Shown here: positions 1 to 48,420 of the stretch, one piece after another
Numbering within the stretch: position 1 is the stretch's first letter
Layout of the letters: each line of letters begins with the position of its first letter
Assembly: GCA_018901755.1 (NCBI GenBank)
Contig: JAHIDZ010000006.1
Span: forward strand, 1-48,420
Length of the DNA stretch: 48,420 nucleotides
DNA from: Nanobdellota archaeon
GTDB lineage: Archaea > Aenigmatarchaeota > Aenigmatarchaeia > Aenigmatarchaeales > Aenigmatarchaeaceae
Direction of reading: 5' to 3'
The notes under the pieces: generated by a model
Told to the model about the DNA's origin: nothing
Seen by the model: only the letters and a program-made list of their open reading frames with translations
Database searches by the model: none
Translations under genes and position numbers: made by a program

Positions 1-114
1 ATAAGAGCTAAAGGCAATAACTTTGACATAAGAATTAATTATATTTCTAATATTTAACCTTATTGATGAACAAATAACAAATCCGTGATAAGAAACAACT
101 CGATAAAATCTGGT

Positions 115-684
115 TTAACCGATAATCAGAACTCGTTTCATCTTATAATTCACTTCCCATGATTTTAGAAATTCTCTGAAACTCTCCAACTTTTCAACCG
201 GCGCAAGAATATTATTTCTTCCAACTGCTTCGCCTTTCATTTTTTGCAGAATGCCATTTTTTCCTTCTCTGCCCTTTAGCGCATATCCAAATAATGTTTT
301 TTTGGAGTGAGTCAGATTTTTTAATGAATACGTTATTAATACAACTGATTTTGTTTTTAGATTTTTACTGAGAAACTGCTTAAATTTAACGCTGTATCCC
401 TCATGAATCAAATTCAAATAAAGCGGTTCCTTATGAAGATTATCAACAATGAGCGGTTCAATATGTAATTTTAGACTTAACTCATCGCCAATTTTTTTAA
501 CAGCATAGGAAATTCTGTCTATCTCTTTATAATTTTCCTCTCTGAATATCAAAGCGATATCGATATCGCCAGGTTTGATCTTAGATTTCATCGCGGAACC
601 AAACAATATAATATCAACTATTATTTTTTCTTTACAGATCTTTTTCAGTCGGTTTTTCAATTTTTGCATAGTCAAATATTTCAC
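115..684 (-). CDS. MNT-type nucleotidyltransferase, antitoxin partner of a HEPN protein
   Basis: A minimal nucleotidyltransferase of 189 aa. The Pol-beta-type active site is visible as G29-S30 followed by D40-I-D42 ('GDIDIALIF'). In HEPN/MNT modules the MNT protein antagonises the HEPN RNase, often by AMPylating it; that role is inferred from the family. The gene follows the HEPN gene on the same strand and overlaps it by 53 nt, so the two are surely co-transcribed. A second in-frame Met at residue 6 ('MQKLKN') is an equally good start. The C-terminal 100 residues are basic and match no domain I recognise. Confidence 0.75.
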   Translation of the reverse strand: MKYLTMQKLKNRLKKICKEKIIVDIILFGSAMKSKIKPGDIDIALIFREENYKEIDRISYAVKKIGDELSLKLHIEPLIVDNLHKEPLYLNLIHEGYSVKFKQFLSKNLKTKSVVLITYSLKNLTHSKKTLFGYALKGREGKNGILQKMKGEAVGRNNILAPVEKLESFREFLKSWEVNYKMKRVLIIG

Positions 685-991
685 CTATTCTTTTTCGTAT
701 ATGTTCTACTCTTTTCGGACTCAATTCTTTTGTATAAGTTTCTCTGTAAACTGAGAATAGCTCATCCAAAATTCTATAAAGAAATTTGTCCGTTCTTTCC
801 AATGCTCTGAACCTTTCTGTGTGATCTTTAGGTTGAAATCCTGTTTTCTTTATCAAAAACATATCGCAAATCGCGAACAGCGCCTTAAAATAATTTGATA
901 CAGCTTCAGATGTCATTTTATGCTTTTCGCCAAACAGCCCTAAGATAAAATAATTTTTTGCCTTTTTCTCAAGATCACTGTAATCAGACAT
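632..991 (-). CDS. HEPN-domain protein, putative RNase toxin
   Basis: A 119-aa all-helical protein with the HEPN layout: N-terminal 'DLEKKAKNYF' helix, 'AVSNYFKALFAICDMFLI' helix, then two further helices. I do not see a clean R-x4-6-H catalytic motif, so this copy may be inactive or divergent. It is the first gene of the module with the MNT gene. A TATA-like element (1011-1022) lies about 26 nt before the ATG, so the mRNA is probably leaderless, and two palindromic boxes flank that element. The pairing with an adjacent nucleotidyltransferase is the main support for the call. Confidence 0.7.
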   Translation of the reverse strand: MSDYSDLEKKAKNYFILGLFGEKHKMTSEAVSNYFKALFAICDMFLIKKTGFQPKDHTERFRALERTDKFLYRILDELFSVYRETYTKELSPKRVEHIRKRIGEIFDYAKIEKPTEKDL

Positions 992-1046
992 AATTGATTA
1001 TCAACATTACCGATATATAAAGCTTTTGTTGTTGATAATCAACATT
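992..1046 (-). promoter_or_regulatory. Promoter and paired palindromic operator of the first HEPN/MNT module
   Basis: Read on the minus strand, a TATA box (CTTTATATATCG, 1011-1022) lies about 26 nt before the HEPN start. Two near-identical palindromes flank it: TTGATTATCAACATT at 994-1008 and TTGATAATCAACATT at 1032-1046. The second is part of a perfect 13-nt palindrome, GTTGATAATCAAC, at 1031-1043. Two operator copies straddling the TATA box are what autoregulation of a toxin-antitoxin operon would look like; the identity of the binding protein is inference. Confidence 0.6.
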
Positions 1047-1092
1047 TAGAATAATTAGATACGCGAATTTTCTTTCTGATATAAAAATTTAT

Positions 1093-1275
1093 TCAAATTC
1101 TTCTCTTGGTTTCTTGGTCTGTCTGATTATATATCCTATGACAAACACTGTCACTTCTTTGTGGTGCGGAAGTACCTGTATCCTTAAAATAATTATTAAT
1201 TAAATCTTCCATCATTTCTTTTACTTCCTTTTCTGGTCTGCCCCGAGTAGCTAAATCTAAAATAGGACAAAACAC
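1093..1275 (-). CDS. Small uncharacterised ORF, possibly a fragment
   Basis: A 60-codon frame on the minus strand, charged and helical in its first half ('RPEKEVKEMMEDLINNYF'). I recognise no family. It lies in the 361-nt gap between the HEPN start and the lipoprotein gene, which otherwise holds the operator boxes at 994-1046 and short AT-rich repeats ('aattaggaa' at about 1318 and 1341). It may be a remnant or a chance frame. Confidence 0.2.
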   Translation of the reverse strand: MFCPILDLATRGRPEKEVKEMMEDLINNYFKDTGTSAPQRSDSVCHRIYNQTDQETKRRI

Positions 1276-1352
1276 TATAAACCATTTATCTTCCTTGACG
1301 ATTAACTTCTGATTATGAATTAGGAAATTCCTTATGATAAATTAGGAATGGT

Positions 1353-2483
1353 TCACACAGTTGGTTTTATATGAACAGCCTTTTCTCCTGTTAATTTGTA
1401 AGTATAATCAGTTATTTCTGCTGAAACAAAATATGATCTTTCAGGAACTCCTTCTCCTAAATCAGGTGCAGTGAATCTACATATTATTTCAGGTGTTTCT
1501 CTTTTAATGAAAGGTATGTTTTTTAGATTGTAATATTCAACATATCCATCTTTTGATACTATTTGGATTATATTAGTATCTTCTAATGATTCAATCGGCA
1601 TTTCTTCTACATCTGTACCTACTATACCAGCAGGATTTGTATTTAGTACAAAGTTTCCTGTGCATGCATCTTTAACATCATTATAATATTTTCCTTTTAC
1701 CCATTCATATGGAACTCTAATATACAATCCACATGTTGGACAAACTTTTTCTGCTTCTGTTGCAGGAGGAATAATTTTGGCTAATGTATCTGGACTTATT
1801 ATTTCAGAATATATTCCAACTCCTTTGTCAATAGCCTGAATAGAGAATTGTATTGATGAACCTACCTGAACTGGCATTGGTGTTTTCCAATTAAAGTATA
1901 ATTTTATTGGTCCGGCGCCTACATATTGCGCCATATTTTCTCCTTGCCATATTTCTCCAGCTCTACTAAGTTCTGTTATTCTGTCTTTTGATATAACTGT
2001 AAAGTCATCTTGAGATCTAGAATTATAATCATATTCAAATAACCATTTAATTTGACAATCAGTTTCAATGCTTCCTATCTTACTATTTTCCGGCGCAGTG
2101 AAAGGGAATTCTATAAGTTCCTCTTGCTGTGGAAACATTGTCATTTCTTTTGTATAATAAGATGTTCCTTTAGTCCATCCAAATGATTCTAAATCACCTA
2201 AAGTACAAACACCCCAATTATATAATTTAGCTGTAAGTGGTTCTATTGTTTCTGTAGTATCTTGATTTTTAACAACAAAAGAAACTGAAAATTCATTTCC
2301 AGCAAGTATTGGTGGATTAGGTATTACGTTCAAATCTTTTGTAATTATTATATCTGGTGTTTGTTCAATTACTGTTCCAGTTCCTGAACCAAACATTCCC
2401 TCAAATCCTGGAAAATCTACACACCCTGATACAGAAACTATTAAAAGAATCGATATCAGCGGTACAAAATATTTTATATTCAT
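1353..2483 (-). CDS. Secreted lipoprotein with extracellular beta-type domains
   Basis: A 376-aa exported protein. The N-terminus is a lipoprotein signal: charged start, hydrophobic run 'FVPLISILLIVSVSGC' with the lipobox ending at Cys21. The following ~350 residues are rich in beta-strand patterns ('NPPILAGNEFSVSFVVKNQDT') typical of archaeal CARDB/Ig-like surface proteins. A CxxC pair ('CPTCG') near residue 248 might bind metal. It lies 41 nt downstream of the four-zinc-ribbon membrane protein on the same strand, and the next gene upstream is also an envelope protein, so these three probably form one envelope operon. Specific function unknown. Confidence 0.7.
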   Translation of the reverse strand: MNIKYFVPLISILLIVSVSGCVDFPGFEGMFGSGTGTVIEQTPDIIITKDLNVIPNPPILAGNEFSVSFVVKNQDTTETIEPLTAKLYNWGVCTLGDLESFGWTKGTSYYTKEMTMFPQQEELIEFPFTAPENSKIGSIETDCQIKWLFEYDYNSRSQDDFTVISKDRITELSRAGEIWQGENMAQYVGAGPIKLYFNWKTPMPVQVGSSIQFSIQAIDKGVGIYSEIISPDTLAKIIPPATEAEKVCPTCGLYIRVPYEWVKGKYYNDVKDACTGNFVLNTNPAGIVGTDVEEMPIESLEDTNIIQIVSKDGYVEYYNLKNIPFIKRETPEIICRFTAPDLGEGVPERSYFVSAEITDYTYKLTGEKAVHIKPTV

Positions 2484-2524
2484 TGAAACACTTAATTTAC
2501 TATCGTTTTCTTAATATAAATGCT

Positions 2525-5500
2525 TTATTGTGCTGGTATTAATGCTATTGGAAATTCTAATAATTTTTCTCTCGTATATGTATAATCTAATTTTGCTGTT
2601 ATAAGAGTTGTTTTTTCAAGAACTCCTTCGTCTAAATTTCCTTTGAATCTAAATGTGAATTTAGCGCTTTTATCTTTTTCCAAACCGTTTTTTGCAGTTA
2701 ATTCATACTTAAACGTATAATAATCATCATCTAAATCAGTATATGGATCATCTGCCTGAAGCCCACCATCAAGCAATGTACTACTAATTTTTGTAATATC
2801 GCTTCCTATATTTTCTTTCGGTATTGTAACTGTTAGATTCGCGCCTTTCTTTAATATTCCATCTCCGTTATTAAATATTGAAATCGTAGCATATGATTCT
2901 GTTTCTGATCTCAGTGGTTGGTCTTGCTGCCATATGCTTATCATAACAGGACCGCCACTATATTTTGATTCCGAATCAGTTGGTCTAATTTCCTTTCTCA
3001 TTAATTTTTCATCATAAGTTGTACTATCCATTATTGCAACTTCACCATTAGCAGTTACATCATAATCAAATTCATACATCATTTTAATTGCAACATAATT
3101 CTTTTCATATACATAACCAATAACCTCTCCTTCCAGACACTCACAGTTTATAGAATTCGTTGGATCATCTTTTGGCTTTTCTGGATCTGAACATTCGCAT
3201 TTATTTATACCGCTTGGTGACCATTGTCTGAAATCAGTAACTGTAGTTACCCCATCAATATCTTCTGAGAAATCTTCAAATTCTTCAACTGGCTTATCTT
3301 GTCCGCACACAAATGCCATTGCTTTTATATCACCAGGTGATATGCTGCCTATATCTCCTTTCCATTCACATTGATACGGTCTATCTTTTCCACCTGCAGT
3401 TTCTGGTATACTAATTCCAGTGCAAGAAGTAAATCCACATGCATCATCTGGAAGAGAATCATATGTACATTTCGACTGATCTTTTGTTAAATCACAATCA
3501 TAACTACTATCATAATTCAGTCCTGTTTCTACTGGATCTTTTCTTTTTGGTCTATCTAATGTTACCTTTATTCTTTTTGCTACAAATTCTCCCTGATTTT
3601 CAAGTTGTATAGTTCCAATTAATGGTATGCTTGGATCTATCGTAGGCGTGCCGGTTCCGTAATTAATAGCTTTAAATTCCGTAAGTTCGATGGATTTCTT
3701 AACACCACCTTCTTTAACGCGAGTCGCTGTTACTTTTTGCTTATCCATCTGTTTTTGCGCATAACAAGTAGGACATGACATCATCAACCATGCATCATTC
3801 ATTCCTTCTGATACCTGATCATAGGCTTCCACTATAGGTGTAACTACCATTGCACCATAATGTTCAACTGTCGGCCAGTAATTTCCAAACAATGTTTGCC
3901 CAACTGTTCCTGTCATTCCGATTGAAAGTAGTGCGAATACTGTGAAAAATACCATAACTCCTATCATTGGCAATGATTTTGGATGTAATTTTGCACGAGA
4001 AATGAAAGCAATTATTAAATATATTGGTTCCATTCCAACAACTAATACGTATATGTATAATGCATCACCATTAAAACTAGCAACTCCAATCATAAGTGCG
4101 AATAAACAACAAATTGCCGTTATCAGATAAAACCATATTCCATATCCTCTTGTTGGTTTGTCAATTTTTCCTGTATTCGCATCAACGTCTCCATAATATT
4201 CAAAATTAACTCTTCCCCATAATTCTAAAAGTTCTCCAAATCCACCAACTATGAAAAACCCAATTATTAAAAGTAATAATGGAACTGTAAACATTGCTGC
4301 TCCACCACTTGTTGCAAAAATGAATGACATACCTGCTAAAACAAAAACCATTATAAATTTACCAAGTATTGTTGTTTTACTATAAAATAATTGAGCTTCC
4401 TTATTCATTCTTTCTGCTCCTTCATAACCTCGCAAACTAACTCTGTGTACAGGATATGCTAAATATACTACGAGTGCTGCAAAGAAACCAAGTGCTGGAT
4501 TTAGAGTATAAAATATACCTACTATTGCTGTTGCTTTTATTACATTTAGAACCATTCTTACTAACGCTGCCCATCCTTCTGTTTTTGGTTCTGTATCCTG
4601 AATATCTTCCTTCCATACCTCTCCAACTTTTGGCTTCTTAGGTAAAACAGTATTTGGAAGCTCTGAAATTCCGTGAGCAATTAAAAATATTCCTAACCAG
4701 AAACCTACAATTGGAACTAGCAGCATTGATATAAAACCTGCTATTGCAAATACAGAAGAAATTATCCATCCGTGTGTATCTATGTGATGTGTTTCTTCTT
4801 TGTCTTTACTTTTTCCATAATGTAATGTTGTAGAATCTTTAACATGCGCAATTCTTACGCCACAAGTAATACAACTATCTTCACCAGGTTGATTCAGTTC
4901 GCCACAATATGGACACACTTTTCCAAAATGTTTTGTTGCACTCTGTTTTTTCCAACCGCATGCAGCACAAGTTAAATCTGTACCAATATTCTTAGTTTTA
5001 CATTTTGGATTTGAACATTCCCATTCATCATCCTTAGCTGAATCTGATGCCCAAGTTGCAGATCGTGTTCCTGCTCCTTTAATCTTAGCTGATTGGTTGC
5101 TACTCCACTGATACGGTCGGGATAACCCAATTGCATCTCTTGTTCCTTTCATAAACTTTGGTTTTGTAACTGTTGGAGCTGTTGTTGGAGTTGGTGGTGT
5201 TACAGGACTTATTAGTCTTTGTGCCCCCCGATACAGCCGAGATGAACCAATATAATCTCTTTGTTTTTTCAAATATTTTGATTTTCCAGTTTTAAAATTA
5301 TAACCACAATTATTACATGTAATATTACTAGCGGGATTAGTTCCTCCACATGATGGACAAATAATTGCTCCCGGTGTTGAAGCTGGTATTGGAATAGGTG
5401 GTGCTACCTTTGACGCTTTATACGCTTGATATCTTTTGTACAGTTGCCAAAATTTTGGCGTAGATGAAACTAGTATACTACCACAAACTGGGCAGTTACC

Positions 5501-5548
5501 ACTTGCATCAGGAATTTTATCGATTGCGCAGGTTGAACAGTATACCAT
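2525..5548 (-). CDS. Large polytopic membrane protein with four N-terminal zinc ribbons
   Basis: A 1007-aa protein I cannot assign to a named family. Four CxxC...CxxC zinc ribbons occupy the cytoplasmic N-terminus, near residues 4-24, 64-81, 176-197 and 210-230 ('CSTC..CPVC', 'CPSC..CNNC', 'CSNPKC..CAAC', 'CPYC..CITC'). About eight to ten transmembrane segments follow in the central part (roughly 255-570), with long hydrophobic runs such as 'LLVPIVGFWLGIFLIAHG'. The C-terminal ~400 residues are hydrophilic, Cys-containing and beta-rich, probably extracellular. The gene sits between the lipoprotein and a single-pass protein on the same strand. The zinc ribbons suggest protein or nucleic-acid binding at the membrane. 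Confidence 0.7.
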   Translation of the reverse strand: MVYCSTCAIDKIPDASGNCPVCGSILVSSTPKFWQLYKRYQAYKASKVAPPIPIPASTPGAIICPSCGGTNPASNITCNNCGYNFKTGKSKYLKKQRDYIGSSRLYRGAQRLISPVTPPTPTTAPTVTKPKFMKGTRDAIGLSRPYQWSSNQSAKIKGAGTRSATWASDSAKDDEWECSNPKCKTKNIGTDLTCAACGWKKQSATKHFGKVCPYCGELNQPGEDSCITCGVRIAHVKDSTTLHYGKSKDKEETHHIDTHGWIISSVFAIAGFISMLLVPIVGFWLGIFLIAHGISELPNTVLPKKPKVGEVWKEDIQDTEPKTEGWAALVRMVLNVIKATAIVGIFYTLNPALGFFAALVVYLAYPVHRVSLRGYEGAERMNKEAQLFYSKTTILGKFIMVFVLAGMSFIFATSGGAAMFTVPLLLLIIGFFIVGGFGELLELWGRVNFEYYGDVDANTGKIDKPTRGYGIWFYLITAICCLFALMIGVASFNGDALYIYVLVVGMEPIYLIIAFISRAKLHPKSLPMIGVMVFFTVFALLSIGMTGTVGQTLFGNYWPTVEHYGAMVVTPIVEAYDQVSEGMNDAWLMMSCPTCYAQKQMDKQKVTATRVKEGGVKKSIELTEFKAINYGTGTPTIDPSIPLIGTIQLENQGEFVAKRIKVTLDRPKRKDPVETGLNYDSSYDCDLTKDQSKCTYDSLPDDACGFTSCTGISIPETAGGKDRPYQCEWKGDIGSISPGDIKAMAFVCGQDKPVEEFEDFSEDIDGVTTVTDFRQWSPSGINKCECSDPEKPKDDPTNSINCECLEGEVIGYVYEKNYVAIKMMYEFDYDVTANGEVAIMDSTTYDEKLMRKEIRPTDSESKYSGGPVMISIWQQDQPLRSETESYATISIFNNGDGILKKGANLTVTIPKENIGSDITKISSTLLDGGLQADDPYTDLDDDYYTFKYELTAKNGLEKDKSAKFTFRFKGNLDEGVLEKTTLITAKLDYTYTREKLLEFPIALIPAQ

Positions 5549-5590
5549 AATATTTCACTAAATTACATTTGTTAAAAGAACTATTTATAA

Positions 5591-6367
5591 CTACTCTAGC
5601 TCGATATACACAGAATCAACATCATATCTAGAACCATATTCAGCTGTTATCTCAGCAGTGTTCGTACCTTCTCTAAGTATGAATGGATCAAAATCCTTAA
5701 ATCCATTAACTTGTCCTTTGAATACACGATAACCATTTATTTTAACTATTAAATCTCCTGGTCCTTCTTTCTCGTCGATATAAACTTTTAATTGAGTATC
5801 ATCTGGAACTTCATCAAGTTTAAATTTAGTTATTTTACTTTCTATATCTTTTGTTTCACCAGAAATTTTAACTTCAAACTGATATACTGTAGGCGCCCAT
5901 AATCTCCAACCAGAACTTCCTGCAGTAACTATTATTTTATTTTCAGTATCATCAAGAATACTCTTATCAAACTTTATATTATGTTCTCCAACTAACGTAG
6001 GTTCGTTAAAAATTATATTATCGTTAATTGCAATTATCAAAGGACCATAAACATTTGTATCATTTATCTTCAACGTCAGTAATCCATATTCTGCTCTATC
6101 AAGAGTTCTAGCATCAAAAGACATGCTCTTTGTAGCTTTAGAAAATATTCCATTCTCTGTTCTTCCACTCAGCGATGCATATGCTGTACCCATTCTAAAA
6201 TCAGCTACTGAGAAGTTTTCACCAAGATAGATACGTTCTGCATTATCATCAGTATCATTATAATAATGTGTATCTGTATCAGTGAATTCAATGATTCCTC
6301 CAAACATCAATATCAGAGCCATCATAGTAATAATTGCTATTGTCAGTACAGGTACAAAATCTGGCAT
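5591..6367 (-). CDS. Single-pass surface protein with beta-sandwich ectodomain
   Basis: A 258-aa protein starting with a transmembrane/signal-anchor helix ('FVPVLTIAIITMMALILMFG') and followed by about 220 hydrophilic, beta-strand-rich residues predicted to lie outside the cell. No cysteine motif or catalytic signature is visible. It is the first gene of the envelope cluster 6367-1353 and is divergent from the small gene at 6430. The 62-nt divergent region is very AT-rich and holds both promoters. Confidence 0.6.
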   Translation of the reverse strand: MPDFVPVLTIAIITMMALILMFGGIIEFTDTDTHYYNDTDDNAERIYLGENFSVADFRMGTAYASLSGRTENGIFSKATKSMSFDARTLDRAEYGLLTLKINDTNVYGPLIIAINDNIIFNEPTLVGEHNIKFDKSILDDTENKIIVTAGSSGWRLWAPTVYQFEVKISGETKDIESKITKFKLDEVPDDTQLKVYIDEKEGPGDLIVKINGYRVFKGQVNGFKDFDPFILREGTNTAEITAEYGSRYDVDSVYIELE

Positions 6368-6429
6368 GTAATCACTATAATAATTAAGTTTACAGCCAAT
6401 ATAAATATCTAATAAATTAATAGTTAAAT

Positions 6430-6750
6430 ATGGAGATTAAGTTTTCTGACAGCGCGATTGAACTTGAGAAGAAATTAAATAGATTCATCGAATTAATAAT
6501 GATAACAGTAGGATGTTCAGAAGAAACCGCCAAAAAATGTTTAGAGAGATTAATGAGCAACGGATTAATATTAAAGGGCGACTTAGAAAAACTTGAAAAT
6601 GCAAAAGAAAGGGTTTTTCAGGAAAAAGTTAATTTTAATGATTTCTGGTTGAAATATATAATTGAATCAAAAAACAATAAAGAATGGAGTAGCATACAGA
6701 AAGAATTCATAGATGCGTATTTCAAAGCCATGAAGAATGGAGAAAATTAA
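6430..6750 (+). CDS. Small uncharacterised helical protein
   Basis: A 106-aa, charged, all-helical protein I do not recognise. The start is supported by a TATA-like element (atataaata, about 6399-6407) at the usual distance. It lies 31 nt before pelota on the same strand, but pelota has its own TATA box in the gap, so the two are not obligatorily co-transcribed. Confidence 0.5.
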   Translation: MEIKFSDSAIELEKKLNRFIELIMITVGCSEETAKKCLERLMSNGLILKGDLEKLENAKERVFQEKVNFNDFWLKYIIESKNNKEWSSIQKEFIDAYFKAMKNGEN

Positions 6751-6781
6751 AGATATAAACTATTTCTGCTAATAATTAATC

Positions 6782-7765
6782 ATGAAAGCAAGTTTTGACC
6801 CTAAACATGACATTGGTCGTCTTACACCAGAGTCGTTAGATGATTTGTTTATTCTCAAAGATATCATTACACCAGGCTCGTTAGTGAAAGCTAAAACACA
6901 AAGATCTATCCAAGTCAAGCGTGGAGATGATATAGAAAAGGTTGGAAAGAAAACAGTTCTTCTTACGGTGATAGCAGAAAAAATAGAACTAACTGATAAG
7001 CTTAGAATAAGCGGACGAATTGCTGAAGGACCTGAAGATATCATCAGAAGTTCTCATACTATAGCAATCGAACCAGGAATGTACTTTGAAGTTCAGCGTA
7101 CTTGGAAATCCTGGGAATTAAATAAAATAAAATTAGCTGAGAAAAAACAAGAACCAGTTTTCATTTGCATTCTTGATGATAGAGAAGCTGATATTTACAT
7201 CGTCGGTGAAAGAACAGAACACAAAATGCATATTTCTGGCGGAGTGGGTAAAGCAATAGATCAAAAACCGCAAGAATACTTTGGAAAAATAGTAAGTGAA
7301 TTAAAAAAAGCTGAAATGAAAATAATAGTTGCAGGTCCTGGATTTGCTAGAGAAGATATAATTAAATCAATTAAAGATTCTGATTTGAAGAAAAAAATAA
7401 CTACAGATGGATTATCACATACTGGAGAGGTAGGTTTGCAAGAATTAATCAACCGCGGAACAATTGAAAAAATAATTAATGATTCAAGATTATCTGAAGA
7501 AACTGAAATTGTTGAAAGACTGCTTACAGAAATAATGAAAGAAGGTAAAGCTATCTACGGAATTAACGAAACACACGACGCACTAAAACAAGGCGCCTTA
7601 GAAACATTATTGATATCAGATATGAAAGTTCGTGAATTTGAAGAAATAATGGATTTCGCTGAAAAGAAATCTACTAAAGTAATGATTATTTCAAGCAAAC
7701 ATCAGTCTGGTGAAAAGCTTTTAGGACTCGGCGGGATTGCTGGCTTATTAAGATATAAGATTTAA
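6782..7765 (+). CDS. pelA: Pelota/Dom34 mRNA surveillance protein
   Basis: Archaeal pelota, 327 aa, the eRF1-like factor that with aEF1A rescues ribosomes stalled on non-stop or damaged mRNA. The N-terminal Sm-like domain opens with 'DPKHDIGRLTPESLDDLF' and continues through 'RISGRIAEGPEDI'; the central domain has 'IVAGPGFAREDI'; the C-terminal eRF1_3-like domain has 'GAIETLLISD'-type residues ('GALETLLISD') and ends 'LLGLGGIAGLLRYKI'. Length is slightly short for the family but all three domains are present. A TATA element (gatataaac, about 6752-6760) 26 nt before the ATG implies a leaderless mRNA. Confidence 0.95.
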   Translation: MKASFDPKHDIGRLTPESLDDLFILKDIITPGSLVKAKTQRSIQVKRGDDIEKVGKKTVLLTVIAEKIELTDKLRISGRIAEGPEDIIRSSHTIAIEPGMYFEVQRTWKSWELNKIKLAEKKQEPVFICILDDREADIYIVGERTEHKMHISGGVGKAIDQKPQEYFGKIVSELKKAEMKIIVAGPGFAREDIIKSIKDSDLKKKITTDGLSHTGEVGLQELINRGTIEKIINDSRLSEETEIVERLLTEIMKEGKAIYGINETHDALKQGALETLLISDMKVREFEEIMDFAEKKSTKVMIISSKHQSGEKLLGLGGIAGLLRYKI

Positions 7766-7800
7766 TTCAGATACATCATCTATATTTCTAATGGATAAAG

Positions 7801-7895
7801 TTTAAATAATTGAAAATGGTATCAATTTGTAAGGTAATCTAATGAGTTCTCATTTAATAACTTTAAACGCCAAGGAGGTGAGCCGCCATGAGTAG
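7801..7895 (+). promoter_or_regulatory. metK leader: TATA box, 17-codon upstream ORF, strong Shine-Dalgarno
   Basis: A TATA-like tttaaataat (7801-7810) predicts a start site near 7830. ATG at 7842 opens a 17-codon frame ([17 protein letters not shown]) that stops at 7893-7895, overlapping the metK ATG at 7888. Inside it, at 7872-7881, is an almost complete anti-16S match, aaggaggtga, six nt before the metK ATG. In a window where most genes look leaderless, this long SD plus overlapping ORF suggests coupled or regulated translation. Whether the peptide is made is unknown. Confidence 0.55.
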
Positions 7896-9043
7896 CTATT
7901 TATTCACTTCAGAGTCTGTAACTGAAGGGCATCCTTGACAAAATCGCAGACCAGGTTTCAGATGCTATATTAGACGCTTTCTTAGAAAAAGATATAAATT
8001 CTAGAGTAGCGGTCGAAACGTTAACAACAACTGGATTAATTGTTGTTGCTGGTGAAGTTACTTCTAAAGCTCATGTTGATGTTCAAAAGATTGTTAGACA
8101 AGTTGTAAAAGATATAGGATATGATAAACCAGAATATGGGTTTCATGCAGACGACTGTTCTATATTAGTATCACTACACGAACAAAGTCCTGACATATCT
8201 CAAGGTGTAACAGAAGGAAGTGGATTATATCTTGAACAAGGCGCTGGCGACCAAGGATTAATGTTCGGTTACGCATCAGATGAAACACCAGAACTTATGC
8301 CACTGCCAATTATATTAGCGCATAAACTTACTTCTAAACTTGCAGAACTTAGAAAGTCTGGAGAAATAAAATGGCTGAGACCTGACGGAAAATCTCAAGT
8401 TACCATTGAATATGAAAATGGCAAACCAAAAAGAGTTCACACTGTCGTTCTATCGACACAACATAATCCTGACGTCACGCACGATGAAATAAAAAATACA
8501 ATAATAGAAAAGGTAATTAAACCAATCTGTGGAAACTGGCTTGATGCTAATACAATATATCATGTTAATCCAACTGGAAAATTTGTAATAGGCGGACCGC
8601 CAGGCGATACTGGATTAACGGGTAGAAAAATAATTGTTGATACCTATGGCGGAGTTGGCTCTCATGGAGGAGGTTGCTTAAGCGGAAAAGACGCTTCTAA
8701 AGTCGACCGTTCAGCTTCGTACATGGCAAGATATATTGCAAAAAATATTGTAGCAGCTGGATTAGCTAATAAATGTGAAGTACAGATCGCTTACGCAATC
8801 GGTGTTGCTAAACCTGTTTCTGTTTTAGTAAATACATTCGAGACAGGAAAGATTAGCGACGATAAACTTGTGAAGATTGTAAATAAAATATTTGATATGA
8901 GACCTAAAGCTATTATCGAACATCTGAAATTGAAAAGACCGATTTATAATAAAACAGCTAAATACGGTCACTTCGGTAGAAATGATCCTGATTTTTCTTG
9001 GGAAAAAACTGACATGGTAGACGCATTAAAAAAGGAATTATAA
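7888..9043 (+). CDS. metK: S-adenosylmethionine synthetase, bacterial type, with +1 frameshift
   Basis: Makes SAM from methionine and ATP. The sequence is the bacterial-type enzyme rather than the divergent archaeal MAT: '[14 protein letters not shown]' at the start, 'GQGAGDQG'-type '[14 protein letters not shown]', '[14 protein letters not shown]', '[18 protein letters not shown]', '[12 protein letters not shown]'. After 16 codons the frame meets TGA (7936-7938); skipping one T resumes at GAC 7937 and runs intact to 9043. The rebuilt protein is 384 aa, the same as E. coli MetK. Without frameshifting only an internal start (for example ATG 8261) is available, which would lose the methionine/ATP-site N-terminus. 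Either a sequencing error, a real lesion or programmed frameshifting explains it. Confidence 0.9.
7926..7939 (+). other. Frameshift site in metK resembling the prfB +1 site
   Basis: The bases are A-GGG-CAT-CCT-TGA-C. The bacterial release-factor-2 gene uses an SD-like AGGGGG, three nt, CUU, UGA, C for programmed +1 shifting. Here an SD-like AAGGG, three nt, CCT, TGA, C is present, and a +1 slip restores the conserved EGHPD-K-I-A motif. The conserved residues alone produce much of this resemblance, so a simple extra T is equally possible. Confidence 0.5.
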
Positions 9044-9047
9044 TTTT

Positions 9048-9809
9048 CTAATGAAATAAGAAAAATGCTGTTATTGTAGGATTTGTTATAATCTGAGTTA
9101 ATAGAAATGCAAGTGTTGATATTCCTATTATGAAAAGTATTACTGCTACTGTTGCTGATTTAGTAGGCTTATGAAAATGTTTTGTTCTAGCAAATTTAAC
9201 TTTTTTATAACTGGCAACATGTTTCTGTTTCATTTTTTCTGCATCTGTAAATCGCTCCTGAAACGGCAACATCGCATAGCCTCTTTGTTTAGCAATTTCA
9301 TTTACCTTTTGATTTATTTCTCTATAATCATTAGTCCATCCAGTGTTAATACCTAAACGTGATTGATGTTCACTATATTCTCCTTTATAGCGCTGTTTAA
9401 GTGGTACTATACTACCCAACTCACAGTCTGGATAAAATCTTTTTCTATCACATTCTGTATCTTCTACATATCTTGCAATAAAATTCTTACGTTCAAATGC
9501 AATTTGTCTTTTATCATATTCAGGATCTTTACGAAGTACTTCAGCGTGTTCCGCGGCTTGTTCTGACCCTACTCTTGCCCAAAATTCTTTATCTTTCTTT
9601 TCTAATTTTTTTGCATAAATGTCTGCAGCAACTTCTGCTTCGTCTAAAAGTTTTTCTGGGTTATCAAGAAGTTCTTTCCTATGTGTCTCATAAACATTAA
9701 GCTCAGTTTTCATTCGTTCTTCTTCTGCTGCATAGCGAGCACGCTTTTCAGCTGGTCTATTCCATATTTTTTTTAAATATCCTACAATTCTTCCTGCCAT
9801 ATTCATCAA
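9048..9809 (-). CDS. Charged coiled protein with C-terminal membrane anchor
   Basis: A 253-aa protein of unknown function. Residues 1-210 are strongly charged and mainly helical ('EERMKTELNVYETHRKELL'), and the last 30 residues form one transmembrane helix ('ATVAVILFIIGISTLAFLLT') ending at the C-terminus, so it is probably tail-anchored with the bulk in the cytoplasm. It converges on metK with a 4-nt gap. Met4 is an alternative start. Confidence 0.55.
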   Translation of the reverse strand: MMNMAGRIVGYLKKIWNRPAEKRARYAAEEERMKTELNVYETHRKELLDNPEKLLDEAEVAADIYAKKLEKKDKEFWARVGSEQAAEHAEVLRKDPEYDKRQIAFERKNFIARYVEDTECDRKRFYPDCELGSIVPLKQRYKGEYSEHQSRLGINTGWTNDYREINQKVNEIAKQRGYAMLPFQERFTDAEKMKQKHVASYKKVKFARTKHFHKPTKSATVAVILFIIGISTLAFLLTQIITNPTITAFFLFH

Positions 9810-9856
9810 TAATAATTATCAATTCAATCTTTTAAATTAATGTTTTTATTAGAAAG

Positions 9857-9933
9857 TGGTGGACTCGGCGGGATTTGAACCCGCGATCTCTCCATTGCCA
9901 ACGAAGCATCTTACCGGTCTGGACTACGAGCCC
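9857..9933 (-). tRNA. tRNA-Ala (GGC), intronless, CCA encoded
   Basis: Read on the minus strand, acceptor GGGCTCG pairs with CGAGTCC and contains G3-U70, the universal alanine identity element. Anticodon stem CTTCG/TGGAG closes the loop TTGGCAA, anticodon GGC. T arm is GCGGG-TTCAAAT-CCCGC. Discriminator A is at 9860 and the CCA end is encoded at 9857-9859. Confidence 0.95.
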
Positions 9934-9941
9934 TAAAAAAT

Positions 9942-10154
9942 TTATTTGATTTTCTCAGAAATTTTTCCAATCCAGATTGTTATTAACACAGCTAATATCG
10001 TAACGATAATTGCATATGCCCACGGTCCTGAAGATGCTAGCCATGTTTGTGTTTTAAACCAACCTTGAATTGCTTCGTTCCAAGCTAATGCTGCAACCAA
10101 ACCAAAAGCTGCTGTTATCAAAGTTGCTATTTTTTCTACAACTTCTTTTTTCAT
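9942..10154 (-). CDS. DUF5654-family small membrane protein
   Basis: A 70-aa protein with two hydrophobic helices ('LITAAFGLVAALAWNEAI' and 'WAYAIIVTILAVLITIWIG') separated by a short loop, and Lys-rich ends. The pattern ('AALAWNEAIQ' in helix 1) matches the DUF5654 family of small archaeal and bacterial membrane proteins; function unknown. It lies between two tRNA genes on the same strand, 13 nt from tRNA-Val and 8 nt from tRNA-Ala, so all three may come from one transcript. Confidence 0.7.
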   Translation of the reverse strand: MKKEVVEKIATLITAAFGLVAALAWNEAIQGWFKTQTWLASSGPWAYAIIVTILAVLITIWIGKISEKIK

Positions 10155-10167
10155 AAAATCACCATAA

Positions 10168-10260
10168 TGGTGGGTCGGACAGGATTTGAACCTGTGATAT
10201 CTGCCTTTCTAATCTTTCGATTGTAAGGGCAGCGTCTTAACCGAGCTGGACCACCGACCC
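10168..10260 (-). tRNA. tRNA-Val (TAC) with a 15-nt intron at position 37/38
   Basis: Acceptor GGGTCGG/CCGACCC, D stem GTC/GAC, anticodon stem CTGCC/GGCAG, T arm ACAGG-TTCAAAT-CCTGT, discriminator A and encoded CCA (10168-10170). The anticodon loop CTTACA-A (anticodon TAC) is interrupted by 15 nt at 10207-10221. The intron forms a GAAA-tetraloop hairpin; the central helix CTTA/TTAG has one U-U mismatch, so the BHB is slightly relaxed, with cuts CA^A and AA^A. Position 37/38 is the canonical archaeal intron site. Confidence 0.93.
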
Positions 10261-10306
10261 ATAACTCTAATTACGAATAATCAAATATATAAAATATAAA
10301 GAAACC

Positions 10307-12679
10307 TTATCTTTTGAACTTGTCTTTAAGTTTGTCTGCAAAACTGTCATTTGATGGTTTAAATGATTTTTTATAAGTTTTTGACTTAACACTTGCTTTT
10401 TTAGTTGGTAATTTGAATTTCATTTTAGGAATTTTTGGTATTGCGCTTTTGTTTCTTGCAAAATAAATAATTATAGCCAATAGACCAACTACAACTATTC
10501 CGCCTGCAATTATTTCTGGATTTATCTGTAATGCTAATCCACTCTCCATTGCCAATTGGTCTTGCGCTTGTGTTAATAATGTTTTAATTTGCATCAATGT
10601 TTCATATGCTTCTGTGTATTTTCCTTCACCTATGAATGAATCTGCCTGTGTGAATAAACCGGTTAATTGGTTTATTGTTTCACTAACATTTGATACATTT
10701 TTTCCAGCTGCTATAGAAGAATTATATATGCCCAGCACATTGTCATATTCTGATTTGTATGCTGTAAGATTAGCTTTAATTTGTTCTTGTGTTTCTGAAT
10801 TTGGTGTTACTTTTAATGTGAATGATTTTGAACTGCTCACTGCCTTGTTTATTACATCTATTCCGCTTGCTGCGACTGTCACTGTATAAGTTATTGGCTC
10901 TACGTCTTCAGGAACAGTTATTGTTGTACTGAAATCTTTCTCTTTCTCTAAGACGGCTATATCTTTCTTGTCTGAAGAAGAGAACCACGTCTTATCAGCT
11001 GTTAATGAAATTCCCTTAACATTATAACTTCCTGTGTTTTGTACTGTAACTGTCAATGATTTTGAAGTGCCTTGCTCTACTTCAAATGTAGTTGGTACTA
11101 CGACGACTAATTTAGAAACCTTTTCTGTGACAGGTGTTCCAACGCCCGTGCCCGTCCCAGTGTCATCATCTGCTGGTGATGTTGGTGCAAGAATATTATA
11201 AGTTAAAACAATAATATTGCTTCCTGACCACTTTGCTGTTCCGTCAGCAATTCCTGTAAGTGTAAGTGTTTTATCTCCTGCAGAAGATCCTGTTGTTACT
11301 GATACATTACTTAAGTTGGATTGTAAACGTGCAATATCACCAAGTTCGTTTTTTGCTGATGATACTGTTATCCCTGTTTCTGCTACATAAGATATATTTA
11401 CATTTTCTGCTGTCTTATATCCATAATTAGTTATATTGTGTTTACATTTATAGGCTGTACTTACTGCAAGACCAGTTGTAGCACAATATGTACCACAATC
11501 ATAAAATTCAATTAAAAGTGCAGTTTCGTTAATTGCAAATTTACTGTTATCATATGAACCCGTTCCTGTATTAATTTTATCTGTTACTTCGACAGAGATA
11601 GTATAATTTCCTCCCAATAAATCTGGAAGAGTTGAAACATCAATTGTATAATATGCATCTTCGTTTTGAACTTTAGTTACTGTTAGTATAGGCTCATCTT
11701 CAGACAAAATAGCATTATAAGCATGCAATAAAGAAACAGTAAAATTAGTTTCATCAAGACCATCAACAATACTTCCATTCCAATATCTAGGTTCAACATC
11801 CATTGTTAAATTAGCTATTATAGAAGCTACTCCCTCTGTAACATTCTGAATATTTGAAACTGACACATTTAACACATCTGTTAAATTAACTTCTAAAGGA
11901 AGCTTGTATATTTGATATTTTCCTCCAAGTGATACATTGAAATCAAGATAGCCTGAATATGTTCCAATAGAATTACTTGTATTAGCTATATCTATCCCAA
12001 ATGTAAATGTTTTATAATCAGGAGTATTTGCAGGAATTGTTATTGGTAATGCGGGAACAATTAAATTAAAACTAATATTTTGTGTACCGTCCTTCATTAA
12101 AAACCCAGTGTTATTAACTTCTATTATTTCAAACGAATCATCTTCTGTATTATTTATCCAGAAACCAGCTGTTATTGATTCGGTTATTCCTATATTTTCA
12201 TTTATTGAAACTTGAGCTGGAAGTATATATGAATTTGCTGATAATATATTAAAATTGACAGTAACGAAAGCGCTCTCACTCGAATCTGTTGAATTAGAAA
12301 TTATAATTGTTTGCGTGTAAGTAGTACCTTCTGGCAAATCGGTTTCATTAAATATCAGAGTCACGTCAGTTGATGTCAAAATTGCAATAGGAATACTTTC
12401 ATTATTATATGCTCCTGTTGAATCTTTTACTACAAAACTTGGAGATGAAGTTGAATTACTAACATTTATTTCAATAGTTCTTCCATGAGCAGCAATATTT
12501 GTTATTGTTAAATTCGCAGAATAAAAACCTAAATCAGAATCATCTGTCCAATTAACATCTAAAGTATCTGGTAATACTCTAAATTCATTAGTTGGAGTAT
12601 ATGCCGCAAATGCTCCAATAGCAACAACACAAAATACTAAAATCAATGCCGGAATAATAAATTTTATTTTTGAGCCCAT
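10307..12679 (-). CDS. Large secreted, membrane-anchored surface protein
   Basis: A surface protein of 790 aa from the chosen start. Order: signal helix ('FIIPALILVFCVVAIGAFAAYT'), about 650 residues of beta-sandwich repeats (CARDB/NEW3-like 'VTVQNTGSYNVKGISLTADK'), a Gly-Thr linker, a helical stretch near the end, one transmembrane helix ('IIAGGIVVVGLLAIIIYFA'), then a very basic cytoplasmic tail. A GTG at 12706 in the same frame would add nine residues. The TATA box TTTATA (minus strand, 12710-12715) places transcription near 12685, downstream of that GTG, so ATG 12679 is preferred. It probably belongs to the cell envelope or S-layer; partner unknown. Confidence 0.7.
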   Translation of the reverse strand: MGSKIKFIIPALILVFCVVAIGAFAAYTPTNEFRVLPDTLDVNWTDDSDLGFYSANLTITNIAAHGRTIEINVSNSTSSPSFVVKDSTGAYNNESIPIAILTSTDVTLIFNETDLPEGTTYTQTIIISNSTDSSESAFVTVNFNILSANSYILPAQVSINENIGITESITAGFWINNTEDDSFEIIEVNNTGFLMKDGTQNISFNLIVPALPITIPANTPDYKTFTFGIDIANTSNSIGTYSGYLDFNVSLGGKYQIYKLPLEVNLTDVLNVSVSNIQNVTEGVASIIANLTMDVEPRYWNGSIVDGLDETNFTVSLLHAYNAILSEDEPILTVTKVQNEDAYYTIDVSTLPDLLGGNYTISVEVTDKINTGTGSYDNSKFAINETALLIEFYDCGTYCATTGLAVSTAYKCKHNITNYGYKTAENVNISYVAETGITVSSAKNELGDIARLQSNLSNVSVTTGSSAGDKTLTLTGIADGTAKWSGSNIIVLTYNILAPTSPADDDTGTGTGVGTPVTEKVSKLVVVVPTTFEVEQGTSKSLTVTVQNTGSYNVKGISLTADKTWFSSSDKKDIAVLEKEKDFSTTITVPEDVEPITYTVTVAASGIDVINKAVSSSKSFTLKVTPNSETQEQIKANLTAYKSEYDNVLGIYNSSIAAGKNVSNVSETINQLTGLFTQADSFIGEGKYTEAYETLMQIKTLLTQAQDQLAMESGLALQINPEIIAGGIVVVGLLAIIIYFARNKSAIPKIPKMKFKLPTKKASVKSKTYKKSFKPSNDSFADKLKDKFKR

Positions 12680-12754
12680 TTTATCACATATAGTTATACG
12701 AACCACTCGTATAAATCTTTTATTTTTTATTAGTTTCTACATATTTAAGGCTTT

Positions 12755-13228
12755 CTATTCACAAATGTCAAGCCCAACTTCGTTCAAAAGTGTCTGATTT
12801 ATGTAAATCGGAGCATCTAAACGAAGAGCTATAGCAATAGCATCAGATGGCATAACATCCAGAGATAAAACTTTCTCGTTATTACTCATAATCATATCAG
12901 AATAGTAGTATTGACCATCATAACCATTAATCTTAACAGCTTCTAACGTAATATTGAAACTCTTTAGAATCTCACTAACCGTATCATGAGTAATTGGTCT
13001 ACCAACAATAACCTTATCCAATCCAAGTTGTATTGAATAGGCGCGTTCTGGTGACGTGTCAGCTATTATCGCTTTACAACCATTTCCCATAATTATTGTA
13101 TTTCCATCTATGCTAAGCGTATCCACTATAACATAACCATCTGAAGAATAATGTGTCACTAAAGCGTATGTGATTGATAAACCTAATAAAAAAATAAGAA
13201 TTGGTAAGACTGACAAATGTTTCTTCAT
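12755..13228 (-). CDS. Exported bifunctional-nuclease-domain (DUF151) protein
   Basis: A 157-aa protein with an N-terminal signal/anchor ('LSVLPILIFLLGLSITYALV') followed by a BFN/DUF151 domain, recognised by the C-terminal motif 'LDVMPSDAIAIALRLDAPIYIN', close to the family pattern D-x-x-PSDA-x-ALA-x-R. Characterised members are reported to have RNase and DNase activity; a secreted one would act outside the membrane or at its surface. It is 9 nt downstream of the DUF5679 zinc ribbon gene, likely in the same transcript. Confidence 0.8.
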   Translation of the reverse strand: MKKHLSVLPILIFLLGLSITYALVTHYSSDGYVIVDTLSIDGNTIIMGNGCKAIIADTSPERAYSIQLGLDKVIVGRPITHDTVSEILKSFNITLEAVKINGYDGQYYYSDMIMSNNEKVLSLDVMPSDAIAIALRLDAPIYINQTLLNEVGLDICE

Positions 13229-13237
13229 AAAAACACT

Positions 13238-13384
13238 CTATGCTTTACCAAGAATCTTATACATCTTTGTTCCGCATACTGTACAAATGCCTTTTGCAGC
13301 TTTCATACCGTTTTTCATAACAACTTCTTCTACATCTTTCATTTCTCTGTTTTGCTTACATTTCATGCATCTTCCTTCTACCAT
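13238..13384 (-). CDS. DUF5679-type zinc ribbon protein
   Basis: A 48-aa protein starting at the ATG preceded by an SD, GGAGGT (minus strand, 13396-13401). It reads 'MVEGRCMKCKQNREMKDVEE' then 'MKNGMKAAKGICTVCGTKMYKI': two CxxC pairs about 30 residues apart and the conserved 'REM...KNG..A..G.C..CGTKM' pattern of DUF5679. Longer in-frame starts upstream add a Cys-poor tail overlapping the promoter and are rejected. The promoter TATA (about 13433-13440) lies inside the left 29-bp direct repeat. Confidence 0.8.
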   Translation of the reverse strand: MVEGRCMKCKQNREMKDVEEVVMKNGMKAAKGICTVCGTKMYKILGKA

Positions 13385-13423
13385 ATTTATCAAACCTCCG
13401 TTTAAAATAAGTAATAAACTATT

Positions 13424-13452
13424 AGAACAAATACTATTTAAGTCTTTATTTG
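13424..13452. repeat. Left 29-bp direct repeat flanking the AbiE module
   Basis: agaac-A-aatactatttaag-T-ctttatttg, 27 of 29 positions identical to 15160-15188. It contains the DUF5679 TATA region and the last codons and stop of the DUF2283 gene. Together with the right copy it brackets exactly the three-gene toxin-antitoxin segment. Confidence 0.8.
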
Positions 13453-13767
13453 CTGCTGAACTGCTATCGGAATAGATGCTGAAACAGCAGCGCATCCCTT
13501 TGATTTCAGCGTCAAAAGTATTGAAATTATGTTTCCCTTGGTCATAGACTGCATATTTGCGTCCTCTATACTTTTCAGAAGCTTCTTATTCAGTCCGTAA
13601 ACCGCTTTAGACGCGTCTAAAATTTCTATGCCAACTGGCTTGTTTACCTTGTCAAAATCTATTATAAACAATCCCTGTGAATCTGAGCTGAACTTAGCTT
13701 CCTTCGAATTGTCGTAAACGTAAAGTATATCCTGTTTTTCATTGTATGAAAACTTAAATCGGCTCAC
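13438..13767 (-). CDS. DUF2283-like small protein, third gene of the AbiE module
   Basis: A 109-aa protein. The opening 'FSYNEKQDILYVYDNSKEAKFSS' and the 'FIIDFDKVNKPVGIEILDASK' strand-turn-strand match the DUF2283 pattern (YxxxxDxLYI ... D...vGiEIl.aSk) well. It starts with an ATGA-type 4-nt overlap with the AbiEii gene, so it is translationally coupled to it. DUF2283 proteins are often found in toxin-antitoxin neighbourhoods; its role here is unknown. Its 3' end lies in the 29-bp repeat. Confidence 0.65.
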   Translation of the reverse strand: MSRFKFSYNEKQDILYVYDNSKEAKFSSDSQGLFIIDFDKVNKPVGIEILDASKAVYGLNKKLLKSIEDANMQSMTKGNIISILLTLKSKGCAAVSASIPIAVQQQIKT

Positions 13768-14498
13768 ATATTCACCCTTTTCTTTAAGAATTTTATGCAG
13801 GTTAGAAACTCCAGTTTCTTATTTGTTAATTTTGATATGTCGCTATCCCACTTTGAATATATCTTATTTGCGTTCTTAAATATCCGCTCGACATCGAATA
13901 TCTCGTTAGCTTCTGCCACTTTCTTTTTAACCAAAGAAATGTCTATATCATATTTTTTAAGAATAAAATAGAGATCAAAATAATCTCTTGGCTTATTTCT
14001 GGTTATTATCGCTCTCATTTTTTCAGCTATTATTTCTTTTATGTTTAATGCCGCAATCTCAAATTTCAGTCCATAAAAATTAGGAACTTTATACTTCTCC
14101 GAGTTTAATAAAACAGACGCCTTCTTATTGATATCAAGAATTATATAAGACGTGTTTTCAAAATAGCTCTTATAGAATATTTTATATCTCACAAAATCCG
14201 ACGTTTCATTCTCTGTTTTTATTTTTGTGAAAACATTTCCATTTTCTTTGACTATATTTTCTATTTGTTTTTTCAGTTCTGAAATATTTTCATCCGCGGA
14301 AAAGTCCAGATCTTCCGATAATCTCGCATGTTTTAGAAATATTTTATTCAGAGCTGTGCCGCCTTTGAAATACAGGCCTTTAATATCTTTTATCAGATAC
14401 AATAACACGGTTAACATATAATCTTTTTCAAGAAAAATTATATTAAATCCGGTTTTGCCAGCCAAATATCTAAGTTTATTCTCTTTTATCAGATCCAT
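13764..14498 (-). CDS. AbiEii/AbiGii-type nucleotidyltransferase toxin
   Basis: A 244-aa member of the AbiEii nucleotidyltransferase family, toxin of type IV toxin-antitoxin systems that protect against viruses. The hallmark sequence is 'LYFKGGTALNKIFLKHARLSEDLDFS': GG-T-x-L-x-K, then S-x-D-x-D. The later 'IIAEKMRAIITRNKPRDYFDLYFI' matches the family's E-K-x-R-A....RDYFDL block. AbiEii enzymes transfer nucleotides to target RNAs such as tRNA; the target here is unknown. It overlaps the antitoxin gene by 10 nt. Confidence 0.88.
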   Translation of the reverse strand: MDLIKENKLRYLAGKTGFNIIFLEKDYMLTVLLYLIKDIKGLYFKGGTALNKIFLKHARLSEDLDFSADENISELKKQIENIVKENGNVFTKIKTENETSDFVRYKIFYKSYFENTSYIILDINKKASVLLNSEKYKVPNFYGLKFEIAALNIKEIIAEKMRAIITRNKPRDYFDLYFILKKYDIDISLVKKKVAEANEIFDVERIFKNANKIYSKWDSDISKLTNKKLEFLTCIKFLKKRVNM

Positions 14499-14977
14499 TT
14501 TTTGCTCACCGACTTAGTTGCAATAATGAAATCGTGCTCTTTTATTTTTCTTTTGATAGAATCAAGCATGTTTTTCTTTCTTATGCGCTTAAAACATATT
14601 TTTATTCCAAATAACTCTTTCTTTCCTTGTTTTTTCGTGCTATAAACATCTATTTCTCCTGGTATCTGATCTATTATACCCCAGTAATGTGCGGCTGATT
14701 TACCGCCGATATAATAATCTTTTCCATTAAATATTTCATCGATTATTATAAATGGATGTTCTGCCCATTTTCCTTCAAACGCCTGAATTGGAACAAGATA
14801 ATATTTAGATCTATTTATCTTGATTATTCTTTCTTTTTGCATAAGTCTATGAATATACACGTTTATCTCGTTTTGATTCTTAAAAAATATTTTTATATCT
14901 CTTTTTATGAAAAATCTTTTTTCCTCTAACTCAAGATATGAAATCATTTTTATTTCTTTATTTGAGAGTCCTTTCAT
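14489..14977 (-). CDS. AbiEi-like antitoxin/transcriptional regulator
   Basis: A 162-aa protein upstream of, and overlapping, AbiEii. The N-terminal ~70 residues look like a winged helix ('FFIKRDIKIFFKNQNEINVYIHRLMQKERIIKINRSKYYLV'), followed by the antitoxin block 'YYIGGKSAAHYWGIIDQIPGEIDVYS', typical of AbiEi ('YYIS..SALhhHGL..Q.P..I.V'). AbiEi proteins repress their own promoter by binding upstream repeats; a candidate pair lies at 14978-14987 and 15011-15020. Confidence 0.82.
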   Translation of the reverse strand: MKGLSNKEIKMISYLELEEKRFFIKRDIKIFFKNQNEINVYIHRLMQKERIIKINRSKYYLVPIQAFEGKWAEHPFIIIDEIFNGKDYYIGGKSAAHYWGIIDQIPGEIDVYSTKKQGKKELFGIKICFKRIRKKNMLDSIKRKIKEHDFIIATKSVSKKWI

Positions 14978-15036
14978 AGTGTTACACCCAAATTAACGAT
15001 TAATTAATATTAGTGTAGCAATAGTATTTAAAGTTA
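14978..15036 (-). promoter_or_regulatory. AbiE promoter with repeated operator-like boxes
   Basis: TAGTGTTACA (14978-14987) and TAGTGTAGCA (15011-15020) match at 8 of 10 positions and are spaced 33 bp, about three helical turns. A TATA-like ATTTAAAG on the other side (about 15024-15032) gives a start site between the two boxes. The arrangement fits cooperative AbiEi binding; it is inferred. The remaining 200 nt up to 15238 hold only the right 29-bp repeat and the radical SAM promoter. Confidence 0.4.
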
Positions 15037-15159
15037 TCTGATAATTATTCGCTAAAATTCGATTCTGCCGGATAATATGAAATCTAAAATATAATCCTTG
15101 TTCATAACTTTATAGCAGAATGCGCGTTAGCATAAAGTTCATTTACCCTAACGTGGAGT

Positions 15160-15188
15160 AGAACGAATACTATTTAAGCCTTTATTTG
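15160..15188. repeat. Right 29-bp direct repeat flanking the AbiE module
   Basis: agaac-G-aatactatttaag-C-ctttatttg, two mismatches from the copy at 13424-13452, 1.74 kb away, same orientation. It lies outside any gene, between the AbiE promoter and the radical SAM promoter, as expected for the second copy of a duplicated insertion site. Confidence 0.8.
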
Positions 15189-15238
15189 GGTATTTAGTAT
15201 GAAATAACTAATAAATATTTAAACTTCTAACATAAATT

Positions 15239-16570
15239 ATGATTGTGTCAGATGCAAAAATTCTAGATATTGCTCAAATTGAATATCAAAATACTTCTAA
15301 TAGAACTGTTCCGATGGAATATTTTACAATACCGTACAGAAAAAATAAACATATTTTATATTTTCCACTTAAAGGTATAGTAGCATTAGTAAATCATAAT
15401 TTTATATCTGAAATTAAAATAAATGGACCGATTGTTAAAAATCTATTTGATTTTGTAAAAAAACAACCAACAGTGGAACCATATTTCAAAGATACTATAA
15501 ATGGGGAAATGGTCATAGAATTAACATCTGCGTGTAATCTTAATTGTATATATTGCTATGTCAACGGTGGGGATAATCCGCATTTCATAGACTGGCAGAC
15601 GGCCAAATCAGCAATTGACTATAAATTATCTAAATACAGTGGTAAATTTTTCATAATGCGATTCGCTGGAAGTGGTGAACCACTATTAGCTTTCCAAGTG
15701 ATGAAAAAATGCTACGAATATGCTAAAAAGAAATGTGATAAAAAGAGAATTCTCCTGAACACATACGTAACAACTAATGGAACACTGATAAACGAAGATA
15801 TGGTCAAATGGTTTAAAAAAATTAACATGTACGTTATGATTTCATTCGATGGGTTACAAAAATTGCAAAATAAACAAAGGCCATTTAGAGATGGCTCACC
15901 AACAAATGATAGTATTGAAAATACTGTAAATTTATTTAACAAATATGGAATACAATATCACACACAAACGACTATTACTCAGTATTCTTTAGGAAAAATG
16001 GTAAAAATTATAAAAAATCTCCATAGAATGAAAATTAAAAATTATAATTTTGGAAATGTAATAATTTTAGGTAGAAGCTCAAAAAACCATTTAAAATCAT
16101 TCCCAACCAAAACATATGAAAAAGAATTGGAAAAAGCTAAAAGTATTGCTAAAAAATATAATATGAATTTCATTGGACCAGAAGAAAATGAAACATCAAT
16201 ACCAGTTAATACAATATGTGCTGGATGTGGCCATATGTTTGTAATAACAGCTTGTAAAAATATTACTTCATGCTTAACCGTCACTGACCCAATCGATCCG
16301 GCGCATAAAATATTCTGTTACGGTAAAATAAAAAATGGAAAAGTGATAATATATAAAAATAGACTCAAACGCTTAAAAGAAATGCTTCCAATTAAAATGA
16401 AAAAATGTAATCAATGTTTTGCCAAATATTTCTGCTTTGGAGAATGTCCTATGAAAACTGCGCGCAAAAGAAAATCTTCTTTCAAACCTTCAAAACAAGA
16501 ATGTACTATAATTAAAGCAAAAGCTAAGAAAAATTTACAAAATATGTTTAAAATTCAAACTATTCAGTAA
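15239..16570 (+). CDS. Radical SAM/SPASM peptide-modifying enzyme
   Basis: A 443-aa radical SAM protein. The 4Fe-4S/SAM motif is C99-x3-C103-x2-C106 ('CNLNCIYC'), followed by the 'GSGEP' SAM-binding element (145-149) and 'YVTTNGTLI'. The C-terminal SPASM region carries C329/C331, C340, C346, C361 and the cluster C391-x2-C394-x5-C400-x3-C404. SPASM radical SAM enzymes commonly modify ribosomal peptides by forming Cys-thioether or C-C links. The N-terminal ~90 residues precede the core and may hold a leader-binding domain; I cannot confirm that. TATA aaatatttaaac (15212-15223) implies a leaderless mRNA. The gene converges with the 56-aa peptide gene, 2 nt apart. Confidence 0.88.
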   Translation: MIVSDAKILDIAQIEYQNTSNRTVPMEYFTIPYRKNKHILYFPLKGIVALVNHNFISEIKINGPIVKNLFDFVKKQPTVEPYFKDTINGEMVIELTSACNLNCIYCYVNGGDNPHFIDWQTAKSAIDYKLSKYSGKFFIMRFAGSGEPLLAFQVMKKCYEYAKKKCDKKRILLNTYVTTNGTLINEDMVKWFKKINMYVMISFDGLQKLQNKQRPFRDGSPTNDSIENTVNLFNKYGIQYHTQTTITQYSLGKMVKIIKNLHRMKIKNYNFGNVIILGRSSKNHLKSFPTKTYEKELEKAKSIAKKYNMNFIGPEENETSIPVNTICAGCGHMFVITACKNITSCLTVTDPIDPAHKIFCYGKIKNGKVIIYKNRLKRLKEMLPIKMKKCNQCFAKYFCFGECPMKTARKRKSSFKPSKQECTIIKAKAKKNLQNMFKIQTIQ

Positions 16571-16572
16571 AA

Positions 16573-16743
16573 CTACCGAACTCCTGCTGTACCAAATGAT
16601 GGATTTTCTTTATTGCAATATCCTTTAGCTTTATTGCCGCCTATTTTTCTCACTGTTGGCAATTTGCCTATAGATATTTCTATATTAATTTTTGATCCTG
16701 GCATTGCAGAAACTTTTAGTTTACTAGATTTTCTTGTTTTCAT
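16573..16743 (-). CDS. 56-aa candidate precursor peptide between two radical SAM genes
   Basis: A short basic peptide beginning MKTRKSSKLKVSAMPGSKIN and ending NKAKGYCNKENPSFGTAGVR. A Gly-Gly (residues 35-36) could separate a leader from a 20-residue tail with one Cys (43), one Tyr, one Phe and several Asn/Gly. It lies between the SPASM enzyme (opposite strand) and the B12 radical SAM (same strand), has its own TATA box with a short leader, and ends exactly where the SPASM gene ends. Size, context and Gly-rich tail fit a ribosomally synthesised, post-translationally modified peptide precursor. I match it to no known precursor family, so substrate status is inference. Confidence 0.6.
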   Translation of the reverse strand: MKTRKSSKLKVSAMPGSKINIEISIGKLPTVRKIGGNKAKGYCNKENPSFGTAGVR

Positions 16744-16762
16744 TTTATTACACTCTATTACT

Positions 16763-16798
16763 CGCTTAATAATATATTATAAATCTAATATTTAAGCG
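16763..16798 (-). promoter_or_regulatory. Promoter of the candidate precursor with flanking inverted repeat
   Basis: CGCTTAA (16763-16769) and TTAAGCG (16792-16798) form an inverted repeat around an AT-rich core containing, on the minus strand, TTTATAAT (about 16776-16783). That TATA predicts a start near 16755, 12 nt before the peptide ATG. The repeat could be an operator for regulated expression of the peptide. Confidence 0.45.
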
Positions 16799-16824
16799 TA
16801 TCGATAATATGTTACTATTATTTA

Positions 16825-18618
16825 TCAAATTTGTTTTTTCTTATCTAAACCAACTATCTTACCATTTAAACTAAAATACCAAAAATCTGATGAAATTTCT
16901 TTCTGCTGTTCTATTATATGATTATATCTCAATTTTAAATTTTTCATCTCATTATCAAACATATTTTGTGTTTTTCTTTCACGTATTATTTTTTCTAAAC
17001 TGTAAATAAGTATACCTATCGAACTTAAACTTATTAATTCCCAACCAGTAAACCACTGCGTAGTATCATTAAAAAATTTCTCCAAAACTTTTTTCTTTTC
17101 TTTTGCATATATATTATATACCTTATGCATCTCGTCTCTTTCAGGTAAGAGTATTCCATCATTTCTTAAATTTATTTCACTCTTTTTATCATCAGAAATA
17201 ACAAATACTGTTTTCCCAATAATTTTATTATTAATAATATTATTGCCATTCCTATATTTCATTTCAATATCTGTTCCATAGTATGGAACTATTATATCAT
17301 TGGTTTCAAGTATAGCGCCATTTTCATAGCAGTACATAGCAAGTTCTATAGTTTTTATGCAGTCATGAATTTTAGATTTTGGTAGAAAGAGAATTAAATT
17401 TATAGATGGCATCAATCCAGATTCTAGTGTCATATCTATAGCATTTAAAGTATCATTGGTCGTAAATCCTTTTCGTATACATTTTAACATATCATTAGAA
17501 CCAGATTCAGCACCATATGAAATTTGTGTAAATCCAGCTTCTTTCATCAAATGTAATAATTCCTCATCAATCAAATTTGACCTCGTTTGACAGAAAAATG
17601 TAACATCATTCCCTATTTTTCCAGATTTTTTATTTTTAATTATTAATTTACAAATTCTTTTAGCGCGTTCAATTGGATAAGTAAATGTATCTTCATTAAA
17701 TGAAATATCTCGAAGATTATTACAATTATTATATAAAAAAATTATCCAATCTATAACTTTCTCAGGTTCCATCCATCGTTTCATTAATGTATTTATACCA
17801 AATCCGCAATCGTGCGACATTTTCTTTTTAAGAGAAGCCATTGAACAAAATGTGCATAGACTAGGACAAGACCTATTTGTATACATAAATTGTGTGTGTT
17901 CTTTCAAATGAGCATCTAACAATTTAAAATCGGGTAAAGGTAACTTATTTACTTCTGGAAGATATTTTTTAACATAATCATCCTTATTTGCTATCGATGT
18001 ATAAATATTGATTCCATTCTTTTCTATTACTTTACACGTTATAAATGGAATATCAGAAAAATATTTATCATAATCGTCCTTTGAAATTGGATATTTTAAA
18101 TCGTGCTTCTTTATTCTATCAAGAAGTGTTTTGCATATTATTTCACCTTCTCCAATTACAACTATATCAGCTTCACTAATAGCAAGCACATTTTCTGGTC
18201 TCAATGAAAGCCCAGGCCCACCGGCAATTATTAAACTATCTGGTTGCATTTCTCTTACGATACTCATATTTCTCAAATCGAGATCTATCAAACTTGATGT
18301 AGAAACTCCTATAATTTTAAATTTCTTTTCTCTAAGAATCTGTTTAAGTCTATCATGAGTTAATTCAAGTATACTATCAGTATATTTTTTTCTTTGTATA
18401 TTTGTAAGCTTTCTAGGAATGGCTTGTTTTCTTTTTTTATACATTTTAGAATAATAAATAATTGGATCGAATACATCAACTGAATAATTGAATTTTCTTA
18501 AATATGTACCAAGAAATATTATTCCTAGTGACATTCCAAACGTATTTTCATCTGAAAATAATACAACAGATGGAACTGGCATACCACCAACTAAAAGCAT
18601 ATCTTCTGAGTTTGTCAT
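16825..18618 (-). CDS. Cobalamin-binding radical SAM enzyme
   Basis: A 597-aa B12-type radical SAM protein. The N-terminal cobalamin-binding Rossmann domain shows 'IIGVSTSSLID', 'SLIIAGGPGLSLRPENVL' and 'ADIVVIGEGE' (residues ~102-159). The radical SAM motif is C251-x3-C255-x2-C258 ('CPSLCTFC'), followed by 'ISFNEDTFTY' and 'ISYGAESGSN'. Such enzymes methylate unactivated carbons or phosphinates, form rings, or build tetrapyrroles. Placed beside a SPASM enzyme and a small peptide gene, a peptide tailoring role is a reasonable inference. It is 49 nt downstream of the ABC exporter gene on the same strand. The C-terminal 120 residues are charged and helical without a recognisable domain. Confidence 0.85.
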   Translation of the reverse strand: MTNSEDMLLVGGMPVPSVVLFSDENTFGMSLGIIFLGTYLRKFNYSVDVFDPIIYYSKMYKKRKQAIPRKLTNIQRKKYTDSILELTHDRLKQILREKKFKIIGVSTSSLIDLDLRNMSIVREMQPDSLIIAGGPGLSLRPENVLAISEADIVVIGEGEIICKTLLDRIKKHDLKYPISKDDYDKYFSDIPFITCKVIEKNGINIYTSIANKDDYVKKYLPEVNKLPLPDFKLLDAHLKEHTQFMYTNRSCPSLCTFCSMASLKKKMSHDCGFGINTLMKRWMEPEKVIDWIIFLYNNCNNLRDISFNEDTFTYPIERAKRICKLIIKNKKSGKIGNDVTFFCQTRSNLIDEELLHLMKEAGFTQISYGAESGSNDMLKCIRKGFTTNDTLNAIDMTLESGLMPSINLILFLPKSKIHDCIKTIELAMYCYENGAILETNDIIVPYYGTDIEMKYRNGNNIINNKIIGKTVFVISDDKKSEINLRNDGILLPERDEMHKVYNIYAKEKKKVLEKFFNDTTQWFTGWELISLSSIGILIYSLEKIIRERKTQNMFDNEMKNLKLRYNHIIEQQKEISSDFWYFSLNGKIVGLDKKKQI

Positions 18619-18667
18619 GTTATTGTCACTCCGATATTAATCAATAATAAATCAATTTAAATATATT

Positions 18668-20425
18668 TCATTCCATCTCTTTCATCTGCAACATATGAAT
18701 GTTATAAAATAATCCTTTCTTATTCATCAGCTGATTAAACGTTCCCTTCTCAACTATCTTTCCCTTATCTAAAACAAATATTCTATCTGCGATATTCAAC
18801 GTAGACAAACGATGCGCAACCATAAGTATTGTCTTTCCTTTTGAAACGCTTTTAATTGCTTCCTGTACTTTCAATTCAGTCTCAACATCAAGAGCAGAGG
18901 TAGCTTCGTCAAGTATAATTATTTTCGCGTCTTTCAGAAGAGCTCGTGCTATAGACAATCTCTGTTGTTCCCCGCCAGATAATTCAACGCCTTCAGTACC
19001 AAGCAATGTGTTGTATTTCTTTTTCTGTTTCATAATGAAGTCATGCGCCTGAGCCAATTTTGCTACTTTCTCTATTTCTTCCTGCGTCGCATCTAACTTA
19101 CCATACATAAGATTTTCTTTTATACTTGCGTCAAACAACATAACTTCTTGTTTCATATAAGCTATGTGTTTACGTAACGAATCAAGTTTGATATCTTTAA
19201 TATCATATCCGTCAATAGAAATGCTTCCTTTATCTGGATCATATAATCTTGTTAATAATCGCGCTATAGTACTCTTACCAGATCCAGATGTACCAACGAA
19301 TCCGATTATTTCTCCTGGTTTTATTTCTAAATTCAATTTATCTAAAACTGTTTTATCAGGCTCGTATGAAAATGAAACATTCTTAAATTTAATTGCGCCT
19401 TTCACATCTTTAAGATTCTTTGCACCTTTTCTATTAACTATCTTAGGTTTTGTATCTAAAACAGAAAATACTCTTTTTATTGAAACTAGTGATGTTCTCA
19501 AACTTATGTTTAAATCAGTAAGTTCTTGCACTGGTCCAAACAACATTCCTATGTACGTATATACAGCGATCAGGGTTCCTATTGTCAAAACGCCTTTTAT
19601 AACTTCTAATCCACCGTACCATAAAACAAACAATAATGCATAGAAAATCAGAACGCCAACCACCGATGCTGAGAAATTGCTTAACTTAGTTATCTCAATA
19701 TCTGTTTTGATAAGTTCTTTTGCTTTCTTCTTTTCTTTATCCAGCTCATGCTTCTCCCTAGAAAATGTTTTAATTAGCGGTAACAATGTTAATCGCTCTT
19801 GTAAGAAATTCAAAAAGCTAGCATCTATTATTCTGAATCCTTCAAATATCTCGCTAACTTTCTTACCATAGTGTTTTTGAGAATACACAACAAACGGAAT
19901 TATAAGCATTGATATGAGTGTTAATTGCCAATGTAGCATAATAGCCATAGCAAATATAATAACTACCATTAAAACATTCATTAAAAGCGTCTGGAATATT
20001 AAAGCCGTATATTCGCCAATCGCTTCAATATCATCTGTAATTCTTGAAAGGAAATCACCCAACGTCTTGTCATGCACCTCTTTTGTATCTAAATTTTCTA
20101 TATGATGAAACAATTCATTTCTTACATCAAATAATATGGATAAAGAAAGTCGTTTCTGGAGATATCCGTAAACATACTGTATTACAACTGATGCCATACC
20201 TATTCCAATAAATGCAAACATCAGAAGATTTAACATTTTATAATTCTTTTCAAGAAGAACTACATCTATCAAGAATTTAACTATAAGCGGATTAGCTAAT
20301 TCTAAAAGAGTAAGAATATTTGCTATTACAATTATAATTAACCAAATTTTCCAATATGGCTTAAAATACTGAACAATCCTTTGATTATCTTTTAATAGTT
20401 TCTTATATTTACTCAGTAGCTTCAT
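18668..20425 (-). CDS. ABC exporter, fused membrane and ATPase domains
   Basis: A 585-aa half-transporter of the MsbA/LmrA type: six transmembrane segments in residues ~25-300, then an ATPase domain with Walker A G378-x4-GKST ('GTSGSGKST'), signature LSGGE (482-486), Walker B 'IIILDEATSALD' (502-513) and the H-loop 'VAHRLST'. No N-terminal C39 peptidase domain is present, so it cannot itself cleave a Gly-Gly leader. It works as a homodimer in the membrane. Co-directional with the B12 radical SAM gene and the peptide gene, it could export the modified peptide, although lipids or drugs remain possible substrates. Confidence 0.9.
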   Translation of the reverse strand: MKLLSKYKKLLKDNQRIVQYFKPYWKIWLIIIVIANILTLLELANPLIVKFLIDVVLLEKNYKMLNLLMFAFIGIGMASVVIQYVYGYLQKRLSLSILFDVRNELFHHIENLDTKEVHDKTLGDFLSRITDDIEAIGEYTALIFQTLLMNVLMVVIIFAMAIMLHWQLTLISMLIIPFVVYSQKHYGKKVSEIFEGFRIIDASFLNFLQERLTLLPLIKTFSREKHELDKEKKKAKELIKTDIEITKLSNFSASVVGVLIFYALLFVLWYGGLEVIKGVLTIGTLIAVYTYIGMLFGPVQELTDLNISLRTSLVSIKRVFSVLDTKPKIVNRKGAKNLKDVKGAIKFKNVSFSYEPDKTVLDKLNLEIKPGEIIGFVGTSGSGKSTIARLLTRLYDPDKGSISIDGYDIKDIKLDSLRKHIAYMKQEVMLFDASIKENLMYGKLDATQEEIEKVAKLAQAHDFIMKQKKKYNTLLGTEGVELSGGEQQRLSIARALLKDAKIIILDEATSALDVETELKVQEAIKSVSKGKTILMVAHRLSTLNIADRIFVLDKGKIVEKGTFNQLMNKKGLFYNIHMLQMKEME

Positions 20426-20465
20426 ATAATAAAATGAGAATTTCTATCTAATAAAGAATATCTAA

Positions 20466-20909
20466 CTATGGTGTTTGTAGTTCGTACCAACCGCTTTTAA
20501 CATCAGGACAGCTTGTTGTTATCTGAATGTTTCTTACATCACCATAAACTAATGCCGGATAAGATGTTCCAGTTGTTGATGCTGTAATTGTTCCTATTGT
20601 TCCAGGTTGAAGAGTTATTACAGTCGATGAATCATATGTTCTAACAGTATCATCCCACATCAGAATTACAAATCCAAAATCAGACAATTCAACAAATTTA
20701 GCTTCTACTACAGCTACTATTTTATTATTTACATCGTCATAGTATGGATATTCACCAGAAATAACACCTACCTGTCCGCCAATACAGTTTGACTGTGGCA
20801 AAGCTTCTTCTGTATAAGTTTGAACCCAGTTTGCCAGAACAGCTGCGACTGCCATTGTTATTGCTATCAATAAAACGGTTGCAACCAATGGTGAAATACC
20901 TTTTCTCAT
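20466..20909 (-). CDS. Type IV pilin-like protein with class III signal peptide
   Basis: A 147-aa protein beginning 'MRKGISPLVATVLLIAITMA', the class III signal peptide of archaeal pilins/archaellins: short basic leader, cleavage after Gly by prepilin peptidase, then a long hydrophobic assembly helix. The remaining ~105 residues are a beta-rich head domain with two Cys. Its promoter and first codons lie in the left copy of the 50-bp repeat. Removing the toxin-antitoxin insert puts this gene directly after spoIIM and the rest of the pilus operon. Confidence 0.85.
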   Translation of the reverse strand: MRKGISPLVATVLLIAITMAVAAVLANWVQTYTEEALPQSNCIGGQVGVISGEYPYYDDVNNKIVAVVEAKFVELSDFGFVILMWDDTVRTYDSSTVITLQPGTIGTITASTTGTSYPALVYGDVRNIQITTSCPDVKSGWYELQTP

Positions 20910-20949
20910 AGATACAAATTATATAAGGTGGTATATAAAATTAACTTAA
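20900..20949. repeat. Left copy of a perfect 50-bp direct repeat around the second HEPN/MNT module
   Basis: Identical over 50 bp to 22226-22275. The copy holds the pilin start codon and its TATA promoter (minus strand, TTTTATATA near 20935). The right copy holds the SpoIIM stop codon. Confidence 0.93.
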
Positions 20950-21086
20950 TGGCAAACTATTAAATAAATATATTCTAAAAAGTTAGATATATTGAATAAA
21001 AAATGATGATATTAATTAAGCGAATATTTTTTCATTTTTCGTAAAATAACATTTTTAAACAGTTAAACGAAAGATGAAGAATTCCA

Positions 21087-21566
21087 TTACTTCCTGATTA
21101 TTTTATTTATGTTCTTAAAAAAGAATAGGGCATTATCCAATGATTTTTTGGCAGGCTCTCTATTTGCTTGTGGGAGTTTCTGATAAGTAAATTCTCCTCG
21201 TTTTCCTTTCTCTCTTGAAAAGATTCCAAGGAGTTCTTCCGCCCTGACTATCATTTTCTTATAAATTTTCAGCAATTCAACATCAAGTTTGCCTGTTTCA
21301 ACAAGGCGTTCCTCAAATATTGCGATGGTCTTTTTATGAACTTCTGGAGCTTCTGTTCTGACTCCGTCTTTTATCAGAATCGCTTTTGCCGAATAGAAAA
21401 TACAATAATAGGAATGGCTGATCACCGCGCTATAAAATGTGAAATCCTTCTCAAGTTTAAACTGCTCTTTCTGAAGAATCGAGCTGCTTGAAATATCAAA
21501 AAGTATCTGAGCTGTTACAAGTTCATTTTCTGCTCTCTGAAGATATAATTCCGCTTCGTCATTCAT
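21087..21566 (-). CDS. HEPN-domain protein, putative RNase toxin
   Basis: A 159-aa helical HEPN protein: 'AELYLQRAENELVTAQILFD', 'AVISHSYYCIFYSAKAILI', then R-x6-H ('RTEAPEVH') as the likely catalytic motif, and a C-terminal helix 'AKKSLDNALFFFKNI'. The gene overlaps the end of the nucleotidyltransferase gene by 8 nt and is co-transcribed with it. The 137 nt from its stop to the left 50-bp repeat are AT-rich with no gene. Confidence 0.82.
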   Translation of the reverse strand: MNDEAELYLQRAENELVTAQILFDISSSSILQKEQFKLEKDFTFYSAVISHSYYCIFYSAKAILIKDGVRTEAPEVHKKTIAIFEERLVETGKLDVELLKIYKKMIVRAEELLGIFSREKGKRGEFTYQKLPQANREPAKKSLDNALFFFKNINKIIRK

Positions 21567-22173
21567 TTTTTATTCCTCTTATAAGATTATAATATTCTAT
21601 ATATCCATAATAAATCAAACTGTTTTTATAAATTTGTTTTCCAACATTTTCAACATCCGCTTTTAACATTTGTAAAAACTCGCTTCTTGTAAATATATGA
21701 TAATCAATCGGTTTTATTTCTCTTCTTCTGGCTGTTTCTAATAATGGAGTAATATCTTTTTTAGTTTGTTCTGATTCCACAATAACGGCAATATCCAAAT
21801 CTGACTTTTCTCTTGATTTGTTTTTTGCGTAACTTCCGAAAACAACCAATATAAAAAATTCTGTTTGTTTGAATATCCTTCTTTGAATATCCGCAAGAAT
21901 TTCTTTAGGAAATTTTAGCTTTGATATCTCCTCCTGATTAATAAGATTTAAATATGCTATAGTCAGATTATTATCAGAGTTAAGTAAGTGGGCGGTTACA
22001 TTTCCGGTCATTTTTTTTTTGATTAGATTTTGTTTCTGAAATTCTTTTAAAGCAATTTGTATAATATTATTAGATTTCTGTCTGCTTTGTTCTTTAATTT
22101 GCTTAAATGTAAGTTCTGTAAAAATGTTTTCATGGAATACTCTTAAAATATTTACTTGTTCTTTGGTTAACAT
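21559..22173 (-). CDS. Nucleotidyltransferase antitoxin with N-terminal HTH
   Basis: A 204-aa protein. Residues 1-70 form a winged-helix-like DNA-binding region ('LTFKQIKEQSRQKSNNIIQIALKEFQKQNLI'); residues ~95-200 are an MNT nucleotidyltransferase with G113-S114 and D125-L-D127 ('SDLDIAVIV'). Unlike the first module, the nucleotidyltransferase gene comes first here. The HTH makes it a likely autorepressor acting on the tandem 21-bp boxes just upstream. Confidence 0.85.
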   Translation of the reverse strand: MLTKEQVNILRVFHENIFTELTFKQIKEQSRQKSNNIIQIALKEFQKQNLIKKKMTGNVTAHLLNSDNNLTIAYLNLINQEEISKLKFPKEILADIQRRIFKQTEFFILVVFGSYAKNKSREKSDLDIAVIVESEQTKKDITPLLETARRREIKPIDYHIFTRSEFLQMLKADVENVGKQIYKNSLIYYGYIEYYNLIRGIKNE

Positions 22174-22176
22174 GTT

Positions 22177-22219
22177 ATTACCTATTTTTTGGTATCGGAT
22201 TACCTATTTTTTGGTATCG
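22177..22219 (-). promoter_or_regulatory. Tandem 21-bp operator-like repeats upstream of the HTH-nucleotidyltransferase
   Basis: attacctattttttggtatc-g occurs twice (22177-22197 and 22199-22219), identical, spaced 22 bp. Each copy has TACC...GGTA dyad symmetry. They lie between the start codon (22173) and the promoter contained in the right 50-bp repeat, so they are in the 5' leader or over the early transcribed region. Binding by the HTH of the adjacent antitoxin is the obvious inference. Confidence 0.65.
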
Positions 22220-22225
22220 AATTGT

Positions 22226-22275
22226 CTTTTCTCATAGATACAAATTATATAAGGTGGTATATAAAATTAACTTAA
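22226..22275. repeat. Right copy of the perfect 50-bp direct repeat
   Basis: Identical to 20900-20949. It carries a second copy of the pilin promoter (minus-strand TTTTATATA near 22261), now positioned to transcribe the toxin-antitoxin genes, a decapitated pilin start (ATGAGAAAAG followed by unrelated sequence), and the SpoIIM stop codon at 22272-22274. Confidence 0.93.
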
Positions 22276-23030
22276 AACCCAAGTATGATGGTTTCTATGA
22301 CCCCGGAGACTAAAATTAGAATAATTGCAACAGCCAAAACCTTTAACGCGTCACGTAATGTCTGATCAAAGTCTTTCTTTCTAGTAAATGCAAATGAGAG
22401 CATTAAACCAGCGACAGCTGCTAAGAAATAAGCAATAACTTCTGGAAACAAATATGGAAATGCTTTTAACGTATTCGTGATAACACCGATTGGTCCAATC
22501 ACAGACGCTAATCCTCTAATAGTATTTCCCCACATTACGCCAAGAACTGATGCATTCCAAGCTAAAAGAAACATTGACCCTGATCCGTAGAATAAAGACA
22601 ATAGGAAAAAGAACAACATTAATCCTATATTGTTAATTGTAATACTAATAAAATCAGGTGTGGCAAATGTAAAATACCCGACTGTAAATTTAAGCAACTG
22701 TTCTTTGAAAATAATTTCTACAAATCCTGCTGGTAATATTGCAAACCATAAAGCAAAAGAAACAGCCATTCCGAAAAATAGGTAAGCGTATATTCCTATC
22801 ATGTATTCATATCTTTTAATAAGATTTGTTGTTTTTTCTTCCTTTTTTCTCATTCTCATTGCAATTGGTGCTGCTGCTAATGTTGTTAAAAATACGGCTG
22901 GAAACGACGGCGAGTCTTTAAACATTAAAATAGAAACAGCTATTCCGATAGTTGAAAATAAAATTCCTAAAGCAAATGCATAAGATGGTCTTTTTTCTAC
23001 AAGTTCTTCTCGAAGTATAACATCTAGCAT
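22272..23030 (-). CDS. SpoIIM-family (stage II sporulation protein M) integral membrane protein
   Basis: A 252-aa polytopic protein with five or six membrane helices. The family motif is 'MFLLAWNASVLGVMWGNTI' (L-x-W-N-x-S-V-L-G), with the C-terminal 'FPYLFPEVIAYFLAAVAGLMLS' also typical (PE at the start of the helix). Archaeal SpoIIM homologues are common and of unknown function; they have nothing to do with sporulation here. It is 30 nt downstream of the CARDB protein gene, last of the pilus operon before the insertion. Confidence 0.85.
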   Translation of the reverse strand: MLDVILREELVEKRPSYAFALGILFSTIGIAVSILMFKDSPSFPAVFLTTLAAAPIAMRMRKKEEKTTNLIKRYEYMIGIYAYLFFGMAVSFALWFAILPAGFVEIIFKEQLLKFTVGYFTFATPDFISITINNIGLMLFFFLLSLFYGSGSMFLLAWNASVLGVMWGNTIRGLASVIGPIGVITNTLKAFPYLFPEVIAYFLAAVAGLMLSFAFTRKKDFDQTLRDALKVLAVAIILILVSGVIETIILGF

Positions 23031-23060
23031 AGAATAATTATAGATAGCCTATTTAATAAA

Positions 23061-24527
23061 TTATCTTAATCCGCCAAATAGTCTACTGAAGAAGTTTACT
23101 ATACTTGTCCATATACTTGACTGCGCCGTTTCTATTGATGTTGTGGTTGATGTTACTATAGGTGTCGTTTCTGACAATGGCTGTGTTCCTGAAGATGATT
23201 TAATAATAACAAGCGTATCTGATATCGCAAGAGCAGTTGCATTTTCAACTCCGTGTAATTTTGTGCTAGTTCCATCAGTTGCGATTGCTCTCCATTCTTT
23301 GTTTGTATAATTTGTAGAAACTTCGCTCACATTTGGTAAAAAGTCATTAAACCATTTCCAAGCATCTGTGCTATTAATTCTATAATTTAATCTGTAAAAA
23401 TCTATTCCCTGACAGTTGCTGGACCAATTTAAAATCATAGTTGTAGATGTATTAGATTTTTTTGTCAGTTTTATTGTACATGATTTACACGCGCCATCTG
23501 AACATCCATATGGACAGATATATACTTCTGAACTATTTGTATCGCCAACACAAAATGTTTCTATTACCTCACCCACAACCCACGGTGAACAATAGTCCCA
23601 ATGAATATAATTAGAGCTGTTTGTATAACCTTTAATATAATAATCTTTTCCGCCGTCAGAATCGACGCATTGCTTACAATCTGGATCATTTGAATCAATC
23701 AGCTCATCGCAGTCATTGTCTATGTTGTCTGAACATTTTGTTTCATTTAATTCACAGGCGAACCTTGTTATTTCTTTTATGTTGTTAGTCTTGTTTATCT
23801 CTGATATATTGCTATAATAGTCAGCTGTTGCTCTGATGATATGATTTCCAGATTGCGCTGGGGTCCAGTTGAAATGCACTGCATTTGAAATTCCTGGGTC
23901 TAGCTGCAGTATCATTGGCCAGGTTAATTTTTTATTTTCAATTGTGTCATTGACTATAACAGTGAAATTATACGCTGATATGTTGCCGATGTTCTTTACA
24001 TATGCAACTCCTTTAGCTGTGGTTTCGACCTTTGTTTGGTTCAAGGATATACTCTCTATAATTAAATCTGGATAATTGGTTTCGGCTGAAACTATCAAAA
24101 TAGTTGAAGTGTTGCTAAGAAGGTTAGAAATGTCGGCGTCTTCTCCAACATAAAGATAGGAATGGATTGTTTTATTATAAGATAGTCCTGTAAATGTACA
24201 TGAAGAGCCATATGTTGCATTACACAAAATATCTTGAAGAGTTCCATTTGCATCTAAATAAGTATTTGAAACATAATAAATCAAAGGACTCCCGCACTGT
24301 CCGCTCACACCAATAAGATTAGCTGTTATATCTGAATTTGGTGAAGCTGGATTTGGAATTAATTCCAATGCCAAATCTATAGCACAATAAGGAAGTGTTG
24401 GTCCTGGTTTTGTAAATTGTCCAACATCAGAAATAAGAGGATAAACTGCTACTAAAAATACTGCGATAAGAAGAAGCCCAATATAAAATTTTGATTTGTT
24501 ATTAATTTTCATAATAATAATAAACAA
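23061..24527 (-). CDS. Secreted CARDB-domain surface protein
   Basis: A 488-aa exported protein. Signal helix 'FYIGLLLIAVFLVAVYPLI' near the start; a CARDB domain at ~155-255 ('PDLIIESISLNQTKVETTAKG', ending 'ISEINKTNN'); then a Cys-rich metal-binding motif 'CSDNIDNDCDELIDSNDPDC' at ~263-283 (the D-x-D-N-D-x-D repeat of secreted calcium- or copper-binding proteins); then a further Cys pair region. The C-terminus 'FFSRLFGGLR' is amphipathic. Met6 is an alternative start. It follows the pilin-like genes at 15 nt and is probably an adhesin or pilus-associated protein. Confidence 0.75.
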   Translation of the reverse strand: MFIIIMKINNKSKFYIGLLLIAVFLVAVYPLISDVGQFTKPGPTLPYCAIDLALELIPNPASPNSDITANLIGVSGQCGSPLIYYVSNTYLDANGTLQDILCNATYGSSCTFTGLSYNKTIHSYLYVGEDADISNLLSNTSTILIVSAETNYPDLIIESISLNQTKVETTAKGVAYVKNIGNISAYNFTVIVNDTIENKKLTWPMILQLDPGISNAVHFNWTPAQSGNHIIRATADYYSNISEINKTNNIKEITRFACELNETKCSDNIDNDCDELIDSNDPDCKQCVDSDGGKDYYIKGYTNSSNYIHWDYCSPWVVGEVIETFCVGDTNSSEVYICPYGCSDGACKSCTIKLTKKSNTSTTMILNWSSNCQGIDFYRLNYRINSTDAWKWFNDFLPNVSEVSTNYTNKEWRAIATDGTSTKLHGVENATALAISDTLVIIKSSSGTQPLSETTPIVTSTTTSIETAQSSIWTSIVNFFSRLFGGLR

Positions 24528-24542
24528 ATTATGTATTTAAAT

Positions 24543-25028
24543 CTAATTTATCTGTATATCGCCGTCTTTGTTTGATATCAATATACTATTCGTTCCACGC
24601 TCGAGTCTTGCCGTATTAACAAAATCGAACTTATACTCTATGTATACTAATATCTTACCAGCAGTTGCTTCAACAGTTAAACCATCTTCTATGACTTTAT
24701 ACGGAACATCGGTAACTGTCTCATTGCTAAATGTTTCACTAACTATCTGATATTTCGTATCCATTACAAATTCTAATCTATTATTTTTTATATTATACGT
24801 TCCACCAGACACAGAAATCGATAATCGTCTCGATGATCCATCACCTTCCTGAAGAACTTGATTTATCGTAGAATCAATAATTTTTAGATTACTTTTCCCT
24901 TCATTGAGTATTATAATCTCTTTTGATTTTTCTATTGTCGGGTTTCCAATATTAAGAGCGATTGTAAGAGCTGCTACAGATATTACTATAACCAAAACAA
25001 ATGCAATTAAAACGCTTACTCCTTTCAT
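24543..25028 (-). CDS. Pilin-like protein (pilus operon, fifth small subunit)
   Basis: A 161-aa protein with an N-terminal hydrophobic helix right at the start ('MKGVSVLIAFVLVIVISVAA') and a hydrophilic beta-rich remainder, the layout of minor pilins or pseudopilins. The Lys-Gly before the helix could be a prepilin peptidase site. The start overlaps the stop of the preceding gene by 4 nt (ATGA). Confidence 0.65.
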   Translation of the reverse strand: MKGVSVLIAFVLVIVISVAALTIALNIGNPTIEKSKEIIILNEGKSNLKIIDSTINQVLQEGDGSSRRLSISVSGGTYNIKNNRLEFVMDTKYQIVSETFSNETVTDVPYKVIEDGLTVEATAGKILVYIEYKFDFVNTARLERGTNSILISNKDGDIQIN

Positions 25029-25399
25029 GCCATCACTGTTCTCTCTATAACAATAGTATCCTGATAATATTCTTCACCTTTTCCAAGATAAATATCTATT
25101 ACCGCGTTAGTTCCTTTCACGTTATACTTTATTGTCTGCGTATATCCTTTATCTAATAATAATTTGTCTGAAAATTTAGAAAACTCGTCTATATTTGCAG
25201 AAATGCCTTTTTCATCTAGACCATCTAGTATAGCAGTATCTACAGTATTAACTAACTCTGTTTTAAGATTTGTAAAATAATTATAAAGATACGCGTCATT
25301 TTCCTGAATTGTATATGAATTTATTGTTAAAACTAACAGCATCACTGCTACAAGTATTGAAACTGTTATGAATATTTGTCCCTTCATTTGTACACCCAT
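25025..25399 (-). CDS. Pilin-like protein (fourth small subunit)
   Basis: A 124-aa protein with an N-terminal helix 'GQIFITVSILVAVMLLVLTI' and a soluble C-terminal domain; 'MKGQIF' resembles a short prepilin leader. It overlaps its upstream neighbour by 16 nt and its downstream neighbour by 4 nt, so translation of the series is coupled. Confidence 0.65.
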   Translation of the reverse strand: MGVQMKGQIFITVSILVAVMLLVLTINSYTIQENDAYLYNYFTNLKTELVNTVDTAILDGLDEKGISANIDEFSKFSDKLLLDKGYTQTIKYNVKGTNAVIDIYLGKGEEYYQDTIVIERTVMA

Positions 25400-25704
25400 A
25401 CTTTGATTAATTTTGGTCCAGCCGTAATGTATTCAGCTGAAGTAACTGTTATATTTTCAGGTAAATTATTTACTGAACACTCTGGTGTAACACAAATATT
25501 ATATTCAAAATCATAGGTAGATGGCAAGCATTCTTCGAATTTTACAGCAAAGTTTGAATAATCTTTAGCATACGCCAAACAATCGTAAGTAGTATCATAC
25601 ATCCCAATCTCTTTCATCGGTGCTGGCTGAAATAGAAACATAAGTGTACTCAGTATAATCACTGCTCCTATCACCGATTCTAATGCATTTACAAATCCTT
25701 TCAT
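25384..25704 (-). CDS. Pilin-like protein (third small subunit)
   Basis: A 106-aa protein. N-terminal helix 'FVNALESVIGAVIILSTLMF' contains a Glu near position 5 of the presumed mature helix, as in type IV pilins. Four Cys residues in the head domain could form two disulfides. One nt separates it from the preceding gene. Confidence 0.65.
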   Translation of the reverse strand: MKGFVNALESVIGAVIILSTLMFLFQPAPMKEIGMYDTTYDCLAYAKDYSNFAVKFEECLPSTYDFEYNICVTPECSVNNLPENITVTSAEYITAGPKLIKVWVYK

Positions 25705-25705
25705 T

Positions 25706-26347
25706 TTACCACACCATTATTTTTGCTGATGTTGATTCTAACGATTTCAAAACCACTGGGAATGAATTGACCACAACTGTTTCTTGTGGAGGTTCTAATC
25801 CAATCTCGCATGATCCTATCATAATCTTAAATTCGTTATTAATTGATTTTCGCAACTTGTCATAATCTATATTTTTACAAAGATCTTCAGACACAGCTAA
25901 ATATGTTTGTTCTGATAGCGCGCGAACAGTTACATTATTATCTCCTATTATACCCCTGATTCCTCTAACACCAGAATAAAATACATCAAAATATCTAATC
26001 TGATTTGGAGAAAGCGTTATTGGTATTGTAATCGTACCAGTACCAGAAGTTATAAGATTCTTTCCTTCGAAAACTTTATATTCATCTTTTATCATACCGA
26101 GTGAAACAAAAACAATACTCTCTGTATGGGTTTCTCCTGATATTTCTTCAAATCTAACTTTTCTTAAAGTCATATCTTCGGTTATATCTTGCATTAACTG
26201 ATTCTGAAGAACATCAGCACTTGCCTTTAATTCAATTATATTCATTTCATTCATCTGATTCGTATAATCAGCAGAAACGTAGTATATTGAAAATGATATT
26301 ACTCCCAATGTAACAACTATTGCCATTATGAAATCTATTTGTGTCAT
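25706..26347 (-). CDS. Pilin-like protein (second small subunit)
   Basis: A 213-aa protein with an N-terminal helix 'IDFIMAIVVTLGVISFSIYY' followed by a heptad-like stretch and a beta-rich domain. It overlaps the preceding gene by 4 nt (ATGA). The largest of the five small subunits. No specific family recognised. Confidence 0.6.
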   Translation of the reverse strand: MTQIDFIMAIVVTLGVISFSIYYVSADYTNQMNEMNIIELKASADVLQNQLMQDITEDMTLRKVRFEEISGETHTESIVFVSLGMIKDEYKVFEGKNLITSGTGTITIPITLSPNQIRYFDVFYSGVRGIRGIIGDNNVTVRALSEQTYLAVSEDLCKNIDYDKLRKSINNEFKIMIGSCEIGLEPPQETVVVNSFPVVLKSLESTSAKIMVW

Positions 26348-26709
26348 TCAATCATCGCCTCATTTTCTAAAAATATAAGATATGCTGGAAGATAAGCATC
26401 ACCAGACATTTTCATATCAACTGATCTACTAATCGTCATATCGTAACCTTTTACTTCAATAAAATTATTTTGTAAAGAAACTAATACATTTTGCGGACCA
26501 CTTACTTTCATCTTTGCTTGAAAATCTGGACTCTCGAATGAATGTAAAATAACATTTTTCTGAATTATATCTGCAATATGATTTAATTTAGCAGTATTGT
26601 CTACAGATTCTATATTGTCTTTAAAACTATACAACGAAGATAATATCATTAAAATTGCAATAATGCCAATCGCTATGTAAGTAGCATGAGATACTATTGG
26701 TTGAACCAT
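26344..26709 (-). CDS. Pilin-like protein (first small subunit)
   Basis: A 121-aa protein with an N-terminal hydrophobic helix 'ATYIAIGIIAILMILSSLYS', then a charged helical and beta region. First of the five small subunits, 30 nt downstream of the second GspF-like gene. Confidence 0.6.
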   Translation of the reverse strand: MVQPIVSHATYIAIGIIAILMILSSLYSFKDNIESVDNTAKLNHIADIIQKNVILHSFESPDFQAKMKVSGPQNVLVSLQNNFIEVKGYDMTISRSVDMKMSGDAYLPAYLIFLENEAMIE

Positions 26710-26739
26710 AAAGATACTTTGTTTCCTAGAATAAAAAGA

Positions 26740-27525
26740 TTAAACAAACATAGAAAGAACGATATATCCAACTATCATTAAAATCAAAGAGTGTTTCAAA
26801 CCAGCTATTAGCTTTCCTTCAGACATCTTACCAACCACCAATCCTGAGAAAAATCCCTGTATCAATATCATCTGTTTGAACAAAATACCGTAATTTATCA
26901 TTGTTCCAACAGTTCCGGTTCCCGTGAAACCCATTCCAGGTATTAAGAATTTCTGAAGCGCTATCAATACTCCAAGAAATACGAAGAATATTACATATCC
27001 TGTTAACATCTGTGAGTATGTTGATGATTGACGTTCTTTATGTAAATTATTAATTTCTGTTACACTTCTACCTACTGTATCTAAAACTTGAGCAATATTT
27101 CCACCACCTTTGATTGCTTCTATTATTACAGAAACTGTTCTTTTAATTACATCAGACTTTCCTTTTGCAAAGTTTTCAAGTATTTTATTAAACGGTATGC
27201 CCCAATCAATTTGAACAGCTATCTTATCTAAATATGGATCTAATAATCCATAGTCTGTTTTCTTTGTAGATGTTATTGCTTGTGGTAGTGTCATACCAGA
27301 TCGTATATTTTCAGAAACATCTCTAAGAAAATCAGGAAATCGAAGTTCTATCTCTTTAGCAATTTTATATTTATTATATTCTGTAACTATCGGTCCAATA
27401 ACTGTTAATATTATTGAAAATATCATCAATATATCGTTTTGAATTTTAATCTGGTTTATGATAAAAAGCATTATACCTACAACTACTATAGCCACTGTCA
27501 TGTATTTTTCCATTAATTCTTTCAT
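26740..27525 (-). CDS. Type II/IV secretion platform protein, GspF/TadC-like
   Basis: A 261-aa inner-membrane platform protein. The T2SSF core is clear: 'FPDFLRDVSENIRSGMTLPQA', 'IDWGIPFNKILENFAKG', 'VIIEAIKGGGNIAQVLDTVG', with membrane helices at the N-terminus (~12-50) and C-terminal half (~170-260). In archaeal pili and the archaellum this protein couples the assembly ATPase to filament growth. It directly follows the first GspF-like gene (1-nt gap), forming a TadB/TadC-like pair. Confidence 0.88.
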   Translation of the reverse strand: MKELMEKYMTVAIVVVGIMLFIINQIKIQNDILMIFSIILTVIGPIVTEYNKYKIAKEIELRFPDFLRDVSENIRSGMTLPQAITSTKKTDYGLLDPYLDKIAVQIDWGIPFNKILENFAKGKSDVIKRTVSVIIEAIKGGGNIAQVLDTVGRSVTEINNLHKERQSSTYSQMLTGYVIFFVFLGVLIALQKFLIPGMGFTGTGTVGTMINYGILFKQMILIQGFFSGLVVGKMSEGKLIAGLKHSLILMIVGYIVLSMFV

Positions 27526-27526
27526 A

Positions 27527-28555
27527 TTACATCGCCGGTTGAGTCATCTCCAAATAAGATAAAAATATTACATTCATTACTGGTATCAAAACAAATACCC
27601 CGATTTTAATTACAAGATCTACAGGAAGTCCGAACACAGAACCACCTATTGTATTCAATATAGCAAGTATAGCTATCATTATCAAAGGTGCTGCTATTAG
27701 TAAAGCTGTATAAAAATCAGCATAGATTGAAATCATTTCTGTATATTTCTGACGACTCATTCTATAATTAAACATTGCTTCGTTAGACTTCTCTTTCAAA
27801 TATCTCTTAAGATTTCCACCGCTTTTTATCATGGTCAATATTCCTTCAAGAAAATGTTTAAATTCTTCAGATGGTGAATTTTCTATTGTTTCTTTTATTG
27901 ATGCAGTTATATCAAGACCAAATATGTCTACATTTCTTACGATACGTTCTGATTCATAGCTTATCTGTCCATATTCTTTGAAATGCGATAATATTTTAAA
28001 CATTGAATATGGTGTTGCTCCCGACTCGGCAACAGCTGCCATATGATTTATTGCAAAAGGTAAATTAGTTTCAATATTTGTCTTTCTGCTACTTGAACGA
28101 ATTGTCGGATATGAATATGTATACAAAAACACAAATGCTCCCATTAATGTTGGAAATATCAAAAGTCCTGATACGAAATAAAATAGATTAGCTCTAAGCA
28201 CTAACAATAAAATAAATGTTAATAGAAACGATGAAACATATGCTAGCGATGCAATAAGAAACATCATAGATAAATACGTTCTAAACATCATGTTCAGTCC
28301 TGAAGCATCAAAAGGTGTTTTCAATGATTCAAAATATTTCTTATTCTCATCAACTATACTTCCAAATAGTCTTGTAGAAATAACATTTATTGATGCATTA
28401 TCTTCTTTGATTTCTTTTTTTCTTACTTTCTTTTTTGTTTCAAAAAGCGAATCTATAGAAAAAAATGGTTTTTTCACATTTTTCTTTTTAGCAAATTGAA
28501 AGAACTTATTCTTAGATTTTTTAACATCTTTTCTCTTAACAGCCTTCCTACGCAT
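27527..28555 (-). CDS. Type II/IV secretion platform protein, GspF/TadB-like
   Basis: A 342-aa platform protein with a very basic N-terminal tail (Lys-rich, ~70 residues), membrane helices near 95-150 and 275-335, and the cytoplasmic T2SSF domain between ('INHMAAVAESGATPYSMFKI', 'EGILTMIKSGGNLKRYLKEK'). Two T2SSF genes in tandem is the Tad/archaeal pilus arrangement. Confidence 0.87.
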   Translation of the reverse strand: MRRKAVKRKDVKKSKNKFFQFAKKKNVKKPFFSIDSLFETKKKVRKKEIKEDNASINVISTRLFGSIVDENKKYFESLKTPFDASGLNMMFRTYLSMMFLIASLAYVSSFLLTFILLLVLRANLFYFVSGLLIFPTLMGAFVFLYTYSYPTIRSSSRKTNIETNLPFAINHMAAVAESGATPYSMFKILSHFKEYGQISYESERIVRNVDIFGLDITASIKETIENSPSEEFKHFLEGILTMIKSGGNLKRYLKEKSNEAMFNYRMSRQKYTEMISIYADFYTALLIAAPLIMIAILAILNTIGGSVFGLPVDLVIKIGVFVLIPVMNVIFLSYLEMTQPAM

Positions 28556-28588
28556 AATAGAGATTTAGAATAAGTGGTATTAAAATGT

Positions 28589-29443
28589 TCACATTTTGAT
28601 GAAAGCTTCTTCTTTTGGATATACTATTATACCGCGATCTGTTATGCTATATGGATGTAGTTTCTGAGAGTGCTTCGAGCCTCTTAATTTCCATATTGTC
28701 AACGACCTTGAGAACTGGCTCTCGGCTCTAAGATAATATAGGACAATTATACCATCTGATACAAATTCTTCAACGCCAAAACGAGACAATGAATTTTGCA
28801 ATGGTAATATTTCTGACATCATTATTGATGTGCAGTCTAATTTTCTTAATAATAATGATATATTGAATATCGTTCTTCTAATTTCAGAAGCGTCTCTAAC
28901 ATACAAACCTAAAGCAGATATAGAATCTATAATAACTCTTTTTGCTTTTATTTTCTTAATATTACCTTCTATTAAATCATAAATATCTTCTGCATGAAAA
29001 GGATCATATCTTACAAATTGTATTAGTCCTTCTTTCTCAAATTTTGAAAAATCCATTCCAAGTTTCTTTGCATTTTCTTTAATGTTTTCCACAGGTTCTT
29101 CAAAGCTAACATATACACCAGGTTCGCCTTTCTTTGCACCGTTGTAAAGATACTGTAATCCGAATATTGTTTTTCCCGTACCGGTCGTACCTGTTAATAA
29201 TATAAGAGACCCTGGATTCAAACCACCTTCAATCAATTCATCAATACCAGAAATTCCAATTGGTACTCTTACTGTTCTTTCTGGTTTTACTGATTTACTT
29301 TCTTCAAATAATGATTTATCATGAAAACCAACTTTATCACTTACTGGTTTTTCTATAGTTGGTGCTTTAACAGTTGGTTTTTCTTCAGATGATTTATCTT
29401 CAACTGGCGATCCAGCAGAAACTTCAACCTTATCCTTTGCCAT
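28589..29443 (-). CDS. KaiC/FlaH-family RecA-like ATPase
   Basis: A 284-aa protein with a ~55-residue low-complexity acidic tail followed by one KaiC domain: 'GISGIDELIEGGLNPGSLIL', Walker A GTTGTGKT (85-92), 'VYVSFEEPVENI' and Walker B-like 'KRVIIDSISALGLYV'. FlaH, the KaiC-like regulator of the archaellum motor, is the closest functional analogue; at the head of a pilus operon this is likely its regulator. A TATA box (minus strand, 29464-29473) 26 nt before the ATG makes the operon mRNA leaderless. The GspE/TadA-type assembly ATPase is not in the window. Confidence 0.85.
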   Translation of the reverse strand: MAKDKVEVSAGSPVEDKSSEEKPTVKAPTIEKPVSDKVGFHDKSLFEESKSVKPERTVRVPIGISGIDELIEGGLNPGSLILLTGTTGTGKTIFGLQYLYNGAKKGEPGVYVSFEEPVENIKENAKKLGMDFSKFEKEGLIQFVRYDPFHAEDIYDLIEGNIKKIKAKRVIIDSISALGLYVRDASEIRRTIFNISLLLRKLDCTSIMMSEILPLQNSLSRFGVEEFVSDGIIVLYYLRAESQFSRSLTIWKLRGSKHSQKLHPYSITDRGIIVYPKEEAFIKM

Positions 29444-29495
29444 AATCTAATTACCTATGAAACCGGTATAAATAGTTTTTGCTTTGCCCAGGAAA

Positions 29496-30575
29496 TCATA
29501 TCAATACTTCTTGCGCTTGCTGTTCTAGACAGCTTTTGGGTTGAAGCACAACCCCGTCCACAAAGACATGCTTCATAGACCTATTATACATATTTTTTGT
29601 TGCATTATAGTCAGCATTAACTTGGTAGCCACAGTTTTTGCAGATAAATAATCCCTGATTTTTCCTAATCCCAATTTCTGAACATCTTGAACAAGTTTTG
29701 CTTGTTCCGTGTTCATTCATTCTTATTACAGGAATACCCGACCAGCTTGCTTTGTGTTCAATTAATTGAGTTAATTTTAAATGTGGCATGTTATTTACTA
29801 TTCTATTGAATCGTTTTCCTTTCTTTTTGGCAGATTTTCTAATGTCTTTCAGGTCTCCGATTACTATCACAGAATCAGTTTTGGTAGCTAAGACTGCAAT
29901 TTCATTAGAGATATCCTGGAGAATCTGATTTACTTTATTCTGTTCTTTGTGCCCAACCTGCTTGACTTTCTTCAATAGTTTCTTGTTTCCTAATCTTTTT
30001 CTTAACCAACTATAATGTCTTCTTATTCCTCTAATTTTCGTTCCCATAAATATCGGTCTTCCATTGAACAACACAGTTGCCATAACCTTCTCTCCGATAT
30101 CCACAGTAATAATGTTAGAGCATGATTTCATTTGAACTTCTTTTTTAACAACAACATAAATTTCAAACCATTCTTTATTTCCTTTCGTTTTCTTGATTAT
30201 TTTAGACTCTCCAATTTTATAATCATCTGGAAATTCACAGTGTGGTTCTACCGGAAGCCATATTCCGCCCCATTTAGATTTAACTGGAACTTTAATCCAA
30301 CATTTAGAAAGTTTATTATCTGTTTTTTTAACTTGCATAACCTGATTCGATAATGACATGGCGAACTTATGTTTTATTCTTTTACTTATCCACCTTGCTT
30401 GACATTTGTAAACAGAACGAATCGGGATTTTATCAGCTATCCAGTCTAAATCTCTTTTTTCCAATTCAATAAAATCCTGAAAATTGCTCCATTCTTCATT
30501 AAGAGCATTCAGTTTTGATTTAGTTAGATTAATAACTCTGCATCTGACTGTCTTAGCTACCATCATACTATTCAT
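29496..30575 (-). CDS. tnpB: TnpB (IS605/IS1341-type OrfB), RNA-guided nuclease family
   Basis: A 359-aa TnpB. RuvC motif I is 'VDIGEK' (D159), motif III 'NADYNATKNM' (D322), and a zinc ribbon sits between (C295-x2-C298, C312-x2-C315). Motif II reads 'VIVIGDLKDIR': the usual Glu is Gly240. An alternative acid could be E273 in 'LIEHKASW'. No TnpA partner is present, so this is an IS1341-type solo element. TATA spacing suggests Met4 or Met5 as the true start. It sits between the pilus operon and aIF1A on the strand opposite to aIF1A. A guide RNA would be expected to overlap the 3' end near 29496. Confidence 0.9.
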   Translation of the reverse strand: MNSMMVAKTVRCRVINLTKSKLNALNEEWSNFQDFIELEKRDLDWIADKIPIRSVYKCQARWISKRIKHKFAMSLSNQVMQVKKTDNKLSKCWIKVPVKSKWGGIWLPVEPHCEFPDDYKIGESKIIKKTKGNKEWFEIYVVVKKEVQMKSCSNIITVDIGEKVMATVLFNGRPIFMGTKIRGIRRHYSWLRKRLGNKKLLKKVKQVGHKEQNKVNQILQDISNEIAVLATKTDSVIVIGDLKDIRKSAKKKGKRFNRIVNNMPHLKLTQLIEHKASWSGIPVIRMNEHGTSKTCSRCSEIGIRKNQGLFICKNCGYQVNADYNATKNMYNRSMKHVFVDGVVLQPKSCLEQQAQEVLI

Positions 30576-30668
30576 ATTATCTTAACTTATATTTAAAATC
30601 TCGTATTTTAAACGTCATTTTTTAACAAAGCTAATAGTTTTATATAATTAGGCTAATCAGTATTTTCT

Positions 30669-30977
30669 ATGCTTAATGCAGATCAAGAACAACAAGAAAT
30701 CGCAAGAATAAAGATGCCTCGCGGAAACGAGCAATTCGGAATAGTAACAGCTATGTTAGGTGCTGGAAAACTGCATGTAGACTGCGAAGATGGTAAAAAA
30801 AGACTTGGAAGAATAATTGGAAAAATAAAGAAAAGAGTATGGATACGTGCTGGTGATCTTGTTATACTCACACCTTGGGTTGTTCAATCTGATGAAAAAT
30901 GTGATATTAAGTGGAAATATACAAATACGCAAGCCAATTATCTGAAACGAACTGGAAAGATTAAATTCGAGCAATAA
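30669..30977 (+). CDS. eif1A: Translation initiation factor aIF1A
   Basis: A 102-aa archaeal IF1A with the S1-like OB fold: 'RGNEQFGIVTAMLGAGKLHV', 'GRIIGKIKKRVWIRAGDLVI'. It binds the A site of the small ribosomal subunit during initiation. TATA tttatata (30639-30646) about 26 nt before the ATG implies a leaderless mRNA. It is followed by RIO1 at 24 nt, the conserved archaeal order. Confidence 0.96.
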   Translation: MLNADQEQQEIARIKMPRGNEQFGIVTAMLGAGKLHVDCEDGKKRLGRIIGKIKKRVWIRAGDLVILTPWVVQSDEKCDIKWKYTNTQANYLKRTGKIKFEQ

Positions 30978-31001
30978 ATATCAATTTAACATATACTTCT
31001 T

Positions 31002-31709
31002 ATGGATAAAACTATAGACAGATCTGAACTTAGAAAAACCTGGGGTGGAATTTTTGACGATACTACGATATTCGCAATCTATCGTTTGATGACTAGGAAA
31101 AAAATTAAGAAACTGGTATCTTCTATAAAAGAGGGTAAAGAAAGTTTGGTTCTTGCTGCCGATGATAAAATTGCAATAAAAGTATATGCGACAAAATCTA
31201 GCAACTTCAAAAGAATGCAACAATATCTTATCGGCGACCCACGATTCGCTAAAATAAAATCTAATAAAAGATCTATCATATTTGCCTGGTGCCAAAAAGA
31301 ATATAATAATTTACTTAAAGCGCGCGCTCATAAAGTATCATGTCCTAAACCGATTGCTTTCCAATCAAACGTTTTAGTAATGGAATTTCTAGGTAAAAAC
31401 TACGAAGCCTATCCAAGATTAAAAGATGCTGATATCAAAAATCCGAAAAAAGCATTTGACCAAGTCTATGAAAACCTAAGAAAGTTATACAATGCTGGAT
31501 TGGTTCATGCCGATCTTTCAGAATACAATATTCTTTTAGGTGACAAAATTTATTTCATTGATTTTTCACAAAGTGTTATTTTGGCGCATCCAGATGCAGA
31601 TAAGTTTTTAGAAAGAGATATTCATAATGTCTGTAAATTCTTTTCAAAATACTTAACAGTAGATCCTGTTAAAATATTAGAAAAAATCAAAAACGACCTA
31701 TCAATCTAG
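31002..31709 (+). CDS. rio1: RIO1-type atypical serine kinase/ATPase
   Basis: A 235-aa RIO1 kinase. Catalytic elements: Lys60 in 'IAIKVY', HRD-equivalent 'VHADLSEYNILL' (D171, N176) and metal-binding 'FIDFSQSV' (D187). RIO kinases act in late small-subunit maturation. Adjacent to aIF1A and upstream of Dim2, with which it works in eukaryotic and archaeal 16S/18S end processing. Confidence 0.95.
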   Translation: MDKTIDRSELRKTWGGIFDDTTIFAIYRLMTRKKIKKLVSSIKEGKESLVLAADDKIAIKVYATKSSNFKRMQQYLIGDPRFAKIKSNKRSIIFAWCQKEYNNLLKARAHKVSCPKPIAFQSNVLVMEFLGKNYEAYPRLKDADIKNPKKAFDQVYENLRKLYNAGLVHADLSEYNILLGDKIYFIDFSQSVILAHPDADKFLERDIHNVCKFFSKYLTVDPVKILEKIKNDLSI

Positions 31710-31728
31710 TTTAACAAATTTTCATATC

Positions 31729-31893
31729 TTAAAATTTCTTTTTCTTTGCGAAACATTCTCTGCAGAAAATCGGTCTGTCACCTGAAGGTTTGAAAGGAAC
31801 TTCACATTCCTGTTTACATTCAGAACAAACTACCTTATGCATTTCTCTAGGTTTACCGAAGCTTCCGCTTCCTCCTCTTCTTTCGAATGGCAT
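31729..31893 (-). CDS. CxxC-x17-CxxC zinc-binding protein, copy 1
   Basis: A 54-aa protein: Gly/Arg-rich N-terminus 'MPFERRGGSGSFGKPREMHK', then 'VCSECKQECEVPFKPSGDR' and 'FCRECF'. This is the CxxC-x17-CxxC family common in uncultivated archaea and bacteria. It is 19 nt beyond the RIO1 stop, convergent with it, and nearly identical to the gene at 32064, with a duplicated promoter. Confidence 0.88.
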   Translation of the reverse strand: MPFERRGGSGSFGKPREMHKVVCSECKQECEVPFKPSGDRPIFCRECFAKKKKF

Positions 31894-31945
31894 TTATTCA
31901 CCCTACTTTTTACTTAGTTATACTAAAGAACTGGTCTTTTTGTAC

Positions 31946-31979
31946 ACTAAATTTTAGTAGATTTTCCAACTATTTAAAT
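31946..31979 (-). promoter_or_regulatory. Promoter and palindrome of zinc-binding gene copy 1
   Basis: TATA-like ATTTAAATA (31971-31979, minus strand) puts the start site near 31949, inside the perfect 13-nt palindrome ACTAAATTTTAGT (31946-31958). The upstream regions of the two copies are alignable over ~90 nt. Confidence 0.5.
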
Positions 31980-32063
31980 GTTATAGGATACCTTACGGTA
32001 GTTTGTGAAAATATAAGAAAACGAAACAATTTTGACTGTATTTACCCTAAACCCTAGAAATTC

Positions 32064-32222
32064 TTAAAATTTCTTGTGTTTCTGGAAGCAATCTCTACAA
32101 AAGACTGGTCTGTCACCTGAAGGTTTGAAAGGAACTTCACATTCCTGTTTACATTCAGAACAAACTACCTTATGCATTTCTCTTGGAGCGCTATTAAAGC
32201 CTCCTCTTCTTTCGAATGGCAT
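32064..32222 (-). CDS. CxxC-x17-CxxC zinc-binding protein, copy 2
   Basis: A 52-aa paralogue of the gene at 31729: 'MPFERRGGFNSAPREMHK', the same central 'VVCSECKQECEVPFKPSGDR', then 'FCRDCFQKHKKF'. DNA identity is very high in the middle and lower at the ends, as after a fairly recent tandem duplication. Confidence 0.88.
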   Translation of the reverse strand: MPFERRGGFNSAPREMHKVVCSECKQECEVPFKPSGDRPVFCRDCFQKHKKF

Positions 32223-32275
32223 TTATTCACCTTATTTTGTTTATTTAGTTATACTCAAGAACGAGTCTCTCCGTA

Positions 32276-32310
32276 CACTACACTTTAGTGGGTTTTGAAG
32301 GTATTTAAAC
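32276..32310 (-). promoter_or_regulatory. Promoter and stem-forming element of zinc-binding gene copy 2
   Basis: TATA-like GTTTAAATAC (32301-32310) with a start site near 32280 inside CACTA-cactt-TAGTG (32276-32290), an inverted repeat in the same place as the palindrome of copy 1 but with different loop bases. Confidence 0.45.
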
Positions 32311-32375
32311 ACACTATATCATTGATTAATACTCGTCTGGAAAAGTTTAAAAGAACTGGATAAAAGATACTTAAT

Positions 32376-32960
32376 ATGATTAAAGTTATCATATTTGATT
32401 TTGGTGGAATTATAACATATCATGGAAGGATTAAAACCTTTTGCAATAAACACTACAAATCTCTAAATTTAACTGAAGAAGAAATGAATAGTATTGTACA
32501 CAAATATTGGCTCCCTGCTAAAATAAATAAAATTAAATCAGAAGAATTTTGGGACAATTTGTCTAGAGAATTCAAATGTAATCGTGAAGAATTAAGAACA
32601 AATCTAATGGCACATTTTAAAATTAACCATGATATACTAAATTTAATCAAAAAATTGAAGAAAAAATATAAAATTGTAATGCTATCTAATCAAATTGAAG
32701 ATTGGTTAGAAGAGGTTATAGATAAGAATAAATTAAAAGATATTTTCGATATTATTATTACATCGTATGATACAAAACTTGCAAAACCAGACATTGAAAT
32801 ATTCAAAGAAACCATTAGAATAATTAATACAAATCCAGAAGAATGTGTCTTTGTTGATGATCAAGAAGCAAATATAAAAAGTGCTGAAACCCTTGGTATA
32901 AAAGGAATCTTGTTCATTAATCAATCAGACCTTGAAAAGAAACTAGAGGAAATATTATGA
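32376..32960 (+). CDS. HAD-superfamily hydrolase
   Basis: A 194-aa HAD phosphatase-like protein. Motif I 'IIFDFGGIITYHG' has Gly in place of the second Asp, as in haloacid-dehalogenase/epoxide-hydrolase-like members; motif II 'IVMLSNQIEDW' (Ser-Asn); motif III Lys in 'TKLAKPDIEIF'; motif IV 'CVFVDDQEANI'. Substrate unknown. The stop overlaps the Dim2 start by 4 nt (ATGA), so it is co-translated with it. TATA (aagtttaaaa, 32343-32352) is 26 nt before the ATG. Confidence 0.85.
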   Translation: MIKVIIFDFGGIITYHGRIKTFCNKHYKSLNLTEEEMNSIVHKYWLPAKINKIKSEEFWDNLSREFKCNREELRTNLMAHFKINHDILNLIKKLKKKYKIVMLSNQIEDWLEEVIDKNKLKDIFDIIITSYDTKLAKPDIEIFKETIRIINTNPEECVFVDDQEANIKSAETLGIKGILFINQSDLEKKLEEIL

Positions 32961-33433
32961 TAGAATCGATTCTAATTCCTAAAGATAGATTAGGAGTAAT
33001 AAAACATAAGAAGACTCGGGAAGAAGTTGAAAAAAAATTAGATGTAAAACTAAAATTTGAAGAAAACGCCATTATAATTGATGGTGAAGGAATACCACTA
33101 TTTGTAGCGATTAACATTGTAAAAGCAATAGGACGCGGATTTTCACCTCCAAAAGCATTTAGATTGTTCGACGAGGACCAATCGCTTGAAATTATCGAAT
33201 TAGATTATAGCGAAAATAAAAGTAATCGAATAAAATCAAGAATAATAGGTAGTGAAGGTAAAACGCGAGAAGAAATTGAAAAATATACTAAAGCATCGAT
33301 ATCTATTTATGGGAAAACAATATCAATAATAGGTACGCGCGAAGAAATAAATAATGCGAAAGAAGCAATAAAAATGTTTATGCTTGGATCTGAACATATA
33401 ACAGTATATGATTTTTTGAGGAGACTTAAATGA
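32957..33433 (+). CDS. KH-domain ribosome biogenesis protein, Dim2/Pno1 (aDim2p)
   Basis: A 158-aa protein with two KH-like domains. The second carries the G-x-x-G loop in 'SRIIGSEGKTREEIEKYTKA', and the sequence 'AIGRGFSPPKAFRLFDED' is characteristic of archaeal Dim2. It binds the 3' end of pre-16S rRNA and works with RIO1 and Nob1. In many archaea this gene is followed directly by top6B; here 3.7 kb of mobile DNA intervenes. It converges with the reverse transcriptase gene with one nt between stops. Confidence 0.92.
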   Translation: MIESILIPKDRLGVIKHKKTREEVEKKLDVKLKFEENAIIIDGEGIPLFVAINIVKAIGRGFSPPKAFRLFDEDQSLEIIELDYSENKSNRIKSRIIGSEGKTREEIEKYTKASISIYGKTISIIGTREEINNAKEAIKMFMLGSEHITVYDFLRRLK

Positions 33434-33434
33434 G

Positions 33435-34484
33435 TCAAGCGAGTTTGTTCGTTAATTCCTTTCTTAATTTGTAAGTATTCGCCCATTTAGCATAAGCAAA
33501 CCACCCATCTACGGATTCCATTATTTTTTCTCTAGAGATTTCATTATTTCTATATATTACGTCAAAATTTGATAATTTGTTTTTAAATGTTCTGATATTC
33601 TTTTTGACCGGTAACCTATAATAATAAAACATTCTATAGCCAAGCAATCCTATCCCTCTATGAAGTGGATAAACCTGCGATTTTTCTTCGTGAAGTTCTA
33701 TTTTTAATTTAGATTTAAGAAAATCATTAATACTTTCTCTATGATGTAATAACATCTCTTTATTTTTATCTAGAATAACAAAATCGTCTACGTATCTCAG
33801 ATAACATTTTGCTCTTAATTTATATTTAACAAAATAATCCAATTCATTGAGATAAACATTCGCAAAGAATTGACTTGTTAGATTTCCTATTGGCATTCCT
33901 TTATCTGAATAGTTTGAATTTTCATCTAAAATTATTTGTATCAGAAATAAAACCTTTTCATCTTTAATCTTCTTTCTTAATATGTTTATCAGAACATCAT
34001 GATTAACTGTATCAAAATAGTGTTTTATATCTGCTTTCAGAACATATCCAGTTATCATATTATTGTCTTTGGCATTTTTAACCAATCGTCCGTTGTTAGA
34101 GACCTTTCTTTGAAAGTAATGAAATCTATTTATCGCCGCCAAACTTCCCTTTCCTTTTCTATTTGCGTACGAATCATAGATAAATAATTCTTCAAATAAC
34201 GGTTCAGTTATATTGCAGATAGCATGATGAACGACTCTATCGCGAAATGCAGAAGCGTGAATTACTCGTGTCTTTGGATCTCTTATTATAAATCTCTTTA
34301 ATGATTTCGGTTTGTATGTCTTTTTTTCAAGTTCATATTTAAGTTGTAGCAATTCATTGTTTAAGTTTTCCTCAAATTTTATGACGTACCATTTTTTGGA
34401 TTTGCCCTTTCTGGCTTTTCTATAAGCTGACTTAATATTATCCATCGCGCATATCTTTTCATATAAATTATCATAGGTTTTCAT
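33435..34484 (-). CDS. Diversity-generating retroelement reverse transcriptase
   Basis: A 349-aa reverse transcriptase. Domain order: 'IIRDPKTRVIHASAFRDRVV' (RT motif 1-2), 'ADIKHYFDTVNH' (first Asp at 152), 'GMPIGNLTSQFFANVYLNEL' (197-216) and 'LRYVDDFVIL' (YVDD 231-234). The I-G-x-x-x-S-Q form (199-205) in place of the Q-G-x-x-x-S-P of other reverse transcriptases is the hallmark of DGR enzymes, which copy a template RNA with adenine-directed errors. It is the last gene on the minus strand after target gene and template repeat, the standard DGR order. No Avd accessory protein is recognisable nearby. Confidence 0.95.
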   Translation of the reverse strand: MKTYDNLYEKICAMDNIKSAYRKARKGKSKKWYVIKFEENLNNELLQLKYELEKKTYKPKSLKRFIIRDPKTRVIHASAFRDRVVHHAICNITEPLFEELFIYDSYANRKGKGSLAAINRFHYFQRKVSNNGRLVKNAKDNNMITGYVLKADIKHYFDTVNHDVLINILRKKIKDEKVLFLIQIILDENSNYSDKGMPIGNLTSQFFANVYLNELDYFVKYKLRAKCYLRYVDDFVILDKNKEMLLHHRESINDFLKSKLKIELHEEKSQVYPLHRGIGLLGYRMFYYYRLPVKKNIRTFKNKLSNFDVIYRNNEISREKIMESVDGWFAYAKWANTYKLRKELTNKLA

Positions 34485-34530
34485 AAATATCTTCTGTTGG
34501 CGATCTAAGTTACTGGCGACGCCATTGTCA

Positions 34531-34547
34531 ATCGAGCTATTTGAAGT
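34531..34547 (-). other. BHB intron 3 in the DGR template RNA (17 nt)
   Basis: Central helix CGAG/CUCG with four Watson-Crick pairs, bulges AA^A and AU^U, a short inner CU/AG pairing with a six-nt loop. Splicing makes GAG-AAT-GAC-AAT; the variable repeat has GAG-TCT-GAC-GAT, so the two bases that seemed unexplained in the variable repeat are simply mutated adenines. Confidence 0.82.
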
Positions 34548-34572
34548 TTCTCGTTCAACGGCGAATTCGCAT

Positions 34573-34593
34573 ATATGCTGATCTTCAGATCAT
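34573..34593 (-). other. BHB intron 2 in the DGR template RNA (21 nt)
   Basis: Central helix AUGU/GCAU (one G-U pair), bulges CA^A and AU^A, inner hairpin UGAUC-UGAA-GAUCA with five perfect pairs and a tetraloop. The splice joins GTCA to ATGCG, inside an AAT codon, giving the intact GTC-AAT-GCG that matches GTC-CTT-GCG in the variable repeat. Confidence 0.85.
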
Positions 34594-34609
34594 TGACATT
34601 CGGACGAGC

Positions 34610-34642
34610 ATAACGACAGCTATCGCTAATTGATAAACTGTT
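34610..34642 (-). other. BHB intron 1 in the DGR template RNA (33 nt)
   Basis: Central helix AACG (exon) with CGUU (intron), four Watson-Crick pairs. Bulges AG^A and AU^G, cut after the second nucleotide in each. The inner helix ACAGUU-AUC with GAU-AGCUGU has about nine pairs with one bulged U and loop AAUUAGC. The splice joins GAACGAG to GCTCGTCC, exactly as in the variable repeat. Confidence 0.88.
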
Positions 34643-34673
34643 CTCGTTCCTGTCCCAATTGGACCTGAAAGAA

Positions 34674-34908
34674 AGCTCTGTAGCCTGTTCATCAAAGAGC
34701 GTATGCTCCACTGAAGCTTCTCGAAAGTCGCTTCTGTATTTCATGGCTAAATGAAAAAATCCTAATGCACTATGAACAAGCGTGTAACCTAGACTAATGC
34801 CAGAAGAATATTTACGACGAATTACCCCCCCCCATTTCAGAAAGCGGAATATCTATTTGCATAGAAGAACTAAGAAGCAAAACTATTTAATCCTTCTTGA
34901 CTGTCCAA
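34674..34908. other. Non-coding spacer between DGR target gene and template repeat, with a C9 tract
   Basis: No gene is supported here. On the minus strand it holds a TATA-like TTAAATAG (about 34884-34891), a run of nine G (plus-strand C9 at 34825-34833), rare in such AT-rich DNA, and a hairpin-capable stretch (AGAAAGCT/AGCTTCT-type arms, about 34670-34722) just upstream of the template repeat. Confidence 0.5.
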
Positions 34909-35622
34909 CTAAGCTTTTTTCAAAGTGGCGACGCCATCGTCAGACTCGAGCAACGGCGAAGGCGCAAGGACAGACGGACGAGCCTCGTGCCTGTCCCAAT
35001 CGGACCAGAAAGAAGCGACTTTTGTTGGAACTAAAACACCTGTTTCAGTTTCTACAATATCTAATTTATCATCTTTCATTGTGAATGCATGTGCTTTCTG
35101 TTCAGTCACTTTCTGAATAACTTCTAAATTGTGCATCCAATAATCATTACCGACACTTTTGAAGTTTTTATCTGAAAGCATTAAATCAACAGATTCTTGC
35201 GTTTTTAGGTGTCTTACTGGCTCTAACTCTTTAGATAATTTCTGATAAGTCAGATCCTGAATAACTCTATCTGTATTTGCTATAAATCCTTTATTTTGAT
35301 AATCTTTTAATTTATTAGGAACCTTTCCGCTAGTCATCAAAATTGCATATCCTTTTTCTTCCAAATCATTCGCAAGTCTTGTTCTATCTACTAGAGAAAG
35401 GATTTCATCAACTTCTCCAATTTTTTCCTTTACAGAAAAATCTGTTTCAAAATTAACACTTCCATTATAAACATCAGCTTCAGAATTATAACATTCTCCA
35501 GCTCTAAGAAAATCAAGAGCTTTGCCATTAACATTTACAGGGTTCGTTTTACCAGTAAATCTAAATTCGCCACCTACAATTTTTACCTGTGGATTCGGCA
35601 TCACATAGGTTGTATTTGTCAT
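34909..35622 (-). CDS. DGR target (variable) protein
   Basis: A 237-aa protein whose last ~30 codons are the variable repeat. The C-terminus has the DGR C-type-lectin-like pattern 'FWSDWDRHEARPSVLAPSPL' followed by 'GVAT'. The chosen ATG (35620-35622) is placed by a TATA box, TTTATATA at 35645-35652, exactly 26 nt upstream, so a longer frame reaching 35739 is rejected. No signal peptide or membrane helix is visible from this start, so the protein would be cytoplasmic unless exported by another route. The N-terminal 200 residues are mixed alpha/beta and I do not recognise them. Confidence 0.85.
   Translation of the reverse strand: MTNTTYVMPNPQVKIVGGEFRFTGKTNPVNVNGKALDFLRAGECYNSEADVYNGSVNFETDFSVKEKIGEVDEILSLVDRTRLANDLEEKGYAILMTSGKVPNKLKDYQNKGFIANTDRVIQDLTYQKLSKELEPVRHLKTQESVDLMLSDKNFKSVGNDYWMHNLEVIQKVTEQKAHAFTMKDDKLDIVETETGVLVPTKVASFWSDWDRHEARPSVLAPSPLLESDDGVATLKKA
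34926..35014 (-). repeat. DGR variable repeat (VR)
   Basis: The 89-nt 3' part of the target gene, aligning without gaps to the intron-free template. Substitutions relative to the template: single changes in four codons and double AA changes in five, 14 in total, all at template A. Eight of the changed codons are AAY in the template. The invariant stretches (GATTGGGACAGG, GCTCGTCCG, TCGCCGTTG, GGCGTCGCCA) contain the scaffold residues. Confidence 0.93.
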
Positions 35623-35737
35623 ATAAAGTATTACTACCGATAAGTATATAAACCTATGTTTTAACCATTTGAAAATACGATAACTCGTATTCATAAGAGA
35701 ACAAACGTTTATAAAAAAGTAACTAACAATGTTATGC

Positions 35738-36010
35738 ATGTCTAATAATTTTACTTATGAGAATAATTTTTTATTCAAAAAAGATTCAACAATGATAAAC
35801 AATGTGCCAAACCTATATAGCGCACTGATTAAAGAATCAGATTTTCACAAAAATGTTCCGTTACACAATACTCCGTATATCAAAGGAAGAATGTTAAGTA
35901 AATATTTAGATAGCATTCTAATTAAATTTCCAGAATACACGAAGAATAATCATCTGAATATGAGAAGAGCACTCAAATACTACATGAAACAAAGAACAAC
36001 AAGACAGTGA
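35738..36010 (+). CDS. Small uncharacterised protein divergent from the DGR target gene
   Basis: A 90-aa basic protein, helical at its C-terminus ('MRRALKYYMKQRTTRQ'), no family recognised. The ATG at 35738 is chosen over 35729 because the TATA box tttataaa (35708-35715) predicts transcription starting at about 35738. It is divergent from the target gene and could be part of the retroelement or an unrelated gene. Confidence 0.45.
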   Translation: MSNNFTYENNFLFKKDSTMINNVPNLYSALIKESDFHKNVPLHNTPYIKGRMLSKYLDSILIKFPEYTKNNHLNMRRALKYYMKQRTTRQ

Positions 36011-36049
36011 AGAGATTATAAAAAATGGTTTAATAATCAAATATATCCA

Positions 36050-37144
36050 TTGGTGTTAATAAGAGTAATTTGTAGGGTAATTTCGCGTAATCTTGAAGAA
36101 GAAATGAAAAATCTAACACATTGCCTTACAATATCTAATAATATTGTAAATTCTAAAAACGAGGGAGCTCTTGAAACTTCCAAACTAATAAATCTGGCAA
36201 ATGAAAACAAGGCGTACATAATTGGTGCTAGTTTCGGAGACGGTTGCAATCTAGCTAATGAATTAAAATGGCAGATAACAGATGGTAATAAAAATCTAAA
36301 AAGATTAAAATATTCTCGGGAATATCTCTCTAGCATTAATCATTTGTTTCAAAAAGAATTCGGAATCTCTGGTAAAATAAATAAATTAGACGGTAACATG
36401 TATGTTCTCATAATCAATAATAAATGGTTCTCTAGAGCAATCAACTATTTTTATAATGTTCCCTTTGGAAAGAAAACAATTCTTGAGATTCCAAAAATAT
36501 TCAATAATAATAGATTAAAAAACTCTTTCTGGTCTGGAATCATCGATACTGATGGCCAAGTATTTGATAACTCGGAAAACATACAACTATGTATGAAGTC
36601 TAAAAAACTTATGGAAGAATTTCATGAATATCTAACTTTATTGGACATAGTACATAATTTCAGACACTATAGAGATGAATACTATCTCCTTGTTCCAGTG
36701 AGAAGCTTCAAAAAATTCAATGATATATTCAGAATAATTCATCCATGTAAGAAAATGCTGCTCATTAATAATCTAAATAAAGGAACCAAACATAAAATTT
36801 ACATAGGAAAAACTGACAAAACATTGAAGCAGTTTATGTCAAATAATAAATATATCGCAAAAACAGAAAATAATTATACCAAAATCGGAGTTCATAACGG
36901 AAAATTTATAAAAATTCCACATATTAAAGATTTAGATAGTGTAGCATCCAGAATACGACCGAGGGATAGAAAGATTTATATTATAAATAGAAGTAAAATA
37001 GAATCTAGAATTACAGCAGAAGAGATAGAAAAGATATTTGAAATAAAATCATACTATAACAAAGGCAAAAATACATATTACTTCAACTCAGATGTATTAT
37101 GTGATATGTTCAAATACCTATACAGGTATGAGAAACCGTGGTGA
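36050..37144 (+). CDS. Free-standing LAGLIDADG homing endonuclease upstream of top6B
   Basis: A monomeric two-motif LAGLIDADG endonuclease. Motif 1 is 'YIIGASFGDGCNL' (residues ~56-68), motif 2 'FWSGIIDTDGQV' (160-171), each followed by the usual beta saddle. No intein splicing blocks are present. The frame opens with TTG at 36050; ATG at 36107 is a more likely start. Its TGA overlaps the top6B ATG (TGATG), so top6B is translationally coupled to the parasite gene. It occupies the place where Dim2 would normally run into top6B. Confidence 0.85.
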   Translation: MVLIRVICRVISRNLEEEMKNLTHCLTISNNIVNSKNEGALETSKLINLANENKAYIIGASFGDGCNLANELKWQITDGNKNLKRLKYSREYLSSINHLFQKEFGISGKINKLDGNMYVLIINNKWFSRAINYFYNVPFGKKTILEIPKIFNNNRLKNSFWSGIIDTDGQVFDNSENIQLCMKSKKLMEEFHEYLTLLDIVHNFRHYRDEYYLLVPVRSFKKFNDIFRIIHPCKKMLLINNLNKGTKHKIYIGKTDKTLKQFMSNNKYIAKTENNYTKIGVHNGKFIKIPHIKDLDSVASRIRPRDRKIYIINRSKIESRITAEEIEKIFEIKSYYNKGKNTYYFNSDVLCDMFKYLYRYEKPW

Positions 37145-40100
37145 TGAAAATAAATGAAATAAAAACAGCCGAACAGCTAGCGAAAGAGCAACGTGAAATA
37201 AGCGTGGCGGAATTTTTTGAAATCTTGTAAGCATATTGTTTGCAGGACAAAGTAAAAACCGTCATTTACTTGGTTTTGATAACCCAATGAAAGCTCTAAT
37301 GATTGCTGTCAAAGAAATGGTAGATAACTCGGTAGAATATTCAGAACCAGTCTTAATTAAAGATAAAGGAGAAATAAAATTAGTTCAAATAGGAGAATTT
37401 ATAGATAAAACCATTGTCAAAAATGGCCATAAGATAGAAGATGGCGTAGAATCTTCTAAAATTAACAACTGCGAAGTATTAGTATATGATGACAAAACAT
37501 TTAAAATGTCATTTAAACCAGCAAGTAAAGTGCATAGACATAAATTAAGAGATAAATTATTTGAAATAGAAACAGTTGGTGGAAGGAAGGTAACAACAAC
37601 TGGGTCGCATTCTGTTTTTACATTAAAAGATGGAAAAATATCGTCTTTTCCTGTCAAAAATCTTAAGATAGGAAATTATATAATAGTTCCAAGGAAAGGA
37701 ATTGAATTAAACAACATAAAGAATATTATTGATTTGAGAGAAGAGATAAAGAGATTGCCAAAAAATATAAAGGAAAAACTGGTTCTGCATGGTATAGCAA
37801 ATAAATTTAATAATATACCAAGAGATTGGAAAAGATTTGATTACATTCCTTATTTATATTTTGAAGAAAATAAATTAGAGATTCCTGAAGAAACCCTATT
37901 AAGTGTAAATAAAGGAAGAAGTAAAATACCTGTTATTATCAAAGTAACAAAAGATTTTATGAAACTATTAGGTTATTATGCGGCTGAAGGCACATGCTAT
38001 GATAAGTGGATAACATTTAGCTTTGGTTCACATGAAAAGGAGCTAATAGAAGATACAGAAAAATGTTTAATTAATGTATTTGGTGAAAATATAAATTTCA
38101 ATAGAATATTCGCCCACCCAACTGCAATAACAGTAAAAGTCTATTCTGAGCCCTTATCTTTAATCTTTAAACATATTTTGAAAACCGGTAGCAAATCCTA
38201 CAACAAAAATGTTCCATCATTAGTTTTTAATGTTTCAAATAATTTGCAAAAAGAGTTCTTATCAGCATATATAGCCGGAGACGGATATGTGAGACATGGA
38301 AAAATAACAGTAGCTACTGTCAGCAAGGAATTATCAGTAGGTTTGCAATATATTTTATCTTTAAATGGAATAGCATATAGCATATTAAAAAAAGATATTT
38401 GTGAGAGGGAATTTCCTGGCGGATATAAATCAAAATGCAGAGAAAGTTATTATTTGTATATATATGGAAAAACTTTATCTGATAACCAATATAACTCCCC
38501 GCTATCAAGAATACCTTTAGATGAATCTGGGTTTAGAGAAATTTTATTACAACTAAATCCATTAATCAGTTATAACAATCCTCATTATGCAAATTATAAA
38601 AGATATAAACATTTTACAATTGATGGCGCTATCTCTGATTTGGATGAGGCTATTGAATATAGAAGGAATGGTGTAGGATTAAAATTAAAGAAAAATATTA
38701 GTTTATTTAAATCATTATTATTGGGAGACATCGGAGTATTGCAAATAAAAAATATTAAAGAAGTTGAATCTGAACATTCATTTGTATATGATTTTTCAGT
38801 TCCTGGTTCAGAAAAATTTGTAGGCGGAAGAGGAGCAATATTTCTACACAACTCATTAGATGCATGTCAGGAATCTGGCATTCTTCCTGAATTAACTATT
38901 AAAATAAAGGAACTAAGCGACGATAGAGCACGTGTATCAGTTGAAGACAACGGGCCCGGTATAGTAAAGGAACAAATTCCTAGAGTTTTCGGAAAACTAT
39001 TATATGGTTCTAAATTTTACAACATGCGTCAAGGACGTGGTCAGCAAGGTATTGGAGTCAGCGCCGCATTATTATATTCACAGTTGACAACAGGAAAACC
39101 AGCTATAGTTATTTCACGTACTGCAAAGGGTAAAACTGCGCATGAAATGCATATCCGAATTAACACTTCTAAAAATGAACCAGAAGTAATAAAAGATGAA
39201 AAATATGAAGGAAACTTCAATGATCATGGAACTTATGTAGAAATGGAAATGGAAGGAAAATATAGAAAAGGCGATAGATCGGTAGATGAATTCATTAAAC
39301 AAACGGCAATAGCAAATCCTTTCGCCAAATTCGTATATCATGTTAATGGAGAAAAAACAACATACTCAAGAATAGTTGAAGAATTACCGAAACCTCCAAA
39401 ACAAATTAAACCGCATCCACAAGGAGTTGAAATGGGTGTATTTGAAAAAATGACAAAAATGACAAAAGCAAGAAGTATTGCAGGATTTCTATCAGCTGAT
39501 TTTACAAGAGTTAGTCCAGGAACAGCTAGAGAAATATTAAAATTATCTAAAGTTAATCCAAATATGAAATCAGAAAACTTAACAAGAGAAGAAATGGAAA
39601 AGGTTTGGAGAAATTTGCAAAAAGCAAAATTAATGAAACCTCCAATGGATTGTCTATCTCCAATCGGAGAAAGTGTTTTGGAGAAAGCTGTTAAAAAAGA
39701 TTTAAAAGTTGAATACACTGCAGGTATAACTCGTTCACCAGATGTATATCGTGGAATGCCATTTCAAATTGAAGTGTGCATCGGGTATGGTGGTAACTTA
39801 AATCCGGCAGGAACTGCACAAGTAATGCGTTTTGCTAATCGTGTACCACTATTATACCAAAGTTCATCATGCGCAATAACAAAAGCAGTACAAGACATAG
39901 CTTGGAAATCTTATCACGTAGAACATTCAAATAATAATCCTACTGGTCCTTTAGTTATAATAGTTCATATGGCGTCTGTATGGATACCTTATACATCTGA
40001 GTCAAAAGAAGCAATCGACCCATATGATGAAATAGAAAAAGAAATAAAACTGGCAATACAAGATTGCGCTAGAAAATTAAAATCATATTTAGCAGGAAAA

Positions 40101-40307
40101 CATCGTAGATTATTAGAAGGTAAAAGAAAAGGACTATTTGAAAAATACTTGCCAGAAATAGCAAACAATTTATCATTATTAAGCGGAGAAAAAGACGCAG
40201 ATATTAGAAAATATTTAGAAAAATTATTAAGCAAGGGCGTAATTGAAGAGAGTGAAAATGGTGAAAGCGAAGGAGAAATTGAATCAGCTGGGGAAGAATC
40301 TAGTTAA
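37144..40307 (+). CDS. top6B: DNA topoisomerase VI subunit B, interrupted by an mRNA intron and an intein
   Basis: The GHKL-ATPase subunit of topoisomerase VI. Exon 1 (37144-37221) encodes 26 residues ending 'QREISVAEFFE'; then a 32-nt intron; exon 2 (37254-40307) resumes 'KNRHLLGFDNP', giving the family's conserved FFEKNRHLLGF. In exon 2 a 508-aa intein (37329-38852) splits the ATP-site N box (VKEMVDN / SLDACQ). After both are removed the protein is 535 aa with 'VEDNGPGI' (Mg/ATP site), 'GRGQQGIGVSAALLYSQ' and the transducer domain. If unspliced, the frame stops at TAA 37228. The end overlaps top6A. Exon 1 uses GC-richer codons than exon 2. Confidence 0.93.
37222..37253 (+). other. 32-nt BHB intron in top6B pre-mRNA
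   Basis: The stretch breaks the frame (32 nt, in-frame TAA) at a point where removal rebuilds GAA-AAA-AAC-CGT. Structure: outer UUU/AAA; bulge AA^A; central helix UUUG (37216-37219) with CAAA (37248-37251); bulge GU^A; inner helix UCUUGUAA (37223-37230) with UUGCAGGA (37240-37247), eight pairs including two G-U; nine-nt loop. This is a standard tRNA-endonuclease substrate. Protein-gene BHB introns are rare in archaea; cbf5 in Thermoproteota is the best-known case. Confidence 0.9.
37329..38852 (+). other. Intein with LAGLIDADG endonuclease in top6B
   Basis: A 508-aa intein beginning with Ser ('SVEYSEPVLIKDKGEIKLVQ', block A) with block B 'VTTTGSHSVFTL' (the His of TxxH), endonuclease motifs 'MKLLGYYAAEGTC' and 'FLSAYIAGDGYV', block F 'FVYDFSVPGSEKFVGGRGAI' and the terminal 'FLHN' followed by Ser (+1). 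It is in frame with both exteins and sits at an invariant active-site motif, the typical intein location. Ser1 rather than Cys1 is permitted. Confidence 0.93.
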
Positions 40308-41331
40308 TCAAGCTAAGAAAGGCGAAAATCCTAACATGGATATTCCGATAAGAGCTTTGTCTAATGTCAATTATGATCAGAAAAAAAGAATGATCATGAT
40401 GGGAAATAGAAGTTCGAAGCGTTATTTGTTTAATATTGCCCATATTAAAAAATTCTTACAAACAACGGAAATAGCTGCTAATGTTCAAAAATTATTAGTT
40501 GCTGGAAAGCATGTATCATTAAGACAGGCTTTCTATATGATGCGTAGAACGATACCTGGCACTCAAATTGACGTCGTTGATGCTCAAGAAGAATCAAATA
40601 AAGCTGTTGAAGATTTAGAATTAGTAACCGGCTTCTCGAGAGAAGAATTAAATATTAATGCTAACAAAAACGGTTCTGCTGCTGGTAAAATTATAATTAA
40701 AGATAAAGGAGACATAATCGACTGGTCTAAACTTGGCTCAGGTGGTTGGGCCATTCCTTCTAACACTGAAGATATTGAATTCAAAAAAGTTGATGCTAAA
40801 TTTATCATTTACATGGAAAAAGCAGCCATCTGGGAAAGATTACATGAAGATCGAGTATGGGAAAAATTAAATTGTATTATAATTTCATCACAAGGTCAGG
40901 CGACGAGAGGTATAAGAAGACTTTTACGAAGATTGAATGATGAATATAAACTGCCGGTGTATGTACTTGTAGATGAAGATCCTTGGGGATATTATATTTA
41001 TTCTGTTTTGAAATACGGATCAATCGCATTAGCAAACATCTCTGAGAAATTAGCTATACCTAGCGCTAGATTAATCGGTTTAACATGTAATGATGTTGAA
41101 AAATATGGATTGAAGAAGTATTTGATAAGATTCCAAAAAGTAGACGAATCTCGTTTAAATCAGATTAAAAATTACGAATGGTTCCAGTCTAAAGAATGGC
41201 AAAAGGAATTAAAATCAATGAAAGAACTTAAAGGAAAGGTAGAACTTGATGCCCTTGTGGCAAAAGGAGTAACTTTTATATCTGATGTATATTTACCAGA
41301 AAAATTAAAAAATAAAGACTTTTTGGACTAA
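40243..41331 (+). CDS. top6A: DNA topoisomerase VI subunit A (Spo11-like)
   Basis: The DNA-cleaving subunit. Catalytic Tyr98 lies in 'SLRQAFYMMRRT'; the Toprim metal site is E192 ('YMEKAAIWERL') plus D244/D246 in 'VLVDEDPWGYYI'. Length 362 aa is normal. The start overlaps top6B by about 65 nt (Met6 at 40258 is a good alternative). The last ten codons (41299-41331, EKLKNKDFLD) differ in codon choice from a second copy of the same tail at 42501-42533, evidence that the adjacent homing-endonuclease element replaced the gene's end. Confidence 0.96.
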   Translation: MKRVKMVKAKEKLNQLGKNLVNQAKKGENPNMDIPIRALSNVNYDQKKRMIMMGNRSSKRYLFNIAHIKKFLQTTEIAANVQKLLVAGKHVSLRQAFYMMRRTIPGTQIDVVDAQEESNKAVEDLELVTGFSREELNINANKNGSAAGKIIIKDKGDIIDWSKLGSGGWAIPSNTEDIEFKKVDAKFIIYMEKAAIWERLHEDRVWEKLNCIIISSQGQATRGIRRLLRRLNDEYKLPVYVLVDEDPWGYYIYSVLKYGSIALANISEKLAIPSARLIGLTCNDVEKYGLKKYLIRFQKVDESRLNQIKNYEWFQSKEWQKELKSMKELKGKVELDALVAKGVTFISDVYLPEKLKNKDFLD

Positions 41332-42458
41332 TTGCCTTTAAAAAGATATTCAATAAATTCTCTATCATAAATAAAAATCTTTGTTGTTCCTATCCTAACG
41401 CTTTTTATATTTTCAAGTATACTCTCTTCTGAATAATTTGAATAATTAGAAAGTGTTTTTAATTGATTTATTGTTATAAGATTATTTCCGGACAAAACAC
41501 GACAAATATTCCCTTGCCACGAATTTGTTAAATCCGCGATATTCCTCTGAGTTAAACTGATACAACCAAAAAATCTCTTTCTAAATTTATTATTCAGCTT
41601 ACAATAAACTTTTCTCGTATATAGAATTTCGTCAAAAATATTCTTCTTTCTATCACATCTATCAAATAGTCCAACTTTCCATAATTTTGAATAATTCGAC
41701 CATTTAGTAATTATTATTTCTGCTCTATTACCGGTTCTTTCCTTATATTTTGATTCTATATTTTCTAGATTTAAGCATTCGATACAATAGTTTCTTAGAC
41801 TGTGTTCTTTTAGAGGGTTATATGCAAATCCAATGTAATTTAGAAAATTTTCTTTTTTGTTGAATCCAATAGTTCCCTCGGCCGCAAAATAACCTCTAAG
41901 AAAACCTCTCCTCAGAATAACATTCTCTTTAAATTTTATTAGCAAGCAAGCAATCATATTCTTTAAAAATATTCTAAAAATAGTGCTATTAATTTGAATT
42001 GTTAACATATCATTTTTGATTCTATTTGACTGCTTCAATTTAAACTTCTCTGAACAAACACCTAATATATTTGACCATTTCTTTTTAGAAACGCTTCCAT
42101 CACCAATTCTATAAGTTATTGTCAATGTCATCTTATCTAGTGGGATATTCATTGTTTTTACAAAGAACTCAAGCATAAATTTTATTATATCCTCATCCTT
42201 ATTTCCAAATGAACTATGTCGTAGATCTCTTTCGGTTAGTTTTCCATCTCCGATATAAAGTCCAATTGCTTCAGCAAAACTTCCGTTCAATTCTATCTGT
42301 TTTGGTAATATAATCGATTTTGGATTTGATCCAGATTTGCCAAATATTTTAGATGATACCTTTATTTTATCGCCCAATTCTTCAATACTAAATTTCCGAT
42401 TTCTAAAAATATCTGGTATAAATTCGTTAGTTTTTATTTTCATTGAATATACTGGCAT
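41328..42458 (-). CDS. LAGLIDADG homing endonuclease inserted at the 3' end of top6A
   Basis: A 376-aa protein with two LAGLIDADG motifs, 'FAEAIGLYIGDGKL' (61-74) and 'GFLRGYFAAEGTIGF' (185-199), and a C-terminal helix-turn-helix-like part ('TQRNIADLTNSWQGNICRVL'). It is on the strand opposite to top6A and their stop codons overlap (CTAA/TTAG). TATA-like sequence (about 42470-42480) precedes the start. The DNA between the two top6A tails is 1.2 kb and contains essentially only this gene, so it is the mobile unit. Confidence 0.88.
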   Translation of the reverse strand: MPVYSMKIKTNEFIPDIFRNRKFSIEELGDKIKVSSKIFGKSGSNPKSIILPKQIELNGSFAEAIGLYIGDGKLTERDLRHSSFGNKDEDIIKFMLEFFVKTMNIPLDKMTLTITYRIGDGSVSKKKWSNILGVCSEKFKLKQSNRIKNDMLTIQINSTIFRIFLKNMIACLLIKFKENVILRRGFLRGYFAAEGTIGFNKKENFLNYIGFAYNPLKEHSLRNYCIECLNLENIESKYKERTGNRAEIIITKWSNYSKLWKVGLFDRCDRKKNIFDEILYTRKVYCKLNNKFRKRFFGCISLTQRNIADLTNSWQGNICRVLSGNNLITINQLKTLSNYSNYSEESILENIKSVRIGTTKIFIYDREFIEYLFKGN

Positions 42459-42477
42459 GTATCTATAACATATATCC

Positions 42478-42533
42478 TATTTACCACCGAGTGGAGTAAT
42501 GAAAAGCTTAAGAAGAAAGAATTCTTAGACTAA
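42478..42533 (+). pseudogene. Displaced original 3' tail of top6A
   Basis: TATTTACCA (42478-42486) repeats the bases at 41290-41298 (Tyr-Leu-Pro). After a 14-nt insertion, 42501-42533 encodes EKLKKKEFLD-stop, aligned codon for codon with EKLKNKDFLD-stop of the intact gene: eight of ten residues identical, most codons changed (AAA/AAG, TTA/CTT, TTT/TTC, TTG/TTA). It is no longer joined to a gene. Confidence 0.8.
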
Positions 42534-42571
42534 TTTATAAGCATTAAATGGTGGGACGGGCGTGATTTGAA

Positions 42572-42602
42572 TTCGCGAGCTATTAAATTTCTCTAATAAC
42601 CT
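42572..42602 (-). other. tRNA-Phe intron 2 (31 nt, between T stem and T loop)
   Basis: BHB: central CGCG/CGCG; bulges UG^A and AA^U; inner helix GGUUAUUA/UAAUAGCU with eight pairs (two G-U) and an eight-nt loop. Cutting after the second bulge base restores GCGTG-TTCAAAT-CACGC exactly. Confidence 0.9.
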
Positions 42603-42647
42603 CACGCGACAACACGATCTTCAGTCGTGCGCTCTCCCAGGCTGAAC

Positions 42648-42670
42648 ATACGGTTTGTTACAAAACAAAA
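42648..42670 (-). other. tRNA-Phe intron 1 (23 nt, position 9/10)
   Basis: BHB: central GCGG (acceptor bases 4-7) with CCGU, one G-U; bulges UA^U and AU^G; inner helix UUUGU/ACAAA with a six-nt loop. Cuts after the second bulge base leave UA joined to the D stem. Confidence 0.88.
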
Positions 42671-42688
42671 TACCGCCCCAGCTTCCCA

Positions 42689-43456
42689 CTACTTTATCTT
42701 ATGATTGCCAACGTTTATATTGATTTCCTTTTCGAATTTCTCAAATTGTTTCCGGCCATGAATTGTAAATTTTATAGGTATAGTTTTAATATCATCTTTT
42801 CGTATGCATTTTGCTTTATAGGTATAAACGCGACTGCATCTAATTCCAAAATGTTTAATCATGTTATTTCTTATATCACCAACAAATTCAAAACCATTAT
42901 CTTTAAGATAATCTGCCTTATAGAACTGCAAACCTATGAAAAAATCCTTTTTATAGAATGAACCTTCACAGAGATAAGCTCTTCTAACAAATTCTCTAAA
43001 ATATTCTTTATCTTCTAATATCCATTTTGGAATTCTGAATTCTTTTAGAACCTTTGCGCCGTGAGGGACACCAACTGTTAATAATAATCTGGCAAGTGGT
43101 TTGCAATTAACTCCATAAATAAATGATGTTCCGAATTCATTTCCATCGACGTGCCTTATTTTTCCTTTTATGCCAAATAAATTATATAGAATCTTCTCAA
43201 ATCTCATTAACTCTTTTGGGTATTTTGAAATATAATCAAACCTTAGTTTTGGATATCCCTGTAAATGACCGTCGCACATCAGATCTGCTACCAATCCTGA
43301 CAATTCTTTTGATGCATACAACGGAAACCATTTTCTATACTTTTCTAATATTTCTTTTCCGTGCTTTTCTGATTTGTAAGTCTTCAGAACATCTTTAAAA
43401 TCTAACAACTTCATAACCAAATAATAGAAACTTTCTTCAGCATAAACTTCCTTCAT
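42689..43456 (-). CDS. LAGLIDADG homing endonuclease upstream of tRNA-Phe
   Basis: A 255-aa protein with motifs 'LSGLVADLMCDGHL' (52-65) and 'FREFVRRAYLCEGSF' (153-167). It is co-directional with, and ends 9 nt before, the intron-rich tRNA-Phe gene, so both may share a transcript from the promoter at 43478-43490. Many archaeal LAGLIDADG proteins are encoded in or near tRNA/rRNA introns; whether this one targets the tRNA gene is unknown. Confidence 0.85.
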   Translation of the reverse strand: MKEVYAEESFYYLVMKLLDFKDVLKTYKSEKHGKEILEKYRKWFPLYASKELSGLVADLMCDGHLQGYPKLRFDYISKYPKELMRFEKILYNLFGIKGKIRHVDGNEFGTSFIYGVNCKPLARLLLTVGVPHGAKVLKEFRIPKWILEDKEYFREFVRRAYLCEGSFYKKDFFIGLQFYKADYLKDNGFEFVGDIRNNMIKHFGIRCSRVYTYKAKCIRKDDIKTIPIKFTIHGRKQFEKFEKEININVGNHKIK

Positions 43457-43477
43457 CCATGCTAGGAGTAAGCCTCA

Positions 43478-43491
43478 CCATATATTTTTAA
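43478..43491. promoter_or_regulatory. Shared bidirectional TATA element
   Basis: One AT core, ccatatatttttaa, lies about 26 bp from both the archaemetzincin ATG (43514, plus) and the homing endonuclease ATG (43456, minus). Either strand reads as a TATA box, so one element may serve two divergent genes. Confidence 0.45.
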
Positions 43492-43513
43492 CTTTGAACA
43501 TCTAATTATTATC

Positions 43514-44062
43514 ATGTTAATTAGAGTTGTCCCGCTAGGCAACCTTAATGATAGAGTTCTTGAAGTGTTATGCGCACAGTTAGAAATCTTTTTCAATTCT
43601 AAATGTCGATTGCTTAGAAAAATAGAAATTCCACCAGAAGCGCATAATCGTTTTAGAAAACAATACAATGCAGAAACCATAATGAACTTTATTGCCGATG
43701 TGCCGGAAGTAAAATTCATAGATAAAGATATACCTACGTTAATAATCACCGACGAAGACATGTATTATAGAGGAATGAATTTTTGTTTTGGATTAGAAGA
43801 CCCTACAAAAAGCGCTTTCATTGTATCAACCGCAAGATTACGTCCAGAATTCTATGATGAACAACCAAATGATAAAAAAACGATAGAACGTTTGATAAAA
43901 GAAGCTATACATGAAATAGGGCATTCTAAAGGATTATATCACTGCATTAATCCGAAATGCGTTATGTGTTTTTCACCATCTGTATCAGATATCGACATAA
44001 AAGCGAGAGATTTCTGTGAAAACTGTAAAATAAGAATGATGACCAAAGGAATTGAATTTTAA
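43514..44062 (+). CDS. amzA: Archaemetzincin metalloprotease (M54)
   Basis: A 182-aa zinc protease. The extended motif H133-E-x-x-H137-x5-H143-C144-x4-C149-x-M, followed by C168-x2-C171, is the diagnostic archaemetzincin signature: three His bind the catalytic zinc, four Cys a second zinc. Physiological substrate unknown; cytoplasmic. It converges with the next gene, stops overlapping by 4 nt. Confidence 0.96.
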   Translation: MLIRVVPLGNLNDRVLEVLCAQLEIFFNSKCRLLRKIEIPPEAHNRFRKQYNAETIMNFIADVPEVKFIDKDIPTLIITDEDMYYRGMNFCFGLEDPTKSAFIVSTARLRPEFYDEQPNDKKTIERLIKEAIHEIGHSKGLYHCINPKCVMCFSPSVSDIDIKARDFCENCKIRMMTKGIEF

Positions 44063-47000
44063 CGCGACCGTCGCGCAAGTTTCTTCAACCGTTCAGATTC
44101 TTTTCTTTCTTCTTCTAATAATTTTTCCTCTTCGACTTCAAGAATTGCTTTTTCCTTTTTTCTCTGCACAAGGATTTTATTTTGCTTTTTCTGCTGTTCT
44201 TGCAAAAATTTATTTACATCTTTGCTTTTTTCCATTAAATTCTTTTTGATTTTCGATAGTCTGGTTTCTATTTTATGATATTTTTCTTTTTCTTCTACCA
44301 ACAATTCTGCTCTTTGTCTAATGAGCATTTTTTGCCGCGCTTCTTCTTTTCGCCTGTTCATTTCGCGTTTTCTAGCTAACTCTTCCCTCTTTTTTTGTTC
44401 CTGTTTCTTTCTTTTTTCCAGAACTCTTCTTCTGGCTTCTGCTTTTTTCTGCGCCGGTGTCTTAATTATTCCTAGCTTGTTTAGTGTTTTGAATGTTTCT
44501 GCTTTCATTTGCTTAATCTGTTTTTTTCGCTTTTCTTCCGCTTTTCTAGCGCTAATTCTTCTTTCTTTTTCTTCTTCTTTTTGTTTTATTTCCTTTTGTC
44601 TTCTTTCTTCAATCCTTCGCGCTTCTTCTTTTTTTCTTATTATCCCTGCTCGTTTCTCTCGTTGCTTCTTGCGCATTTCCTTTTTTTCCATAGCAAGTAT
44701 CTTTAGCTGCTCTGCTTGCTTTTTAGTTATTAATTTATCTTGTTCTTGCTGTTTTCTATGAAGTTCTCTTTGGTATTCTTCTCTTCTTCTTTGAATCAGT
44801 TTGTCTGCTTCTTCCTTTGCTCTCTTTTCTTGCTCTTGTTGCCGATAAATTAATCTTTGTCGCGCTTCTTCTTTTGCGCGATTTTCCTCCCCTTTCTTTT
44901 CGATTAATTTCTGGTATCTTTGTCTCATTCTTTCTATTGCTTCTTTTTGCATTTCTTCTTCGCGTTTCTTGTTTTCCAATGCTCTCTGTCTAACTTCTTC
45001 CCGTTTCTGCGCCGGTGTCTTAATTATTCCTAACTGATTCATCGCCTTAAAAATATTACCCCTGACTAATCTGATTTGCTTTTTTAGTTTTTCTTCTGCT
45101 TTCTTAGAAACTATCTTTCTCTGATATTCGATTTTCTTTCGCTGCAACTCTTTCTGTTTCTTTTCTCTTTGTTTATGTAACTCTTGTTGTATCTCTTCTT
45201 TTCTGATGCGATCTTCTTCCTGCTTCTTCTTTAGAACAACTTGCATCTTTTCCTGTTCTTTCTGTTTCTTTGTTTCTGCTTCCTTCTGAACCTGTTTCTG
45301 TTTCTCTTTTATTGCTTCTGTCCGCCTAGCAACTATTCTTTCCAGCTCTTGTTTCTTTTTTATTTCTTCTGCTTTCTGTTTTTCTAATATTCTTTCTCTC
45401 TCTTTCTCTGCCTGCTGTTTTTTCTCAAGCGCTTTCTTTTTAACTGCTGCTCTTCTTTGAGCCGGCGTCATCACCAATCCAATCTTGTTTAATATCGAAA
45501 AAGTATTATTCTTAACTAATTTGATTTGTTCCTTGAATTTTCTTTTTGATTGCAAAACAGCAAGTCTCCTCTGCTGTTCCTGTTTTTGTTTATCCGATAT
45601 TCTCTGCTGCTCTTCTGCTTTTTTCTGCGCGGCCATTCGCTGTTTTTCTCTTGCTATCGCTCTTCTTCTGTTTGCTTCAGCTACTTTCTCTGCTTTCGTT
45701 TTTACCAGGCCTAAACTGTGAGGAATTCCGAATGTTATTTCTTTTTTATATTTTCTTAATTTTCTCTGCATTGAGAGCTGTTTCTTTTTTCTCTCCTGCG
45801 CGTTAATTTCTTTTATCCTTTCTGCTTTTCTTTTCTCTGCTAATTCTTGTTTCCTTCTCTCGGCGCTGTCTCTTTTCATTTTAGCCTTTATTTTTTTGAT
45901 TTTCTCTGAAATATTGAACTTAGGTAATTTTATTTTAGGATGTTTTATCTTAGGAATCTTTATTTTAATTTTCTCTTGTTGTTTTTGTTTGACTGCTTTT
46001 AATCTTTCTCTTTCTTTTTCTTCAGCTATTTTCTTTCTTTGCTTCTCCATCTGTTCGTTTTCTAATCTTCTTTTTGCCAATTCTCTCATATGTTTTCTCT
46101 TATTTTTCCAGAAAGCATATTGCTTTGATAAAATATCTATCAAACTTTTCTTCGCTACTTTTGCTTCTTTTTTCTTCTCTAATCGCTCTAAACGCTCTTC
46201 TCTTTTTTTATGCAGGGCATGTCTTCGCAAAAGCACTTCGAAGAATCCTTTTTTCTTCTCTTGTTCTCTTTCTTTCTTTATTCTTTCTTTAATCTGCAAT
46301 TCTTTCAGATGCTCTCTGTTTTTCTCCCACTTGTCATATCTTTTTAGCAACGATTCGAAAAATCCTGTTTTTCTGACTTCTCTTATTCTCATGGTATAAT
46401 CCGGTCTTATATGAGCAACTATGTAAGCAAACGCGCCTACCATGATTAACAATGCCGCCAAAACAAATGAGCCCATCAAACAAACATTGCTATCAATGCA
46501 CATCGTAATAAAATCAGGCGCAACGTAACTTGGTGAATAAACATAAAACAAATAACTTGATGTTCCAACCGAACTTCCATACTTTGAATTAACCGCAAAA
46601 ACATACATTCCAGATTTTAAATTAGAAGGTATTTTAAGCATCTTAGTAAATGTTGTCTGCGTTGTCACGACAGCAGACTCTGACTCAGTGATTATTGTGT
46701 TGTCATCCATGTCTTTAATGTAATATTCCATGTTCACGCTGGTTGTTTCCTGTCCCATAAGATTAAACAGTTTAATTTCAGTTACGCTGTCAGTTCCCTG
46801 CAGAACCTGCCTGTTCTCTGTATTTGCATATATATTCGTATCAAAAAGAACATATTTTGATTCTATCTCGATTATTATCGGAACTTCTTTTATCACTGTA
46901 TCGCTCTTTACCAGAATCTTTCCTGCATAAACTCCTGGCGAATATTCTGTGTCAGTTGATTTCCCGGAAATTGCCAATTTTACTATTTTCGTCTGACCTG

Positions 47001-47286
47001 GTTTTATATCAAACACCGCATCAGAAGTGGTGACAATATCTTCCATTGAAAAAGATGGCTGAACAGCTATTCCTATAACGTTATCATCAACATTCATTAT
47101 TCTCATATTCACTGTGGCAATTTCATCGCTCTTTACAAGAATTTTTAATAAACTTTGATCAATCTCAAAGCGCGGAGATGTTTCTGAATTTGTTTGATTT
47201 AGATTATCCTGCGGAAATATCATAACTATTAAGAATAATATAATTAACACGATGAATATTACTAAATAAAATCTTGATTTCTTCAT
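44059..47286 (-). CDS. Membrane-anchored protein with ~780-residue cytoplasmic coiled coil
   Basis: A 1075-aa protein. An N-terminal signal/anchor helix ('FYLVIFIVLIILFLIVMIF'), about 230 residues of extracellular beta domains, a transmembrane helix ('FVLAALLIMVGAFAYIVAHI', near 272-291), then a Lys/Glu/Arg/Gln-rich region to the end. Within that region four copies of a ~30-residue unit recur ('LNKIGLVMTPAQRRAAVKKK', 'MNQLGIIKTPAQKREEVRQR', 'LNKLGIIKTPAQKKAEARRR' and a divergent 'PHSLGLVKTKAEKVAEANRR'). It probably links an extracellular layer to a cytoplasmic filament or DNA. The start overlaps the upstream surface gene by 4 nt. Confidence 0.7.
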   Translation of the reverse strand: MKKSRFYLVIFIVLIILFLIVMIFPQDNLNQTNSETSPRFEIDQSLLKILVKSDEIATVNMRIMNVDDNVIGIAVQPSFSMEDIVTTSDAVFDIKPGQTKIVKLAISGKSTDTEYSPGVYAGKILVKSDTVIKEVPIIIEIESKYVLFDTNIYANTENRQVLQGTDSVTEIKLFNLMGQETTSVNMEYYIKDMDDNTIITESESAVVTTQTTFTKMLKIPSNLKSGMYVFAVNSKYGSSVGTSSYLFYVYSPSYVAPDFITMCIDSNVCLMGSFVLAALLIMVGAFAYIVAHIRPDYTMRIREVRKTGFFESLLKRYDKWEKNREHLKELQIKERIKKEREQEKKKGFFEVLLRRHALHKKREERLERLEKKKEAKVAKKSLIDILSKQYAFWKNKRKHMRELAKRRLENEQMEKQRKKIAEEKERERLKAVKQKQQEKIKIKIPKIKHPKIKLPKFNISEKIKKIKAKMKRDSAERRKQELAEKRKAERIKEINAQERKKKQLSMQRKLRKYKKEITFGIPHSLGLVKTKAEKVAEANRRRAIAREKQRMAAQKKAEEQQRISDKQKQEQQRRLAVLQSKRKFKEQIKLVKNNTFSILNKIGLVMTPAQRRAAVKKKALEKKQQAEKERERILEKQKAEEIKKKQELERIVARRTEAIKEKQKQVQKEAETKKQKEQEKMQVVLKKKQEEDRIRKEEIQQELHKQREKKQKELQRKKIEYQRKIVSKKAEEKLKKQIRLVRGNIFKAMNQLGIIKTPAQKREEVRQRALENKKREEEMQKEAIERMRQRYQKLIEKKGEENRAKEEARQRLIYRQQEQEKRAKEEADKLIQRRREEYQRELHRKQQEQDKLITKKQAEQLKILAMEKKEMRKKQREKRAGIIRKKEEARRIEERRQKEIKQKEEEKERRISARKAEEKRKKQIKQMKAETFKTLNKLGIIKTPAQKKAEARRRVLEKRKKQEQKKREELARKREMNRRKEEARQKMLIRQRAELLVEEKEKYHKIETRLSKIKKNLMEKSKDVNKFLQEQQKKQNKILVQRKKEKAILEVEEEKLLEEERKESERLKKLARRSR

Positions 47287-48420
47287 TTCTTCGCCTTTTT
47301 ATTTTTACCTTTGCCGCTATATAATAGTTCCTTTCTCCATAGTATAAATGATATTGCGGCGCCTGCTATTATAACAATCCCCACAATCCATTTAATCGTC
47401 AGCTTCTCTCTTTCTGTCAAAGCTCCTTCAATCTTTACAACCTCAAATGTAGCTGATGATACTGCAATCGAGTTAGCATATCTTACCTCTATTCCAGTCA
47501 CATAAGTTCCAAGGTCTATATTATCAGACAGTTCAATGATTTTCATGTATGTTCTCTGATCTTGCACAGCAAATGTTTCAGATTCTTCATATATTAAATT
47601 TCCGCGTAAATCTCTTATTAAATAATGCACAATTACATCAACCAGCTTCCCTGGCGTCATTCTGAATAATGTTATCTGCTCTTTTAATGCGCCGCCAACA
47701 GGAACTTGCTCAGATTCAATTAAAAGATCCAGCTTTGCATCAAACAATACCATTTCTGATTCAACTTCAAGTGTTATAGGCAAATTCTTCGTGACACCGT
47801 CTCCAATAATTGAAATCGCTCCAGATATCAGTCCTGGTTCATAGCCTGCTATAATACCTATAGTTATTGTTCTTGATTCGCCTGGACCCAAAGTGAATGA
47901 GGTTTCTGATAATATCACATATTCATTTAAGTTTCCTGAATCTATATTGAAACTAATTTTTTCTTCGCCTGTGTTCTTAACTGTTATTACTCTTTGTGTT
48001 GATCCGGCTTGTGTAAGTGATATGCTAACTAAATTTCCGCTTACTTCAAATTGTTTCTTTGCGGTATCAACTGTCCCTCCGCCGCCGCTTATTCCGCCGC
48101 TTGGCGTAACTTCAGCTAAAGCTATTGTTAATGACAATGAAGATGTCGCGCTGTTTCCATATTCATCATAAGCAGTTAATATTATAATTTCAGTTCCAGC
48201 TCCAGCAGACGTATAGGTCGTTGAATTTGCAGCATAAGTTGAATTAATTATTTGTGAACCTGAAGTTATTCTTACGTACGATACATTATCATTATCAGTA
48301 ACATTCCAAGTTATTGTTACTGAACTTCCTAAAGTAATTGACGATGCTGATAAACTAAATGTATTGATTGTAGGACTTGAAGTATCATTCATTGATAGCA
48401 TGTAAGTTGTTCCATCTGAT
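47283..48420 (-). CDS. Surface protein with Ig-like/CARDB-type domains, 5' end outside the window
   Basis: At least 378 residues; the frame is open to the window edge ('SDGTTYMLSMNDTSSPTINT'), so the real start lies beyond and the ATG at 48401 is internal. Visible parts: an Ig-like domain ('SITLGSSVTITWNVTDNDNV'), a Gly-rich linker ('GGISGGGGTVD'), NEW3/CARDB-like strands, a C-terminal membrane helix ('WIVGIVIIAGAAISFILW') and a basic tail. It shares the arrangement of the next gene's extracellular half and overlaps it by 4 nt. Confidence 0.7.
   Translation of the reverse strand, partial: SDGTTYMLSMNDTSSPTINTFSLSASSITLGSSVTITWNVTDNDNVSYVRITSGSQIINSTYAANSTTYTSAGAGTEIIILTAYDEYGNSATSSLSLTIALAEVTPSGGISGGGGTVDTAKKQFEVSGNLVSISLTQAGSTQRVITVKNTGEEKISFNIDSGNLNEYVILSETSFTLGPGESRTITIGIIAGYEPGLISGAISIIGDGVTKNLPITLEVESEMVLFDAKLDLLIESEQVPVGGALKEQITLFRMTPGKLVDVIVHYLIRDLRGNLIYEESETFAVQDQRTYMKIIELSDNIDLGTYVTGIEVRYANSIAVSSATFEVVKIEGALTEREKLTIKWIVGIVIIAGAAISFILWRKELLYSGKGKNKKAKK

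Follow-up and report, generated by a model that had tools for sequence, protein, structure and literature searches.

Organization of the retroelement

The DNA analysed here (the window) is a stretch of 48,420 nucleotides from an archaeon of the phylum Aenigmatarchaeota (GenBank assembly GCA_018901755.1, contig JAHIDZ010000006.1). Its reverse strand carries a diversity-generating retroelement (DGR) with the features listed below, where exons and introns of the template are named according to the reading developed in the following sections and arrows mark the proposed cuts.

33435-34484 (-), DGR-type reverse transcriptase (RT), 349 aa, with IGNLTSQ and YVDD motifs
34514-34673 (-), template repeat (TR), 160 nt unspliced, differing from the variable repeat only at adenines once three inserts are removed
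34643-34673 (-), TR exon 1, 31 nt
34610-34642 (-), TR intron 1, 33 nt, BHB AACG/CGUU, bulges AG↓A and AU↓G
34594-34609 (-), TR exon 2, 16 nt
34573-34593 (-), TR intron 2, 21 nt, BHB AUGU/GCAU, bulges CA↓A and AU↓A
34548-34572 (-), TR exon 3, 25 nt
34531-34547 (-), TR intron 3, 17 nt, BHB CGAG/CUCG, bulges AA↓A and AU↓U
34514-34530 (-), TR exon 4, 17 nt, its 3' end being the inverted repeat TGGCG-T-CGCCA
34675-34804 (-), RT-16 RNA (Rfam RF03019), structured RNA directly 5' of the TR
34909-35739 (-), target (variable protein) gene, 276 aa, no family match
34926-35014 (-), variable repeat (VR), insert-free, 89 nt, at the 3' end of the target gene

The RT matched Pfam RVT_1 (9.4e-20) and PHROG 1423 (reverse transcriptase; 3.6e-116), its top match in the phage collection was the DGR RT of the archaeal virus ANMV-1 (39%), and in a phylogenetic tree it grouped with archaeal DGR RTs, within the DGR clade. 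The TR is located 29 nt upstream of the RT gene, and the VR lies in frame at the 3' end of the target gene, as in other DGRs. No Pfam or PHROG match, and no informative PDB sequence match, was obtained for the target protein when a C-type lectin or Ig fold was sought.

The match to RT-16 (64.6 bits, against a gathering threshold of 50) ends 2 nt before the TR, and the same RNA adjoins the 5' end of the TR in most archaeal relatives too, which indicates that the TR is part of a structured non-coding transcript and suggests that archaeal DGR template transcripts have RT-16 as their 5' domain. Neither the TR nor its introns are included in the Rfam model, which ends where the TR starts. A bacterial locus (L111) was found to have RT-14 around 30 nt upstream of its own RT.

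Inserts in the template repeat

Equal length of TR and VR is not usually stated as a defining trait of DGRs; the variant feature of this element is that the TR has 160 nt and the VR 89 nt, and that they become equal only after splicing. A first-pass annotation of this DNA had attributed the difference to three inserts of 33, 21 and 17 nt. We re-derived their coordinates, and the same three inserts were recovered by an independent spliced-alignment program. Their removal leaves 89 nt that align with the VR without gaps, and all 14 mismatches are then at TR adenines, again in agreement with the initial description and with the adenine-confined changes by which DGRs are recognized. Adenines occupy 23 of the 89 positions, and the probability of all 14 mismatches falling on them at random is around 1e-10. 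The spliced TR can be read in the frame of the target ORF; the AAY codons previously described at the changed positions account for most of the mutated codons, among which there is one AGG.

With the junctions placed as the adenine rule demands, base pairing joins the exon 4-mers AACG, AUGU and CGAG to the intron 4-mers CGUU, GCAU and CUCG, confirming the three helices that had been proposed. All three introns have 4/4 central pairs, two 3-nt bulges and a cut after the second bulge base, and their inner helices consist of 6, 5 and 2 bp in introns 1, 2 and 3, respectively. When exons were kept fixed and introns were shuffled, a 4-bp helix at an adenine-compatible cut in all three had P = 7.5e-5, and no case was obtained in 200,000 shuffles if inner helices of at least 2 bp were added. 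Direct repeats make the cut position of intron 2 ambiguous, and the adenine rule permits one or two alternative cuts for introns 1 and 3; the BHB motif is obtained with only one cut at each intron. In minimum-energy folds of exon-intron-exon segments the central helix was present for introns 2 and 3 and absent for intron 1. Over all loci, such folding did not bring out BHB structure reliably, the central helix appearing in only 21 of 40 local segments, which weighs against the reading. Group I and group II introns were ruled out by size, since the inserts found in this element and its relatives (15-58 nt) compare with a core of several hundred nt or an encoded protein; the Rfam search of the region returned RT-16 only, with no group I/II core.

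Related elements and controls

Relatives of the RT were present in 30 of the 156 genomes of the same phylum. Two of these are identical in sequence to named records of Candidatus Aenigmatarchaeota, which establishes the phylum. Single-sequence scans of the genome and viral collections yielded no relatives and a search with an alignment of relatives did, and the RT was absent from genomes of the same genus and from most of those of the same family. Readable TR/VR pairs were obtained for 20 loci, counting the window and leaving out L046, which contains runs of N and aligns poorly; several loci of the phylum gave no pair despite direct spliced alignment, mostly at contig ends with the VR or the TR off the contig. 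The comparison with sibling genomes that had been recommended revealed template inserts in 19 of these 20 loci, L055 having none, and no insert on the VR side in any of them. The 39 template-only inserts are 15-58 nt long, with one to three per intron-bearing template, and after their removal 313 of the 320 mismatches over all loci are at adenines.

A BHB motif, scored as at least three of the four central pairs plus an inner helix of at least 2 bp, was found at an allowed junction in 38/39 inserts, with a mean of 2.46 and a maximum of 8 in 2,000 intron shuffles. All 39 have at least three central pairs and 28 have the four; the other 11 helices contain one non-standard pair of four. Spliced TRs could be aligned with each other, and the inserts cluster at a few shared sites, mainly alignment columns 94 (18 loci) and 63 (nine loci), with lineage-specific sites at columns 42, 45, 47, 50, 58 and 97. 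The introns of the window occupy columns 47 (intron 1, in common with L042 and L056), 63 (intron 2) and 94 (intron 3), the window being counted in the figures given for the last two. Some introns at shared sites are recognizably homologous in sequence. In the central and inner helices at column 94, covariation reached 0.884, compared to 0.290 after shuffling, a value that none of 500 shuffles attained, and 97.6% of the cells were paired, the figure being 17-35% when partners were slid by 1-3 bases.

These data leave a negligible chance that the inserts are artefacts of assembly or sequencing, a concern already raised in the first-pass annotation, since genomes from independent projects have inserts at the same sites and the insert helices show compensating base changes.

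In the RT tree the intron-bearing elements cluster without forming one clade, and the deepest archaeal branch is L055, which lacks introns. Most relatives retain an intact RT frame. What had been presented as a single unusual element is a trait of the whole lineage. In four loci (L037, L038, L044 and L047) an uninterrupted reading frame runs from the unspliced TR into the downstream RT; translation of the TR precursor was considered as a general feature and discarded, these four being the loci with such a frame.

Outside the phylum, 93 control pairs (31 from bacterial and 62 from viral DGRs) analysed by the same procedure yielded seven apparent inserts in the TR; none of them had a BHB motif, and for six the VR showed a compensating gap of about the same size. 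In a named archaeal set with 25 readable pairs, BHB inserts were limited to two Aenigmatarchaeota records and L073, and about a dozen archaeal loci from outside Aenigmatarchaeota, mostly at contig ends, gave no TR/VR pair even by direct spliced alignment. In L073, a record labelled as Woesearchaeota (isolate nzgw54), the DGR template contains a BHB intron of 39 nt, located at the commonest of the Aenigmatarchaeota sites; this could correspond to mislabelling, transfer or an older origin. Altogether, the 39 introns in 20 loci, the covariation, the shared sites and the controls lacking inserts of this kind strongly support the original proposal of BHB introns in a DGR template.

The main competing explanation is that the RT skips structured hairpin inserts during cDNA synthesis, with no splicing of RNA. 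Most inserts do fold into hairpins, and direct repeats of 1-4 nt, which would favour template jumping, are present at 30 of 40 junctions. However, the remaining 10, including those of introns 1 and 3 of the window, lack a direct repeat for exact slippage, and the product is exact in 39 of 39 cases; moreover, a covarying 4-bp helix between exon and intron, flanked by two 3-nt bulges, corresponds to a substrate of the tRNA-splicing endonuclease EndA and not to a plain hairpin, and bacterial and most other archaeal DGRs lack such hairpins. We therefore regard hairpin skipping as very unlikely.

Information flow from template to target

The first-pass annotation had also concluded that the current VR derives from spliced RNA. 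This cannot be deduced from the window alone, because the introns could postdate the last homing event, but it does follow from the comparison between species, in which each VR was examined for the substitutions of its own template. In loci sharing an intron site, the VR matches the non-adenine exon substitutions of its own TR in 4916 of 4945 cases (a count in which locus pairs are not independent). Examples with three shared sites are the pairs L037 and L038 (12/12) and the window and L056 (21/21). The shared sites, along with VRs that follow substitutions arisen in their own TR after divergence, imply that retrohoming from intron-bearing templates has taken place since the species diverged, and at the level of sequence they show a transfer of information from these templates to intronless VRs.

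This rules out a recent insertion of the introns. It could otherwise be thought that they were gained after the last retrohoming, that the VRs were made from an older intronless template and that the element is inactive or decaying, all of which would be compatible with the sequence of the window by itself; with TR exons that have since diverged between species sharing the sites, intact RT frames in most relatives and mismatches almost only at adenines, such a late gain is scarcely credible.

A second, remote VR was located in the relative G089 (L274:1588-1698, contig C7). This VR, on a different contig from the L038 element, aligns with the template of that element once spliced, with 16 of 21 mismatches at adenines, and lacks all three introns. 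Two observations that would have spoken against the proposal were looked for and not obtained: none of the 20 local and one remote VRs retains an insert, and no intact 89-nt template exists elsewhere in the assembly, which is 91% complete (around 9% of the genome is missing from it).

The absence of insert-retaining VRs is also relevant to another possibility, namely that the inserts are optional coding segments and that the unspliced template is used as well, giving rise by alternative splicing to longer variable regions in frame. Several traits of the introns would agree with this: 30 of 39 have lengths that are multiples of three, most length differences between homologous introns are of this type as well, and interior stops in the VR frame number 2, versus 10.6 expected by shuffling (P = 0.001, uncorrected for relatedness). 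A larger depletion (2 versus 18 and 22) was discarded as biased by conserved intron ends, the lower figure being that obtained with the ends removed. On the other hand, several templates have introns that break the frame or contain stops, including the 17-nt intron of the window, and 11 of 17 tRNA introns of the same genome are also multiples of three, so that the length signal may be partly non-coding. We consider the regular use of unspliced templates rather unlikely. The length and stop signals would fit selection for frame upon intron retention through leaky splicing, and we take this as a lead only.

Proposed mechanism

The reading that we favour, with a probability of about 0.92, is that the template is made as a precursor with three BHB introns, which would be spliced by EndA and the ligase RtcB before mutagenic copying. 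The template RNA, with the RT-16 domain first, would be transcribed as a precursor containing the three short introns; EndA would cut at six sites and RtcB would join the exons; the error-prone RT would then copy the spliced template, miscopying adenines, and the resulting intronless cDNA would replace the VR in the target gene. Both enzymes are encoded by the host, whose genome contains genes for one protein of the EndA family (178 aa, PF01974 1.6e-26) and RtcB (PF01139 1.6e-158). It also has around 17 intron-bearing tRNA genes, with introns of 12-45 nt, several of them with the same BHB motif. From the sequence data we infer that EndA and RtcB are responsible for splicing, which would take place ahead of reverse transcription and be required for diversification.

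One of these genes, tRNA-Val(UAC), is located in the window at 10168-10260 (-); it contains a 15-nt BHB intron (CTTA ca↓a...TTAG aa↓a) and was missed by a default ARAGORN run.

A plausible benefit of the introns is that they would block homing of the cDNA into its own template, since the target alone offers the cDNA an unbroken stretch of homology. A broader role, in which the introns mark the template as non-self and tie diversification to tRNA splicing while leaky, frame-preserving retention adds loops, is a tentative idea that we would hold to be possible and somewhat unlikely.

Relation to known systems

Archaeal DGRs are known from the virus ANMV-1 and from the DUSEL4 nanoarchaea (PMC4372165). 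The element of the window resembles these and BPP-1-type DGRs in its DGR-clade RT, the adjacent TR, the VR at the 3' end of its gene, the adenine-specific changes and the AAY codons, and differs from them in that, here and in its relatives, one to three BHB introns interrupt the TR, which exceeds the VR in length. With the BHB introns of archaeal pre-tRNA and pre-rRNA, which are substrates of EndA, the template introns share the 4-bp helix, the two 3-nt bulges and the cut after the second bulge base; they measure 15-58 nt, in a genome that is likewise rich in tRNA introns. In this case, however, the host RNA is the template of a retroelement and splicing is recorded in the DNA of the target gene.

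An RNA intermediate is already accepted for DGRs, so the earlier suggestion that this locus offers natural proof of it is supported but only confirms what was established. In work of Guo et al. in 2008 (Mol Cell), tagging of the BPP-1 template with a self-splicing intron reportedly led to intronless homing products and proved the RNA intermediate. That tag was an artificial group I intron, whereas the introns considered here are natural, much shorter and probably spliced by proteins. No intron in a DGR template is described in the subset of published DGR papers that we searched. Both ingredients are known, while their combination, its spread and the record left in target genes appear to be new.

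These elements would link protein-spliced archaeal introns with RT-driven diversification of proteins, systems between which no connection is known, and add a retroelement RNA to the proposed substrates of EndA. Natural VRs would constitute a DNA record of RNA splicing in vivo in uncultured archaea, and the route from template to target can be tested by following the introns. If the introns do shield the template from its own cDNA, this would be a new answer to the discrimination between template and target in DGRs. From a practical point of view, DGR searches that do not allow long one-sided gaps between TR and VR would cut short or overlook such elements across an entire phylum.

Other features of the window

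Other elements were observed in the same stretch of DNA. The gene for subunit B of topoisomerase VI, at 37236-40307 (+), is split by an intein that carries a LAGLIDADG domain, and three more LAGLIDADG proteins are encoded near the topoisomerase VI genes, at 36050-37144 (+), 41328-42458 (-) and 42689-43456 (-), which are apparently free-standing homing endonucleases or intron relics. A TnpB-like protein with a Cas12f1-like TNB domain (PF07282, 1e-19) is encoded at 29496-30575 (-).
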